DNA from: Bolinopsis microptera
Taxonomy: Eukaryota; Ctenophora; Tentaculata; Lobata; Bolinopsidae
Assembly (NCBI RefSeq): GCF_026151205.1
Contig: NC_087072.1
Span: 12,562,169 to 12,626,168, forward strand
Direction: 5' to 3'
DNA length: 64,000 bases
Positions 1-64,000 of this stretch are shown one piece after another. Under the pieces are notes generated by a model. That model did no database searches. It saw only the letters and a list, made by a program, of their open reading frames with translations, and was not told where the DNA came from. How positions within the stretch are numbered: the first letter of the stretch is position 1; every line of letters begins with the position of its first letter. A program made the position numbers and the translations under genes.

Positions 1-569
1 TCGAGCTCTGTATCCTTCATTAGACTATGGTCTGATAACATGTCGTCCAGAGTGCCAGTTCTAGCATTGAAATCCCCGAGAAGAATGATATCCTCGTTCA
101 GAGGAACTCCAGCCAGGAATTCTTGAAGATCCTCTAGAGTTGACATACTGTCTTCAGTTTCCAGACCTTTTTTTCGCTTCTTGTAAGATCCATTTTTGGG
201 TGAGTCATAGACATTGATAATATAGGTGTTTCGGTCTAGGTCGAAGTAGTTAGCTTTAAGCTTAACTACAACGATATCTTCCGTGGAATTCATACGAACG
301 TTGGTTACACCAGCTTTTAAGCTTTTGTGAACTCCGATGCATACTCCACCTGAATTTGATCCCTTCCTGTTAGAGTTAAAGCAACAGTAGTTACTTAAGT
401 TGATCTCCCCTTTTGTTTCTTGCAGAGCAAAAATATCGTGGTTGTCAAGTAGTTCACGAATTTCGGTTATATCAACCTTGGCTCCTTCAATTTTGTCCCG
501 AGAGTGGTTGATATTCCAGCACAGAAACTTAAGGGAGTGGCGGGACCTCGTTGATGTGGGTTTAGTCAT
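1..569 (-). CDS. LINE ORF2, N-terminal endonuclease domain (partial)
   Basis: The frame starts at the ATG at 569-567 and runs open to base 1. It begins MTKPTSTRSRHSLKFLCWNI, then has FALQETK (magnesium-binding Glu of exonuclease-endonuclease-phosphatase enzymes), GGVCIGVHK, a YIINVY stretch and ILLGDFNARTG (catalytic DFN block). These are the ordered signatures of the LINE endonuclease that nicks target DNA for target-primed reverse transcription. The reverse transcriptase would lie beyond base 1. The start codon overlaps the ORF1 stop in ATGACTAA, suggesting termination-reinitiation. No frameshift or stop is seen in the 190 codons present. Confidence 0.88.
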   Translation of the reverse strand, partial: MTKPTSTRSRHSLKFLCWNINHSRDKIEGAKVDITEIRELLDNHDIFALQETKGEINLSNYCCFNSNRKGSNSGGVCIGVHKSLKAGVTNVRMNSTEDIVVVKLKANYFDLDRNTYIINVYDSPKNGSYKKRKKGLETEDSMSTLEDLQEFLAGVPLNEDIILLGDFNARTGTLDDMLSDHSLMKDTEL

Positions 570-3500
570 TGCTAAACCTGTTGGTGCTGCGTCTTGTTTT
601 ATCATTGTCGTGGTAGCTTATTCGGGGGAGTCGCAGGGTCTTCCTCAGACCCTCCCGGAGGCGAAGCCAAAGCATCTTTTGACCTCTCTGCCTTAGCTCG
701 AATCCAGTGTTGAACGAATAAGAATTTTGATCGCCAATTTTATCGTTTGAAAAGGTGAAGATCCTATCTTTGACATCCGGCCTGTGTTTGTGGAGCCAGC
801 TAACATGGTTTCTGGTCTCCTCATTGACGACTTGTATTCTTTCATTGATGCTAGAGTTGTTGGAGGAGGGTATCAGCGCTGAAAAGCATATTTGAGCCTT
901 TGTGGTGTTCAGTAAATGTTCGTAGAGTTCCTTCACATTGCTTACAAGACTTGATTTCTTTTTAAGGAAATCATTGCTCCCTGTGTGAATGTAAATGCAC
1001 TCAGGTCTTAGTCTTTTTATAGTGTTGTTGAGCTTCTTTGATTTTTTCAGCATATCGTAGTAACTATCTGCTTTAAAACAGTGAACATTAAACTGACTGT
1101 TAAATCGCCTCGGGTCAAACTCGTCAAAGCTCTCATCATGGATGAGAAGAACTGTGTGACGCCTGTAGCTAACCTTAGCTTCAGCGGCAGAGTTTGTTTC
1201 ACTGGAACCCCGATCGGGGGGGTTAGTATGTTCTATTCTGTTTCCGAGGTCATATTGGCGGCTTCTAGTGTTGAGGTTCTCCCGACTTCGCCTCATTTCG
1301 CTAGAGGGTCGATCGCCTCTAGAGCCCCTTTCACTGTGGTTTTTCATGTTCTGCTTGTTTGCCACCGTGAATGGCGTCTTGTTGCTTTGATCAACCCTCT
1401 CTGCCCAGGACATCTCTGCTTGCTTGGGCTCGCTTTCACCTGAACGTGCTGTGGCATCGCTGGAGCTGTTACGGTGTACTCTGAATTTCTTGCGTTTGAG
1501 TGTTGGCTTGGAGTTCCCTGTGGAAGGACTATTGAGTGCCGCTGGTATATTATTCACTGCGGGTTGTTCAGCAGCGTTTAGAGCTTGTATCGTGTCCTCT
1601 AAGTTGATCTCCAGGGTTTCAATTCTGAAACTGTTCGATGCGCTTGTGGTTTCAATTGCCTCGACGATGGGGCAAAGCTCATGTTTAAGTTCTTGGGTTG
1701 AGGCATGTGATTGATTGAGTGCAGACTTGGCAATTCCTTTCGTGGCTTTCGTCAAGTTTTCTTGGCCGATCTCGAGGGTCTCGATCCTCTGTTTGTTAGC
1801 GGAATTGGCAGATGACAATACTTTCAGAGTCGTACTTTGTATCGTGTTTAGTTCGTCCGAGAACTGAGCTTTGAAGTTGATCAGTCTCTCGAGAATTAAG
1901 TTCTGCTCGTCTACTGCTGATCTAAGTTGGTCGAGGTCGGCCCGAATTCCATTAAGCTTGGTCTCTATTGGGCCAACTTTCTTTTTAAAGATGGATGACA
2001 CACTTTTTTCAGATGTGGTTGGGGATGATAGGATGAGGTCAGAGAATGCTTTTTGTTGAAGCATCTCTTCTTTGAGTTCGAGTAGACTGTCTTGAAGTAC
2101 AGACATCGAATGTTTCAGGTCTGAGCAGTTATTGCAACCGTTCAGGGTCAGGTGATCCTCAGGGTTATCATCACGAGTTGGTTGGTTTCCATCGCTGGCT
2201 TCCGTAGTAAGCTCATTGGTGATAATCCTAGCATCATTTGTAACTGAGGCATCAGAGGTTTTTCGGTGAGATTTCTGAGTGTCACCTGAGATGGATAAGC
2301 TTTGATCATCGGTGCGTTTCCCTCTCTTTTTCTTTTTGTTGCTCTTCCCCTTTTTCTTTTTCGGAATTTTAGGGCATTGTTGTGCCTGGGGTGTTAAGAA
2401 ATCAAATTTTGTGTCGGAGCTGCCGGATAACGGTCCACCAGGGGTTATGTAATCGCCCGGGTCGTGTGGACTTGGCTCGCTATCAAAATGTTCCGTATTC
2501 TGCGACTGTATGACGTTACTACAAATCGAGTTTCCAGGTGCTTCCTCATTTGGACTATCGAACACTAGCCTAGTAATTTCGCTGCTTACGTGTCGGTTTG
2601 TGCAGAACGTAACCAGGTCAGTTTTCCTTTCCCTGGCTGAATTGCTCAGTGGGAGGCTGTTTGCTAGGAGCTCAAATTTGATCACGGTGTCCTCCAGTTT
2701 GTTTATAAGGTGTGTGACTAGTTTTGCGGTTTCCTTAGAACCAGTGGTCTCACAGGTTTCGAGAAGGTCACAGAGCTTCTTTTTGTTGGTGGTGACATTG
2801 TTGGAGCCTTTCAATCCGAGAGACGATGCTAATGACACCAGTGCGCTCTTTTTGTATGTGTTTGCTGCGTTTTTAAGGAGATCGAGTGTGATGTATCTAA
2901 ACACGATGGAGGCGCTATTGTCCAGATTAGGTACTCCGAGAACCTTCTCTTTACCCGATGTAATTCTAGCAGGCTTTTCGCAGATGTTGGACTGCTCGTT
3001 CAAATTGCTTCTTGGGTCGAAGACTGCAACTGGGGAGTTGGTGACACTTGTTTGGTCCTCACTGTGTTTGATGAAACAAGGGTCAGGAGGAGGTGGAACA
3101 CTGTTTGAGATATGGTGAGCTGTTTCATTGGTAAACGCAGGTAGACTGACGGCTGTTTCTTTAGCTGATGCTGGTGTGGTTATGTCGGCAGCAGGAGGCT
3201 CAGTTTCGTCCGGTTGCGATTCCGTTGCTTGAAGAGTTTCTGGTTCATCAATAGCTTCTACTACGTTTTCGACATACGGGATGATCAGGACTTGTTCGTC
3301 ACCGCCCTCATTTTTCTTTAGTTCAGGAGAGAAATAGCAGTGTAGATGTTTAATGGAATCTGGGTATAGAGTAACGAGGCTAAAGTTACCTAGACTGACA
3401 TCACAGACTTCGGTGTCTTCTACGGCTGGGTTAAACCTGAGAGGGGTGATACTGAGGTCTCTAGGTTTTCCTATATGTAGAATAACAAGAGGCATATTGT

Positions 3501-3738
3501 CATCTTTATGAGTGTTCTTCAGAGGCATTCTGGAGGTCCTGTCAAATGAATATATAATTCTGAGCCCGTTGAACAAGGTATTTTTGTTTGTTAGAGCTCC
3601 AACACGGTTGTTTATGGTTGCGAGCAAGGTTTTAAGGGAGTTTTTGTCCTCAGGGTGGCCAGGACTGGGTGTATTTGGCGGTAGACCTGAAGTAAGATCA
3701 TTGCACAATGCTTTCACAACACTGGGTCGCCAGAACAA
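562..3738 (-). CDS. LINE ORF1 protein with C-terminal SGNH-esterase-like domain
   Basis: A 1058-residue frame. The first 450 residues are Ser/Thr/Asn-rich with no domain I recognise. A lysine cluster around residues 455-475 (KKKKGKSNKKKKRGKR) looks like a nucleic-acid-binding or nuclear-import patch. Residues about 560-740 are helical and probably coiled coil, as expected for a LINE ORF1 that multimerises on RNA. From residue 861 an SGNH-like region starts: a block I serine in IHDES (S870) and block III GSND (920-923). The usual terminal Asp-x-x-His block appears as NTGFELRQRG, so the canonical catalytic Asp and His are not visible. ORF1-esterase fusions are known in CR1/L2 elements. Role inferred: RNA chaperone of the LINE particle. 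Confidence 0.8.
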   Translation of the reverse strand: MFWRPSVVKALCNDLTSGLPPNTPSPGHPEDKNSLKTLLATINNRVGALTNKNTLFNGLRIIYSFDRTSRMPLKNTHKDDNMPLVILHIGKPRDLSITPLRFNPAVEDTEVCDVSLGNFSLVTLYPDSIKHLHCYFSPELKKNEGGDEQVLIIPYVENVVEAIDEPETLQATESQPDETEPPAADITTPASAKETAVSLPAFTNETAHHISNSVPPPPDPCFIKHSEDQTSVTNSPVAVFDPRSNLNEQSNICEKPARITSGKEKVLGVPNLDNSASIVFRYITLDLLKNAANTYKKSALVSLASSLGLKGSNNVTTNKKKLCDLLETCETTGSKETAKLVTHLINKLEDTVIKFELLANSLPLSNSARERKTDLVTFCTNRHVSSEITRLVFDSPNEEAPGNSICSNVIQSQNTEHFDSEPSPHDPGDYITPGGPLSGSSDTKFDFLTPQAQQCPKIPKKKKGKSNKKKKRGKRTDDQSLSISGDTQKSHRKTSDASVTNDARIITNELTTEASDGNQPTRDDNPEDHLTLNGCNNCSDLKHSMSVLQDSLLELKEEMLQQKAFSDLILSSPTTSEKSVSSIFKKKVGPIETKLNGIRADLDQLRSAVDEQNLILERLINFKAQFSDELNTIQSTTLKVLSSANSANKQRIETLEIGQENLTKATKGIAKSALNQSHASTQELKHELCPIVEAIETTSASNSFRIETLEINLEDTIQALNAAEQPAVNNIPAALNSPSTGNSKPTLKRKKFRVHRNSSSDATARSGESEPKQAEMSWAERVDQSNKTPFTVANKQNMKNHSERGSRGDRPSSEMRRSRENLNTRSRQYDLGNRIEHTNPPDRGSSETNSAAEAKVSYRRHTVLLIHDESFDEFDPRRFNSQFNVHCFKADSYYDMLKKSKKLNNTIKRLRPECIYIHTGSNDFLKKKSSLVSNVKELYEHLLNTTKAQICFSALIPSSNNSSINERIQVVNEETRNHVSWLHKHRPDVKDRIFTFSNDKIGDQNSYSFNTGFELRQRGQKMLWLRLREGLRKTLRLPRISYHDNDKTRRSTNRFSND

Positions 3739-3786
3739 TTCGGTGCAGCTTGATTTGGCTTGGCCCGGCGTGATTTCTGGTGAAAC

Positions 3787-4152
3787 TTAACGAAGGGCAA
3801 CTTTGATTTCTGACTGCACGGAATCAATTGAGATTTCGGAACCTTCAAAAAAAGATCGATCACTCAGTTCAAAGGAATGACCGTCACATTTATGGAGGCC
3901 TTGGCCCTGGATCTGATACCTTTCGTACTGTAGTAGCTTCCCATCGGTGTTGATCGCTTTCAGGGATGCTACATCACCTTCCGATATGTGACGTGTTCTA
4001 TTCTGGGCTTTTATGTCCTCATCGGTGACCTTCGGAGCGGCCGCAGTGATACGGTTCGAGAAGGAGTGTCTCCTAGTACGATGTTTCTCCTGTATTAACT
4101 GGCGCGGGGACAGCGATGGTGTGTGCAGCAGTGTTTTTAGTGTCTGCTGCAT
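3787..4152 (-). CDS. Small ORF upstream of LINE ORF1, unknown function
   Basis: A 121-codon frame lying 48 bases upstream of the ORF1 start and 15 bases downstream of the next ORF, all on the same strand. The product is hydrophilic with no recognisable domain. Its composition (Ser, Gln, charged residues) resembles the ORF1 N-terminus. It may be an extra cistron of the LINE, the remains of an ORF1 extended by frameshift, or chance coding. Close same-strand packing is the only support for linking it to the element. Confidence 0.4.
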   Translation of the reverse strand: MQQTLKTLLHTPSLSPRQLIQEKHRTRRHSFSNRITAAAPKVTDEDIKAQNRTRHISEGDVASLKAINTDGKLLQYERYQIQGQGLHKCDGHSFELSDRSFFEGSEISIDSVQSEIKVALR

Positions 4153-4167
4153 ACCTCTCGATTTGAT

Positions 4168-5004
4168 TCAGGGCACTGGAGTGATTGTTGGGTCGCCGAA
4201 TCCTGTGAAGTAGGCGTCCTTGGAGGGTTCTGAGCCTTTGGGTGTTGCAAGGTTGTCAGAGTGCCGATCATACGTAGAGTTGTTAAGTTTATTCTCCTTC
4301 GGTGAGTGGACTGTTATTTCTGGGATCTGGGTTGTCATTAAGGTGATAGGTGACAACTCAGATGGGGACAGGTCTTGATTGTTGTTTGTCATAGGCGTGC
4401 CTAAGCCTTGACTGGGGCAAACTCTGATGTCCTCATTGATGGTGCCGTTAGGGTTTGGACCCACAATCCAGCTTCTTGCGAATGATCCAATTATCCCAAA
4501 AAAGGATGTTTCTGACATCATGCTGGCGTTAGGCTTGTCAGTAACAACTTGGGTTGCGTTAAGCTCATCGTTACCCTTGATTTCAATCCTACAGGGAAGA
4601 CTGGCCCGCTTCTTTTGTTTGGCTGTCTTACTATCTAACGTAGGCTCTTTGCTGTCAAGTTCACAGCGGCTAAGGATTTTGTTTCTGGATCTGGATGGGT
4701 CCTCATCGTCCTCTTCATCGTCACCATTGCTGTTGGATATCCTGTAGGGATGGTGACGGTTTGCTAGAGGTTTCCTCCCATGTATCCTGGACCTTTGGGA
4801 GCCGGTTGAACTGGTCGAGTCAGATGACCGCTGTCTCCCAGCACCACCCGAGGTCTCCTCACCGTCTTGTGGGTGACAAGTGTTGGCAAGTGGTGAGGGA
4901 GGCATGTGTTGCCGGGTACGAACTCTGCTCTCATCCAATGTATAGAGATGTGATGTACGTGTATATACATTGTCGAGTGAGCGGTGCTTGGGAAGGCTGC
5001 ACAT
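4168..5004 (-). CDS. ORF at the 5' end of the LINE, unknown function
   Basis: A 278-codon frame, disordered in character: Ser/Thr/Pro/Asn-rich, with an acidic run DGDDEEDDED-like near residue 95 (NGDDEEDDEDPSRSR) followed by basic patches. No family is recognised. It ends 15 bases before the next same-strand ORF. Such low-complexity leaders are common at the 5' side of non-LTR elements, but membership is inferred from position only. It could also be host sequence interrupted by the LINE. Confidence 0.4.
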   Translation of the reverse strand: MCSLPKHRSLDNVYTRTSHLYTLDESRVRTRQHMPPSPLANTCHPQDGEETSGGAGRQRSSDSTSSTGSQRSRIHGRKPLANRHHPYRISNSNGDDEEDDEDPSRSRNKILSRCELDSKEPTLDSKTAKQKKRASLPCRIEIKGNDELNATQVVTDKPNASMMSETSFFGIIGSFARSWIVGPNPNGTINEDIRVCPSQGLGTPMTNNNQDLSPSELSPITLMTTQIPEITVHSPKENKLNNSTYDRHSDNLATPKGSEPSKDAYFTGFGDPTITPVP

Positions 5005-5030
5005 GCCGGAAGTGAGCAGTGAGAGGTCAT

Positions 5031-5300
5031 CGCGAACTGATATTACGTATCTGCACTGGTTTACACTGGTTTACACATACGTGATATTTTATCAAATCTT
5101 ACCGTGAATGGTATGTTTGCTTGAGAATACCCAAGATAAAAACATATGAACCCAAATACTAGCAAGAAAGATATTCTGCGTCCGTAGCGGAAAAATCCCG
5201 TCATAATTCATAAACCACTAAAATCGCGATTAATTGTTATGTTTTTGGATAGGTATTTGGGTCTAATAAGTCAAATTATTAATTAATAGATCTCGGGATG
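5031..5300. other. AT-rich spacer, no gene seen
   Basis: No coding pattern or RNA gene is visible. A short direct repeat of ctggtttacact occurs near 5055-5080. It may hold the 5' end of the LINE or plain flank. Confidence 0.4.
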
Positions 5301-5398
5301 TAGTACAGATGCAGATCCGTCTGAAAAATCGATCTCCCGACATACAAAGCTTTTTAACGATTTTTGACGTTTTTGAGCCCCATTTAGGTGTTGTACTT

Positions 5399-5483
5399 GT
5401 AGGTTTACAACCTACCAGGACGCGCGCCGAGTTGGACTCGTCGACGAGTATGGAACAGATATTTTACGAGTATCACCCGTTAA
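5399..5483 (+). repeat. Short interspersed repeat, copy 1 of 3
   Basis: An 85 bp unit opening with the near-palindrome GTAGGTTTACAACCTAC, then a GC-rich block (ggacgcgcgccgag), the palindrome ACTCGTCGACGAGT, and ending tatcacccgttaa. It interrupts the left arm of the inverted-repeat element: the sequence ttaggtg stands on both sides (5384-5390 and 5486-5492), and the uninterrupted right arm shows the empty site. Eight extra bases precede the core here. Other copies lie at 48568-48652 and 52437-52529. Confidence 0.75.
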
Positions 5484-6407
5484 CATTAGGTGCCCTTTAT
5501 GGCTGATCAACTTTTCCAAACTTTTCCACGTATCTTAAGGCTACTTTTTGCCACTTTTTACCACCTTTCTTGTTTGTCGAATATCTTTAGTTTTGAACAT
5601 CGTAAAAGCTTAATTAATTAATCGAGGGTGTTCATCTTATCAGGAGGAAAAACTTTTATGCCAGACAATTTTTACGTCAGACAATCAGTTAATTGAATAA
5701 TTATCAATTAGCTAATTAGCAAACTTTAAAATTTTTTATTGGCTCAAAATTCAGAGAAACTGCACCAATGGCACAATCAAGATCGAACCGATAGCCTGCT
5801 GTACTATTACAATCATTTTATTGATTTCAATGATGAATCAGTGGGGTTAAAATAATCACATTTGTAATAAATAAAACCTCTCTGTGCCGTCAATTGTGCT
5901 AATCTAATTCTAAACCGGCCTACCTGGATTACCAGACTTCTTCTTTCCCTCAACAATCAAACCGAGTTGTTCATATCGCATTTGGTGGATGATGTAAGGT
6001 TATACATATTGAGACTCGAGCTGTATTGAATCACAATACGACACAATACGTGTATATTATATGGCCCTTAATGAGGTTTATGAGTAGTAAAGAAACGGTA
6101 ATAATTAATTCAGTGAAATGAGTTCAACGAGAGTCAGGATATTTTGGAAATTGCTTAGAGAAGACGGGACAGATCCTGATCCGGAAGTTGTGAAGTAAAA
6201 ATACCGGTTCTTTCCGCATGATATCCGGGGCCAATGATGATCACTATCAGCTCGGGATTAATGTGGGACGGATCGAAGAGCATTGAAAAGAGCGAGTTGA
6301 CATTTTAGACTTTCCGGTCTTTTCTTGCCTTCTTTGAGCTGTCAATAAGCCATGACTATGAGGCCAAGTAGACGTTTTCGTGATACACTTACAGTAAAAC
6401 CTCTCTA

Positions 6408-6470
6408 TACCGGGCCTCTCGCGGGAGAAACGAGAAGTGTACGGTATAGATACACCCCGGTATAGAGCGT
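6408..6470. repeat. Pogo/Tigger-like terminal repeat fragment
   Basis: Contains acagtaaaacctctctatac followed by cgggcctctcgcgggagaaa, the same end sequence as the interrupted copy at 42760 and the complete short element at 59336. The CAGT..AACCTC start is typical of pogo/Tigger Tc1-mariner relatives. The opposite end was not found nearby. Confidence 0.5.
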
Positions 6471-7060
6471 TTCATACCTTAGGCCTAGGGCCAATAAATT
6501 TGGTTCACAATAAATTTGGTTACCACAATTTTGGTTACCATAAATTTTAGTCACAAATTTTGCAAATTTTTAGTCTACAACAATTTTGTATCACGTTGTG
6601 ACACCCACGGTCGTTTCACTAGGTTCTGACGATACAGGGGGAGCCGCGCACTTCGTGCGCGGCGGGTCATACAACGTATGACAACAACAATTTAAGTTAA
6701 ATTTTTCGAATTTTCGAGACCATTTTCCATTCCATTTACTTTTAAAATTAAAACGACGAATTTAGTCTACCCCTTCTGAGCATTACAATTACAAATTAAG
6801 CTGCAATGCATTACTCAGGAATTTCAATAACATGACATCAGATCTAGAGTTTGTGACTCTGTATCACTAAGTTTTTCATTGTAGCGCGATGCGCTACTGT
6901 GCCGCGCCGAGCTGCGATGAATTGACATCGTCAATTAAAATTTTTCAGTACACTGTTCATTTTATTTTTCACCCTTTTTCGACTTTACCATTTTTGTCGG
7001 TACGACGTAGTTTATGTCGATATGATCCTTCAGCCGTTTCAACAGACGGCGCACGTTATA

Positions 7061-7641
7061 GGGGGGGGGGAGGGGGGCCAACGCCCCAAAAAGCCCCGGT
7101 TTCTAGGGCCCTTTTTGGATTTTCGATGCGTCTAGGGCCTTTTGGGGCCCTAGAAGTAGAATTAACTTCAATTTCATCAAGTTTGATATATGCTAAGTGC
7201 TTTAATAATATCATCTGACTACTTGCACAGTACTTTTATGTTTATTTGAGTGTATTTACATGGAGATTATGGTCCATAAACACTATCAAATAGTGGTCAG
7301 GGTCAAAAGGTCCCAAAAGGCTCCAAAAAGCCCCGATTTCTAGGGCCCTTTTTGGATTTTCCATATGTGTAGGGCCTTTTGGGGCCCTAGAATTAACTTA
7401 AATTTCATCAAGTTTGATATATGCTAAGTGCAATTTAATGATATTATCTGACTACTTGCACAGTACTTTTATGTTTATTTGAGTGTATTTACATGGAGAT
7501 TATGGTCCATAAACACTATCAATTAGTGGTCAGGGTCAAAAGGCCCCAAAAGGCCCCAAAAAGCCCCGATTTCTAGGGCCCTTTTCGGATTTTCGATGCG
7601 TCTAGGGCCTTTTAGGGCGTTGCCCCCCCCCCCCCCCCCCC
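7061..7641. mobile_element. Element with poly-G/poly-C ends and 7 bp target duplication
   Basis: The left end is G10-A-G6 followed by CCAACGCCCC. The right end is the inverse, ending in C19 at 7623-7641 preceded by ggcgttg. CGTTATA stands directly outside both ends (7054-7060 and 7641-7647), a target-site duplication. The interior is about two and a half direct repeats of roughly 240 bp, each with palindromic GGGCCC-rich boxes (tttctagggccc...). There is no coding capacity. A relative sits at 23147-24723. The G-run plus CCAAC end resembles a hAT terminal repeat with an expanded G run, which is inference. Confidence 0.65.
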
Positions 7642-8579
7642 GTTATATCTCCGCCAAAAGCACATCCAATTTGATACGTAATCGTATGAAATATGTCTAT
7701 AACTTCCTTGATTATGCACTAAGTTGGCGTTCCTCGACCAAAATTTAACGGGGAATCGTTCAAGATCACTTTCGAGGCACCTTGGCAAAAGCTTGACATA
7801 CGTTGCATGCCACTTTTCGCGCGCTGATATTTGGATACGAAACATGTATCAAGCAAAAGCTTCTTACGCTATTATGCTTTTTAATTTTATGCAGAAATAC
7901 GTCAGTAGCGTTTTTGAGCTTGTTATTCTCTTTTAAAAGCATTCCAAGTGATTTGTATAAGTGCATATATTAATTCTGAATACATTGCAAAATAATTTAT
8001 CTCGATTCATGAATTGTTTGAAAGAAGTTACAGCAATGCGCGCAATTTGATTTTGGGGAGTGTGCTTTTGGCGGAGATATAAACTGCACCTTCAACACTT
8101 CAACAGACCATGCATTGGGATGGATCTTGATTGAAGATGTCAATCCATCGAGATCGTTGCTCTGCTTCGCAGAGCAACGATCGACGACGATGCGAAGCAA
8201 GAATGCTAGTTTGCGCGGCGCCTTCGGCGAAAAGTGGCATGCAACGTATGTCAACGTCGAAGCGGCGAAGTCCTCCAAGGATGGATCGATTAAAAATGTA
8301 ATGTCCAAGAGGAGCTCTAACCCCTTATAACTTTAAGTGCAATAGGACTTTGGTACGGTTTTGTGCAGTAGGATCACGGTGATGTCATATATTAATTAAA
8401 AACAATGTAAACTTAATAATATTCTTGATACTCATATTTGCTCTACTGTCTACTGAAATTTTGTGTTTTGGTCTGCTTTAAAATTAGTCGCCGAAAAATT
8501 TTGTCTCATGAAATTTGGTTTATAACAATTTTAGTCAAAAGTTTGACTAAATTTATGGTAGACTAAATTTGTCGTTCTT

Positions 8580-8700
8580 AATATATAAGGTATACCTACC
8601 GTTCACATAGCCATGTGTATAACTATACGCGTACTGCGTGACGCGTTTGTTTTACGCGCGCTACTGCAAGCGAAGGGGCTCTGGTTAGAGCAAGGTATAC
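8580..8700. repeat. GC-rich dispersed repeat fragment
   Basis: Contains acatagccatgtgt, gcgcgctactgcaagcg and ggctctggttagagcaag. These are shared in spirit with 48790-49085 (catggctatgtg, gccactgcaagc, ggctctggatcgagcaag). Probably a fragment of the same unnamed repeat family. Confidence 0.4.
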
Positions 8701-9824
8701 CGCATTAACTTTAAGGGCCATATAATATGCACGTATTGTGTCGTATTGTGATTTAAAACAGCTCGATATGTACTTACATCACCCACCAAATGCGATATGA
8801 ACAACTCCAGGTAGGCGGTAGGCCGGTTTAGATTAGCACAATTAATGGTACAGATTATCTTAGCACTTAGACTAACCCCACTTAACTGATTCATCATTGG
8901 AATCAATAAAATTATAGTAGTAGTACAGCAGGCTATCGGTTCGATCTAGACTGTGTCATTGGTGCAGTTTCTCTGAAAATCGATAAGGCTGTATTGTAAA
9001 TGTAATTAGTTACGAAACTCTAATATTGAATATCGTATGGTTAACGTTTTTCAGTTTCAGACCTTTCCACTCTGACTCAGTAATTCCTGGTTGCTAAAAT
9101 CTGCCGAGATATTGGTGATTTAAGCATTAAGTATTCTTGAAAAGAAAAATTCACTAAGTTTTTTAATAGCATTTTTCTCCGCGTTTCATGCAATTTGATC
9201 ACTTGTGTCAGTGTGTTTTGGCGAAAAAAAAGTCCCGAAAAAAAATGTAAGTGAAAAATTTTCAAAGTTGTTTATAAAATTATTTTTCTCCGTGTTTTAA
9301 CTTTATTTAAGCTATTCCGATTATTTTGGGCCAGTAAAAAATATTTGCTAATTAGCTAATTGATAATTATCTAATTAACTGATTAATTAATAAAATGAAC
9401 ACCCTCGATTAATCTGCAAACTTTTACGATGTTCAAAACTAAAGATATTCGACAAACAAGAAAGGTGGTAAAAAGTGGTGAAAGTGGCAAAAAGTGGCCT
9501 TAATGCTTAAGACACGTGGAAAATTTGGTCAGCCATAGAGGGCACCTAATGGGACTCAAAAACGTCAAAAATCCTTAAAAAGCTTTGTGTGTCGGCAGAT
9601 CGATTTTTTCAAACGGATCTGTCTGTACTAATAAGGATTAAAAAAGCAATAAGCTAAACTTAAGGCAGTGGCAAGCTGAACACGTAAAAAGACATTAAGC
9701 GAACAAAGAATAACATGGAATGTGAAATCGAATTCCTAGTTCGATCTAATAGTAATTCCTAGATCGAACCGGTTCGATCTAATTTCTGCGTTCGATCTAA
9801 TTACATTTTGGTTACACTTAAAGT

Positions 9825-11053
9825 TAGGGATGCCAACCGATATTATCGGCCTATAATTATCGGCGATAATTTGCCAAAAATCGTTATCGATTATCGCGAT
9901 AATCAACCAATTTTTATTAATATTAGGGGAAAATAGCCTAAATTCAACATATTTTATAATCTGTTTCTTTGTAAAACCCGACTGCTACCATAATTTGCAG
10001 TGTGATGGTATTCTGATGTGCTATTTAGTGTGTAGTGTTTATGAATTTGCGGCAGTGAAAATTGAAAAGTCGTGTTATATTATCGCATCTAGTTAGTTAT
10101 GAGTTAAGTAGGTAGCTTGGAGGTTGTATGATCAGACGGTTATTCTGGTTTGTTGAAGCATGGAAAGAAACTTATACTGCAACGAGACTGCAAAACCTGT
10201 TCGAGCTTGCTGTGTAGTGTGTAGTATGTTGAAGAGATATGACCGGTCACCGGATAACTGATGCAGTGAACGAAGTTTTGAATGATTTGGAGCTAGGTAA
10301 TCTAAAACTGAATACAGGAGAGACTGAGTTAGTTAAAGACACTATCAAGACTGTGTTAAAGAGACAACAATCTCCCTTAAGCAGAAGTGAATATTCAGTT
10401 AATTGATAGCAAGCTGGAAGAGTCAAGAGATAGACTCGCCACTTTCTCGAACCCTTCTTGATAGGCTACGTACACGATATGTCGAGAGAAAGAACCTTAA
10501 CTTCGTATCGCTGGTAACGTTCTACTCGGACCCCGGTATTCTAGATGCAGATTTATATCAAGAATACAGAATGATCACGAAGTAAACCTTGATACGTAAT
10601 TCTAATTCTCTGCAGAGAAACAATAGGCCTTAGAGAACATTAATGGTCGATGGGCTTTTTATTATAGGGCAATGCCAATATTGCAATTGATTCTTTAACA
10701 AAGCATTAAGCAATAAAGCACACGATAATGCTATCAAAGTTTTCTATAGCTATTTTTATCTTTGAAGTTCGAATTTTACCGATATTAATTTTATTAAGGA
10801 TTTGTCATGACTCAATGTTTCTGCATTTTTGAAAATTAAATTCAATTAATGATATTGTTAAACTATATAATGATAATGTAACAAGGTTACATAGCATAGG
10901 AGCATAATTCAAGTATGCAGAGTGCAGACAAATATTACTTTTATTATCTTGCCAAATTTATCGCCGATAACCGATATTATCGCGATAATTTTGAAAAAGT
11001 TATCGATTATCGCGATAAAAATAAAAGAAATTGTACCGATAATGGCAACCCTA
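9825..11053. mobile_element. Decayed hAT-like DNA transposon
   Basis: The ends are TAGGGATGCCAACCGATA on the left and its imperfect inverse (…gataatggcaaccctA) on the right. TAGGG-TGCCAAC is close to the classic hAT end. Subterminal motifs tatcgattatcgcgataa occur near both ends in inverse arrangement. In the middle, 10403-10585 reads as RTLLDRLRTRYVERKNLNFV followed by SLVTFYSDPGILDADLYQEY, which resembles the LxDRxxxRxxERxNxxLVSLLxYxxDPxxLD stretch of hAT transposases. Stops and frame breaks elsewhere show the gene is dead. No convincing 8 bp target duplication was found. Confidence 0.55.
10403..10585 (+). pseudogene. hAT transposase fragment
   Basis: A 60-codon remnant with the motif LLDRLRTRYVERKN and then FYSDPGILDADLY. 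This matches the region of hAT transposases just before the C-terminal dimerisation domain. No start codon, BED finger or catalytic block survives around it. Identification rests on pattern memory only. Confidence 0.45.
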
Positions 11054-12958
11054 AAGTAAATGTCCTTCATAAATTGCATTTGAAGGTCGCAAATCTTTGA
11101 ATGATGCAGATAAATGTATGTAATACTATATTTAATAGGCGGTACAGAGTTAACAAGGGTTAATTTCTAAGACGATTTAAATAAAAATGGAAAACGGTTC
11201 AAGACGGCCGGAGTGTAATGAGGTGTAATACTAATAGTCAGTGTACGGACCTTATGATCATGGAATGTGGTGCCTAATAATGACTTAATTATCCACGAGA
11301 AAGAACTGATTATGCGAACATGTTAAATACTATAATTACTATTGGATACGTGAGGGCACTCCGAATAGAATTGCTCACCTAATGCGGGTTTTGAATCAGC
11401 GGGTAAATACTTCAACCCTTTTTAACTGCGGCAGTGAAATCCCGGCCGAAGGCCGGGTTATACAAGTGTCTAAATAAGCTCAAAACTGTCTCGTCAACAA
11501 CATCAGTACAGTATGGTAGATGTCCTTACTGCAATAGTGGCTTAACTTATTAATATTTTCTTAAAAGTCGTAAAATTTGAAGAACTAGTAGCGAGCCCAC
11601 AAAGTAAAGTTTTATTGGGGTTCCAGCGAGTCAGAATTAAGCTAATTAGTAGTTGGTAGTGGACCTGAATACTGGAAAATCTGTTTTGTAAACCATTTTT
11701 CAATGGTATCGCACAATTTGGTACGAAAGTCGGTGGGGTATGGTGGAAAAATCAATAAAAAGCAAAGGAAACACTAATACTGAAGCTGTAAGTTTAAATG
11801 TTCTGATCGCTATTGCATATTGACTATTATAATTTCTACATTATGTACATATCAGATTTCACAAAAAAGGACTCATTTTTGGAAGACATGGAAAACCTTT
11901 CAATTTCATTCCCTGTCATTAAAGTGAAAAATCTAATCCACTTCCCATTGCGAACATTTTATTAATACAGTAATAGTTTCATAAACGGTTTATGCAGATG
12001 ACTGTAGTCACTCAACGGGGAAAAGAAAATCAGTTAAGTATTCCAGAATCCAGATACATATAATTATAAAGTTAAACTATAAAATGAGGGAATCAATATT
12101 CAAAAATCATCGTTTTCCTTGAAACGCAAAAACCAAAATCAAGCTTAGATATACACTGTACATAATTTTACATTATACAACAACAAATATACAGCTACTC
12201 CTTATTACATTTAAAATTAGAGAATTTTGTGCTACTTTCAAAAATTCAACATTAATTTTCCAACCGTGGTGATGAATTTTGAAACGAGAAACAAACACCA
12301 GTAGACAAACCATCAACTAATCTAACCACTAAACTGCTGGGTTTCAATGTAACAGTATTGTTCCCGGTTTAAATAAAATCATTTTTTCTGATAAATTAAT
12401 CATCTGCAGAAAAGTCAGAGCTTCTCCGCAAGCAATCCTGGACCTCATTTTCCACTACTCCCCATGAAGGGTGGTTTTCTGTTTCACCTCAACTTCCACT
12501 GTCTACCTGCTCCTTGTTCCTGTGAAAGGATGAGGTTAAAATAAAATGGTATAATCGGAAAAACGTAAGTAAAAGTGTACGTGGTGTGACGTAGCGTAAG
12601 ATGTTGGGATCAAGGACTTTATACCTTAAACCTTTCGAATTCGATAACTACTTTTAGACACACACACTAAGTTAAGTTTCACAAACAATCGAGAAATCTT
12701 AAAGTTAACGCCAAAGATTGTGCTGCTCAGTTACTATCAAAACTGAGAACCGTGAATTTTACCAGACCAAACTGAATGTTTTACACTGAATCCATTGCGG
12801 CTCTTATTTGATAGCAAATTTATTTTTTCAAAGACGCGAGTTGATCGGAGTCAATATTATATTATTAAATATTATATTAGTTAACATTCTATTGGTCAGG
12901 AAATAGTCCTACACAAGCAATTTTGATTTTTGTTAGAATTAAGAACAGAACTAAAACC
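11054..12958. other. AT-rich region without recognisable gene
   Basis: No open frame of note, no RNA gene and no clear element boundary on either strand. It lies downstream of the 3' end of BBS9 and may hold its 3' untranslated region or decayed repeats. Confidence 0.5.
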
Positions 12959-13072
12959 GTACACTTTAAAGAGGTCTAATTAATTCGAGTATTTGATGAT
13001 GTACGGTTTTAGTAAAACCGTACATCCAACATCATCAAATACTCGAATTAATTAGACCTCTTTGAAGTGTAC
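12959..13072. repeat. Nearly perfect 114 bp hairpin (foldback MITE)
   Basis: The outer arm gtacactttaaagaggtcta and onward for about 45 bases is matched in inverse order up to 13072, with one mismatch and a small bulge. An inner second palindrome (tacggttttag and its inverse) fills the tip. The two ends are GTAC. It lies about 200 bp past the BBS9 stop codon and would fold into one long hairpin in any transcript. Confidence 0.8.
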
Positions 13073-13278
13073 ATAACATTATTTAAAAATATTTGCTGTT
13101 GCCTGAACTAAATTCAGTTGTTGGTGGTGATTCATCATTTGTGTCAGTACTTTTGGGTTTACTTTTTAGGTTTCCTCACCGTTATCATAACGCGTTAATA
13201 AAAGTATAGTTGAAACTCTACAATATGTAGTTATATATCAGTTCTGAAGAGTATTTCTCCGGTACGGCTTTTTAATAT

Positions 13279-16200
13279 TTACCTTTGAGATTGTTTCTCA
13301 GAGAAAGTATTGAGAGACAGAGTTCCGCCCTTGTTCAGCCGCTCCAGTAACAGTGCAATGTGCTTCTTTAACTTAGTCGTGTCCGAGGGTAGCTTCAATG
13401 ACGCTGCCACAACTGGGAGTAACAGGTCATTAACAGATCATTAAAAATAAATTCAATGATAATTTTATAATTTATCATATTTATCATATGTATACGCGCT
13501 TCCGTAGCGTATGATAGAAGAGTGTTTTATCTTAATACTCATAGTGATGTTATTATATTTACATAAATTATTATTAATATTATTATTTATAATTTTTAAA
13601 ATATTATTTTTTAGCTGAGTGAACAGCTAAATATAACTATTCTTACAGTTTTCCTCTTTTATTTACCTGACTGTTCCTTGGTTGTTTTAGCAAGGCACGT
13701 TCTCAGCAACATCGTGATACTCGCATCAACCATTTCCTCCCATCCCTGCAGTTCAACTTATTGATTAATTAATTAATTAATTAATTGCGATTTATCTAAA
13801 ATATTCAGTCCATTTAACTGGAGCACTTAAACGACTTGCTAACTGCCATTGAGATCTTTATTATACATATTATAAATATAAACATCCCATGGAAGTTTTC
13901 ACATTCTTTTACAATCTTAGTCATTTCTCCTTCACACCCTTGCCAGGGCCTTGTATAGTCACCAAGAATAAAACAAAGTAAACACTATACTAAGTACTGT
14001 GTTTTTTATAAAGAGTACTGACCACATCATCCGCACTATTCACATCTGGAGTGAGACAGGACTGCAGCACAGCAGACTGCTTATCATCCAGCGCAGGACA
14101 CCACAGCTTCACCAGCAGCAGCAGCAGTTTGGTGGCTGTGCTCAGAGCGTGGTCCGCTTCTTCTAGTGCTTTCGTGGTCTGTAGATCCACATCTGCTAGC
14201 GCTAATATCTGGTGTTAGGGTGTTAGGGTGTTAGAGGATGTCAGAGTGTCGGTGTATGTTGCTAGTTTGAAGTTAGAGCATTAACCGTTCTGTGAACACT
14301 GCTCATGCAGCTGCTACTCCAATAGTTAATACTCATATCTTGACCTTGAGAGTCACCTTTATCTAAAACATACTACTACTTACTTGCTTGATATGTAATA
14401 ATATACTACTACTTACCTACTTGATATATAATAATATACATTATAAACCTGCTGATAGGTGCCCTCCAGCAAAGTGTCCATGTTTTGCAGGGGAGAGGGA
14501 GTCTTGTCCTTGAAGCGAGTGAGCAGTCTGCGCTGTATGGCGCGGAACTGTTGCGCGCGCTGCGACAACATCTCCCGGTAACTGCGCTGTCTGACACGCA
14601 GCTCGAACCGCGAGTCTATGATGTCGAAATACTCTTGTAGCGGGACGGGACCCGGGAAGGTAATGGAGAGTGGTTGTGGACCCCCCTGTGGAGACGGTGG
14701 GGTAATATTGGAAATAAAGTGTTTTTATAATCCATTACCGGCACAGAATACATAATGCGGGTGTGATCATCAGGCTCTTGAAATGCAACTTTCAATAAAA
14801 AAGTGAGGTTGAGAAAGAAAGGTAGGTGTTGCAGAACAAGCACGGAGTAAAAGGTTTGAAGAGCAGTGCTAAATAATATGTAAATATTAAGAAGGAAGGT
14901 CTCCTGAGGAACTGGCGTTGAGTCAATGGTTTGACAAATATTCTTAATTATTTTGATTAGCTTTTTGAACTTACGATCTTTTCAAAGTGACGCCGAAGTT
15001 TGGTCAGGAACTGTTTTATAACAATGTAGAGAGCTAAGAAACTGTTAGACTGGATCCTGTACTTCTCTGAAAAACAATGTAGAGAGCTAAGAATCTGTTA
15101 GACTGAATCCTGTACTTCTCTGAAAATTAATACTGACAAATAATTCAAATTCAACTGTTAGTGTTGTGATCTCTGTTAAAAACACACACACACCATGCAC
15201 TTTAATGTCATTATGGTGCTATCACAAGAATCTATTTCAAGTACGAACATTCGATAATGTTCAAGTACATGAACATTATCCCAAACATTAAAATATAGGT
15301 TTACTGATCGAGTGATCGTTATATAACTCTCATATATTATTATGTAGGGTCTACTACTATATAAGTATTTAACAAGCGTAATAGCGGAGTTGATTATACT
15401 TAATCTCATCATGTTGGTGTATAAATATGGACACGAAGGGAAACACACAACGTAAGGCTTGAAATCTTCGTAAAACTAGATCATTAGAGCATGTAAAAAC
15501 ATTTAACTTAAAGATGAGCACTCTATCAAGTATATGCTATTATATTAATATAATGCATTTCAAAGTTTAATCTGGGTTAGCAGTTTCGTTTTGGGCATTT
15601 TGATTTTAGAATTCATGTTAGTATTATATAATGTATGTATAATACACAATTGCAATGGTTGAGCAGAGTTAAGTTGAAGGAAAAAATCAAGATTTCCTTC
15701 TTTAACAAGAATTGCGCCCGATGTTTTGTTGTAGCGGACGCTAGATTTCCATCCACTTCAACTACAAGCTCTAATCAGCTCACTTCATAATATGAACATT
15801 ATTTTTTAAATAGAGAAACACTTGTGATTGAATTCAATTGCCGTAGAGCTTAATTTTTATCTGTAATTTAAGAAATTGTAAGCAAAAAGTGAACACTGAC
15901 TACATGCTATAATATACATCACATCTCCGCAAGTAACCCTTGCACGCCATGCGCGCGTCTAGTTGTGTAGTTGTCATGGTAACGAACGGAAGGAAGGAAG
16001 GAAGGAAGGAAGGAAGGAAGGAAGGAAGGAAGGAAGGAAGGAAGGAAGGAAGGAAGGAAGGAAGGAAGGAAGGAAGGAAGGAAGGAAGGAAGGAAGGAAG
16101 GAAGGAAGGAAGGAAGGAAGGAAGGAAGGAAGGAAGGAAGGAAGGAAGGAAGGAAGGAAGGAAGGAAGGAAGGAAGGAAGGAAGGAAGGAAGGAAGGAAG

Positions 16201-19200
16201 GAAGGAAGGAAGGAAGGAAGGAAGGAAGGAATGACAACATATTCAGACCCAATTACCGCTATCTCCAAAATCCACGTTTTTCTGCAAAAACTACCATTCG
16301 TAACCTTTCACTATTGTCTTTTTACAAAACAGTGTGAATGGAAAAATATAACTCATAATAATAAATCCACAGTTTTGATTTTATAACAAGTAATTCAGAG
16401 GCAACTTGATCTGATATCAGAATTTAGGGTGACCCCGTACCAACCACGATTAAATATATTACTAAACACTTACCAATACAATATATTATTGTTTATTATA
16501 AATATGCAAATATTCATGATAACAGCAACACATTTTGACTTATAGAACATAGCCCACTTAGTATAATGTTTTTAAATAATATCATAACACACTGACGTAT
16601 GAGTTTACAGACATCCTCGCGCTTTGGTCATGCTCGGCTGAAACGTGGCTGATAGTGACAATGAGACACGTTGCCCGGGTTGGACCAATAGAATGAGAGG
16701 CGAGAGCATTATGATTGCCACCCCCGGAGGGCAGCTTTCCGCACAACTGGGCTTATAAAAACTGGGCGTATAAAAACTGGCACTCAAGCTGCAATTTAGA
16801 GAAAATGGAGCGGGAATCTCACAGCCCATCTCCCACTAAATTCAGTCTGTCTAGTACACATTATTTCAGGGAGCATGATTCTTGTGACGGACAATTTAAC
16901 TTAAATTAATTTAAGGTACCTTGTTCTCATAATTAAATTTCATACCAGAAATTCAGTTGTAATTTCTTCCGCACTGCAAGAAATTATTTATATTCCTCTC
17001 ACAGCAACTGCAAGTAGGAGATCAACTCCACAACGAGAATAGTTCCAAGAGATAAATAGAAATTTTTCCATATTGTGTTTGCTAAGGTGTGTTATAACAT
17101 ATATTTAATTGTTTGAAGCTGCAAGTTTTCTCAACCAAACCCCAGTCGTATCTGGCGTTTTGTGGACAACTAAGCGACTTAGAGGTAGCGGCATCTTCCC
17201 AGCATTATGGAATCCTTTGTATAAAGTTTTCACTATCATTATTTTCGTAGACAAAATATTTTTTGTGAGTTTTTTAAATATTGAATTTTGTTCGCTAAGG
17301 TAAGTTATAGTTATATGATATAGATTCAATTATTTGAAGCTGCGTGGCCAGTTTTCTCAACCAAGGTCCAGCCATTTGTCTGAATGTTAGAAGCTGATAA
17401 ATGTTCTCACTGTTCCAAATCTTATGATTTAATGTAACAAATTAACTGATAACTATCACATAATATAATATAATAATATAATTTAAGGCTGTAAAGTTTT
17501 CTTATTTATGTCTAAATCAGTTGTATTGCTACAGATAAACTGTTCGCTCTATATTTTTATCATCTTGTTCGTTCGATCAAACAAAACACTGTCATTGTTA
17601 TTTATTTGGTTTCTTTGCATGCTTGTTGCAGCCTGTCGTTTGTCCCCCCCCCCCCCCCCCTTGTTCTCTACAAGCCTTACATTTAAATGCTATATTAATT
17701 TCCACAAAGGATGAGCTTAATTTTAATTAAATCCGAAATCCGTCAGTTGTCTACACATTATTGACTCACGAGAGTTTTTAGCAGCGAGAAGGGTAACTAT
17801 CTCTCCTGAGGCACACTTGAAAGCAACATTATTGACTCACGAGAGTTTTTAGCAGCGAGAAGGGTAACTATCTCCCCTGAGGCACACTTGAAAGCAACAT
17901 TACTGACTCACGAGAGTTTTTAGCAGCGAGAAGGGTAACTATCTCCCCTGAGGCACACTTGAAAGCAACACATTATTGACTCACGAGAGTTTTTAGCAGC
18001 GAGAAGGGTAACTATCTCTCCTGAGGCACACTTGAAAGCAACATTATTGACTCACGAGAGTTTTTAGCAGCGAGAAGGGTAACTATCTCCCCTGAGGCAC
18101 ACTTGAAAGCAACACACCCGTTCTGGCCTCCCTCCGCCTCGCAGTTCATTTCAGAGAACAGTTCCAGTAGGTTAACTGCTGGCTTGTTCGTCTCTATCGT
18201 TATCTGAGGAGGTTACTTGTTGACCGGAGATTAATTAATAATCTATTAATAATAAGGGTTTGTTACTGTTAGCTTACAAGGTTAGGCGTTTGTTGGGCTC
18301 AGTCACAAAAAATTGCCATTTATTGTTTGGTATATACTGATGTGTTGCTTCAACTTGATCTATTTTGGAGGATCATACTTTTGCTTTCTCTTGTATACCC
18401 CGTCTGTGGACCTATGCACAGTAATGTCCGTATTTACTATTTACACACCTAAATAACCTACAGAATTCTACAAAGAGCATATACTTCAGCAGCTTTTGTA
18501 TTGGCATTTACACTATTTACCATAACACTCTCTCAAACAGCAAAACATAGACCGTACGGCATTGCACAATGAATTATAATACAGTATGCCACTTAGATAG
18601 TCGACATATGGCTGAGCTCTTTTCCCCTTGGTTGTAGAGTGTGTAAGGCCGATTTGAAAAATTTATTAATAAGGCGTCTTTCCGTGAGATAAAATTTATG
18701 AATAAAGTTTGATATACCTACCGACCTCAGAATGATTATTTTCCTTCCAGAGACATGTGACATTGCAGTCCCGGTGCAGTCCCTTGAGAGCTATAAACAG
18801 ATAAACAGATGATAAAGAGAGACCGCTAGTGCCATCAACTAAATATCCAATGCAAACGAACGAGTTGTGCACGTGCACGACCGAGTTGTGCACGTGCACA
18901 ACAACACCCCTTGCAACTTGGAACCTTGTCTCATTAGCCACTAGAGCTACAACATTAAATGTTTATTTAACTATTCGAAAATGTTATTAAAAAAAGGATT
19001 TCAATCAGATACTGAGGATCTGAAAGTAGTTAAAGCACAGCACCTGTATAATCTGTATAATCTGTGCGCGTCAGTAGGTAATGAGCTCCCGCTGTTCCAC
19101 ATGACATTACGGCAATATTACAACTCCCAGAGCTATAAATATAATATGCTACAAATTGTTTTGTAATATAGTGTTCATCTTGGGAGTAGACATTGGAATT

Positions 19201-22200
19201 TGGAATAGACATTAACGAGATTCATAGATGGTTAGTTTATAGCTAAGTTGGATGTTGAGAGGCTTTTATATCGGTTTGATTAGATAGAAAGCACCTCAAT
19301 TTAAGTAAACTAAAGTAGACAGTTGGCTAACTAGACAGTTGGCTGGTCGCATTAGCCAAACTATATCACGGATTATTAGCCTAGCATTAAATAACGTTAA
19401 CTAGGACCTCACTGTTTGTGGACTGTGTTTGCGTTGTTGTTCAGTGAAAAAGTTCATTTCTATTTCTTGTCATCCAACTCCATGTGGCTATAAACCTATC
19501 TTAAATTCACATTTTCTCATTGATAACGTGTACGTTCTATATTTTATATTGTTTAACCTAATTTGTATAACCTATATTGTATAACCTAATTTAATTTAAT
19601 TTTAATAAAAGCAACATTGCAGCAATGTTAATACACTTGTGTGCGTTAACAGTGTTAGCGGCAGAAGTGTACAGTGAAGTGACTGTAGATCTGGATTGTG
19701 GTAAAGTCAGAGGAACAAGGAACGAGACTCAAGTGGGAGATGTGCTGGAGTTCCACCAGATACCATACGGAGTACCCCCAGTGGGAGCTAGACGCTGGAC
19801 TCACTCTATTCTCCTGGAGCCTGGGGAGACAGGACAGTGCTGGGAGGAGGAGGTCTACAACGCGGCCAGTCCACAGGACCCCCCTATAAAGTGTGTGCAG
19901 TACTGGTCAGGTAGTGTAAAGGGGCAGGAGGATTGTCTCCACCTGTCTGTGAGGACACCCACCCTGGACCCCTCCTCTCCTCTCCCCGTTCTAGTCTGGA
20001 TACATGGAGGTGCTTTCTGGAGCGGCTGGAGTGATGACAAGGGATACGCACCAACTGCTAATTTCACAGCAGACCTAAACGTAATTACTGTCAACATCAA
20101 CTACAGGCTGGATCTGATGGGCTTCTTCTCCACCCCCGAGATCTGGAACGACCCTGAGAACCCGGGAAACTACGGTAACTTTGGGATAGGAGACGCTATA
20201 ACAGCCCTGAAATGGGTGCGAACTAACATCGCACAGTTCGGAGGAGACCCAGAAGCAGTGACAGTATTAGGAGAGAGTTCAGGAGGAACTATAGTTCTGG
20301 GACTCCTGGTAGCTGACCAGGCAGACGGTCTGTTCCGGACAGCTATAGCTCTCTCTGCTCCAGCAAAGTGGGTTTCAACTTACCAGGACGCGTACGAGAG
20401 GAGGAGGAGTTTTGTGTCGGATGTTGGGTGTAATCAGAGCAGTGAGGCGGAGAGGCGACAGTGTCTGAGGGAGATGGATGTGGAGAGTCTCATAAAACAC
20501 GTGGATCTGAACAGAGGCTGGGGTTTCTATGACTTCCCTTTAGCAGCAGGGCTCCAGGGAGAGAGTGTGGACTACAACGTGCTGGAACCCACCCTGATTA
20601 AAGTGTCTCCCACAGAGCTTGGTAGGAGGAAGAACACGGCGAATAAGAGAGAGCGAGTAAAGCCCGTAAAGGTAATCCTGTCTAACACTGCACAAGAAGT
20701 GGGATATAATTCTCTTTACTACGGACTTAATCTGGTGGACACCTGGGAGAAGGCTAGCTCTCTGCTTAGTGACAGGTTGATGAAGTTGGAAAAAGAGACA
20801 GGCTTCAGAGTGAGAGATGGTCTCCAGTCAGCAATTGAGGAGAGGTACAACTTCGGGGTAACAGAGGAAGGCAAATGGTGGCCTCAGCTTTACTTCGACA
20901 CCCTCGTAACCGACATCAGAACAACTTGTATCACTAACGACCTGACAGAGGACCTGAACAACAACCCACTTTACGAAGCGAGAAGAATGTACGTTAAGAG
21001 TCGACCTGACGAGATCAAACGAACCAACTCCATCTTACTTCCGTACGAGACGATACACGGCTGGGACACAGAGGCTCTGTTCGGGTACGGCTGGTTCAAA
21101 TTGAACAGCTCCAACCTGAGGCACCAGAGGAAGTTTGAGGAGAACTTGAGGGACCTGGTCCACTACTTGTGCTACGAGAAGGAGATAGAGGCCTGGAACC
21201 AGGACAGTACTCTGGTGTTCGAGAACGAGGATTTCCCAAACGCAGTAAAGGTCGTTAGAGAATGGCCCCAGATACAGGAGTGTAGATTCTGGGAGAGAAA
21301 GGAAATGTTGGAGTGGGGCTGGCAAAACTAGGAATCCTGGACGATTCATCCTAATTAGTTTATTAATTAGTTAATTAATTAGTTAATCCTAATGTTTAGT
21401 GGTTAGCTAGCTAAAAACATTATCCAGGGGTTTTGGAAGGGGCAAAAGTGTTCAGTTTTTCTATTTCTATGTTTTCCTGTTCACTATTTACTAATACTAA
21501 ATTATTGCCGCTAATGTATTTATTGTTTGTGTGTATTAGTACGACACGTGATAATGATTATAATATTAATAATAAACTTGACAACAGATAGAGATGTAAT
21601 ACACATTTCTCAAAACGAATAGAGGTCACCTCGACATCTGTAGTCAGGCAATAACTGTAATCGTATTTATTCATGCATGTTAAAATTTTGTTCGTTTTCG
21701 AATTAAAGATTCGGGTATATATACCCAAATTCCGGTATATATAGCTTGCAAAGTTGCGAATAAACAATGAAATGTGCTGGAATGATCAGATCAAGAAATG
21801 AACAACTCCATCCTCCCAGACTGACCTTATGAGCAGCAGTCTTCTCAGGACAAGTAGCAGTAACGACGAGCTGCAGAGGAAGCTGAACAGAGTTGTGAAC
21901 AGAGCGGGGAGAGTTGTGGTTGTTGGTGTAGTGAGCCACTAGCGGCACCACCAGGTCGCTCGCTACTCTCTGACCCGTGTTGTAGATTGAGAATGTTGCC
22001 AGCGACGTCGGACCTGAACCTAGGATTAACAGCTTTGAATGACCGGTGAAAAGGGCTGAAAGGTGTTAGGTTCTTTTACATTCTTGAAAAGTTCATGCAG
22101 GAGTGCGTCAAATGAGCTGGAAATCTGAATTGAATATCTAATTAAGATAATATTACGTTATAACTACTACTACTAGTAGTAATATTTATAAGAAAACAGG

Positions 22201-25200
22201 CTCCATGGCTTCGTCTGAACGAGCTAAAGTTGAATATACTATCAAATTAGTATAATTAGTAATATATTAGTAATATATTAGTAATATATTAGTAATATTA
22301 ACAACACATGCACTGTCTGACAGGTATTACTAGATACGCACATTGTCACGATATGTTATACCGAAATTGTAGGTACGGTAACTAAGGGACCCGCTCATCG
22401 AATCCATGGAATTTCCCCCTGAGAATTACAGGCCATTTTTAGGAATGTTCTAAAGTTAACAACATAATAATACAGGGTGCTCCAGAAGTAACTGAACACA
22501 GGCAACCCCTTAAGGCCTTTAACAACTCTAAAGTTAACAACAATATATTGGTTGTCGAATTGTTAGAGTTTGCCTGTTTGTCAGTCTGGTATTAAGCATT
22601 TGTCTCTGTTTGATCGGTTCGTGTGTATTCAAGTCTGTCTGGGGAATGTTGAAGGTATCTTATAGTTGTGCCGTGTGTTAGTTTCCACGTACCAACATTA
22701 GTCAAAACAACAGATCTCTGAGTAGCGTAGAAGGGAACCTCTGGAGCCACTGTCAACGTCACCTTATCCAGACTTATTTTAGAAGAGCATCGCAGATTTA
22801 TCTGAAAATAACATTAATGTCACATTATCCAGACTTATTTTAGAAGAGCATCGCAGATTTATCTGAAAACTTATATGTAAGTCAGTTGCAATAAAAGAAT
22901 TGCGATGACCGGGAATCGAACCCGGATCCACTGCTTGGAAGGCAACGATGCTGACCATTACACCATCATCGCATGACCATCAATTGAATATTATGTTTAC
23001 TATTACAAAAAACTATGCCATCGATATGGGGACTTAGTATCGGCCTGACAGATTTGAAGGCAACGATTCCTACTTTTACAACATCATGACATGGATTGAA
23101 ATTAAAGTTTATACTTCCACTAAAAAATGCTCCATTGTCTAAGCATGGGGGGGGGGGGGGGGGGGGGGGGGGGCCAATGGCATAAAATGGCATAAAATGG
23201 AGACTTTTTCTATGGAGAAAATGGAAAAACCCATGAGTAATTCTCCATTTTCTCCATTTTATGCCATGAATTTAGTCTTCGAAATTTCATCTTTAACACC
23301 ATTTAACACCTAAATTGGACATCCTAACATGTTTATTTACGCTTACTAGGGGCGTAACAAGCTTATGAAAGCTCATAGTAGGCTACTAGATGCTTATACT
23401 AGGTTAGTAGAGGCACACTTCAGGCAAACTCATAATTACTCAAGCCTAGTGTTAAGTGTAAAGTTATTTCTACAGGCTACAGCAGGAGTGAGTAATAGGG
23501 GAGAGTAATAGGCACTGAGAAGTGAGACCTACATCCTCGACAGTCGAAACAAGCTCGCACTGCAAAGGGGAGGCCTGCCTTCCGAGATCGCATTACCAGG
23601 GGAAAGCCTAGAGTCCAAATTTGTGTATCGAGGGGTAGGTGCAGACTTCGATAAACCGAAAAACCAAAAAAATATTTTCGGCTTATAATGAAGAGGGTAG
23701 CATGAAACGTGGAGAAAAGTAGTTTTTAGAAAAACTTTGAAAAATTTTGACTTAGAAAATTTACGGCCCGAGTCATTCTCGATACGTACCTCTCGTATCG
23801 AGAGCTCCCGATTCCGAGCTCGTGTTGCAAAGGGGAGGCCTGCCTTCCGAGATCGCATTACCGTGGGGAAGCCTCGAGTCCAAAATTGTGTACCGAGGGG
23901 TAATTTTCTAAAACAACATTTTTCAAAGTTTTTCTGAAAAACACTTTTCTCCACGTTTCATGCTATTTTGTCATTATAAGCCGAAAATATTTTTTCGGTC
24001 AAAATTTTTCAAATTTTTTCTGAAAACCGCTTTTCTCCACGTTTCATGCTACTCTGTTCATTATTTGCCGAAAATATTTTTTCGGTTTTTCGAAGTCCAC
24101 ACCTTCCCCTCGATACACAATTTTGGACTAGAGGTAATGCGATCTCGGAAGGCAGGCCTCTCCTTTGCAACAGGAGCTCGGAATCGGGAGCTCTCGATAC
24201 GGGAGGTACGTATCGTTAATGACTCGGACCGAAACATTTTCTAAAGTCAACATTTTTAAAGTTTTTCTGAAACCATTTTCTCCCCTCTTTCATGATACTC
24301 TGTTCATTATTTGCCGAAAATATTTTTTCGGTTTTTCGAAGTCCACACCTTCCCCTCGATACACAATTTGGACTAGAGGTATGCGATCTCGGAAGGCAGG
24401 CCTCTCCTTGCAACAGGAGCTCGGAATCGGGAGCTCTCGATACGGGAGGTACGTATCGTTAATGACTCGGACCGAACATTTCTAAGTCACATTTTCAAAG
24501 TTTTCTGAAAACCACTTTTACTCTGTTTCATTATTGGCCGAAAATATCTTTTTTTAAATAATTTTTCTCGAAATTCTAAATTTTTCAGGTTTTCAATGGC
24601 ATAAAATGGCATAAAATGGCATAAAATGGAGACTATTTCTATGGAGAAAATGGAAAAACCTATGAGTAATTCTCCATTTTCTCCATTTATGCCATTGGCC
24701 CCCCCCCCCCCCCCCCCCCCCCCTAAGCATCGATTCGAATCCACACGATTGCAATTAAGACGATCGATAAAAGACTTGCGATGACCGGGAATCGAACCCG
24801 GATCCACTGCTTGGAAGGCAACGATGCTGACCATTACACCATCATCGCATGAGTAAAAATATTGAACATTTTGTGTCGATTAAGAAATATAAGCCACGTG
24901 TAAACTGCAATTATTATTTTTAGTGGATTAAGATATGTTTCGATAAAATATTAGAAAAATTTCATTTTTTATAAAAAATTTGATCTGACGGTGAAATCCA
25001 AGTTTGAAGTTGACAGTGGCATTTGAAAATGGGTCAGCTAGCTGCTTGGAAATCCGTCATGTTGACCATTTCACTACAAATACTCAAACACTACAATTAT
25101 CCTCACTTCAGATTGGTGCTAAAGAATCGTCCACAATGGTTGCAGCAATTCCAATTAGATTGACAAAAGAAAATTCCATTAACATACTTCAAAAAAAATT

Positions 25201-27930
25201 GTTTTGAATCTAGTCGAAACATTATGTACATGTATCATGCGATGATGGTGTAATGGTCAGCATCGTTGCCTTCCAAGCAGTGGATCCGGGTTCGATTCCC
25301 GGTCATCGCAAGTCTTTTATTGCTACCCAGGTAGGGTCAACACCTGGGTTAAACTCACAAATTTGCAAACCACTCTTATCGAAAAAGTTATTATGAGATG
25401 TTATCTCCACGAAAGCATAAGTTGCATAGTAGATTAAGCGGTTGTAGAGAACTTTGAGTTAAGAAATAAAGTCTACTGTACATCTAATTAAGATGCTTAC
25501 GAACCAGCCGGGTGAACATACATTACAAATATTTGAACAGATAATTCGGGAAGACAATTTAGCATATTATTTGCAATCAAGCTGATGAATGGTCAGTTTT
25601 ATAAAGCAAGACATGTCTGGATGTTGCAGCGCAGGTCAAATATTAGAACAAGTAATAACATTGTAATTTCTGAACAATGCTAAAAAGTAATAACAGCCCA
25701 TAACCGATACTATCATATGCACGAGAAAATACTCGGCTAAGGTTCTTATTATTTGGATTTCAAGTTCTTATTGCCTGCCCGGTTGAAACAAGAAATTAAT
25801 AGATTTAGAAGACAAACCCGCGAGTTCCAGACTAGAGATAGGCAGGCAACAACTTGATTTTCCCACACTGACCACTTCAGACGCGAACATTTAATTGTGA
25901 AAAAGGTAGCGCGCGTTACGCAAACTAAACGCATCAACATGGACCGGCCCAATCTGTTCCAGTATCTCGTGTTTTATTGACAACTTATATTTTGAAAACT
26001 AACCTTTACGGTTACAGTAGGGTATTCTGTGTCTGACTCCTCGTGTTTTACACCCACTATATCCAACCCATTGACGGGGTCTACAAATATGGAGAAGTCA
26101 GGCTGATCTGTAACCTTGGGAGCGTGCTCAATAGGTTTCGTGCAATCTCTAATTACTTGCTGTAATTTGGCCATTTCTTGATCTTTCTCCTGAATATTGG
26201 ATGAAATTAAATTACCGACATTAGGTGTAGGTACTTATGCAATGTAGGCACATTGAACAATACAAGTTGCAGAAACAAGAAAGATCTAGGAAAACAGAAA
26301 GATAACTCACATCGTAATTAATTTCTCTATTTTCAGCAGGAGTAGCTGTTTGTAAGGACGGGTCCGTTCCAAGATAAGACACGTATATTTTACCCGTCTC
26401 ATCTAACGTTACTATGTGTCCTCTCAGTTGTCTGAAACATCAGTATTACAGGAAACAAATACTCAAAGTAAGTTGTTCTTCAAGTCACTGTGGACGCACG
26501 CAATAACGTTCATGAAAGCGACCAAAACACAAATAAGGTTAGATCTGAGTTTACTCAGTAATAGCAACAGAAGTAAGAACCAGTACAAACCCGACACTAA
26601 GAACCCCAATAAAAACGGGGACATGTTGAAAAGAAGAGCTCCAAGCGAGAGTTGTATCCTGCCAAACGTAACAAGTACGACAGTAGTTAGCGACCAACAT
26701 ATTCACCGTACCCTCGCTCAGACTAGCGTACGGCGCGAAACAACTGGGGTTAAAATCAAACTTCTTCATGTATCTGATTACACCATTCTCGCGCAGAGCG
26801 AACAAGTTGTGCTCCCCCAGCACGAATATAGTTGTAGCATTGTCGTCAGCACAGTTAAATATCTTAACGTCCACCACGTTGTCCCCTATGTTAGTTTTCC
26901 AGTCAACTCTGAGCCGTTTACCGGCCCCTGTTTTTATCTGGTCCTTGCTCTCAGACTCAGTGCTGACGGCTAATGTCTGGTACCTATACGCCTCTACAAA
27001 GTTGGAGGAAGAGGAGGTTATGAAGGTGTCTGTTGAGGGAACATAACAGAGCGGACCCGGGATCAGAAACTGGGGGAGGAACCTGGCAAACGCGAAACTG
27101 TCTTGCTCGTAAAATGATAGCATGCCGTCCATTGATTGGACACATATGAAATCTTTATCTGAAATAAGATAATAGATGACTCACAGCTTGAAGATTAGAT
27201 ACATTTTATAAATTGAAAATTTGTGATAGATTCTTATCAGACTCGAAAAATTAAAATCTCATACAAAATCGGAAATCTTGATTTCAATGCCAAGAACTGT
27301 CCAACCGGGAAATAACAAAAAATCGATATAAAAACAAAATAATATACTTACTTTTAACACTGCCAAAACTACCAAGGCACATATTACACGCAGTCCTCTC
27401 CAACTTATGGGAGTAAACCTGACTAACGTTGTAAAAGGTGCCGGTATCTTTAGTGGTAGTATCCACACTCACACTACACACCACTACCTTACGAGGATGC
27501 AGTATAGCTAGGTACACTCCACTGTCCCCAACTAGTCGCCCAATGTCTACCCCTAAAATAGGGCTATCTGTCTGGTATTCTAACATCATGTCCTCGTGAT
27601 TCCCTCCTTTGGTTTGTGGACAGTAGATTCTTAGAATTCCTTGAAGCGAGCCAACTATTATCTTTTCTGAAATAAGGTCTTGTTATGATGCTGGCTTCCA
27701 GAGAGGTATTCTAGCTAATAATGTGTGCCAAATCGCACAGCATTTTTTAGAAGAATCTCAACCAGATTGCAATAAATATCCAAACATTAATGAAAAGAAA
27801 GATTTTAAACGTACTCACCTAATCCATCAGGACTGTTATCCACATTTCCGATGCAGATATTGCACGCATCATAATCCTCTCCAGCTCCCGCGTGCACGTA
27901 CCACCATTCCCGTGACTTGAACAGAGACAT
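13279..27930 (-). CDS. BBS9: BBS9/PTHB1, BBSome subunit (13 exons, 838 aa)
   Basis: Core subunit of the BBSome, the coat complex that carries membrane proteins into and out of cilia. Exons, in transcript order: 27819-27930, 27352-27666, 26591-27158, 26311-26431, 26004-26189, 22693-22801, 21826-22055, 18056-18203, 14975-15066, 14449-14685, 14023-14208, 13667-13745, 13279-13412. All have AG/GT borders, and the total of 2517 bases is in frame. Landmarks: MSLFKSREWW start; RTACNMCLGSFGSVK, CVQSMDGMLSF and SYLGTDPSL in the N-terminal beta-propeller; QKYRIQS; then FRAIQRRLLTRFKDKTPSPL in the helical C-terminal part; the end is KHIALLLERLNKGGTLSL. Human PTHB1 is 887 aa; the tail is shorter here, and AG|gtaa at the stop leaves a further exon possible. 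The second copies of the start codon, the exon 6 and 9 acceptors and the exon 8 donor are described separately. Confidence 0.95.
15067..15119 (-). repeat. Tandem duplicate of BBS9 exon 9 acceptor
   Basis: A 53 bp copy of ttttcag plus the first 46 exon bases (agaagtacaggatycagtct...), directly upstream of the real exon start. A second acceptor with exon start at 15119 is therefore available. Using it would insert 53 bases and shift the frame. Confidence 0.8.
15988..16231 (+). repeat. (GGAA)n microsatellite, about 60 units
   Basis: An uninterrupted tetranucleotide run of roughly 244 bases inside BBS9 intron 8. Open frames through it (Lys-Glu-Gly-Arg or Pro-Ser-Phe-Leu repeats) are artefacts of the repeat. 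Confidence 0.95.
16232..17756. other. BBS9 intron 8, no gene; includes a C17 tract
   Basis: A homopolymer of 17 C sits at 17644-17660. Two imperfect copies of a block containing gtttgaagctgc and ttttctcaaccaa lie at 17110-17140 and 17330-17365, an old duplication. Nothing coding was recognised. Confidence 0.5.
17757..18113 (-). repeat. Five tandem copies of the BBS9 exon 8 end plus splice donor
   Basis: A 71 bp unit in five nearly identical copies. On the minus strand each holds the last 50-odd bases of exon 8 (coding for CASGEIVTLLAAKNS), the donor CTC|GTGAGT and about 13 intron bases. The copy joined to the exon body (18056-18113) gives a product matching other BBS9 proteins (KNSQKYRIQS across the junction). 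The other four are intronic decoys with intact donors. Units differ only by one pyrimidine (ctctcc or ctcccc) and a small spacer change, so the expansion is recent. Confidence 0.9.
18864..18902. promoter_or_regulatory. Paired CACGTG palindromes
   Basis: GTTGTGCACGTGCACAAC at 18885-18902 is a perfect 18-base palindrome centred on an E-box CACGTG. A second copy of gttgtgcacgtgcac lies 21 bases upstream. They sit about 720 bases before the carboxylesterase start, so a bHLH-type regulatory role is possible but only inferred. Confidence 0.3.
19625..21331 (+). CDS. Secreted carboxylesterase, cholinesterase-like, intronless
   Basis: A 568-residue type-B carboxylesterase of the alpha/beta-hydrolase fold. 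It begins with a hydrophobic leader (MLIHLCALTVLAAEVYS), so is probably secreted. Visible blocks: oxyanion hole HGGA at 127-130, EDCLHLSV at 102-109, nucleophile elbow GESSGG with Ser218, a likely acid Glu358 in NTAQEVGY, and catalytic His478 in ETIHGWDTEALFGYGW. The triad therefore looks intact. Length is usual for the family. The substrate cannot be told: the acyl pocket and choline-binding positions were not assigned. The gene is unspliced and lies inside BBS9 intron 7 on the opposite strand. A polyadenylation signal AATAAA lies at 21571-21576. It is more GC-rich than its flanks. Confidence 0.92.
   Translation: MLIHLCALTVLAAEVYSEVTVDLDCGKVRGTRNETQVGDVLEFHQIPYGVPPVGARRWTHSILLEPGETGQCWEEEVYNAASPQDPPIKCVQYWSGSVKGQEDCLHLSVRTPTLDPSSPLPVLVWIHGGAFWSGWSDDKGYAPTANFTADLNVITVNINYRLDLMGFFSTPEIWNDPENPGNYGNFGIGDAITALKWVRTNIAQFGGDPEAVTVLGESSGGTIVLGLLVADQADGLFRTAIALSAPAKWVSTYQDAYERRRSFVSDVGCNQSSEAERRQCLREMDVESLIKHVDLNRGWGFYDFPLAAGLQGESVDYNVLEPTLIKVSPTELGRRKNTANKRERVKPVKVILSNTAQEVGYNSLYYGLNLVDTWEKASSLLSDRLMKLEKETGFRVRDGLQSAIEERYNFGVTEEGKWWPQLYFDTLVTDIRTTCITNDLTEDLNNNPLYEARRMYVKSRPDEIKRTNSILLPYETIHGWDTEALFGYGWFKLNSSNLRHQRKFEENLRDLVHYLCYEKEIEAWNQDSTLVFENEDFPNAVKVVREWPQIQECRFWERKEMLEWGWQN
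21571..21576 (+). terminator. AATAAA polyadenylation signal of the carboxylesterase
   Basis: First canonical hexamer after the stop codon, 240 bases downstream, in AT-rich sequence. Confidence 0.5.
22802..22866 (-). repeat. Tandem duplicate of BBS9 exon 6 acceptor
   Basis: The polypyrimidine end, ttttcag and the first 45 exon bases (ataaatctgcgatgctcttc...) recur with 61-base spacing. There are thus two complete acceptors, with exon starts at 22801 and 22862. The inner one keeps the reading frame. The copies differ at one or two bases. Confidence 0.85.
22901..22972 (-). tRNA. tRNA-Gly(TCC), copy 1
   Basis: 72 nt reading gcgatgatggtgtaatggtc on the minus strand. Acceptor stem GCGATGA pairs with TCATCGC. 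The anticodon loop is CTTCCAA (anticodon TCC), the T arm CCGGGTTCGATTCCCGG, and the discriminator A. A TTTT follows in the 3' trailer, as a polymerase III stop. It lies in BBS9 intron 5. Confidence 0.95.
23050..23093 (-). pseudogene. Decayed tRNA-Gly fragment
   Basis: gatttgaaggcaacgattcc and the following ttacaacatcat parallel the anticodon-to-acceptor half of the intact neighbours (cttggaaggcaacgatgctg, ttacaccatcat), with several substitutions. The T arm is lost. Confidence 0.6.
23147..24723. mobile_element. Element with G27/C25 ends and 8 bp target duplication
   Basis: The left end is 27 G followed by CCAATGGCATAAAATGG. The right end is its inverse, finishing in 25 C. CTAAGCAT flanks both sides (23139-23146 and 24723-24730), an 8 bp target duplication if one C is shared with the tract. 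Terminal inverted repeats run about 100 bases with alternating ccattttctccat motifs. Inside, a block with ggaggcctgccttccgagat occurs four times, twice in each orientation, making the element largely palindromic. No transposase. It sits between tRNA-Gly genes in BBS9 intron 5. Confidence 0.75.
24777..24848 (-). tRNA. tRNA-Gly(TCC), copy 2
   Basis: Identical over all 72 nt to the copies at 22901 and 25239. Anticodon TCC. The 3' trailer aagtcttttat is shared with copy 3, so the duplication unit included flanking sequence. Confidence 0.95.
25038..25080 (-). pseudogene. Decayed tRNA-Gly fragment
   Basis: gctgcttggaaatccgtcat followed by gttgaccatttcact parallels ctgcttggaaggcaacgatg and ctgaccattacacc of the intact genes. 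The acceptor and T arms are not preserved. Confidence 0.6.
25239..25310 (+). tRNA. tRNA-Gly(TCC), copy 3
   Basis: Same 72 nt on the plus strand; anticodon TCC at 25272-25274. TTTT follows eight bases after the discriminator. The opposite orientation to copies 1 and 2 indicates an inversion or inverted duplication within the cluster. Confidence 0.95.
25311..26003. other. BBS9 intron 5 remainder, no gene seen
   Basis: Moderately AT-rich; no repeat or coding pattern recognised. Confidence 0.5.
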
Positions 27931-28006
27931 ACTACTGCATGATTTGTTTTGAGTAATGAGTTGAACAGAGACATACTACTGCATAATTTGTTTTGTGTAA
28001 TGAGGG
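27919..28006 (-). repeat. Tandem duplication of the BBS9 start codon region
   Basis: A 44 bp unit containing gcagtagtATGTCTCTGTTC occurs twice. The downstream ATG (27930) begins the BBS9 frame. The upstream ATG is 44 bases away, so out of frame, and opens an overlapping frame that runs to TAG at the end of exon 1. Confidence 0.85.
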
Positions 28007-28043
28007 GAATTTCTAAGTTTGGTCTTTATAAGCAATAAATATT

Positions 28044-28058
28044 GTAACCAATGGACAC
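28044..28058. promoter_or_regulatory. Possible RFX X-box upstream of BBS9
   Basis: GTAACCAATGGACAC lies about 115 bases before the BBS9 start. GTAACC fits the first X-box half-site GTNRCC; GGACAC is a weak second half-site. RFX X-boxes at this distance are usual for ciliary genes in nematodes and other animals. A CCAAT box overlaps it. Tentative. Confidence 0.3.
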
Positions 28059-28522
28059 TTTAGTTTTAATCTCTGATTTAATAAGCTCACATTTATCTTG
28101 AGCACAGCAACAATCTTGTTCTTTAATGACACTGTTTCCTTTCTAAAAAAACATTCAGCAAATTTACATTCGGAACTGAGCTGTGTTCCTCATCTTTTGC
28201 TTGAATTTCTAAGTCAGGCTTATAATGACGTTTCTGATATGTTCAAGAAATACTTTGAAACTGTTGAGTAACGAATCAGTATTGTTAAGTACCGATTGCC
28301 TAATTTTCATATAAAAGTAACAAATTATATTCAGATGGAGTTGCAAGATTATAAAATTAAATAAAAGTTGCCCCAATAAACGATGAACAAATAACTTAAA
28401 ACCCAATATCTGGACCAAATAATAAAAAATATCAACTCATAAACTCATAAAGTCAAAAGGTCACGAGCATTTTCAAAGTCAACAAGTCAACAACAACTAA
28501 CAACTTTACTCCAGAACATCTC

Positions 28523-31500
28523 TCACCAAGTCTCTGTCTGGTAGAGCCGGTTTCTAACGAGCGACTCAACATATTTCTCACTCTCACTCTTAGAAAGTTT
28601 ACCCTGTTCACTTGATACCCTTATTAGGGCATCCTTTACTTGGAAAGGCATGTTCTTACTGTTACCTGTGAGATTAAAGTTGTGAGATTACTGAATATAT
28701 ATTAGAAAAAAAGATCAAATTAAAAAGGATCTTTTTGAAATGATTTATGAAGATTGACATGTTGGTAAATTAAATCTTATTTAATATGGACGGGAAAACA
28801 CAATGAAGTAAAAACCCTGTGAGCACTAACCAGCGACGCAGAAGACAGCACCTTGCTCCAGCGCACCCCAAACAAGCGCGCTGTGCTCAACAATCCTGTG
28901 CTGCACGTAAATCTTCCTTTCCTGATCTCTAGAGAAAGCAGTGATGACCTGCAAGTTGGTGATCTGGTCCCACTCAGATCTGAAGAAGTAGTCGTGGTGT
29001 TCGCTCCGACACCCGTAGAACAGGATGAGTTGTTGTGATGTTTTGGCGCGGGATTGGATCAGGGAACGAAACGGAGCACAGCCTGTTCCTGGTCCTATCT
29101 GTAAAGGGGTTGTGAGATGATGTATGTGGCATGTTTGTAATGATGCATGTTTGTAATGATACATGTTGCATGTATTTAACAGTTCAAAAACTGAAGGAGT
29201 ATATAGAAACCTAAAACCTATAAACGGCTAATAAACAATCAAGATCGGTTGATTTTAAACACGAAATCTTCTTACCATGATAATGGGTCGGTCGGTGGGA
29301 AACTTGAAAGACCCCGGCTCAGCAAACAGTTTGACACAAGAATTCAATGGTAGATTAGCAAGGTAATTCGAACATAGGCCTATTCGTTCTTTCTTCATTA
29401 TCGTTCTGTACCTGTACAATACGAGGTTTTGATGGTAGAAGTAAATATATAAATATATTATTAAATTATATGTATAATAGTTCAAGTCGCGGAGTATGTC
29501 ACCTGTCCCGTATTTCTTGAATTGTCGTTATCTTAGAACATAATATAATATTATAACGTATTAATTATTATATAATAGTAACCTGACAACAGCCATGCAA
29601 ATATGTAGTCTATCCTTATCAACACATTGGGCAGATGCAATAGAGAAGCCCCTGGGTTTGATAAGAGGAATAAAGTCGAGGAGATATCTCATGTCCAGAT
29701 TAGCTCTAACTGAGTGGAAGTCTCCCAGAACCTCCAGTATCGTACGACGAGGTCTGGACACGTACGAGTACAGCTCTTCTCTTCCAAGCAACTGAGGGGA
29801 GGACGAGATCAGAGGAGATAGGAGGAGATAGGAGGAGATAGGAGGAGATAAGAGGAGATAAGAGGAGATAAGAAGAGATAAGAGGAGATAAGAGGAGATA
29901 AGAAGAGATAAGAGGAGATAAGATTATAAGAGGAGATAAGAGGATATCGAGATAAGAGGAGATAAGAGGAGATACGACGCTAAGTCGTATTTATACAAAT
30001 TTGGGATTCATCAACACCAGTGACCAGTGCAGTGGTCACAAATTATTATTTGGTAATTAGTGCAGTTACATACAGAATCGGGGACTAGATTTCTTTCAAA
30101 GCTAATAACAATTAATGTTATAACTAATAACATGTTATTAGATATAACATTGGTAAACAATTTAAACATAACATTGCATAACATAACAATATAATCATTA
30201 TTGAACCATAACATAAAATATTTCAAAACAAAAATGAATCGCATCACAGTATCAAACAATCAAAATATAATATTCGTCAGCAGCCTTTTCTTTAACTTTC
30301 ACCTCTCGTCTATTTCCTGGTCCTCCCACAACAAGCAGCCTTATACAAGTATCTCATCTTCAATACTACTTACTCAACTTTAGCCTCCCAGTGCAGTATG
30401 TGATTATTAGTCTTTCTTACTTTCCATCTTCGTCACCAATGTCTTGATCAACAAACCTCACTCCTCTTGAACAAAACAAGACCTCACTCTCCTATACAAG
30501 TTGATGTATCTCTGCCTCAGCTCAGGTTTCCTTGTAATAAGAATAATGGGGTAAACAGCAGCGTTAATGAGAGGAAGGGAGAATTCAGTGAGACCCAACA
30601 TGTTACCTTGACGGATAGCTGATGGTAGGATGAGATATCTGTACACTAGAGATCCTATCATCATAACAATCACAAACGATATGTGGCAGATAAAGAATGT
30701 AAGTGAGACGAGGACGATGGTGATACAGGCATGACGACCAGTGTTGGCTAGAGAGGAGGTGGTGTCAGGGAGGGCTCGTTTCAGGTAAACCACTTGTAAT
30801 ACCATGCTGACTAAGATAAGGAGGGGAGGTAGGATATGGTCTAGCAGGAACGCTGCCAGGACAGTGTACCCGTTCAGCTGGAGACCACTGTTGTAACACC
30901 GTGAGTCCTGGATCCCTCCTCCGTGATAGGGAGCACAGAAGAGGAGAGCAGCAGTGAACCCACCCGGGATATCAAAAAACTTCATCAGATCCAGATATGG
31001 GGTGGATAGTATCTTCTGTATGTTGTACTTCAGGTCAGCTATGTTGAAGAATGCGATATCAGACAGGTGGAGGAATGTGATGGTTGCTGCAAGGATCATA
31101 GTGGTCTTCTTTAACCGTGGTGTGTTGAGACGACGGAAGGGATCAATGACATGAACTGTGAGAGTGAGGGAGAGAGCTATGTTAAAGAGCCGGGAGCAGG
31201 AGTAGCCGGGGAGACCTGTAGCCATGTAGTAGTATAGACTTCTGTAGAGGACTTCCTCGCTGACTACCCCGTTGAACACCAGGATACTTATCACTGATAC
31301 TATCAGCTGGCCCTGGGCAGCGAGAATGTCTGAGAGTGCTATTCCCATGAACAAACTCGGTACAAACTTGGCTCTGTCCTTGAAGTAATCGGCGAGGATA
31401 ATTGTGCTGTGGCTGATTACTACCAGAGAAAGTGTGATTGTAAGAGGGCTGAGCTGGTATATTGCTCCCTTGAAGGCGAGCAGTTGATCTTGTTCGTCAT

Positions 31501-33900
31501 TAGATACATTCATTATCAGGCAGCAGATAGGATTTGGATCCGTTACAAGCTATGATAGCTGTATAAAGTAATAATTATAGAATTTAAGTGATTTAAAAGC
31601 TTGGGTTCTATAATAATATAATAATATATAACTATATAATAGACAATAAATGTCAATATATCTGTCCAATGTAACAGTTCAACAATTATAAGATTGAAAG
31701 CCAGAAAATAGGTGCCAAGTTATTCTATATTTTGAACTGATTCCAATAACGTTCAATAACTATAAGAATGTACGCAGAATGATTAAAAAACGGTTGTAAA
31801 ACAAGCGTGTCGTGTCAACTATATATCTAACCTAGTAACCAGTTCCCCCACTATCAGGTAACACAATGTCCCCTACTCAATCAAATATTTACTGAACTTC
31901 TTGTGCAGAAATGCACGCAGGGAATGATTCTTGTAATGTGTAAATAATACCTTATGAACACATAAATGTACATTTACTCTCAGGATACATTTTGTAAATC
32001 CATTGTGTTTATTTTTATTTAATTGATTGATTTGAAAGATTTCAATTTAAAAAACCGTTATGTGGGATGTAGAATGTAGATTGTAGTAGCAGTATACATC
32101 TCGTGATATTTACTGAACTTCTTGTTAAATGTAAACTTGTTCTCGTAGGGCAAATAAAAGAAAAACGTACCGAAATGAAATCTTCAAACTTCTCCTTTTC
32201 CAGCTCATCAGTAGCAAAGTTGGTGCAAATCTCAAAGAAGACTCTGGAAGGAATGGAAGCAATGTCCAGATACTCCTTCAGAAGAGCTCGTATAGTCAGA
32301 GATTTAGGGAGTGGAGCAGGAGGAGCTGATGTAAACTCCAATGTTGAGTCCAGGTTCAGGTTCAGCAGGCTCGCTGCTTCCATCACGTCCTCGTTAGTGT
32401 TTCTAGGGGGATTTAGGGCGTTTTTTCATTATGTTATAATCAGTACACACTAAACAGTACACAGTATAATTTCAGAATTTTTTTTTCTTCATATACTTCA
32501 AATGAACTCATGTTCTAAACATCATTAATGAACTAAATATACATTTGTTGAACTCTTAGAGAGTCTACAACCACCGACCTGGGGTATATCCAAACAACAT
32601 CGCCAGGTTTATACAGGATCCCACTCCCGGTTATATCAAACTCAACCAGCCTAACGTCCTGGAAGTGCTCCTCACTCGTTACCCGTCTTATACCCCTCAT
32701 TACACTGCTGAACGGCTTGTCTTTAGAGCAGGTACCCTCCTTAGAGACCTCCTTAGAGACCTCTTTAGAGACCTCGTTAGAGACCTCCTCATCTGTTTCT
32801 ATCTTGTCAACCTCATCCCCTTTCTCCCCCTGACTGATAGTAAAATTGTACCGTGGAGGTAACATACGATAAGATCTAGAGAGCTGTTTCTGGAGATGGT
32901 TGCCCAGTTTCTGGAACAGTTCCCCCATCCAGACGTAGGATTGGTAGTCTGCTCCTTCAGGGTGCTGCTCGTCAGATAATCCTAGTGTGTACAGTGGCTT
33001 CCCTCCTGCCGAAATGTTGTAGTATTATAATATACGTTCCTACACTACAAGGTTCACTTACTACTCAGAGAAACAACCTACACGGGGAAATCAGTTCCAT
33101 CGATCTAATGTAATTTGTTAAACTGAGCTTGTGCGTGTAGAATGTAGTGGATATTATCTTATTATCGACGCGATGGTAGTTATAACTAACTATTATTATT
33201 AACTTTTTGGATAACAAAGCCAACTTTTCTAAACTAACCTAATCCTTCCATCCGTCTATACAAACGCTTAGCGGTGTAATTAAACTTTGCGTAAGAAGAA
33301 TCTCCGAGACCCAGAACAGAGAAGTTGAGACCGGAAAATGTTTGCGGAGTGAGGTGTTTGGACAAGAGTTGTCTCCAGAAAAGTCTCATGTTTTTAGGCT
33401 CCTCCCCGTCCCCAGTTGTGGAGCACACGAACAGTGCTATTGTCCGCTGAGAAGGTGAGTTACAGTTAAGTACCTTGTTATGTGAGAATATGTGGTGAGT
33501 TACAGTAGCTTGTTGTGTGAGATAGTCTCATGTGATGTAATAGTGTCATGTGATGTAGCCACACACTTACATGCTTCATAATACTACGTAATACACAAGT
33601 GTTTGTTAACGAAACAATGACTTCTAGAACATAACATTATAGTTGAATATATTTTAGAGGACAATTTAAGATATTAGAAGACTTTACGTTAACGTTAAAA
33701 GAAGAATAACTTCTGATTAATCTCCATAACAACCGCTTAAGTTACAACTCACAAACCGATTGAAGGTCCTGAAGAGAGACACTGTTCATGTCAGATAACC
33801 GCACATTCAGCTCTCTGTAAACACATTCCCTGTAGAGATACTCTGCCAGCTCCCGGGCATTACCAGTCTCAGAGCCGTATAACACCACCAGCTCCGACAT
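28523..33900 (-). CDS. NDOR1: NADPH-dependent diflavin oxidoreductase 1 (8 exons, 589 aa)
   Basis: Electron donor to CIAPIN1 in cytosolic iron-sulfur protein assembly (yeast Tah18). Exons: 33753-33900, 33239-33446, 32580-33005, 32171-32402, 29583-29791, 29276-29411, 28831-29098, 28523-28665. All have AG/GT borders; the total of 1770 bases is in frame. FMN domain: YGSETGNA, CSTTGDGEEP, GLGDSSYAKFN. Connecting and FAD domain: HFQDVRLVEFDITGSGILY, EYLDIASIPSRVFFE, RPRRTILEVL, KPRGFSIAS. NADPH domain: IGPGTGCAPFR, FYGCRSEHHDYFF, SRDQERKIYVQHR; it ends in the family's aromatic ETW. Length matches human (597). The linker between FMN and FAD domains carries a short EVSK/EVSN repeat. Intron 4 contains a receptor gene on the same strand. 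Confidence 0.96.
29810..29975 (-). repeat. (TCTTATCTCC)n minisatellite forming an intron 3' end
   Basis: About 16 units of a 10-base repeat (gaggagataa on the plus strand) lying directly before the acceptor of NDOR1 exon 5. On the transcript it is a pyrimidine-rich stretch running into CCCCTCAG, so the repeat itself supplies the polypyrimidine tract. Confidence 0.85.
30458..31513 (-). CDS. Orphan 7TM receptor, rhodopsin-like, intronless
   Basis: 351 residues with seven hydrophobic segments. N-terminal MNVSND offers an N-glycosylation site. TM2 has GIALSDILAA (the LAxxD signature as ALSD). The end of TM3 reads VHVIDPFRR in place of DRY. TM6 is FICHISFVIVMM; TM7 is INAAVYPIILITRKPELRQR, a variant of NPxxY followed by the helix-8 basic stretch. 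This supports a class A-type receptor with divergent motifs; the ligand is unknown. A CAP-GCxxxxxRC-like pair of cysteines in loop 2 could form the usual disulfide. The gene is unspliced and lies wholly within NDOR1 intron 4 on the same strand, so it needs its own promoter; none was recognised. Confidence 0.85.
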   Translation of the reverse strand: MNVSNDEQDQLLAFKGAIYQLSPLTITLSLVVISHSTIILADYFKDRAKFVPSLFMGIALSDILAAQGQLIVSVISILVFNGVVSEEVLYRSLYYYMATGLPGYSCSRLFNIALSLTLTVHVIDPFRRLNTPRLKKTTMILAATITFLHLSDIAFFNIADLKYNIQKILSTPYLDLMKFFDIPGGFTAALLFCAPYHGGGIQDSRCYNSGLQLNGYTVLAAFLLDHILPPLLILVSMVLQVVYLKRALPDTTSSLANTGRHACITIVLVSLTFFICHISFVIVMMIGSLVYRYLILPSAIRQGNMLGLTEFSLPLINAAVYPIILITRKPELRQRYINLYRRVRSCFVQEE

Positions 33901-34710
33901 AGTTACCGGCCACTGGCTACAGTGAGTGCCCTTATTTGGTGCCTGGCTACAGAGTGCCCTTATTTGGTCCTCATCGGGGGTTGGGGTGGATCATGTCCCA
34001 ATCATCTTATCCTGCTAACATAACGGGGAATCAGAATTTTACAAGAATCGAGTTATGGTAATTAAGAGATCTAAGAGAGTAGAAAATTCGATTTTTTATT
34101 TGATAAAAATAATGCGAGTAGAGTAATACACTGCGTTAAGTTGGATAAAAATGTAAGTTCAATAACATCTAAATGTAGTATCAAATTACTCAATCTAAAC
34201 AATTATCATCCTGACATTAACCAAAAAATAATCTCATTGAGATGTTTTAAAAAGTTAAATTAATGTCCGCAGAATTGAAAAAAACTAATTTCCAACTCAT
34301 AAAAACTTATTTGTGTGAACCACTCTCTACAATTTCAACAAAATCCACTGAAACAAAAAAGCATTACAGTAACGTATTGTAGGAATACAAATATCTATCA
34401 TCTAAGAAATGTAAAAATCTATAGTCTAATCTGTGTTATTTAAATATTTACATCAAATTAAGGCCAGGGCTTGATGCGCCCAATCAGTTGAATCAAACCA
34501 TACAACAATCTGACAGAAAACTCGTCAGTTTTTTAGTGATGGCTATTTATTCCGAAGTGCAACGCTTTTCTTCAAATCAATGTGAACATTATGACTTTGC
34601 TTGCTCCTTCAATTTATTTGCATGGTTTGACACCACAATTCAGGACCTCAACCCATCTAATCAATCAATGTTTGACAGTTTGACCGAGCAACACTCCCGG
34701 GTGCACAACC
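33901..34710. other. Intergenic region between NDOR1 and KATNBL1
   Basis: AT-rich. A short direct repeat (tggctacagagtgcccttatttggt) occurs twice around 33910-33965, just upstream of the NDOR1 start. No gene recognised. Confidence 0.5.
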
Positions 34711-35735
34711 TCACAACTTCTCGAGCAGAGCATATGCAGCAGTGGCCTCCTTGTTGACCTCAGGACTCTTGCAAGAAGTGAGTTGTCTGACCCGTTCCAC
34801 AGTGGTTACCAGTATCATGTACAGACTCTCCAAGTTACCTGACTGACAACTGGTCAGGTGGTTCCGGGACATCTGGAGCAGCTGGTCCCAGAACCTCTCC
34901 AGCAGTGACTGTACCTGAGGAGAGGGAGATACATTCCAGCTAATCCATACTTGAAACATAAATACAAACTAGATACATACAAATTATTAATTATATCGAA
35001 GACTCTACAACAAAGCCGCCTGAAATTATTAGAAATATCTTAGAATAAAACATTGGGATGAGATTAGTACGAAATAGCCCCCCCCCCGCCCCCCCCCCCC
35101 CCCCATTCTACAACATACCATAACGAGAGCAATGTGAAGGTGCCCCCCCCCCCCCCCCCTACATTCTACAACATACCATAACGAGAGCAATGTGAAGGTG
35201 CCCCCCCCCCCCTGCATTCTACAACATACCATAACGAGAGCAATGTGAAGGTGCTCGTCTCTGTCACTGTGCAGGAACCTCAGAACTACAGGCATAAACT
35301 CCTGACAAGCTCCCATACTGACCGGCTGACTGGACTTCTCCCCTTTCCGTACACGCCCTGTTGTGGAGAGATTATCAGCGCGCAATATTCCGTCCAGGCC
35401 CTTCACACTTTGTTTCTGTCTGGTTCTAATATACCGTTACAATAATGACTTTGATATATAGAACTTTACTTTTAGAATATGGCTGCACCGAATTGAAGTC
35501 AAACCCAAAATAAGAAGAGAAAGAAATGTTCGACTAAAAGCTAACCAATTATCCAAGGGAAGACATCGTAAGAGAGCCCATCGTCATTAACCCTCAGTAT
35601 ATGGTCCATGAATTGGTTCATATCTTTGTGCCACAAAGTGCGTGCTGCACGCAGTTGGATCAGCCGTCTGCTCAGTTTATTTGCTATTTCTGGATGTTGA
35701 ACAGCAATGTTCGTAGATTGGTCATTATAATTCAT
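34711..35735 (-). CDS. KATNBL1: KATNBL1-like katanin con80-domain protein
   Basis: Small protein made almost entirely of the con80 domain, which in katanin p80 and KATNBL1 binds the p60 microtubule-severing ATPase. Exons: 35546-35735 (starts MNYNDQSTN), about 35230-35425, and 34711-34914. Family pattern: RRLIQLRAARTLWHKDMNQF, ILRVNDDGLSYDVFPWI, VKGLDG, CQEFMPVVLRFLHSDRDEHL, LVMVQSLLERFWDQL. It matches KATNBL1 better than KATNB1, which has N-terminal WD40 repeats absent here. Junction 2-3 is in phase. Junction 1-2 does not fit: donor ATTG|GTTAGC leaves one base, while the next frame needs two, so a missed mini-exon, another acceptor or a frame error is possible. The human protein is about 300 aa; an N-terminal exon may be missing. 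The exon 2 end is triplicated. Confidence 0.75.
35079..35242 (-). repeat. Three tandem copies of KATNBL1 exon 2 end plus donor, with poly-C/G spacers
   Basis: On the minus strand, caccttcacattgctctcgt, then TATG|GTATGTTGTAGAATG and a G run of 12-17 bases, occurs three times. The copy attached to the exon is at 35230; two donor-bearing decoys follow in the intron. The G-run lengths differ between units. Confidence 0.85.
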
Positions 35736-36130
35736 CCTTCAACACTTTAATTGGTTTAGCAATAGGCATTATATTATTCATTACAAATTATCAACAATAC
35801 ATTTTTGGATGTTAGGCTAAACTTTTGAAGGTAATCAATACAACTCCAAAGTTATCTATTTTCTTGATTAAAGATAGAATGTACTGTAAGGTCTTGTTGC
35901 CTCAATGATCACGACTCAATACATATCAAGGGATTAAATACTTTAAATATCAGGTACATGTTATAATTTGACAAACTTGAAATGATAAAGATACATAATT
36001 AATTAATTACATAATTAACTGTCGAGATGAACTTCAATAACGTGTCAAACAACACCGATTATTGCTATGAATATTATTCATAGAATAAGATTAAATTGAA
36101 TCGCAAAGTCTCTGCTGGAATCAATCATTG

Positions 36131-39100
36131 TCAATATCCAACATTTGAGATGAATTCCTCATTGTCAATATCCAACATTTGAGAGGATTTCTTCTTGAAG
36201 AGGATGTCCTCGCATATCTTACATCTCTGATCCATATCTCTGAGGCAGATTCGACAGTACATAGTGTCACATTTGCTGCATCTGAAGGTAGATAGACATA
36301 CAGAAATGTACTAAGATAGAAGTCAAAGTGGGTATATCTTATTGTTTCTAACTTATTATCTGAGGCCAGGGGGAACTGCACTACCCGGCCTTCCCACCGT
36401 GATGGTATAATATTGGTTATTGCATTAAATGCATATAATGCTATCAAATACTAAATATCTGCATGATCTAAGCAATTATTCATAATTTCAACTGAAGAAA
36501 CCAGAAAATAATTATCTTCAGAATCGCTGTAAAACATGAGAAACAGAGAGATAACTTTAATTTAATACTTACTCTTCCAGTAAATCATTCCTATTACAAA
36601 CAGCACATGCAGTCTCGAATAGCCAAGGGAATATTCTCTGCATCTTGTTCCTCTCTGAAACTTTAGCAAACAATGTCTCAGCTTCATGCTTAGAGTCGTA
36701 AGCTCTACTTTTTAATATTTTGTTGTGCAACAATTCAACTCTGCGTCTTCTGATGACTGGATTGAAACTGAAAACACAAACAATTAAAATAATTAATTAA
36801 TTACGGAGAACTAGATCGTAACGATCAGCATTATATTAAATAACTTAATCAGTTAACTAGCAATTAGAATAACTTCCTCTTAATTATGACAGCTATGGTG
36901 AATATTTTTATTTTTATTTTCATCAATTATAAAAAATACCTGTCACACAAGGTATGTCTGAGTCTGAGGAAGTATATTTGTGTCAGGGATATGAGTAGAA
37001 TGATGCCTCCCAGCCAGAAGTGATAAGCTGTCTGAGAATGAGGTGCTAAGGGCTCCTTGAAACATGACTCAGTGTCAAACAGCAGGTGTATTCTGGATGT
37101 GTTAGTTGAAATTGCATCTATCTTATTCAGATCTGGAAAGCAGATTAATCTTTACAATAAGACCAATAATTTGTACACACAAACTCAAATTATCATTCGA
37201 ACGACGCCTATACTTATAGAATATAGACGTGAACAATAATAGTATAATAACAAATTAAAGTTTAAGAAAACCTCTAGATTAAGATTTAAAACTTATACCT
37301 ACGGGTATATGGCCCCCAGAATATAGGTGGCCCCCAAAATATAGGTCATGTTAGTGGATACAGTTCTAACCAAGATAAGCGATACTCTTGGGATCTGTTA
37401 CTGCTAGGTTGGAGTAAAACATGTAACTTATGTTTCTGGATAAAAATTTTGGACCTACATGAGGTATTTTGGTATATTTGGTCATGACAGCGAAAGATTT
37501 AAACGATGTTGTCATTTTCTAGAGGGGTAAATATGGCGAAAAATTGTCATGACAAAAATCTGTCCAACACATGCCATTAAGACTACTGGTATGAGTATAA
37601 GTATTATTTTAAGCTATCTTTTCATCGAGACATCTGCAAACTGACAATTTGGAAAAAAGTTATGGCCACCACAATTTTACGGGCCCCCAGAATATAGGTC
37701 TATACGACCCCCAGAATATAGGTTGGTCAAAAACCCTGAACATGCCCAAAACCATGCTTTGGGATGCTCTACTTGTAGCTACTAGTCTCGTGAACCCACA
37801 TATCAAGTTTTATCAAAATTGGATAAAAATTGGCCGAGTTATGGGATAAAAACAAAAACCATATGCCCATATTTGGGCATACGCACCAAATTTGATCGAT
37901 TTTGGTCCATAAATTGGTCAAATATCAATATTTTTGAATGAAACCAACTTTATATGGAAGGTAAGCATATATTACACATTCTCTATGATTATCAGCTCAA
38001 TATCTACCTAACTGTGGATTCTGTGTTCAAATAATCGCAAAAAATGAACAAAATCGCCCATATCTCAAACTGACTTCGCTCAAAACAATAGAACTCAATA
38101 GGGTTTCAATATTTTCACATGAAATTTTCATAATCAACGTAGAATTGTCTCATGACCTTAAGTTTTGGGACAGAATTTTGAGTTAGGCCTTTAAAAAAAT
38201 TTGGCGGCCAAAAATGTCTGATTTACAGTCATTGAGGTGCACATTGTATTGATACAGATAAAAACAGCCCCCCCTCAATCATATCTAGGGACACTCCTTC
38301 AATCTTATTTAAGTATTTAGTTAAGATCCCTACTAAATGAGTGCATGAAAACTTTTTAACAAGTAAAATTAAAGATTTTACTCATTACGGGTATATGGCC
38401 CCCAGAATATAGGTTTTTAAAAAAAAATAGCGACCAAGATTCTGCATTTTCTCTGTCACCCTGAGCATTAAGGAATGTGGGGTAGTGATGAGAAACAGTT
38501 AAAGAACATATGCTGAAGAGATGGCATCATCAAAATGTATGAAGGTGGAGTATTTGAGGACGATTTTTGCATACCTATATTCTGGGGGCCGTAGTTTTTG
38601 ATTTTTTGCTATTAAGTATACTCTAAACCATTTCAATTTAGTATCTGGAGCCATTGGCATCATCAATACAGTCTCAGCAACATATTCTGACTGCATATAA
38701 CTGTCTGTGACAATTTTAGAACAACTTAGGAACAGATGTTTGGACCTATATTCTGGGGGCCCTTTTAAAAAATGGTATTTTTACAGGTGAAAAAAAAGTA
38801 CACTTAAAAACCTAATAATTATTTTCAACTACCCAAGAAACATTTAAAGGGTTACTATGTACATATTTACAGCCCTAAACATGCTTAGAAGTAGTTTTAA
38901 CACCTGTTTCTAAGTGCTCAAAAAAAGACCTATATTCTGGGGGTCATATACCCGTACTCAGCAGTGTTTAATCTAGTTATCCCAGAAACAATCATGATAA
39001 AAGTAAGGACTGCTAGTAACCTTTGACATCAATAAAGTGTTCCACTCTGATAGGCCCATACTGATGCATTATGTGTATCATAAACTGTAACATCTTATCT

Positions 39101-42100
39101 CCTCCTTCGATCACTGCTATCAAAATAAGGAAAGCTATAGCTTTCAACGAGCCTCTAGTCGCTACAAAACTGAAAAACAATGATTTTTATATAATTATAG
39201 ATAAATTGTGACATTATGCCGTTTGTTTTGAACTTTTAGTCGAGAAAATATTAATTTTTGCTGAACTGTCATTTAAAAGTAATTCAGTGATCTACATCGC
39301 AATATGAATAAAGAAAGGGCAACAAAAAAGTAACAACAAAATCACTCACTACTCTTCAGGTGACATAGTTAGTTGACCCATCTGTATGTATTTTGCACCA
39401 TCACTTTGCTTCATAGGAAAAATAGAACTTTCAGCCAGCCTGTCGTATTTGATAAGAAATCTGCCAATGTAATGGTTATCAAAGGAGGAGTCACTTTTGT
39501 AAGTGCTCATGTAACCATAGGTTTTCCAATAAACTAGTATCAGAGATATGAGTTTCAAGTAGTCAGATATTTCAATAATGGTGAAGGGTGTGAAGGAGAA
39601 ACGGTTTGTAAGACGCTGCTCCAATTCTACTGCCGCTTCCTTTGCACTTCGAACTTCGACAATTTTCCGATCAAAAGTCATGTTAGCATCTATTTCAATC
39701 CAGGCGTTTTTCTTGATGGTTTCTTCCAAATAGTAGAATTTTTTGAGAATGATGCTGGTGATAAAGTGGGTGACAAGCTTTGGCACATTGCAGAGGTATG
39801 CAATGGAATTAAAGATTATATCACAAATGGGTCGCATTACAATACTGAAGGCATCTTTGAAGAAGCAGAGAATTTTCTGAAAGATGTTTCTCCTTGTCCT
39901 GACGTGAAACACTTTTCCAGTGTGAAGTGTCTCTGAATGAGGATGTGAATTGTAGCGGGACTTGTTCTGATAGTACACATGGTGAGGTGTAGTGTCTTCC
40001 AGCTCAGCATCTTCACTAGTCATCTCATTGATTTCCTCATCTAAGGTATTAGAATAAGGTGCTTTTGGAGTAACAGGTTTATTTTCCATGTAATCAGAAT
40101 GAGAGCTGTTTGCAAAGTACTTCAATCGGTATGAGGGAGTTCCAGTTACCAGAGTCAGCTTAGGATTTGTCTCATTACTTTGTCCTGCTACTGGTAGGTA
40201 AGGTTCATCAGATTTTGTCGAGGTTTTGTAACTGTAAGATCTGGCAGATTTCCTCGTGATGAAAGCATCTCTCAATGGCTTATATTCAGTAAAGTTGTGT
40301 GAAGTAGGTGGCAAATAATTGAGCTGTAAATTATTAACTGACCGCTTCTTTTCTTTGCCACATTTTTTGAATGCATCAAAGCACTTTTTGTTCAGTTTTT
40401 TCATCGTTGCTTCACACTTATCACTAAATTCGTTGATCTTTCTGGCGATATTTAGCAGAAATGCATGCTTTTTTTCAATCTTATCCTTTAATTCCTGAAG
40501 GTTTTGTTGAATATTATCCATCTTTTGTTTTGCTTTATCCTTAACTTGAACAACATGATCATGCAATCGTTGGTATCTCTCTTCGACAGCATCCGTCAAA
40601 ACATCACTCATGTTTTTAGCTTTTTCAGCAATACAGTTCATCTGGGACGTTATTAACCCTGGATAAATTGATTAATTTAGCCAACTTTTAAATGACAATA
40701 GCAGTGAAAATTTTCAACAATTTTAAATTTAATGAACCATAATTAGTAAAACTTAATTAGTAAAACTTAACTAGATTTGTTACGAAATGAAGTCTGATCA
40801 GTTAAATGCTAAAGAATTGATGAAACTACTGTACTTGTGTTATTGCGCATGTTAGCTGCAGGACCATTTAGAAGAGAGGTCATCAGCATAACCAAAACAA
40901 CCCGTCTGCCATGGCGTGATGCAATTATTGGCAGCAACAATAGACAGAAACAATGTATTTTACGATTCCATATACTCAGCAAAACTGTAAAATTTAAATC
41001 CATGATAAAGTAAAGTAAAGTAAGTAAATAATAAATTATAACAGTTCAAGCCAAAATGGTGTTTAAATCAAATTGATGGTACATTCCAACACCAATTTTG
41101 TGCGTGGTCAGAAACAATACATTATGAGAATGGGAATTATGACCAACTGTTTCAAGCATGTTCTTACCAGTAACCACTGCAAGTATGATAGATGCTATGT
41201 TAAGGTAGCTTTGATGATCTGGTGAAACTGGAATGATCAAACTGATGAAATATCCCTACAAGTACAAGTTGTGAATATTGATGGATTACAATTATAAGAA
41301 AGTAATAATGTATTATAATACATAAATATTGTGATTGATCATGAATGATTGAAATGCATTCTTCTTCCGAATAATTGCACATGTAAGTAATGGTGTAAAT
41401 TCTTTAATATGAATGGAAGCTATCATGGTGTAGTGTGATGATATTTTAAAGGCCAATTAAAGGATAACAACGATAAAATTGATCTATTGATAACCAACCT
41501 GACAAGCTGCAGAGAACAAATTTAAGAAATGATAATGAACATTTAGTTTTATCATTTTTCTTATCCAAGAAATCTTCTTACACATCTTGTACAGTCTTGT
41601 TCTCCAAAACCAACCAAACAGAAACTGGAATAAAAATCATGTTATACAGAAATATTCAATTTTTATCTTCATTCAAATATGTAATTAGGTTGTTATAATA
41701 GTTCATAATTCAACGAATAACAAAAGGAATAGAAAATGCAAGTATAGCTAGAAAAGTATACTCACAAAAAATATGACAAAGTTGATCAGACCTCCCAGAG
41801 CTGTGAAGAATGTATCTTTAATAAACCTGTACAGGTCATAGATCTTTAAGAAACCGTACAGAGGGACACATATCAGGGATAAAAGTCTCACATACCACCT
41901 GTCTACCAACTCAACATCACTGTTAGATTCCACTATCTGGAATAAACAACTGTAAGCTGAAAAGTTGTCAACATTCTGGCCTTCAGTAGCCTTTTTAGTT
42001 GTGTTTTATGGGAGATGAATTCCTCTAGTTTATATCATTATCATCTGCACAATAAGCATCCATCTGCAACTATGTTGCCTTCTTGTACAAGTAATACACT

Positions 42101-42207
42101 GTCTTCATTCACACAATAAACCTTTTTATATATACCTTTATCTTCGATGAGTAGGATCTATGTGGTAGCCGTTCATATTTTAAGGAATCAATGCTGCTTT
42201 CCTTCAT
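36131..42207 (-). CDS. DCST1: DC-STAMP-domain protein, DCST1-like (10 exons, 867 aa)
   Basis: Multi-pass membrane protein of the DC-STAMP/DCST family (sneaky, SPE-42/49), required for sperm-egg interaction. Exons: 42136-42207, 41766-41936, 41499-41624, 41168-41255, 40835-40984, 39350-40658, 39021-39169, 36940-37132, 36573-36767, 36131-36281. Phases all join; 2604 bases. N-terminal exons carry hydrophobic segments (GLINFVIFF, ISLIIPV, GRRVVLVMLMTSLLNGPAAN). Exon 6 holds a long charged helical loop, then the DC-STAMP region with FDNHYIGRFLIKYDRL and FPMKQSDGAKYIQMGQL. The tail is RING-like, with cysteine pairs in CAVCNRND, CSKCDTMYCRICLRD and CKICED. DCST1 rather than DCST2 is a judgement. The last codons were altered by a 34 bp duplication. 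Confidence 0.88.
37300..38956. mobile_element. 1.66 kb TA-flanked element with 29 bp inverted ends, in DCST1 intron 7
   Basis: The left end TACGGGTATATGGCCCCC continues as agaatataggt. The right end is its inverse with a single mismatch. TA at each extreme is consistent with a Tc1/mariner-type target. The end motif cccccagaatataggt recurs inside at least five more times in both orientations (about 37330, 37684, 37708, 38398, 38577, 38745), one with the full gggtatatgg extension. No transposase frame. It makes up most of the 1.9 kb intron. Confidence 0.7.
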
Positions 42208-42759
42208 GATCTAGTAAGGGCTTAATTTGTATGTTGGTTTTTCATTTAAATTTGTTTTCATTCCATGCCGCGCCATTATGAAACCTAGGATCATTGTGCA
42301 GAGTTCGTTAATTAAATAAAATTTGTTAATCGAATGGGTTATGATAACAAAATCAAAGATGATGATAACAAAATAACATCATGGTACAGTAAAAAAGAAC
42401 ATCCACAAAAAAATATCCACAATTAATTCATTTTAAAGATCAGCTGAGAGTTCAACTTAGCATGCTTGCTACTATGCCTGCAGCCGACAAATTAAAAACA
42501 TTAGTTATTTAAAAACAATTATTGGTGCAATGCAACGGTGGCCAAATGTGGCAGGAAGTTATCAAACTCAAATTCAAATTATGCAAGCTATTAGAGCCAC
42601 GTGTTGTACACCTAGCAAAATATTTAAATATCAAGAATGGTTACCGTAGAACTAGATTTAAATACATGTAAAGAATGATGTATCCATACCCACTAAAATA
42701 TAAGCAGGATACAAGATCTTAGATAAAGCAAGTCTAAATTTAATTCTGTAACTTTTAAG
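42208..42759. other. Upstream region of DCST1, no gene seen
   Basis: AT-rich flank; presumably contains the DCST1 promoter. No TATA or other site stands out. Confidence 0.4.
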
Positions 42760-44147
42760 TGCAGTGAAACCTTTATATACCAGGCCTCGTGGGGTAGGGT
42801 GAGAATCCCTGCCACGTTTTTGGTCAGTTTCGCCGGGGCTCATGTCTTTCCTCGAGGGAGCATTAGTGTCTACAGAAAAACTGACAAATCCTAGCGAAGT
42901 CCAATCCGAACCACATCTTCCATCAGAGGTGGTGCTGGGTAAGCTGGTTACTGAACGGATTGGCCTGGAGAAAGGCATAGTCCTGTTATTCTCAAGTTAA
43001 CCATAGAGGGGGTCAGGCGCTGTTCGCTCACGGCTGGTTCTTGGAGCCAACACCCTCAGCCCCACAGAAGTGGGAGCACTGTTGGTGGTGGCTCACCCAG
43101 ATAACGGACAGTGTCTCTCCTTCTTTCTTCTTGGACTTGCATTGTTGCTGGTGAGTCAGCTGGCAACAGTGTACCATACTATCATGTTCATGTTTTCTTC
43201 CCCACATCTCCTACACCTCACCCCAACCGCACGTTCCTTGCGGGTAAAGGAACATTCAACCGCAGGTTCCTTGCGGGTAAAGGAACAAACAAAAACAAAA
43301 AACGGCAGACTCCTTGCCGGTAAAGGAGAATTCTACAACAAGTTCCTTGCCAGTAAAGGAACGTTGAACAAGTATCGAATCAGTATGGCTATTCCCAGCT
43401 TCAGATAGGGACAGCGTGACAGTTTTATCCTTCAGGGACAGCGGAAGCTATGCCAAAATTTTCAGCCGATCCCTTTCATGTGCAAGTTTAACCATCCACA
43501 GTTTCTATTACTGATTTTGAGACACCTCCGGAGACTTAATCATGCATGGTTCTTGAGTCAAAGTATAGCAAATTGCCGGAAGAGAGTTAATATATATGTA
43601 ATTTCAATTATTTATGATACCGATACAAGCATTCAAATTCCAGACATTTTCAACCAGAATAGTGAGCTGAGACAGGCTTTCTGAGAGTCTTTTGATGTCT
43701 TAGCTCAATATCATACCGAATGGCTCTCATGAGGAATAAGGTCAGTTGGCTGCTTGCATATCTGGCCATTATTTCTCGGGACGATCATGTCATAATGATT
43801 CTGCTCTGTTGCTTTGACGTCAGTGGCAGACATATTGTCCCACAGGTCGCTGTGAAGTCCTTATGTGCACAGCCAGTACAGAAAGGACGATACTTAAGGA
43901 TCCGCGAGGGCTTGAAGGCTTATCCAGATAGCCCATTATTCGCACCTATCTCCGTGGATTCCCTTAGAAGGGAGGCCGAACGGTGAACCTCTACCAGTAA
44001 AATTTGAGGTCCTACTCCGGAGGAGAAACCCGGTTACGGATTAAAGCCGTCTGGGACTAAACAGTAACAGTAACCAGGCCTCGTGGGAGAAAAGAAAATT
44101 GCAGTGTATAGGGGAAACCGAAAAAAATAGAGAGGTCCACGTGATCC
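42760..44147. mobile_element. Pogo/Tigger-like MITE split by a later insertion
   Basis: gcagtgaaacctttatatac with caggcctcgtggg at 42760-42793 continues at 44073 (accaggcctcgtgggagaaa…gcagtgtatagggg) and ends near 44147 with an inverse end (agaggtccacgtg). The order of motifs matches the fragment at 6408. The break carries the 15-base sequence accaggcctcgtggg on both sides. Confidence 0.6.
42794..44072. mobile_element. 1.28 kb insertion with 15 bp target duplication and repeated hairpins
   Basis: The insertion is flanked by accaggcctcgtggg at 42779-42793 and 44073-44087. A long exact duplication and the tail-like acagtaacagta at the right end suggest a retrotransposed sequence. Inside, at 43229-43365, four units of the type gttccttgcgggtaaaggaa occur. 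Read in frame they give FLAGKGTF, FLAGKGTN, LLAGKGEF and FLASKGTL, with one frame shift between units two and three. 43720-43986 is open for 88 codons without a recognised family. No reverse transcriptase is present, so it is non-autonomous. Confidence 0.55.
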
Positions 44148-44184
44148 CAATTCAGTATCTCTGGTCTCTTAAATAACCTGTTAA

Positions 44185-45469
44185 AGGATGAGGGGACCTT
44201 AGAAAAAGTTTTTTTCTCGTGCAAATCCTTTTATTACATTAATCGTATAAACCACTTTAGTGAAATCCGCAAAGTTGTATTTCATTCGCGCGCCGAGATA
44301 TCCAGCCAAAACAATTTGAACCTGTGACGTCAATTATGTGAGTTGCTCTGATCCGCGCATATAGAAATACAGGTAAAATGAGCGTGCGGGCCGACTAAAT
44401 TACTAGTTAAGAATAAATTAACAATTTACGATACTAACGAGCCTATAACCAATAGAGAGGAGACTTTTTATGACCGGTTGAAAAAAGAATTATCACCCTA
44501 CGATAACCAAACCATGAGCCGAGATACACCTGGAATAAGATTGAAGTCACACAGAAAGGCATGTAAATTATGTATATTTATAGCTCCCAACGTAACACCT
44601 AGCAACTCCCTGTTTCGTACCACAGTTGATATATCAACATGTCATATCAACACAACACGGTCCTAATAAAAATGGATCGGGTAGGTATGAAATGCATGTC
44701 TTCATTCCAGTTGGACAAGCAACAAGCTTTTAAGTTCTAACTCACTATGTGACACAAGTTATAACGTAAGCAAGATTTGCAACTATTACACCAAGCAATA
44801 TTATACCAAGCATAGCAGACGAACACATCCACATTCGTTACGCTTTACACTCAAGTCACAGCAAACTAAAACGGTAAATTATAAATGAGTGTACAACTAA
44901 AGGCCGGTACACACACAGTGTCAAACCGCACGTGCGTACTCAGATAGGACTAGAGGCGCCAAGGGCCAGCTAGTAAAATGTCTTCTACTACATCATACAT
45001 TCTTTTTAATTGTGTCCATATCGGGTTTCAAACAAGTCAAAACAAAATAGCAGTTTGTGGTTTAGTTAGCGGATGCTACTTATCTTAGCTATTTATAAAT
45101 AGAAATACCTACTACAACTACAAGAAAGCCTTTCTGAGTTACATTTAACTATAATTATTAAAGAGAATTATTCGTAACTTAGACTAATTCAGTGCAACCA
45201 AAGATACCGCTCTCGCAAAACGCCAAAGATAACACAACGTAATTAAAACAGAACAGAACAAAATGTTGACACGAGCAAAGGGTGCGCGCGCACGTTGGTC
45301 TTAACACATAAGTGACGTCACAGCCCAAAATTGCTATCAGCCAATAGGAGCGCGGCGTGATATTGCACGAATTATCGATTTAACAGTCCAGCGTATTTTT
45401 TGATTCTACACACTTTCACAGGACTTAAACGCGAATATTTGGAAGTAAATTCTAAGGTCCCCTCATCCT
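44185..45469. mobile_element. 1.29 kb piggyBac-like MITE with TTAA target
   Basis: The left end AGGATGAGGGGACCTTAGAA is matched inversely at the right end (ttctaaggtcccctcatcct). TTAA stands directly outside each end (44181-44184 and 45470-45473), the piggyBac target-site signature. The inside has no transposase. It contains a CRE-like gtgacgtcac at 45311 and tgacgtca near 44326, which may be chance. Confidence 0.75.
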
Positions 45470-45473
45470 TTAA

Positions 45474-46000
45474 GCATCTTTACTTATCTAATTTAAGCCT
45501 TATTAGGGCCTTAAATGCACGGATTATGTAATAGTTTTGGTACCAAAACTTGCATTACCTTTAAGTATGAATAATATAAATTCACCGTGCAGCACGATTC
45601 AATTAAGCCAAACTGTACAGGGTGGGCCAAAAGTCAATACCCATTTGCTCAATACGCTAGGAACTTCAAATACACATTGCATTTCTGAGCGTATTTTCAT
45701 CGTAGAATCGATTAAAATTGGTTTTGAAATGATTTTTGGGTCAAAAATTCACCTAAACATGTGTTTTTGCGCCGCTGCGGGCGCGCTTGTTTCACAAGTC
45801 AAAAAAATAAGGACTAAAATAAGTGCCAGGCTCAGGAAGAACATGGTTATTGTGTAGGTGGATAATTATTGACATATTGTACTAGCTGAAACTGATATAA
45901 TTTATTGAATTGAGGACGAAGAAGTTACTTTAATTAGACTACATGGTCACAGGAAGCAGTACAAAATGCTATTGAAAACAATGCATATCTTGGCAATTCT
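45474..46000. other. Repeat-derived region without gene
   Basis: tacagggtgggccaaaagtc at 45617 resembles a Tc1/mariner end. 45755-45805 (gcgccgctgcgggcgcgctt, ttcacaagtc) repeats at 48808-48850. Likely overlapping fragments of dispersed elements. Confidence 0.45.
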
Positions 46001-46023
46001 AAAAATATGAGCTGCAATGACCG

Positions 46024-46782
46024 ATGACAAAGGTGGTAGCTCAGTTTCAGATCTCACAAGCTCAGTTTCAGATCTCAGACCTGATTATCAACCAGCAAAA
46101 CACCCTTGAACATTACAACATGTCAATTCAAAATGACACTATAAAAAGTCTCAAGGCAATCAAGGAGAAACACTTATTTACGGTTAGCAAATCAATAGAG
46201 GACAGTGTAAGAGATCCCAACCTAAAGAGATATCTCCAGTTGATCAAAGAGAAAGGTTCAGGATGTTGGCTTACTGCACTTCCATTGAAGAGATTTGGCT
46301 ACTCCCTGAACAAGATTGAGTTCCGTGATGCTCTGTACTTGCGTTATGGTTGGGAGATCCCTAACACCCCATTTCACTGTGCTTGTGGAGAGAGAAATAA
46401 TGTGAATCACACACTTATATGCAAGAAAGGTGGCTATGTTTCTATGAGACACAACAACATCCGTGATCTAAATGCAGAGCTGCAGCGTGAAGTATGCAGG
46501 GATGTAGGCACCTTTACCCCACTTATATACTCAACAAATGGCGGATGGGGTCCACAAGCCACAAGATACCACAAGAGACTCGCTGAAAAACTATCCCAGA
46601 AGAGAGGAGAAGACTATGCGGCTATTATGTGTTACATGCGCACCAGGATTAGATTCTCAATCCTCAGGAGCACCCTGATAGCGGTCAGGGGTGAGAGAGG
46701 GAGACGGCAATCGTATACATTGCCAGTCAGTGTAACTTCGTTTAACTTGATACCTGCCACCATGGACTATGAATGTTTCTAG
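46024..46782 (+). CDS. Retroelement-derived protein, C-terminal fragment with internal deletion
   Basis: 252 codons. GSGCWLTALPLKRFGYSLNK, EFRDALYLRYGW, FHCACGERNNVNHTLICKKG, RHNNIRDLNAEL, then TFTPLIYSTNGGWGPQA, YHKRLAEKLSQKRGEDYA and RFSILRSTLIAVRG. This is the conserved tail found next to reverse transcriptases in many animal retroelements (a Cys-x-Cys...His...Cys knot followed by a nuclease-like region). Between REVCRDV and GTFTPL about 90 residues usual in the family, including the putative PD-(D/E)XK nuclease core, are missing in frame. It is therefore probably inactive although free of stops. The family assignment comes from memory of similar proteins. Confidence 0.6.
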   Translation: MTKVVAQFQISQAQFQISDLIINQQNTLEHYNMSIQNDTIKSLKAIKEKHLFTVSKSIEDSVRDPNLKRYLQLIKEKGSGCWLTALPLKRFGYSLNKIEFRDALYLRYGWEIPNTPFHCACGERNNVNHTLICKKGGYVSMRHNNIRDLNAELQREVCRDVGTFTPLIYSTNGGWGPQATRYHKRLAEKLSQKRGEDYAAIMCYMRTRIRFSILRSTLIAVRGERGRRQSYTLPVSVTSFNLIPATMDYECF

Positions 46783-47152
46783 ACACTATCCTTTTGATAT
46801 TGAGATATTGGTATCTCAGATCACGTGTACATCGTTCCTTTTTTTATGACACAGTAATTTATTGACACTCACAGCTATAATTTTAATCATTGAATCAGTA
46901 TTTTTATCTGTGCTCTGCGTAATGGCGTAATGCATCACATGAATCAGTTTTTAATCTATTAACTTATTACACATTTGTGCTCTGCTTTAGCATCACTTGA
47001 CTATTTTAAAAAAATTGTTTGTTCAGGCCATGACCTTATAGTCAGCCAATTGGCCATTGCTGAAATTGAATGTAATTTATTCATTTGATTCTTTATCGTT
47101 TCAGATATTTTGGAGTAAAGTATCCATAGTTTAAGACAAAAGAATTTAACAC

Positions 47153-48260
47153 TGTTCTGACATTTATAGACTTTAAGAAGGCTTTCGACAGTGTACATCG
47201 TGGGAAAATGCTAAAGATTCTAGAAGCTTACGGCATTCCAGTCAAAATCGTGCAGCTTATACGGCTCATGTACGAGAAGACAATGGCCAAAGTCCTAACT
47301 CCAGACGGAGAAACTGAATTGTTCGAGATACTTGCAGGTGTGTTACAGGGTGATACCTTAGCACCTTACCTCTTTGCAATAGTCATCGACTACTGTATGA
47401 GGCAAGCCATAGGCGATGATGCGGAGCGACTTGGACTCACCCTCGAACGTAGAAAAAGCAGAAGAGTGGGGCCCAAGATCATCACCGATGTGGACTTTGC
47501 AGATGATATAGCACTTATATCTGAGGACATGGACAAGGCTAACGAGTTCCTGCTTAGAGTAGAATCGGCGGCAGCAAGCGTGGGACTACACATAAACGAA
47601 GGCAAGACCAAGGTCATGACACTGAATATGGAGGATCGATCTAGCGACCTACAAAGTCGATCCGGGGAAGCCATAGAAAATGTAGATGATTTCATCTACT
47701 TAGGCTCCTGGATTGAGAGCACAGATAGGGAGATAAGGGTTAGAAAGGGAAAAGCGTGGGGTGCCCTACATAGACTGAAGGATATCTGGAAATCCAAACT
47801 CTCAAAGAGCCTAAAGATTAGATTGTTCATAGCGGCTTGTGAATCAGTACTGCTCTACGGATCAGAAACCTGGACACTGACAAAGGCTCAAGAGAAAAGT
47901 TTGGACGGGACATACACAAAGATGTTGCGTATGGTGCTGGGTATCTCATGGAAGGACAAGGTCAGCAATATAACTTTGTATGGTAGCCTCCCAAGGCTGT
48001 CAAACAAGTTACGAAGCAGGAGATTAAAAATGGCGGGACACTGCATCCGACATCCTGAGCTACTTGCCAGTGATTTAGTCTTATGGGAACCTACGCACGG
48101 TAGAGCACAGCAAGGCCGACCAAGACAAAGCTACTTGTCTATGTTACTGAAGGAAGTTGGGACAAACTCTAAAGAGGAACTGCGAACCCTGATGCGGGAC
48201 AGGGATATATGGAGGGGGTTTTCTGGCGTAGATCGGACTTAGCTCCGACATAGTAGTAGT
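47153..48260 (+). mobile_element. 5'-truncated LINE insertion with (TAG)n tail and 12 bp target duplication
   Basis: AGAATTTAACAC occurs at 47141-47152 and 48261-48272, exactly flanking the insertion. The 3' end is tagtagtag. The body is the C-terminal half of a reverse transcriptase. The complete set (truncated 5' end, simple-repeat tail, target duplication) marks one target-primed reverse transcription event. Confidence 0.92.
47163..48242 (+). pseudogene. Reverse transcriptase, C-terminal part (5'-truncated LINE ORF2)
   Basis: Open for 360 codons starting inside the palm domain: FIDFKKAFDSVHRGKML (catalytic Asp block A), LAGVLQGDTLAPYLFAI (block B), DFADDIALIS (catalytic FADD, block C), INEGKTKVM, YLGSWIE (block E) and the downstream SETWTLTKAQEKSLD, RMVLGISWKDKV region. 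The reading frame is intact from truncation point to stop, so the insertion is young. The endonuclease and N-terminal RT blocks are absent, so it cannot act alone. Confidence 0.9.
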
Positions 48261-48567
48261 AGAATTTAACACAAGTAAAAAGTTTAAAGTGAGTGTTTTC
48301 GAGAATTGTGGGCATTTGGCAAAAAAAAGTGCAACTAACTGAACATTCTGATAATTTGATGATATGAATCTCGAATATTATCCAACGAGAAATTTGAAAA
48401 ACATGACCTAGCTCACATCATTCAAAGCGACTAACAAATGTGAAATGACTAAAATGCCACGCGCGGCGTCGGATATGAGGACACAAGCGCGGGAAATTTT
48501 GGCCTTTTTACCGCCGTGAGGCAGGCGCGCGCTATTACAAGTAACTAATAAAGTCTTATTTATATTT

Positions 48568-48652
48568 GTAGGTTTATAACCTACCAGGACGCGCGCCGAG
48601 TTAGACTCGTCGACTGGAACAGCACAGATATTTTACGAGTATCACCCGTTAA
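48568..48652 (+). repeat. Short interspersed repeat, copy 2 of 3
   Basis: 85 bp, same structure as 5399-5483. Atttatattt stands on both sides (48558-48567 and 48653-48662), a clean 10 bp target duplication that fixes both ends: gtaggttt... to ...cccgttaa. This copy's central palindrome is partly lost. Confidence 0.85.
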
Positions 48653-48789
48653 ATTTATATTTCTAAACACATTTTTGATTGTTGATCCTGGCCTTGCACA
48701 TCATTTAATTAATGGTTAGTTCTCCAGACCAAACCCATAGCAGAAAACACGTATTTTTTGCCCGCAAGAGCCTTTATTACTATATTGGT

Positions 48790-49105
48790 ATGTGGTTTCA
48801 CCTAACCATGTGCTTTCGCGCCGCTGCGGGCGCGCTTATTCACAAGTCAAAAGGCGGGCGCGCGCCACTGCAAGCACTGCAAGCGCAAAGGGCCAAGGGC
48901 TCTGGATCGAGCAAGTATGTGGTAGCGAGAAACATTATTTGACGCGCGGCGCAGTACCCTGTATATTACTGCATCGCGCTTGCTCTACCGAAAGCCCTCT
49001 CGCTTGCAGTAGCGCGCGACCGCCGAAGGCGGCAAAGGTGTGCTGATCTGTATGTGTCTATTCTACTTGTGAAACAAGCGTAGACACATGGCTATGTGAA
49101 GCATC
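48790..49105. repeat. GC-rich dispersed repeat
   Basis: Contains gcgccgctgcgggcgcgctt, gcgcgcgccactgcaagc and ggctctggatcgagcaag, then inverse-looking matches further on (cttgctctaccgaaag, cttgcagtagcgcgcg, catggctatgtgaag). Looks like an imperfect inverted-repeat element related to fragments at 8580 and 45755. Confidence 0.45.
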
Positions 49106-49463
49106 GCGCTATAACAAATAATATAATTACTGTGGACTTAGCTTTACAGAGTTGTTCAATCACAAAACCAACACGATTTTAACTAAATTATGGAATGAAT
49201 TCAACCATGCCCAAAATTGCAGCAGTAACATAAAACTGACAATTCTGAGCACGCCATGCAGTGTATTGTTTAAATCGAGCGCTGTAATAATTTTTGTCTT
49301 CACTTCCAACTAGTCAATGCCCAGAGTGCACAGTGTTGGAAAGATTGGCCATTTTTGATCACAGTATAATCTAGGTTGACTTCTAATTGAATGTATGTGG
49401 TATATAATTAAAATATCAATGGCTATTAATCCATAAATTAATGTTTGTAGTTATTATACATTT

Positions 49464-49628
49464 ATCACATGCCTTCTCATGCGATATCAAAACTTTCGCC
49501 CACGAGGCTTGCCGAGTTAGCGAAAGTTTCGATATTTCCCGAGGCTTGCCGAGGGTTATATCGACATTTTCAATCACGAGGCTTGCCGAGTTTTGAAAAT
49601 GTTGATATCGCATGAGAAGGCATGTGAT
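49464..49628. repeat. Perfect four-arm DNA cloverleaf
   Basis: The outer stem is 27 bp, exact: 49464-49490 (starts atcacatgccttctcatgcg) with 49602-49628. Enclosed without spare bases are three hairpins: stem aactttcgc (49491-49499 with 49520-49528), stem tcgatat (49529-49535 with 49558-49564) and stem acattttcaa (49564-49573 with 49593-49602). Each loop carries the same CGAGGCTTGCCGAG. Inner stem sequences are unrelated to one another yet fully paired. Confidence 0.9.
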
Positions 49629-49644
49629 TAATGTTTTATCACAC

Positions 49645-51150
49645 TTTCTTTGGAGCCAAATTTGGCCGGGAAAGCAGAATTTGATCAAACGTTAGTTATA
49701 AATCTCACCAAAGCAAAACTAGACATGTCTAACTTATTTATGTTTATAATGTCCAAGCTATATATAGCTCTCGATAAGTTAGTATTTCAGATATTAAAGA
49801 TACAATACGTCAAAATTAGAATCTCGCGTTTCACATTTATGACACAGTGAATGCTGTGTGCCGCGCTGAATTTGCTTTGTACTGCTACCTAGTGCATGCG
49901 ATATTAATGTGTTTTCCGCCTATGGGTCTTGTACTTATGAGTCTAGAATATTCCGCCGCGAGCGCATTTGATACGTAATTACATCCTGCAAATCAATCGA
50001 TGTGAGGTGATTCTAATACTTTATTTCTATTAGATATTTTTAGAGTCATTAAAACTGTAGATGTATAATGTATAGAACATCCGTTTAAGTGTTGATTATA
50101 CATCACAGTCCTTATCGTATAATCTGTATCTGCGATAAGGTGAAAGAATTTCCTGGTTGTTAAATTTGAATAGTATAGAGCTGTGGCGCCATGATTGTCT
50201 ATTTATCAGTCCACATTATACACTGCACACCCTAATTTACATCAACAATATTATCGTCCGTCTTGATTCTTGATTGTCTGTTATTTCAGAATGATTTAAT
50301 CAATGCAACTTGTAATCGTTGACTTAGAATTTTATCAAGTATTCTGCTTAGTTCTTAGTCAGTATACATCTTTACTTGCCATATTTGCCATTATTTGCCA
50401 TTATTTGGAGCCATATTTGGCCTGGAAAGCAGAATTTGATCAAACGTTAGTTATAAATCTCACCAAAGCAAAACTAGACATGTCGAACTTATTTATGTTT
50501 ATAATGTCCAAGCTATTTATAGCTCTCGATAAGTTAGTATTTCAGATATTAAAGATACAATACGTGAAATTAGAATCTCGCGTTTCACATTTATGACACA
50601 GTGAATGCTGTGTGCCGCGCTGAATTTGCTTTGTACTGCTACCTAGTGCATGCGATATTAATGTGTTTTCCGCCTATGGGTCTTGTACTTATGAGTCTAG
50701 AATATTCCGCGCGAGCGCGTTTGATACGTAATTACATCCTGCAAATCAATCGATGTGAGGTGATTCTAATACTTTATTTCTATTAGATATTTTTAGAGTC
50801 ATTAAAACTGTAGATGTATAATGTATAGAACATCCGTTTAAGTGTTGATTATACATCACAGTCCTTATCGTATAATCTGTATCTGCGATGGGGTGAAAGA
50901 ATTTCCTAGTTCTTGTATTTGAATAGAGCTGTGGGGTCATAATTAGTGTCTATTTATCAGTCCACATTATACACTACACTCCCTAATTTACATCAACAAT
51001 ATTATCGTCCGTCTTGATTCTTGATTGTCTGTTATTTCAGAATGATTTAATGCAACTTGTTATCGTTGACTTAGAATTTTATCGAGTATTCTGCTTAGTT
51101 CTTAGTCAGTATCCATCTTTACTTGCCATTATTTGCCATTATCTGCTTCG
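49645..51150 (+). repeat. Two direct copies of a 755 bp unit
   Basis: The unit starting tttggagccaaatttggcc (49650) recurs from about 50405 (tttggagccatatttggcc) with few differences, including aaagcagaatttgatcaaac, ctcgataagttagtatttca and ttgattcttgattgtctg blocks in the same order. The second copy ends near 51145 at ttgccattatctgc. The start of the unit also appears inverted at about 52360-52390 (ctgctttcctgccaaatttg), so the pair may be internal to a larger inverted-repeat element from about 49460 to 52395. Confidence 0.8.
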
Positions 51151-52436
51151 AGCTAGAAATTATCTGAACTGGAAATTATCAGAACATTTGTAATATTCAA
51201 ATGTATCTCTTCAACATTTTAGAACGCAGTACTCCACCAGCCTATAACCACCCTGGTGACTGGTCATGGCCATGGCCAGGTAGTTCACCCGTACTGTTAC
51301 CAATATTGAATTGTCTAAAGAATGGCAGCACATTAATCATCGGACCTGTTTGCCCCAGTGCCCAGACTAATTTATAACCAGATTAGCTGATTAAGTTACG
51401 TCATTCGTCCCTTGATATATTTATATAGATAATATATTTTATAGGATGTTTTTATTGCACTTATTTGCACTAACTAAAATTCAGTTAAAACTAGTCCTGG
51501 GATAGAATTTTCGCTCTTTATTGTACAGAATCTATAAGTCTCTTTATCAGTCTGTTTATAGATCAGCCACGAATTTCGCAAGCTAATCTAGGCGAAACCG
51601 GTTTGGAAAATGGAAAAGCCAAGTATAATTTCTGCACAATTTCTATATGGAATATGGCTCAAAGAAGGGATCAGAGGGGGTTAAAATTCAGGTCTGAAAT
51701 GGCTGAAATCTGGCTTTGTTTTGTGTGTTTTCTTCCTTCGAATAGATCAAACATCGTTTCTGTGTCTACTACTTTTTGTGAGGGTGACTGTAGTTTGTTC
51801 TGACACTTCCTTTTTAATTTCAAGTAAGCGATTAAGGAAATTAATAAGCCTGATTGATTGTATCGCTGACAAGTACCAAAACGTTGTGCAACTTTCAAGT
51901 CTGCTTGTAAACTTTGATCTCGTTTTCAGTAACCTTAAGTCGCTTGAAACTCGTACAAACCAGGAAGTTTTTACTTTGTTTCATCATCCGAAGCCTAATT
52001 AGGTTTTGAACTATGAAGTGCAGTAAAAAAGCAACAGCTTGAAAAAGTTTTACAACAAAAAATTGTATTTTGCTTAACACATCTCAAACGCAAGGAAATG
52101 TTTTTAAACCAAGGTATAAATATATATTTTTCCTAAATCTGGAAAGTTTATCTGATCATTGCATTTACGGTCATAGACTACTTCAGGTTATTGATTTAAA
52201 TCTTTATTTAAATCAGTACCTCACAGTAGTAGAACAGTTGTTGAGAGTGGGCTCCTTGTTCCTATGGGAATATCGGACTCTCTCTGAGCAACTGATTGAT
52301 ATTTCATGCCCCCGGGTGAGAGCCAGTGCTCCCTATCGGGGCATGTAATATCAATTCTGCTTTCCTGCCAAATTTGGCTCGAAAGTGTGATAATATTATA
52401 TATTTTATGTTTTTAAAGGTTTGATTTTATATAGGG
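51151..52436. other. Repeat-rich region, no gene
   Basis: Ends with a hairpin at about 52286-52358 (gatatttcatgcccc paired with ggggcatgtaatatc around a gagagccagtgctccc loop), then an inverse copy of the start of the 755 bp unit. No credible coding exon. Confidence 0.45.
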
Positions 52437-52529
52437 TTAACGGGTGACACTCGTAAAATATCTGTTCCATATATACAGGACCGTCGACGTGTCCAACTCG
52501 GCGCGCGTCCTGGTAGGTTGTAAACCTAC
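52437..52529 (-). repeat. Short interspersed repeat, copy 3 of 3
   Basis: 93 bp on the minus strand: gtaggtttacaacctaccag, ggacgcgcgccgagttgg, cgtcgac, ggaacagatattttacgag, cacccgttaa. The palindrome ACTCGTCGACGAGT is altered here. No target duplication seen. Confidence 0.75.
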
Positions 52530-53680
52530 AAATATCGGGTCATTGTGATTATATTTTTAAGGATGCTTTTGCTGAAATACCACAAATGAGATACTTTCTA
52601 ATTACATCTCATTTAAACAGGTAGAAATAATTATAAAACAGTACAGTGTGGCAAATTTCCAGCTTATTGCATTGAGTGCCCAATTGAAATAATCATTTTT
52701 AATGTGACTTGCAATCATGACTTGTTCGAAACATCCGTCAAATATAATTGAGACGAAATTTATTTCTATTTTAGATCTTTTAATAATGATAAGTTCGATC
52801 TAAATGGCAACACATTGCGTTTGGCAATTCAACTAGCTTATCAGATGACCGAAATATCAAGCATAACGATGCGTGAGATCAGATGATTGGGTTAACACTC
52901 GACATTAGATCTGCTCACTGAGAGACTTTGGGTCAGGAAACTGATCAGGACCCCGGCCCCAATAGGGGTCAGATCACGTCACCAATTAGAGACGTATAAT
53001 TAGTGATGTGATCCATGGATTAAATATAATTGACATAGAAATGGGCTAGATCTGGGGTAGAGTTCACATGTCAATTCTGTAAATCATAGAAATCACATTA
53101 AGAAGTAATCATAATCTGACTGCTCGAGTCGTAGATCACATAAGGGACGGGAGCTCTTGCTAAGGGGGTTGGGGGGGGGGGGGGGGTTCTCGATCAAGGG
53201 ATGTGAGACGTACGTGCCAAAGGCATGCACGGGGAGTGAGCCGATCAAGTGTTCTTAGGTATATATACTGGGAATCGTGTTTTTAAACCGAATTAGGGTG
53301 TTGTATCACACTATCAATTGATCGCCCCATGAATTTTTTAACAGGTTAAACAAAATGCTTGATAACTTTGTCATTTCAACTCCGTGTTGTATAGTTGTCC
53401 CACTGGATCATGTTCCACATCTAGTGATCTATTGCAATATATAAAACACTGGATCATACATTGTACTTCCATGTATAATTTCAATTTTGAAAATTATAGA
53501 ATGCATGCCCCTTTGACTGGGAGCTGCAAGTGATGTGCAGTGCCACGCTCAACTCAATCTTAGATTTGTCTCTTACAGAGTGATGTAAAGGAGAGTTGCT
53601 CTGACATTGGTAATTTTTGTATTTTGAGTCGTATGAATTGTCAAAATATGCTGTTTCATTACTTCTTTTCTTCTCAGGAA
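52530..53680. other. Upstream region of the CoREST gene
   Basis: Contains a G17 tract at 53170-53186 and, before 53681, a strong acceptor (cttcttttcttctcag|gaaATGG). At least one upstream 5' untranslated exon must therefore exist; its donor was not located. Confidence 0.5.
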
Positions 53681-55348
53681 ATGGCTGAAGCTACAAATAA
53701 TCTAAGCAACAATGGAAGTGGAAGCACTCTTCTTAGGGAGTCTGATCGAAGAATGCGTCGTCCATCATCTGGGTCTGATGAATCTCCAGTTCACATGCGA
53801 ATAGGACCTGAATATCAAGCATCAATTCCACCTCTTGAAACAACAAAACGAGTTGTAAGCAGAGGGCCAGCCTTGGTTATATGGAAACCATATTCTAAGT
53901 TACCTGAACAAAAGCTTATGAAATTCGTTGAGTTCTCCAGGACAAAGTTTGGTTATAGAGAGGAGCAGTCTTTAGGATTACTTGTTTGTCACAGATATAA
54001 TATTGATGATGCCAACAAAGATCTTGTTAATTTTGTACCTTATCCAGATGATTGGACGCCATTGGAAAAACAAACTTTCGAAATAGGTTTCCAGGAGCAT
54101 GGAAAAGACTTTCACAAGATTAAAATGATGCTTCCAGATAAGTCTGTGAACAACATAGTTAAGTTTTACTACATTTGGAAGAAAACTCGGTCAAAGTATC
54201 AAACCCTCAAGAATAAAATGAAGTCAAAACGCTCAAATATGGACAGTGATGATGATTCTTATGATGATTTGAATGAGCACAAGAACAAAAGAATAAGGAT
54301 GGGTTCTTCTTCACTGATAACCTCAAGTTTTACGCAAAGCCAGATTCCAATTATACAAGCCCTTTACAATACCAACAATGGAACAGGTGTCAATGAACCA
54401 TGCACTAATTGCCACAGAGCCAAAGCTGTAACTTTAGTTACCTTAAAGCGTGAGCATCTATTGTGTTATGCTTGCTCAGATTACTATCAGAAGTATTCAA
54501 CTATGAGGCCCTTGTTTGAATCAGCTGTTGTTGGAACTGGTGAGACCAATGAGAAAACCATCTTGAATCCTCCCGAAGGCATTGATTTGACCTTGGATTC
54601 TTTAAAGTTAGTGGCCAGTCCAAAAGATGCTCATCATTATCTGGCATGTCTTACCAATCAAGTGATAACATACAAAAACAAGATCCTTGATCAGAAGCAA
54701 CAATACCAGAGGTTGCAGAAGAAATTCAAAAACCTTTCTTTGGAGCAGTATAGGATCCCAGAAAGCCCACCTTCCAGCAGCAAAGGGTGGTCTGATCACG
54801 AAGTAGAAATGTTCAAATTAAGTTTCACCAACTATGGTAAAGATTTTGAAGCTGCTGCAGTTATTGTTGGAACTAAATCAGTGTCACAGTGCCGAAGCCT
54901 CTACTACAGCAAGAAAGACAAATATGACTTTGATGACCTTCTTGATGAATATGATGCAAAACAAGAGAAAATGGAGACAGACGAACCTAAAGACACTAAG
55001 GACAGTAAAGCTGAAGAACAGCCAAGTAGTAAAGACAACGAAATACAGATTGTGTCTGGAAATTCTCCAAGGAGTACGAACACAAAATCTCCTGACAATT
55101 TTGTGTTCAATATGCAGATTGGGGGTATTACCCAGCCGGTCAGACTCCAGCGTGTCCCAATCCAGCTTGGTCAGACAGGAAACCAAGAGCCGATTGTTAT
55201 TGATCTTACTGATGATGATGACGACTCTAGGCCTGCCATCTCTCTTTCAATTAGCTCAGAAAAGAAGGAAACTGTGAAGAAAGTGTTGCATGTTGTAAAC
55301 ATTGTGGACGATGATATACAGATTATAGGTTCTAACAATATAAAGTGA
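53681..55348 (+). CDS. RCOR1: CoREST (REST corepressor), ELM2-SANT-SANT protein with extra GATA-type finger
   Basis: Scaffold joining the LSD1/KDM1A demethylase to HDAC1/2 for neuronal and developmental gene repression. Residues from Met 53681 (555 aa): ELM2 start MRIGPEYQASIPP (39-51); SANT1 about 123-170 (DWTPLEKQTFEIGFQEHGKD, FYYIWKKTR); Cys241-x2-Cys-x17-Cys-x2-Cys265, the exact GATA-finger spacing; helical linker 316-352 (the LSD1-binding position); SANT2 about 368-415 (GWSDHEVEMFKLSFTNYGKD). An acidic tail near 515 has PIVIDLTDDDDD, a typical SUMO-interaction motif. The frame extends 19 codons upstream to 53624, but a good acceptor ends just before 53681, so I take 53681 as start. Single coding exon. 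AATAAA at 55692-55697. Confidence 0.93.
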   Translation: MAEATNNLSNNGSGSTLLRESDRRMRRPSSGSDESPVHMRIGPEYQASIPPLETTKRVVSRGPALVIWKPYSKLPEQKLMKFVEFSRTKFGYREEQSLGLLVCHRYNIDDANKDLVNFVPYPDDWTPLEKQTFEIGFQEHGKDFHKIKMMLPDKSVNNIVKFYYIWKKTRSKYQTLKNKMKSKRSNMDSDDDSYDDLNEHKNKRIRMGSSSLITSSFTQSQIPIIQALYNTNNGTGVNEPCTNCHRAKAVTLVTLKREHLLCYACSDYYQKYSTMRPLFESAVVGTGETNEKTILNPPEGIDLTLDSLKLVASPKDAHHYLACLTNQVITYKNKILDQKQQYQRLQKKFKNLSLEQYRIPESPPSSSKGWSDHEVEMFKLSFTNYGKDFEAAAVIVGTKSVSQCRSLYYSKKDKYDFDDLLDEYDAKQEKMETDEPKDTKDSKAEEQPSSKDNEIQIVSGNSPRSTNTKSPDNFVFNMQIGGITQPVRLQRVPIQLGQTGNQEPIVIDLTDDDDDSRPAISLSISSEKKETVKKVLHVVNIVDDDIQIIGSNNIK

Positions 55349-55691
55349 ATTATATTATAATCATATTCCCAGTAGTGTTGACTGTTGTACACAAGGTTTG
55401 GCTTCACCGTCTAGTTGTTGTTACAGCGCACCTATTTTAGGAATAAGGTGATCACCTTAAAAAGTAGCGCATTTTCTTTATGAAAATAGTTTATGTTGTA
55501 GTTGTCAAGATAGGATATTTATTTGACGCACCTTGCAAAGCTAAAGCGAACATTTAATCTTCAGTGGCGCAAGTTAAAAGTTGTAACCATGTGTTTCTAG
55601 ATAACAGAACAGATTCATGCACAAATAACACTGCATAATTTCTCTCAGTCACGTATGATACATTTTTCCTGAAGAGTCCAATGAACTTCAA

Positions 55692-55697
55692 AATAAA
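55692..55697 (+). terminator. AATAAA polyadenylation signal of the CoREST gene
   Basis: Canonical hexamer 344 bases after the stop codon, followed by T-rich sequence. Confidence 0.45.
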
Positions 55698-56767
55698 AGT
55701 AGTGTAAAATTAAAATGTATTATATTTTTTTGCTAAATTATTACCACATTAAGGTATCTAGAATATTCGACCCACACTTATCTTCAATCTAATCCAGGAG
55801 TCTTCAAGTTCGATTGGAGTTTGAACGGTTTCATTTTCATTTATTATTTATATTGTATCATCAAAGAATATAAGTATTTAGTACGTTAATGTTTCGTAAG
55901 GCTTACATTCTCCGCAGAAACATCGAATCTCTATGAAGACAATAATGAACATTATCCATAATAAAACAACAAAATAAATGTGTCAGTAATGAACAGCAGG
56001 CCTCATGTAATCGTGTAACTTTAGTATATTTTATTGGCAATGGCTGTTAAACACTACAACTTGAGATATAATAATGAAATTATTCAGAAATAGCGAGGCA
56101 TTAAATGAACTAGCTATATAATACTATACGGACGAATATATCTGTATTATATTTTCTTTAACTTTTATACGATAGAGATTTTATATTCGGCTGGGTATGT
56201 TTTCAAGAAGAGCTTAAATTAGAATTTTTCACAATAATAATGAATTATACATGAAGTGCGAATAATAAAATACACATGGAATAGTATTCTCTCGAGTTCC
56301 TCTTAGCAGATGTTACAAATAATTGTGTCATTTTAAATGATCTGATCAATTGATTAAATAATTATTTAACTAACGTGTAATATTTGCTTTTTTAGCAAAC
56401 GGAGTATAGGCGTATATTTGGGGATCATATTATGATTAAACCATAGTTTATCGTGAAATATAATCTAAATCGAAAAGAAGTTTTTCAAAGATAAGGGGGA
56501 TAAAGAAGAAATTGTAAGCTTTATCGTTAGAAAATTGACAGTTTTGTCAAATAAAGCCGAATATTTGTTTTCCATGTTTGTATTGTTAACGTCATGTTTC
56601 ATTATCATTGTGTTTTATTCGTTTAAATCCTGTGAAAAAACATAATGATAATTTTGTCGTTTAAAGTTTTGCCGTAATATTACAGATAATTCATAATAAG
56701 TATAAGAACTTTAAAGTGTCAATCGATTTATCGTTGTGAGATTTGACATCAACAAACTTGTCAAGGT
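55698..56767. other. Intergenic region, no gene seen
   Basis: Very AT-rich, no repeat boundary recognised. The last part is presumably the promoter and 5' leader of the HD-domain gene. Confidence 0.45.
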
Positions 56768-59132
56768 ATGCAGACATCTGAAATGTTAAGGAACTTAGTG
56801 AAAGAATTAACGAAGGGTTATGGAGAATCACACAACCACGAGCATGCTGAAAAAGTTGCTGCAAATGCCGCCAAAATCTACTCTGCTATGAAAGAAGACA
56901 TTCCCGACCTTCACAAAAAAGGTAATTCAAGCGTATTTCTTCGCCTACCGCACTTTATTTGATCGCCCAAATTATACCACCATCACAAGCTCAATACAAC
57001 TGGTATTCAAGGTCCTGACTAGTTGTAGCGGGTGCTAACTGATTCTAACTGTATCAGGAGCTAAGGAAGTTGTGACAAGCGCTGCGTGGCTTCACGATGT
57101 GTTGGACCACAAGATGATATCTGATCCAGTGGAGTATAACAGAAAGGAGCAGGTGATGAGAGACTTCTTAGCAGCTCGGTTCAGTGATCAGCAAGTCACA
57201 CTTATATTCGATATAATTGAAAATGTATCGTTCTCCAAGGAGGTAACTGTTAAGATGCTGCCTATTTGATTCATGCTTTAATTAAATCATGATAATGATA
57301 TGCAGTACTAAATTTCCTGGCAAAGCTTACGTGATGGCAAGTTCTGTTGTTATGTAATTATCTTTCTTTTTATAACACATTTTTGTGCACATTCCAGTAA
57401 TCCTATTAAAACACAGGTTAAAGGTCTGAAGAAAGATCTGGGAGAGTATGAGGTACTGAGGAACATGGTGTCCGATGCTGATAAGTTGGAAGCTATTGGG
57501 GAAGTGGGAGTGTTGAGGTGTTATCAGTACACAACAGAGAGTCAACCTCACTTATCAACTCAACAGGTAGAGTCATGTTATCAGTACACAACAGAGAGTC
57601 AACCTCACTTATCAACTCAACAGGTAGAGTCATGTTATCAGTACACAACAGAGAGTCAACCTCACTTATCAACTCAACAGGTAGAGTCATGTTATCAGTA
57701 CACAACAGAGAGTCAACCTCACTTATCAACTCAACAGGTAGCGTCATGTTATTAGTACACAACAGAGAGTCAACCTCACTTATCAACTCAACAGGTAGAG
57801 TCATGTTATTAGTACACAACAGAGAGTCAACCTCACTTATCAACTCAACAGGTAGAGTCATGTTATCAGTACACAACAGAGAGTCAACCTCACTTATCAA
57901 CTCAACAGGTAGAGTCATGTTATCAGTACACAACAGAGAGTCAACCTCACTTATCAACTCAACAGGTAGAGTCATGTTATCAGTACACAACAGAGAGTCA
58001 ACCTCACTTATCAACTCAACAGGTAGCGTCATGTTATCAGTACACAACAGAGAGTCAACCTCACTTATCAACTCAACAGGTAGAGTCATGTTATCAGTAC
58101 ACAACAGAGAGTCAACCTCACTTATCAACTCAACAGGTAGAGTCATGTTATCAGTACACAACAGAGAGTCAACCTCACTTATCAACTCAACAGGTAGAGT
58201 CATGTTATCAGTACACAACAGAGAGTCAACCTCACTTATCAACTCAACAGGTAGAGTCATGTTATCAGTACACAACAGAGAGTCAACCTCACTTATCAAC
58301 TCAACAGGTAGAGTCATGTTATCAGTACACAACAGAGAGTCAACCTCACTTATCAACTCAACTTACTTCCGTTTAAGATGAAGCAGTCTTTATTTTACGT
58401 ACCAGCAAAATGTTTTATGAATTGTATCTGTTATATTGATGATTTATTTGACGTCCAGGTGGTCTAATTTATTCATTATACTAGCTTATAACTACCTGTA
58501 TTACCTGGCAATGTAAATGGCCCCTCTACACTCTACACTATACACTCTACACTCTACACTCTACACATGGCCTTGTATAGTGTGTACATGACCCTGTATA
58601 GTGTGTACATGACCCTGTACAGTGTGTACATGACCCTGTATAATGTGTACATGACCCTGTACAATGTGTACATGACCCTGTACAGTGTGTACATGACCCT
58701 GTATAGTGTGTACATGACCCTGTATAGTGTGTACATGACCCTGTATAGTGTGTACATGACCATGTATAGTGTGTACATGACCCTGTACAGTGTATAGTGT
58801 GTAGTGTGTACATGACCCTGTATAGTGTATAGTGTGTAGTGTGTACATGACCCTGTATAGTGTATAGTGTGTAGTGTGTACAGTGTACATGCGAAATAGA
58901 GCACACGTTATTTATCACCTACATATTATTATCTATGTTTCGTATATCCCAGGTAATAGCAGAAATGAAGCAACATTGTGAGGATAAGCTGTTACGTCTC
59001 TACACAGACTACATCCGGACAAGAGCGGGTAAAGATTTGGGAGCTGGACTGCATAAATCCGTGCAGAATTTCCACCAAGGTGTTACTTCTCTGGAGGAGA
59101 TATTGTCCAAACATTCCGTTAATGGAGCGTAG
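56768..59132 (+). CDS. HD-domain metal-dependent phosphohydrolase (4 exons, 222 aa)
   Basis: Small HD-superfamily hydrolase of the YedJ/YpgQ kind, known in bacteria and many eukaryotes; substrate uncertain, nucleotides likely. Exons: 56768-56921, 57058-57242, 57417-57566, 58953-59132, total 669 bases in frame. Metal ligands visible: His in SHNHEHAEKV (exon 1), the HD pair in AAWLHDVLDHK (exon 2), Asp in VSDADKLEAIGEVG (exon 3). The end KLLRLYTDYIRTRAGKDLG and FHQGVTSLEEI is typical of the family's C-terminal helices. Intron 3 holds two tandem arrays. The first begins as exact copies of the end of exon 3 with its donor, so longer forms adding 19-residue units (VESCYQYTTESQPHLSTQQ) are possible. 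Confidence 0.88.
57518..58362 (+). repeat. Fifteen tandem copies of HD-gene exon 3 end plus donor (57 bp unit)
   Basis: Unit: gttatcagtacacaacagag, agtcaacctcacttatcaac, tcaacag|gtagagtcat, repeated with almost no variation (gcg for gag twice, ttag for tcag twice). Each holds CAACAG|GTAGAG, a usable donor. As 57 is divisible by 3, both strands are open across hundreds of bases; the long frames are artefacts. The plus-strand exon frame hits TAG in the fifth unit. Confidence 0.95.
58564..58885 (+). repeat. 21 bp minisatellite, about 14 units
   Basis: Unit gtgtacatgaccctgtatagt with small variants (tacagt, taatgt) and a few longer units with an extra gtatagtgtgta. In HD-gene intron 3, 70 bases before the exon 4 acceptor. 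Open frames across it are artefacts. Confidence 0.95.
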
Positions 59133-59335
59133 AAATAGTTTGTTTTCTTACATTGTTTTGCATCATAAGTTATTCAATTTTATGTTGATTTTTCTACTAA
59201 TTTATCAGATTATTTTCAGGTTTTTACTTTTTATATTATCGTGAGTTCGACTTTTGGATCATTATTTTATCAAATATATCTTGTTATTATTCCTTATCAA
59301 GGTTTGAATTTTATGTCATACAACATAACCAATTA

Positions 59336-59698
59336 CAGTGGAACCTCTATAAGTATATACCAATTACCATGCCTCTATATACCGGGTACCTCCATATATA
59401 TTCCCCCAAACTTGTAGTTAATTAGCTTAATTGCAAAAAATGTGATTTACACCATCTCATACCGCATTTAGTGGTGATTGAAGTACAAGCTTTATTGCAA
59501 CTATGATAAGACTTAAAGAACTTTAAATGGGGGTATATGTGACGCTTGACAGGTTATTTGACAGAAACTGGGCGTTGGGATCAGGTTAAACCTCTCGACT
59601 AGTAGTAGAGTATAGCTCTATACCGGGTTTTGATTTTTTTAAATACACCCTGCACTTTTATTATCCCTCGAGAGGCCCGGTATATTGAGGTATGACTG
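59336..59698. mobile_element. Complete pogo/Tigger-like MITE, TA target
   Basis: The left end CAGTGGAACCTCTATAAGTA is matched by the inverse of the right end (CAGTCATACCTCAATATACC, then gggcctctcgaggg). TA lies directly outside both ends (59334-59335 and 59699-59700). 363 bp, no coding. The same ends occur at 6408 and 42760. Confidence 0.85.
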
Positions 59699-59700
59699 TA

Positions 59701-60201
59701 TATGTTAAAGCTCACCTTTTTTATGTTTTTTGTTCTTACCCTCGTTCCATTTTCATACCAACCTAAGAATAAGCTAATTATTTTTTAACGTACGTACGTA
59801 GTATTTATTTAACGTACGTAGTATTTATTTCGTATTTAAATTTTACGAACATTCCGCGTTATTGATCTTGTCTGATAATTACCGGCTACGAAATATGGCA
59901 GTCGAATTTCAATTAAAATTAGTCATCAATACTGCTACTAAACAGTAAACAAATAAATTAAATTAATTTATGGGCAGATTTGAATTTGAGTGTATTATCC
60001 TAACATGCGCTGCCAAAATGGCTATTTAAATATAATCGTTTCTTTGTTTTCTTTTAATGCAATAACACTTGATTCCGTTGACAAAATATCAATACTGAAT
60101 ATTCTATTCAACTGAAAATATCAATGATGTAATGTAATTTTCTCAAATGAAAAACTACACTCCCATAGCATGACGGACAGCCAGGACCCACTTACCTAAC
60201 A
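59701..60201. other. Upstream region of the SNX19-like gene
   Basis: AT-rich. A tandem pair of taacgtacgtagtatttattt lies near 59786-59830. No gene. Confidence 0.45.
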
Positions 60202-62346
60202 ATGAATAACCTCCAGGCCCTGTACCGGCCCGAACTCTCCCCTCTATTCCTAATCAGATGCTCCCTTACCCTTATCTCTGTCTGGTATGTGACATGTGGA
60301 GCCTCCTCCTACATCCTGGTCTTGTTATCTATTGTATCTACCCTCTACCTCGCTAGTACTCTACTCTCTAAGTACTCTATACTTACCTCTCTAAAGGTAG
60401 ACACCTTCATGGAGAGCTGGACTTACCCTCAGGATTGTCTGAGGAACTTCTTTGTTATCAGGGACTTTAAACCCTTCCCTGATAACCTCAACTACTCGGT
60501 CATATCCCGGCCTATATACATCCTGCTGGACAATGTGATTGAGAAGTTTGTGTTAAGCTGGCACGCTGGCATCACCACCAGTAAGAGTTTCCCAAGACTG
60601 GTGAGATTGGAGCTGGTGCAGGCTATACACCAAGTCTACTACAGATGTGGACTTGTTAACAAGTATGATATCATAGAGCACGTAATGGGGGTATACTTGG
60701 TGAGGTTAGAAGAAGTGGTAAACTCCACCTCCCCCACTCTCACTCAGATCCAACACACTGCTGCCCTCAACCACCAGTCTCAGGATCAGTACGTGCGCGC
60801 CATATGTGATCTCCTCATGAGGATCAGTCTGTCCAAGGTTAATTACGAGTGTGAAGCACTGCGGGCGGTCCTCCGTGAGATCCTCTCCTCACAGCTGCTA
60901 AACGTGCTGGTGGAGACCTTCTCCGATCCTTCCACCCTCTACAAACTGATAGTGGAGCTGGTGGAGGACGATGATGAAGAGGAGTTCTCTGGAATCAGTG
61001 ACGACGACAAGGAATTTCTGAGGAACAAGCCTCATGATAAGAAGTGTTTCGAGATAATATCGGAGGAGCTTGAAGAGGATGACACCTCCACAACTATACA
61101 GTTCGCCTCTCTAGATTGCAGTCCTGGAGAAAGGTCCAATAAGTTCAGGATTCCTAAAGTCAGGTTGTTTGGGGTAGGTATCACCAGGTTTGCTGTTTAT
61201 GTTATCGAATATTCTGATAAACTGTGGAATCCTGACCTCGGAGATCAAAGTGATATTTCTATCCATCTGCTGGGTCGGAGATTTAATGAGTTCGCTGCTC
61301 TACACGAACGCTTACTAAAGGATAAGACTACTAAACCGTTTGTAAAGAAAGTGAACTTCCCCAGCAAAGAACCCCTCTCCTCCTTCCCCTTCAACAGACT
61401 CGACAGGGAGTTTCTGAGTAGTAGACGAGATCTGTTTACACAGTATCTTAACGAGATCTGCCAGTATGATGAGGTCCTGCAGAGCGAGAATATGAAGGAG
61501 TTTCTGGGATACAACTGTGAGGAGATCACTGTCTTCAAAGCTAAGAGTTCTAGTTTTATCGAATCTAAGATAGGAAAGAACATAACAAAGATGCTGAGGA
61601 GCTTCTCCAGAGGTCTCTCCCTGTCCGACACCAGAGCAGAAACCTGCGATGAGAGTTTGCTGGATATCAGCTCTGAGATGTTCGCCTCGTACAAGGACAG
61701 TATTCGGAAAACCAAGAAACTGACTGCGCTCTCTCACGATCACGCTAAGTTCCTGAAAGCACCTCCCAGCGCTGACATATCGGACACACTGGAGAAATAC
61801 ATCAGAGAAAAGATGGAGGCAGGTGAGAAAGGACCGTGTGTACCCTCCCCCTGTCAGTACTACAACCGTGAGAATACTTGTGTCAGTATCAGGGACAGTC
61901 AGTTTGCTTCCACTCTCCTTCATACCATTCAGCTTGCTTTCTCCAAATCAGAAACAATTCTGGGCACATACGGTCTAGCTCAAGTACTTACAACTGTGCT
62001 GAGATTACCAATTAACCGTTACTTTATCAACAAGATAAACACGCTGACCTCAGAGAACTACTGGTTTGTATACCTCACAAAACTAAACCAGCTTCTCTTC
62101 GAGTTGGAACCAGAAGAAGGTTCTGAACTTGTTGTGGGTCGTGAGGAGTTTGTTCGGAGAATCAAGGAGAAGGTGGGTCGTGAGAGGTTGTTGAGTTTGT
62201 TTGGTACTGAACAAGCTCTGCTGAACATTGCTGATAGTCTGGCGGACCAAGTTGTTAACAAAGCCATGTTGTTTCTTATTGTTGATCATTTTCTTGGTAT
62301 GTTTGTTCCTGAACTGGAGTTTGAGCTGAAGTCTTTGTACCGATGA
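60202..62346 (+). CDS. SNX19: Sorting nexin, SNX19-like (PXA-PX-nexin C), intronless
   Basis: 714 residues. Two hydrophobic segments (about 15-32 and 36-55) anchor it to a membrane. A PXA domain (about 100-255: ISRPIYILLDNVIEKFVLSW, RLVRLELVQAIHQV) follows. An acidic linker leads to a PX phosphoinositide-binding domain (about 318-438) with LGRRFNEFAALHERL (RRF contacts the phosphate in the family) and FPSKEP. The C-terminal nexin domain is at about 575-695. SNX13, SNX14 and SNX25 have an RGS domain between PXA and PX; none is seen here, which points to SNX19, an endosome/ER-tethered protein. Length is shorter than human SNX19 (about 990). It is unspliced, like the esterase and receptor genes, and more GC-rich than its flanks. 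Confidence 0.88.
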   Translation: MNNLQALYRPELSPLFLIRCSLTLISVWYVTCGASSYILVLLSIVSTLYLASTLLSKYSILTSLKVDTFMESWTYPQDCLRNFFVIRDFKPFPDNLNYSVISRPIYILLDNVIEKFVLSWHAGITTSKSFPRLVRLELVQAIHQVYYRCGLVNKYDIIEHVMGVYLVRLEEVVNSTSPTLTQIQHTAALNHQSQDQYVRAICDLLMRISLSKVNYECEALRAVLREILSSQLLNVLVETFSDPSTLYKLIVELVEDDDEEEFSGISDDDKEFLRNKPHDKKCFEIISEELEEDDTSTTIQFASLDCSPGERSNKFRIPKVRLFGVGITRFAVYVIEYSDKLWNPDLGDQSDISIHLLGRRFNEFAALHERLLKDKTTKPFVKKVNFPSKEPLSSFPFNRLDREFLSSRRDLFTQYLNEICQYDEVLQSENMKEFLGYNCEEITVFKAKSSSFIESKIGKNITKMLRSFSRGLSLSDTRAETCDESLLDISSEMFASYKDSIRKTKKLTALSHDHAKFLKAPPSADISDTLEKYIREKMEAGEKGPCVPSPCQYYNRENTCVSIRDSQFASTLLHTIQLAFSKSETILGTYGLAQVLTTVLRLPINRYFINKINTLTSENYWFVYLTKLNQLLFELEPEEGSELVVGREEFVRRIKEKVGRERLLSLFGTEQALLNIADSLADQVVNKAMLFLIVDHFLGMFVPELEFELKSLYR

Positions 62347-62596
62347 AATTTTTTGTTGATTGTTTGAATCTTGGTTTGAAGAGATGTTTGGAGATTTTGT
62401 TTATAGATTTATTCATTCTTAATGACCTTTTTTGTGTTTAATCTCAGATTGAGTCCGTAGTTACAAAATGCTTAATTTTACTATCGGCATGCATATCATG
62501 TTTCATCAGAGATTTAACTTCACATTATTTCAGAATCTCAGAGTTTATTATAATTGAAAATTAATCTATATTTTTATACGTGTGAAATTTTTAAAT

Positions 62597-64000
62597 TAAT
62601 AATAATAATAATAATAAGTAGGAATTTATACATCGCTTTATAGCCATAAAGAACTCAAAACCCAAAGATTCAGTTCAAACCATCTAAAGCGACTCATGAG
62701 TAACATGTACATAAGAACTTATTTTTATGAAGTATGGATTTTATGAGAGAGGTAATACATGATACTTATACAAATACGTTTTCAAAGAGATGAGTTTTTA
62801 GTTTCTTTTTAAATAAGACGATATCAGTTAGTGTTCTCAATTGATAAGGAAGCTGATTCCAAACAGAGGGTCCGCAGTAGCTGAAACTTCTCTCGGTTTT
62901 ACTATAGTTTGAAATAGGAGGAACATTTAGGAGGAAATAGTCTTCTTCAGTTCTTAGTACACGTACAGGTTGACTCTTGATGTCAATACATTTGGTGATA
63001 TACTCCGGAGCTATGTTGTTGACGCATTTGAATACGGTTAGAGCAATCTTATACTCTATTCGTTGTCGTATTGGAAGAAAATGGGCTTTTTTCAGGAATG
63101 GAGTGACACTGTCCCATTTTTTGATAGCTTTCCAACCAAACAAGAATCGAACACAGGAATTTTGTACCTTCTGGAGTTTCTTTATGAGAAGATCGGGTAA
63201 ACCGTATAGGAGTCCATTGCAGTAGTCTAGTTTTGAAAAGATCAAGCAGTGAATGAGCTGTCTTTTTAGATCATAGTTAAGCTTCGAGCCTATAACTCGA
63301 AGGTTCCTCAGATGGATGTTGCAGCAACTGATAATTGAATTTATTTGATCTTCAAATGTTAGGAATTGATCAAATAGGACACCTAAACTTTTCACTGTGC
63401 GGGATGCCTCCACAGGGTCAGCTGCATTGTCAAGTTGTATTGAATCGACTGGACATGAAGAGTAACTGTTCTTGGTCTGTACTACAAGAGCTTCTGTTTT
63501 GTTTTGGTTCAGTTTGAGTTTATTTTGGGTCATCCAGGTTTTAATATCTTCAAAACAATTTGTTATTCTCTCTTCGATTGTTGACAGATCTCGAAATAGT
63601 GGGTTAAACTCAATGTACAGTTGAGTGTCATCTGCGTACATATGGATGTTAAATCCATGTCTCTTTGCGATCTGATTGAGCTCCTTTGTGTAAAGTATAA
63701 ACAGAATTGGACCTAGAATTGAACCTTGCGGGACTCCAATTCTAAGGAAGCATCTCTTTGATCTTGATTTATCAATAGTTACTGTGAAGGATCTGTTATT
63801 AAGGTATGATGTAAACCATTCGAGAACAGTACCTTCAAAACCAAAGTCCTTTTTTAGTTTTTTTAGGAGCAAGTGATGATTTACAGTATCAAAAGCAGCA
63901 CTGAGGTCCAAAAGGAGGAGGATAACCTTGCTTTTCATGTCACTGATACAAAGAAGATCATTGTAGATGGTAAGGGTTGCAGTTTCGCAGCTATGATTTG
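62597..64000 (-). mobile_element. CR1/L2-type LINE, 3' part, with (TTA)n tail
   Basis: The minus strand runs from reverse transcriptase at the window edge to a 3' end gctataaagcgatgtataaa, then a (TTATTA)n run at 62597-62617. This 3' structure is typical of CR1/L2/Rex1 elements. The 5' part and both target duplications are outside or unresolved. Confidence 0.85.
62766..64000 (-). CDS. LINE reverse transcriptase (CR1/L2-type), partial
   Basis: Open to the window edge; 390 codons follow the first internal Met. ILLLLDLSAAFDTVNHHLLL (block A), IGVPQGSILGPILFILY (block B), HMYADDTQLYIEF (YADD catalytic block C), NKTEALVV, SLGVLFD (block E), then the C-terminal YCNGLLYGLPDLLIKKLQKV and PSVWNQLPYQLR features standard in CR1/L2/Rex1 proteins. 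The frame upstream of the Met is also open (ETATLTIYNDLLCISD). No frameshift or stop, so this is a recent copy. It differs from the endonuclease-bearing LINE at base 1 only as far as can be judged from non-overlapping parts; they might be one family. Confidence 0.92.
   Translation of the reverse strand, partial: NHSCETATLTIYNDLLCISDMKSKVILLLLDLSAAFDTVNHHLLLKKLKKDFGFEGTVLEWFTSYLNNRSFTVTIDKSRSKRCFLRIGVPQGSILGPILFILYTKELNQIAKRHGFNIHMYADDTQLYIEFNPLFRDLSTIEERITNCFEDIKTWMTQNKLKLNQNKTEALVVQTKNSYSSCPVDSIQLDNAADPVEASRTVKSLGVLFDQFLTFEDQINSIISCCNIHLRNLRVIGSKLNYDLKRQLIHCLIFSKLDYCNGLLYGLPDLLIKKLQKVQNSCVRFLFGWKAIKKWDSVTPFLKKAHFLPIRQRIEYKIALTVFKCVNNIAPEYITKCIDIKSQPVRVLRTEEDYFLLNVPPISNYSKTERSFSYCGPSVWNQLPYQLRTLTDIVLFKKKLKTHLFENVFV

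Follow-up and report, generated by a model that had tools for sequence, protein, structure and literature searches.

The cloverleaf at positions 49464-49628 of the window (the whole stretch of 64,000 nucleotides that was analysed) is not a free-standing structure but forms one end of a repeat of 2,939 bp (49455-52393). We propose, with a probability of about 0.75, that this repeat is a rolling-circle transposon, non-autonomous and of the Helentron/Helitron2 type (HINE), and that the cloverleaf, as the fold at its 3' end, works there as a terminator. The identification of the cloverleaf as a Helentron-like 3' end, considered by itself, is highly probable. The type of element is already known, and its terminal structure was not found described in the literature searched.

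Fold of the cloverleaf

The folding of 49464-49628 with DNA parameters gives a four-arm structure with a minimum free energy of -52.3 kcal/mol (z -11.8), and none of 200 dinucleotide shuffles was as good. With RNA parameters the same stretch yields -89.6 (z -14.2), and the minus strand forms the same arms at -61.1 (z -10.6), again with 0 of 200 shuffles as good in each case. The original prediction of a four-arm fold with three abutting hairpins is borne out by these values, and the stem lengths that it gave (27, 9, 7 and 10 bp) are those of the computed fold (Table 1) with the junction slid by one pair. The junction contains no unpaired base in the minimum-energy fold, and one pair is open in the RNA centroid. 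Beyond a mismatch between T49463 and T49629, the outer stem resumes with five additional pairs (49458-49462/49630-49634). In hairpin 2, the minimum-energy fold displays an additional CCC/GGG pairing (49538-49540/49553-49555). When the hairpins were folded singly with DNA parameters, hairpins 1 and 3 beat their shuffles (z -3.3 each) and hairpin 2 was weak (z -1.5).

All three loops contain CGAGGCTTGCCGAG, as predicted. These three occurrences in the window are placed at an exact spacing of 37 bp (the shuffle mean is 0.06 occurrences), and no other one was detected in the window at up to two mismatches. An A/T pair closes the tip in hairpins 1 and 3, whereas hairpin 2 has CC/GG at this place. 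The so-called loop is itself able to pair, as GGC-TT-GCC is flanked by CGAG opposite CGAG, which we take to be a tandem sheared G.A arrangement.

At least two CGAGGCTTGCCGAG spaced by 32-40 bp were also detected, as tandem repeats, in 13 bacterial genome stretches (L130-L142). An open frame runs across the short stretch in 12 of the 13, and none has this cloverleaf. The paired pattern is above chance by a rough estimate and possibly results from the duplication of a stable hairpin. Being tandem repeats, mostly in open frames and without cloverleaf, these bacterial sequences were judged unrelated to the element.

Table 1. Coordinates in the window of the element, its cloverleaf and its repeats
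Feature	Position	Strand	Remarks
Whole element	49455-52393	minus	2,939 bp without coding capacity; by the Helentron layout, 52393 is the 5' end and 49455 the 3' end, with the cloverleaf
Cloverleaf with the 5-bp extension past the T/T mismatch	49458-49634	minus	between the 3' subterminal repeat and the terminus
Outer stem	49464-49489 (arm 1) / 49603-49628 (arm 2)		26 bp, minimum-energy fold
Hairpin 1	49490-49529		stem 49490-49499/49520-49529, 10 bp; tip CGAGGCTTGCCGAG at 49503-49516
Hairpin 2	49530-49563		stem 49530-49535/49558-49563, 6 bp; tip at 49540-49553
Hairpin 3	49564-49602		stem 49564-49573/49593-49602, 10 bp; tip at 49577-49590
3' subterminal inverted repeat	49636-49665	minus	plus strand reads TTATCACACTTTCTTTGGAGCCAAATTTGG; matches the right end in inverted orientation
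Central direct repeat, copy 1	49646-50398		about 750 bp
Central direct repeat, copy 2	50401-51145		about 750 bp
5' subterminal hairpin	52296-52354		adjoins the 5' repeat; DNA fold of 52200-52393, minus strand, z -5.5
5' terminal inverted repeat	52368-52393	minus	plus strand reads CCAAATTTGGCTCGAAAGTGTGATAA

The element that carries the cloverleaf

The host genome (265 Mb in 232 contigs) contains CGAGGCTTGCCGAG 219 times, and the reversed control word was not found. Allowing one mismatch, the word of hairpin 2 was retrieved at 74 places and its control at none, and the aligned copies show a sharp common left boundary with a sequence that continues rightwards. At the other side, the right end of the element at 52393 carries an inverted copy of 49636-49681. 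The motif TTATCACACTTTC is exact in both subterminal inverted repeats and is followed, after a short gap, by GAGCCAAATTTGG. With at most three mismatches, the 3' subterminal repeat was recovered at 82 places of the genome and the 5' terminal repeat at 78 places (controls 0).

Among the 76 left ends, 64 were paired with a right end of the same strand within 40 kb. The distance between the two ends is 1.6 to 7.4 kb in 62 of the 64 pairings, with clusters near 2.17, 2.36, 2.92-2.95 and 3.3-3.4 kb. About 60 of these pairings are safe, as one extends over 20.8 kb and in two a further copy lies between the paired ends; the left end at C8:690980, paired at 629 bp, was placed by hand. Twelve left ends and 16 of the 78 right ends have no partner. 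The boundaries of the element were set from 64 distinct left flanks, 30 distinct right flanks, the empty sites of four insertions in arrays and this pairing of ends.

No open reading frame of at least 100 amino acids is present in 49455-52393 (the longest has 97 amino acids). The inverted repeats are offset, at 181 bp from the terminus on the cloverleaf side and at 0 nt from the 5' end 52393. Given the layout of HINEs, where the inner repeat is offset and the palindrome lies outside it, the minus strand is taken as the sense of the element, which places the cloverleaf at the 3' end. The sequence TTGATAT..CATG is common to the 5' subterminal hairpin and to the cloverleaf's outer stem. A relationship between the two ends, or a pairing of one with the other, is thus conceivable.

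Some features were observed around the copies. An inverted repeat (48562-48660/52429-52535, 82% over 107 bp) flanks the element of the window at a distance, and the element is thus probably inserted inside an older repeat with inverted ends. A sequence related to this flanking repeat was also seen beside the copy L031 and, by eye, beside L109. Three copies (L021-L023) are in tandem near a contig end (C8:30636-40509), two of them preceded by a 10-bp repeat resembling GTGATATTGC. The element is surrounded in the window by carboxylesterase, ELM2/Myb and PX/PXA genes and by reverse transcriptases, a gene content compatible with an animal genome. At 22900-25311, the window also contains three tRNA-Gly (TCC) genes of equal score, one of them on the plus strand and the other two on the minus strand.

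The genome contains 41 matches to Helitron_like_N, several with long open frames. No autonomous partner was detected when 38 of these 41 positions were compared with the tested ends, the nearest end lying 28.5 kb away. At C11:3834408-3857170, three Helitron_like_N genes with open frames of 1,759 amino acids follow each other at 10-12 kb and are perhaps tandem autonomous Helitrons. In one other Helentron family of this genome, of which two copies were compared, the 3' end differs and contains at most a weak hairpin, no better than shuffles. An end of this kind, without a strong fold, indicates that the cloverleaf is no general requirement.

Conservation of the cloverleaf end

Of the 74 places with the hairpin-2 word, 73 were examined. 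Identities were counted on 70 loci, leaving out the window's own locus L009 and L035, which overlaps L036, and this count covers 62 copies with at least 225 nt of end and adjoining body; nine loci lacked a long end with adjoining body. The cloverleaf end (49455-49690, 236 bp) has a mean identity of 99.67% to the window, 36 of the 62 copies being identical and none below 95%. For the adjoining 250 bp (49691-49940) the mean is 90.1%; four of the 62 copies are identical, 43 are below 95% and the lowest value is 78.3%. In an alignment of 30 copies chosen for their match to the cloverleaf end (window included), no column varies in the first 200 bp, and the bodies form seven clusters at 95% identity. 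The mean identity of the other (5') end is about 98.5% over 200 bp in 30 loci, also chosen for their match.

Judged from these alignments, the cloverleaf end is the most uniform part of the element, and it is borne by clearly differing bodies (up to 22%). This would result either from a modular exchange of the end among elements or from an extreme constraint on it. Since the unpaired bases are unchanged too, recent spread or exchange is favoured.

The original prediction had called for a test of compensatory changes between copies. We counted 20 substitutions at paired positions in the non-identical long copies. Two of them form the sole compensatory pair (49471/49621, in L102), and the others break or weaken pairs. 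This result gives no support for selection on the pairing. With 36 of the 62 copies identical, the variation is too scarce for the test to be informative, and the few changes are mostly pair-breaking; covariation was consequently dropped as a proof of selection on the fold. The alternative of three chance insertions of one small hairpin element, also raised beforehand, is unsupported, the long copies sharing one layout.

The same data bear on a possible function as a structured RNA, in which the cloverleaf would act as a transcript and the DNA copies would be its genes or retro-copies. The very strong RNA fold (z -14.2) and the identity of 36 of 62 other copies over 236 bp are in agreement with this. 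However, no Rfam family matches the cloverleaf at the gathering threshold, the Rfam matches of the window being only the three tRNA-Gly. The limits of the fold coincide with the transposon terminus and with the subterminal repeat, 64 of the 76 left ends are paired with the other end of the element, and substitutions are almost never compensated. We consider an RNA function very improbable.

Rearranged copies

Some copies depart from the common layout. In L073, the complement of arm 2 and of a part of hairpin 3 (49614-49584) has taken the place of arm 1, and the sequence resumes at 49501. The inner block is inverted relative to the outer stem in L079 and L120, two copies that are rearranged or shortened, and a part of hairpin 2 is missing in L117 and L119. 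These five copies look like products of template switching along a single strand in its folded state; ordinary palindrome instability could be an alternative source. The inner block is rearranged in a different manner in L111, L112 and L114, with one exact and one changed tip. These three copies share their flank with L001, which points to one older insertion that was duplicated. The deviant copies L001 and L110-L114 were not taken as independent families, as the left flank is, by eye, common to all six. The breakpoints of the rearranged copies fall at hairpin tips in 4 cases of 11, about the share expected for tip bases, and were set aside as evidence.

Two other explanations for the shape of the end have to be weighed against these copies. 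In the first, the cloverleaf is a by-product: palindromes would grow at a rolling-circle end by template switching, a simple hairpin function would suffice, and the three tips would be remnants of hairpin duplications. The existence of rearrangements templated by the fold (L073, L079, L120), the partial loss of hairpin 2 (L117, L119) and the differently rearranged inner blocks with one exact and one changed tip (L111, L112, L114) speak for such an origin. Nevertheless, the hairpins differ in their stems and not in their tips, a pattern that is not given by plain duplication followed by drift, and the exact cloverleaf, with no simpler form, is found on seven body types among the 30 end-matched copies. 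We regard this origin as doubtful, but it keeps an appreciable weight.

In the second explanation, the cloverleaf is a hairpin telomere, parvovirus-like or other, whose end is replicated by hairpin transfer. The palindromic end with internal palindromes and the inverted inner block of L079 and L120 resemble what is expected there. Hairpin transfer in parvoviruses produces both orientations about equally often. In the present case, 62 long copies besides the window are in one orientation, and the search on both strands retrieved the inverted one, among the copies examined, only in L079 and L120. This near absence of inverted copies, the two being moreover rearranged or shortened, argues against a parvovirus-like hairpin transfer. 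The element also lacks coding sequence and its other end folds differently. Among the viral contigs searched, none contained two tandem CGAGGCTTGCCGAG loops or the exact other end. A hairpin telomere is, of all the readings discussed here, the one to which we give the least credit.

Insertion sites and junctions

In the 64 distinct left flanks, positions -4 to -1 are occupied by A (56/64), T (61/64), A (63/64) and T (53/64). In 30 distinct right flanks, drawn from the best-scoring right ends, T is found at +1 in all sequences, A at +2 in 29, T at +8 in 29 and A at +9 in 26. From these 64 left and 30 right flanks, the target consensus is ATAN^TA-N5-TAT, which is not palindromic.

For four insertions the host sequence is a tandem array, whose intact units show what the site was before insertion. 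Exact empty sites were obtained for these four minisatellite insertions on C9 (L019/L067), C10 (L098/L044), C6 (L084/L048) and C3 (L077/L046), the last being a head-to-tail dimer; three were identified by script and the one on C6 by eye from the flanks. In each array the left flank joined to the right flank restores an unbroken repeat unit, with nothing lost or duplicated. In two further array insertions (L024/L043 and L097/L045) the fit is less strict, being judged by eye or limited on one side to some 20 bases, and the left flanks of L022/L023, L095 and L103 are likewise repeated. For L094 (right flank L143), inserted beside an array, no empty site was found, the right flank being non-array and beginning with CA instead of TA. 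This copy (C8:11404928-11408302), whose left flank is a short tandem repeat, is possibly an imprecise or rearranged insertion.

The minisatellites that contain L019/L067, L084/L048, L098/L044, L077/L046, L097/L045 and L103 have a unit that bears the target site. The presence of copies in such arrays may reflect an insertion preference or a growth of the array after insertion.

Two head-to-tail junctions were detected in which the ends are joined directly, GTGTGATAA being followed by TATACATTTATC (L055/L076 and L056/L059/L070). Read on the minus strand, the 5' junction (TA^TTAT), the 3' junction (TATA^NTAT) and the target (TA^NTAT) are of one form, as would be expected if a single nuclease cuts all three. 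In the orientation assigned to the element, the insertion falls between A and A of the host (T^A by sliding), which corresponds to T^T on the plus strand. The mapping of target-site duplications, suggested in the original prediction, revealed none. A duplication of TA is formally possible, since the 2-bp ambiguity (TA) at the junctions means that a cut-and-paste TA duplication would give identical junction sequences.

One alternative is a MITE of the Tc1/mariner kind, moved by cut-and-paste and duplicating its TA target, with a cloverleaf that would be an elaborate terminal inverted repeat bound as a duplex. The right flanks begin with TA in 29 cases of 30, the junctions can be parsed as TA duplications, and on this parse even the two tandem copies with joined ends might be separate insertions with a TA in common. 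On the other hand, the inverted repeats are not at both termini (181 bp on one side and 0 on the other), the target ATAN^TA-N5-TAT is long and non-palindromic, and the ends are common to elements of varied size, mostly 1.6 to 7.4 kb. We consider a MITE of this type improbable, and the Helentron-like assignment is retained in what follows.

A proposed three-tip terminator

In the bat element Helraiser, the 3' hairpin is described as a stop signal, and its removal leaves a corrected value of 8.8% of transposition (PMC4778049). In the experiments reported there, an altered loop costs about as much activity as the loss of the whole hairpin, and about 90% of transposition is kept when the stem is replaced and the loop preserved (PMC4778049).

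Applied to the present element, a comparable process would begin with a Rep/helicase, supplied in trans, which would nick the 5' end at 52393, and the displaced strand would be peeled off toward 49455. The emerging single-stranded 3' end would then fold into the cloverleaf, as its computed fold suggests. This structure would stall the helicase and present three copies of one tip, which the Rep or the helicase would read as a stop. The strand would be cut 3 nt past the foot of the outer stem, where the sequence has the form TA^NTAT (minus strand) as in the 5' junction and the target. Finally, after joining of its ends, the element would enter ATAT^TA between the two T and leave no duplication, in the manner recorded by the empty sites and the joined junctions.

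Three unrelated stems with one tip are what would be expected from selection on the tip and on pairing, and not on the sequence of the stem. The presence of one tip on three different stems suggests that the tip is what is read, the stems needing only to pair. By analogy with Helraiser, we lean slightly towards the cloverleaf being a three-tip rolling-circle terminator, whose tip would be read by a protein. It is possible, as a tentative extension to which we give less than even odds, that the cloverleaf is a multivalent terminator, whose interchangeable stems and single tip sequence on a four-way junction would allow a much tighter termination than the lone hairpin of known Helitrons; the 236-bp end would have spread as a module over at least seven diverged bodies, terminators of this class being exchangeable from one element to another. 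The original prediction had invoked a folding-based mechanism. It is supported as regards a single-stranded transposon substrate, with the fold at the end of a Helentron-like element; the rare compensatory changes give no support for selection on the pairing.

How often a Helitron-like transposon runs on and takes host DNA with it depends on the way in which its 3' end is recognized. The reading of the tip and not of the stem has been seen for one reconstructed element, Helraiser, and a natural end with three tips is a ready-made test of it. In addition, a near-invariant end on bodies that differ by up to 22% makes the exchange of ends between rolling-circle elements testable.

Comparison with known systems

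The AAV-type terminal repeat of parvoviruses consists of an outer palindrome with two internal arms that form a multi-arm junction, and both orientations are equally frequent. The cloverleaf has in common with it an outer palindrome, internal palindromes and a multi-arm junction at a DNA end. It differs by being found almost only in one orientation and in a transposon, whereas the AAV-type repeat has two internal arms and belongs to a viral genome.

Canonical Helitrons are recognized by a 5'-TC, a 3'-CTRR, a hairpin about 11 nt from the end and an A^T target. Unlike them, the present element has the ends TTATCAC and GTATA, and A^A or T^T (T^A by sliding) at the insertion site.

The closest likeness concerns HINEs, including DINE-1. 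These are described with offset subterminal inverted repeats, a 3' palindrome, central tandem repeats, no coding sequence and no target duplication (PMC4067079, PMC7492417). The repeats, at both ends, measure 12-15 bp in the HINEs and Helentrons treated in these sources (PMC4067079, PMC7492417). The element shares subterminal inverted repeats that are offset at the 3' side and partly palindromic (CCAAATTTGG), central tandem repeats and the absence of coding sequence. A palindrome occupies the corresponding place at its 3' side, outside the inner repeat, and its insertion site has a TT on the plus strand with no apparent duplication. In contrast to a hairpin of 5-10 bp, its 3' palindrome is a four-arm cloverleaf of 165-177 nt, and the extended target ATAN^TA-N5-TAT is another difference. 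For the HINEs of mites, the 3' repeat is placed 38-60 bp from the 3' end, the 5' repeat 2-4 nt from the 5' end, and the palindrome, with a stem of 5-10 bp, 8-35 bp from the end (PMC4067079). Here, the inner repeat is at 181 bp, the 5' repeat at 0 nt and the palindrome at 3 nt, with a stem of 26 bp or more. Helentrons insert at T^T without target duplication (PMC4067079, PMC7492417), whereas the host dinucleotide is here A^A (T^A by sliding) in the assigned orientation.

No Helitron or Helentron end with a cloverleaf was found described in the literature searched, where CGAGGCTTGCCGAG occurs on neither strand. The original statement that no named element has this layout therefore stands for the cloverleaf in this literature and falls for the type of element, which is most likely Helentron-like.

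The Helitron2 elements of Fusarium (FoHeli) have asymmetric terminal inverted repeats, end hairpins (FoHeli1 and 2) and joined ends (PMC5148889). With them the element shares the asymmetric terminal inverted repeats, the hairpins at both ends, the joined ends and a target with T and A. The FoHeli hairpins, however, are ordinary and short, copies with Rep/helicase are known, and the terminal sequences are others. Joined ends and circles are also known in other Helitrons (PMC5148889, PMC4778049). As for Helraiser, a canonical Helitron, its 19-bp palindrome and its 5'-TC and CTAG-3' ends are absent here, but the two elements have joined copies or circles and a 3' hairpin structure in common, and in Helraiser the loop is needed and the stem is exchangeable.
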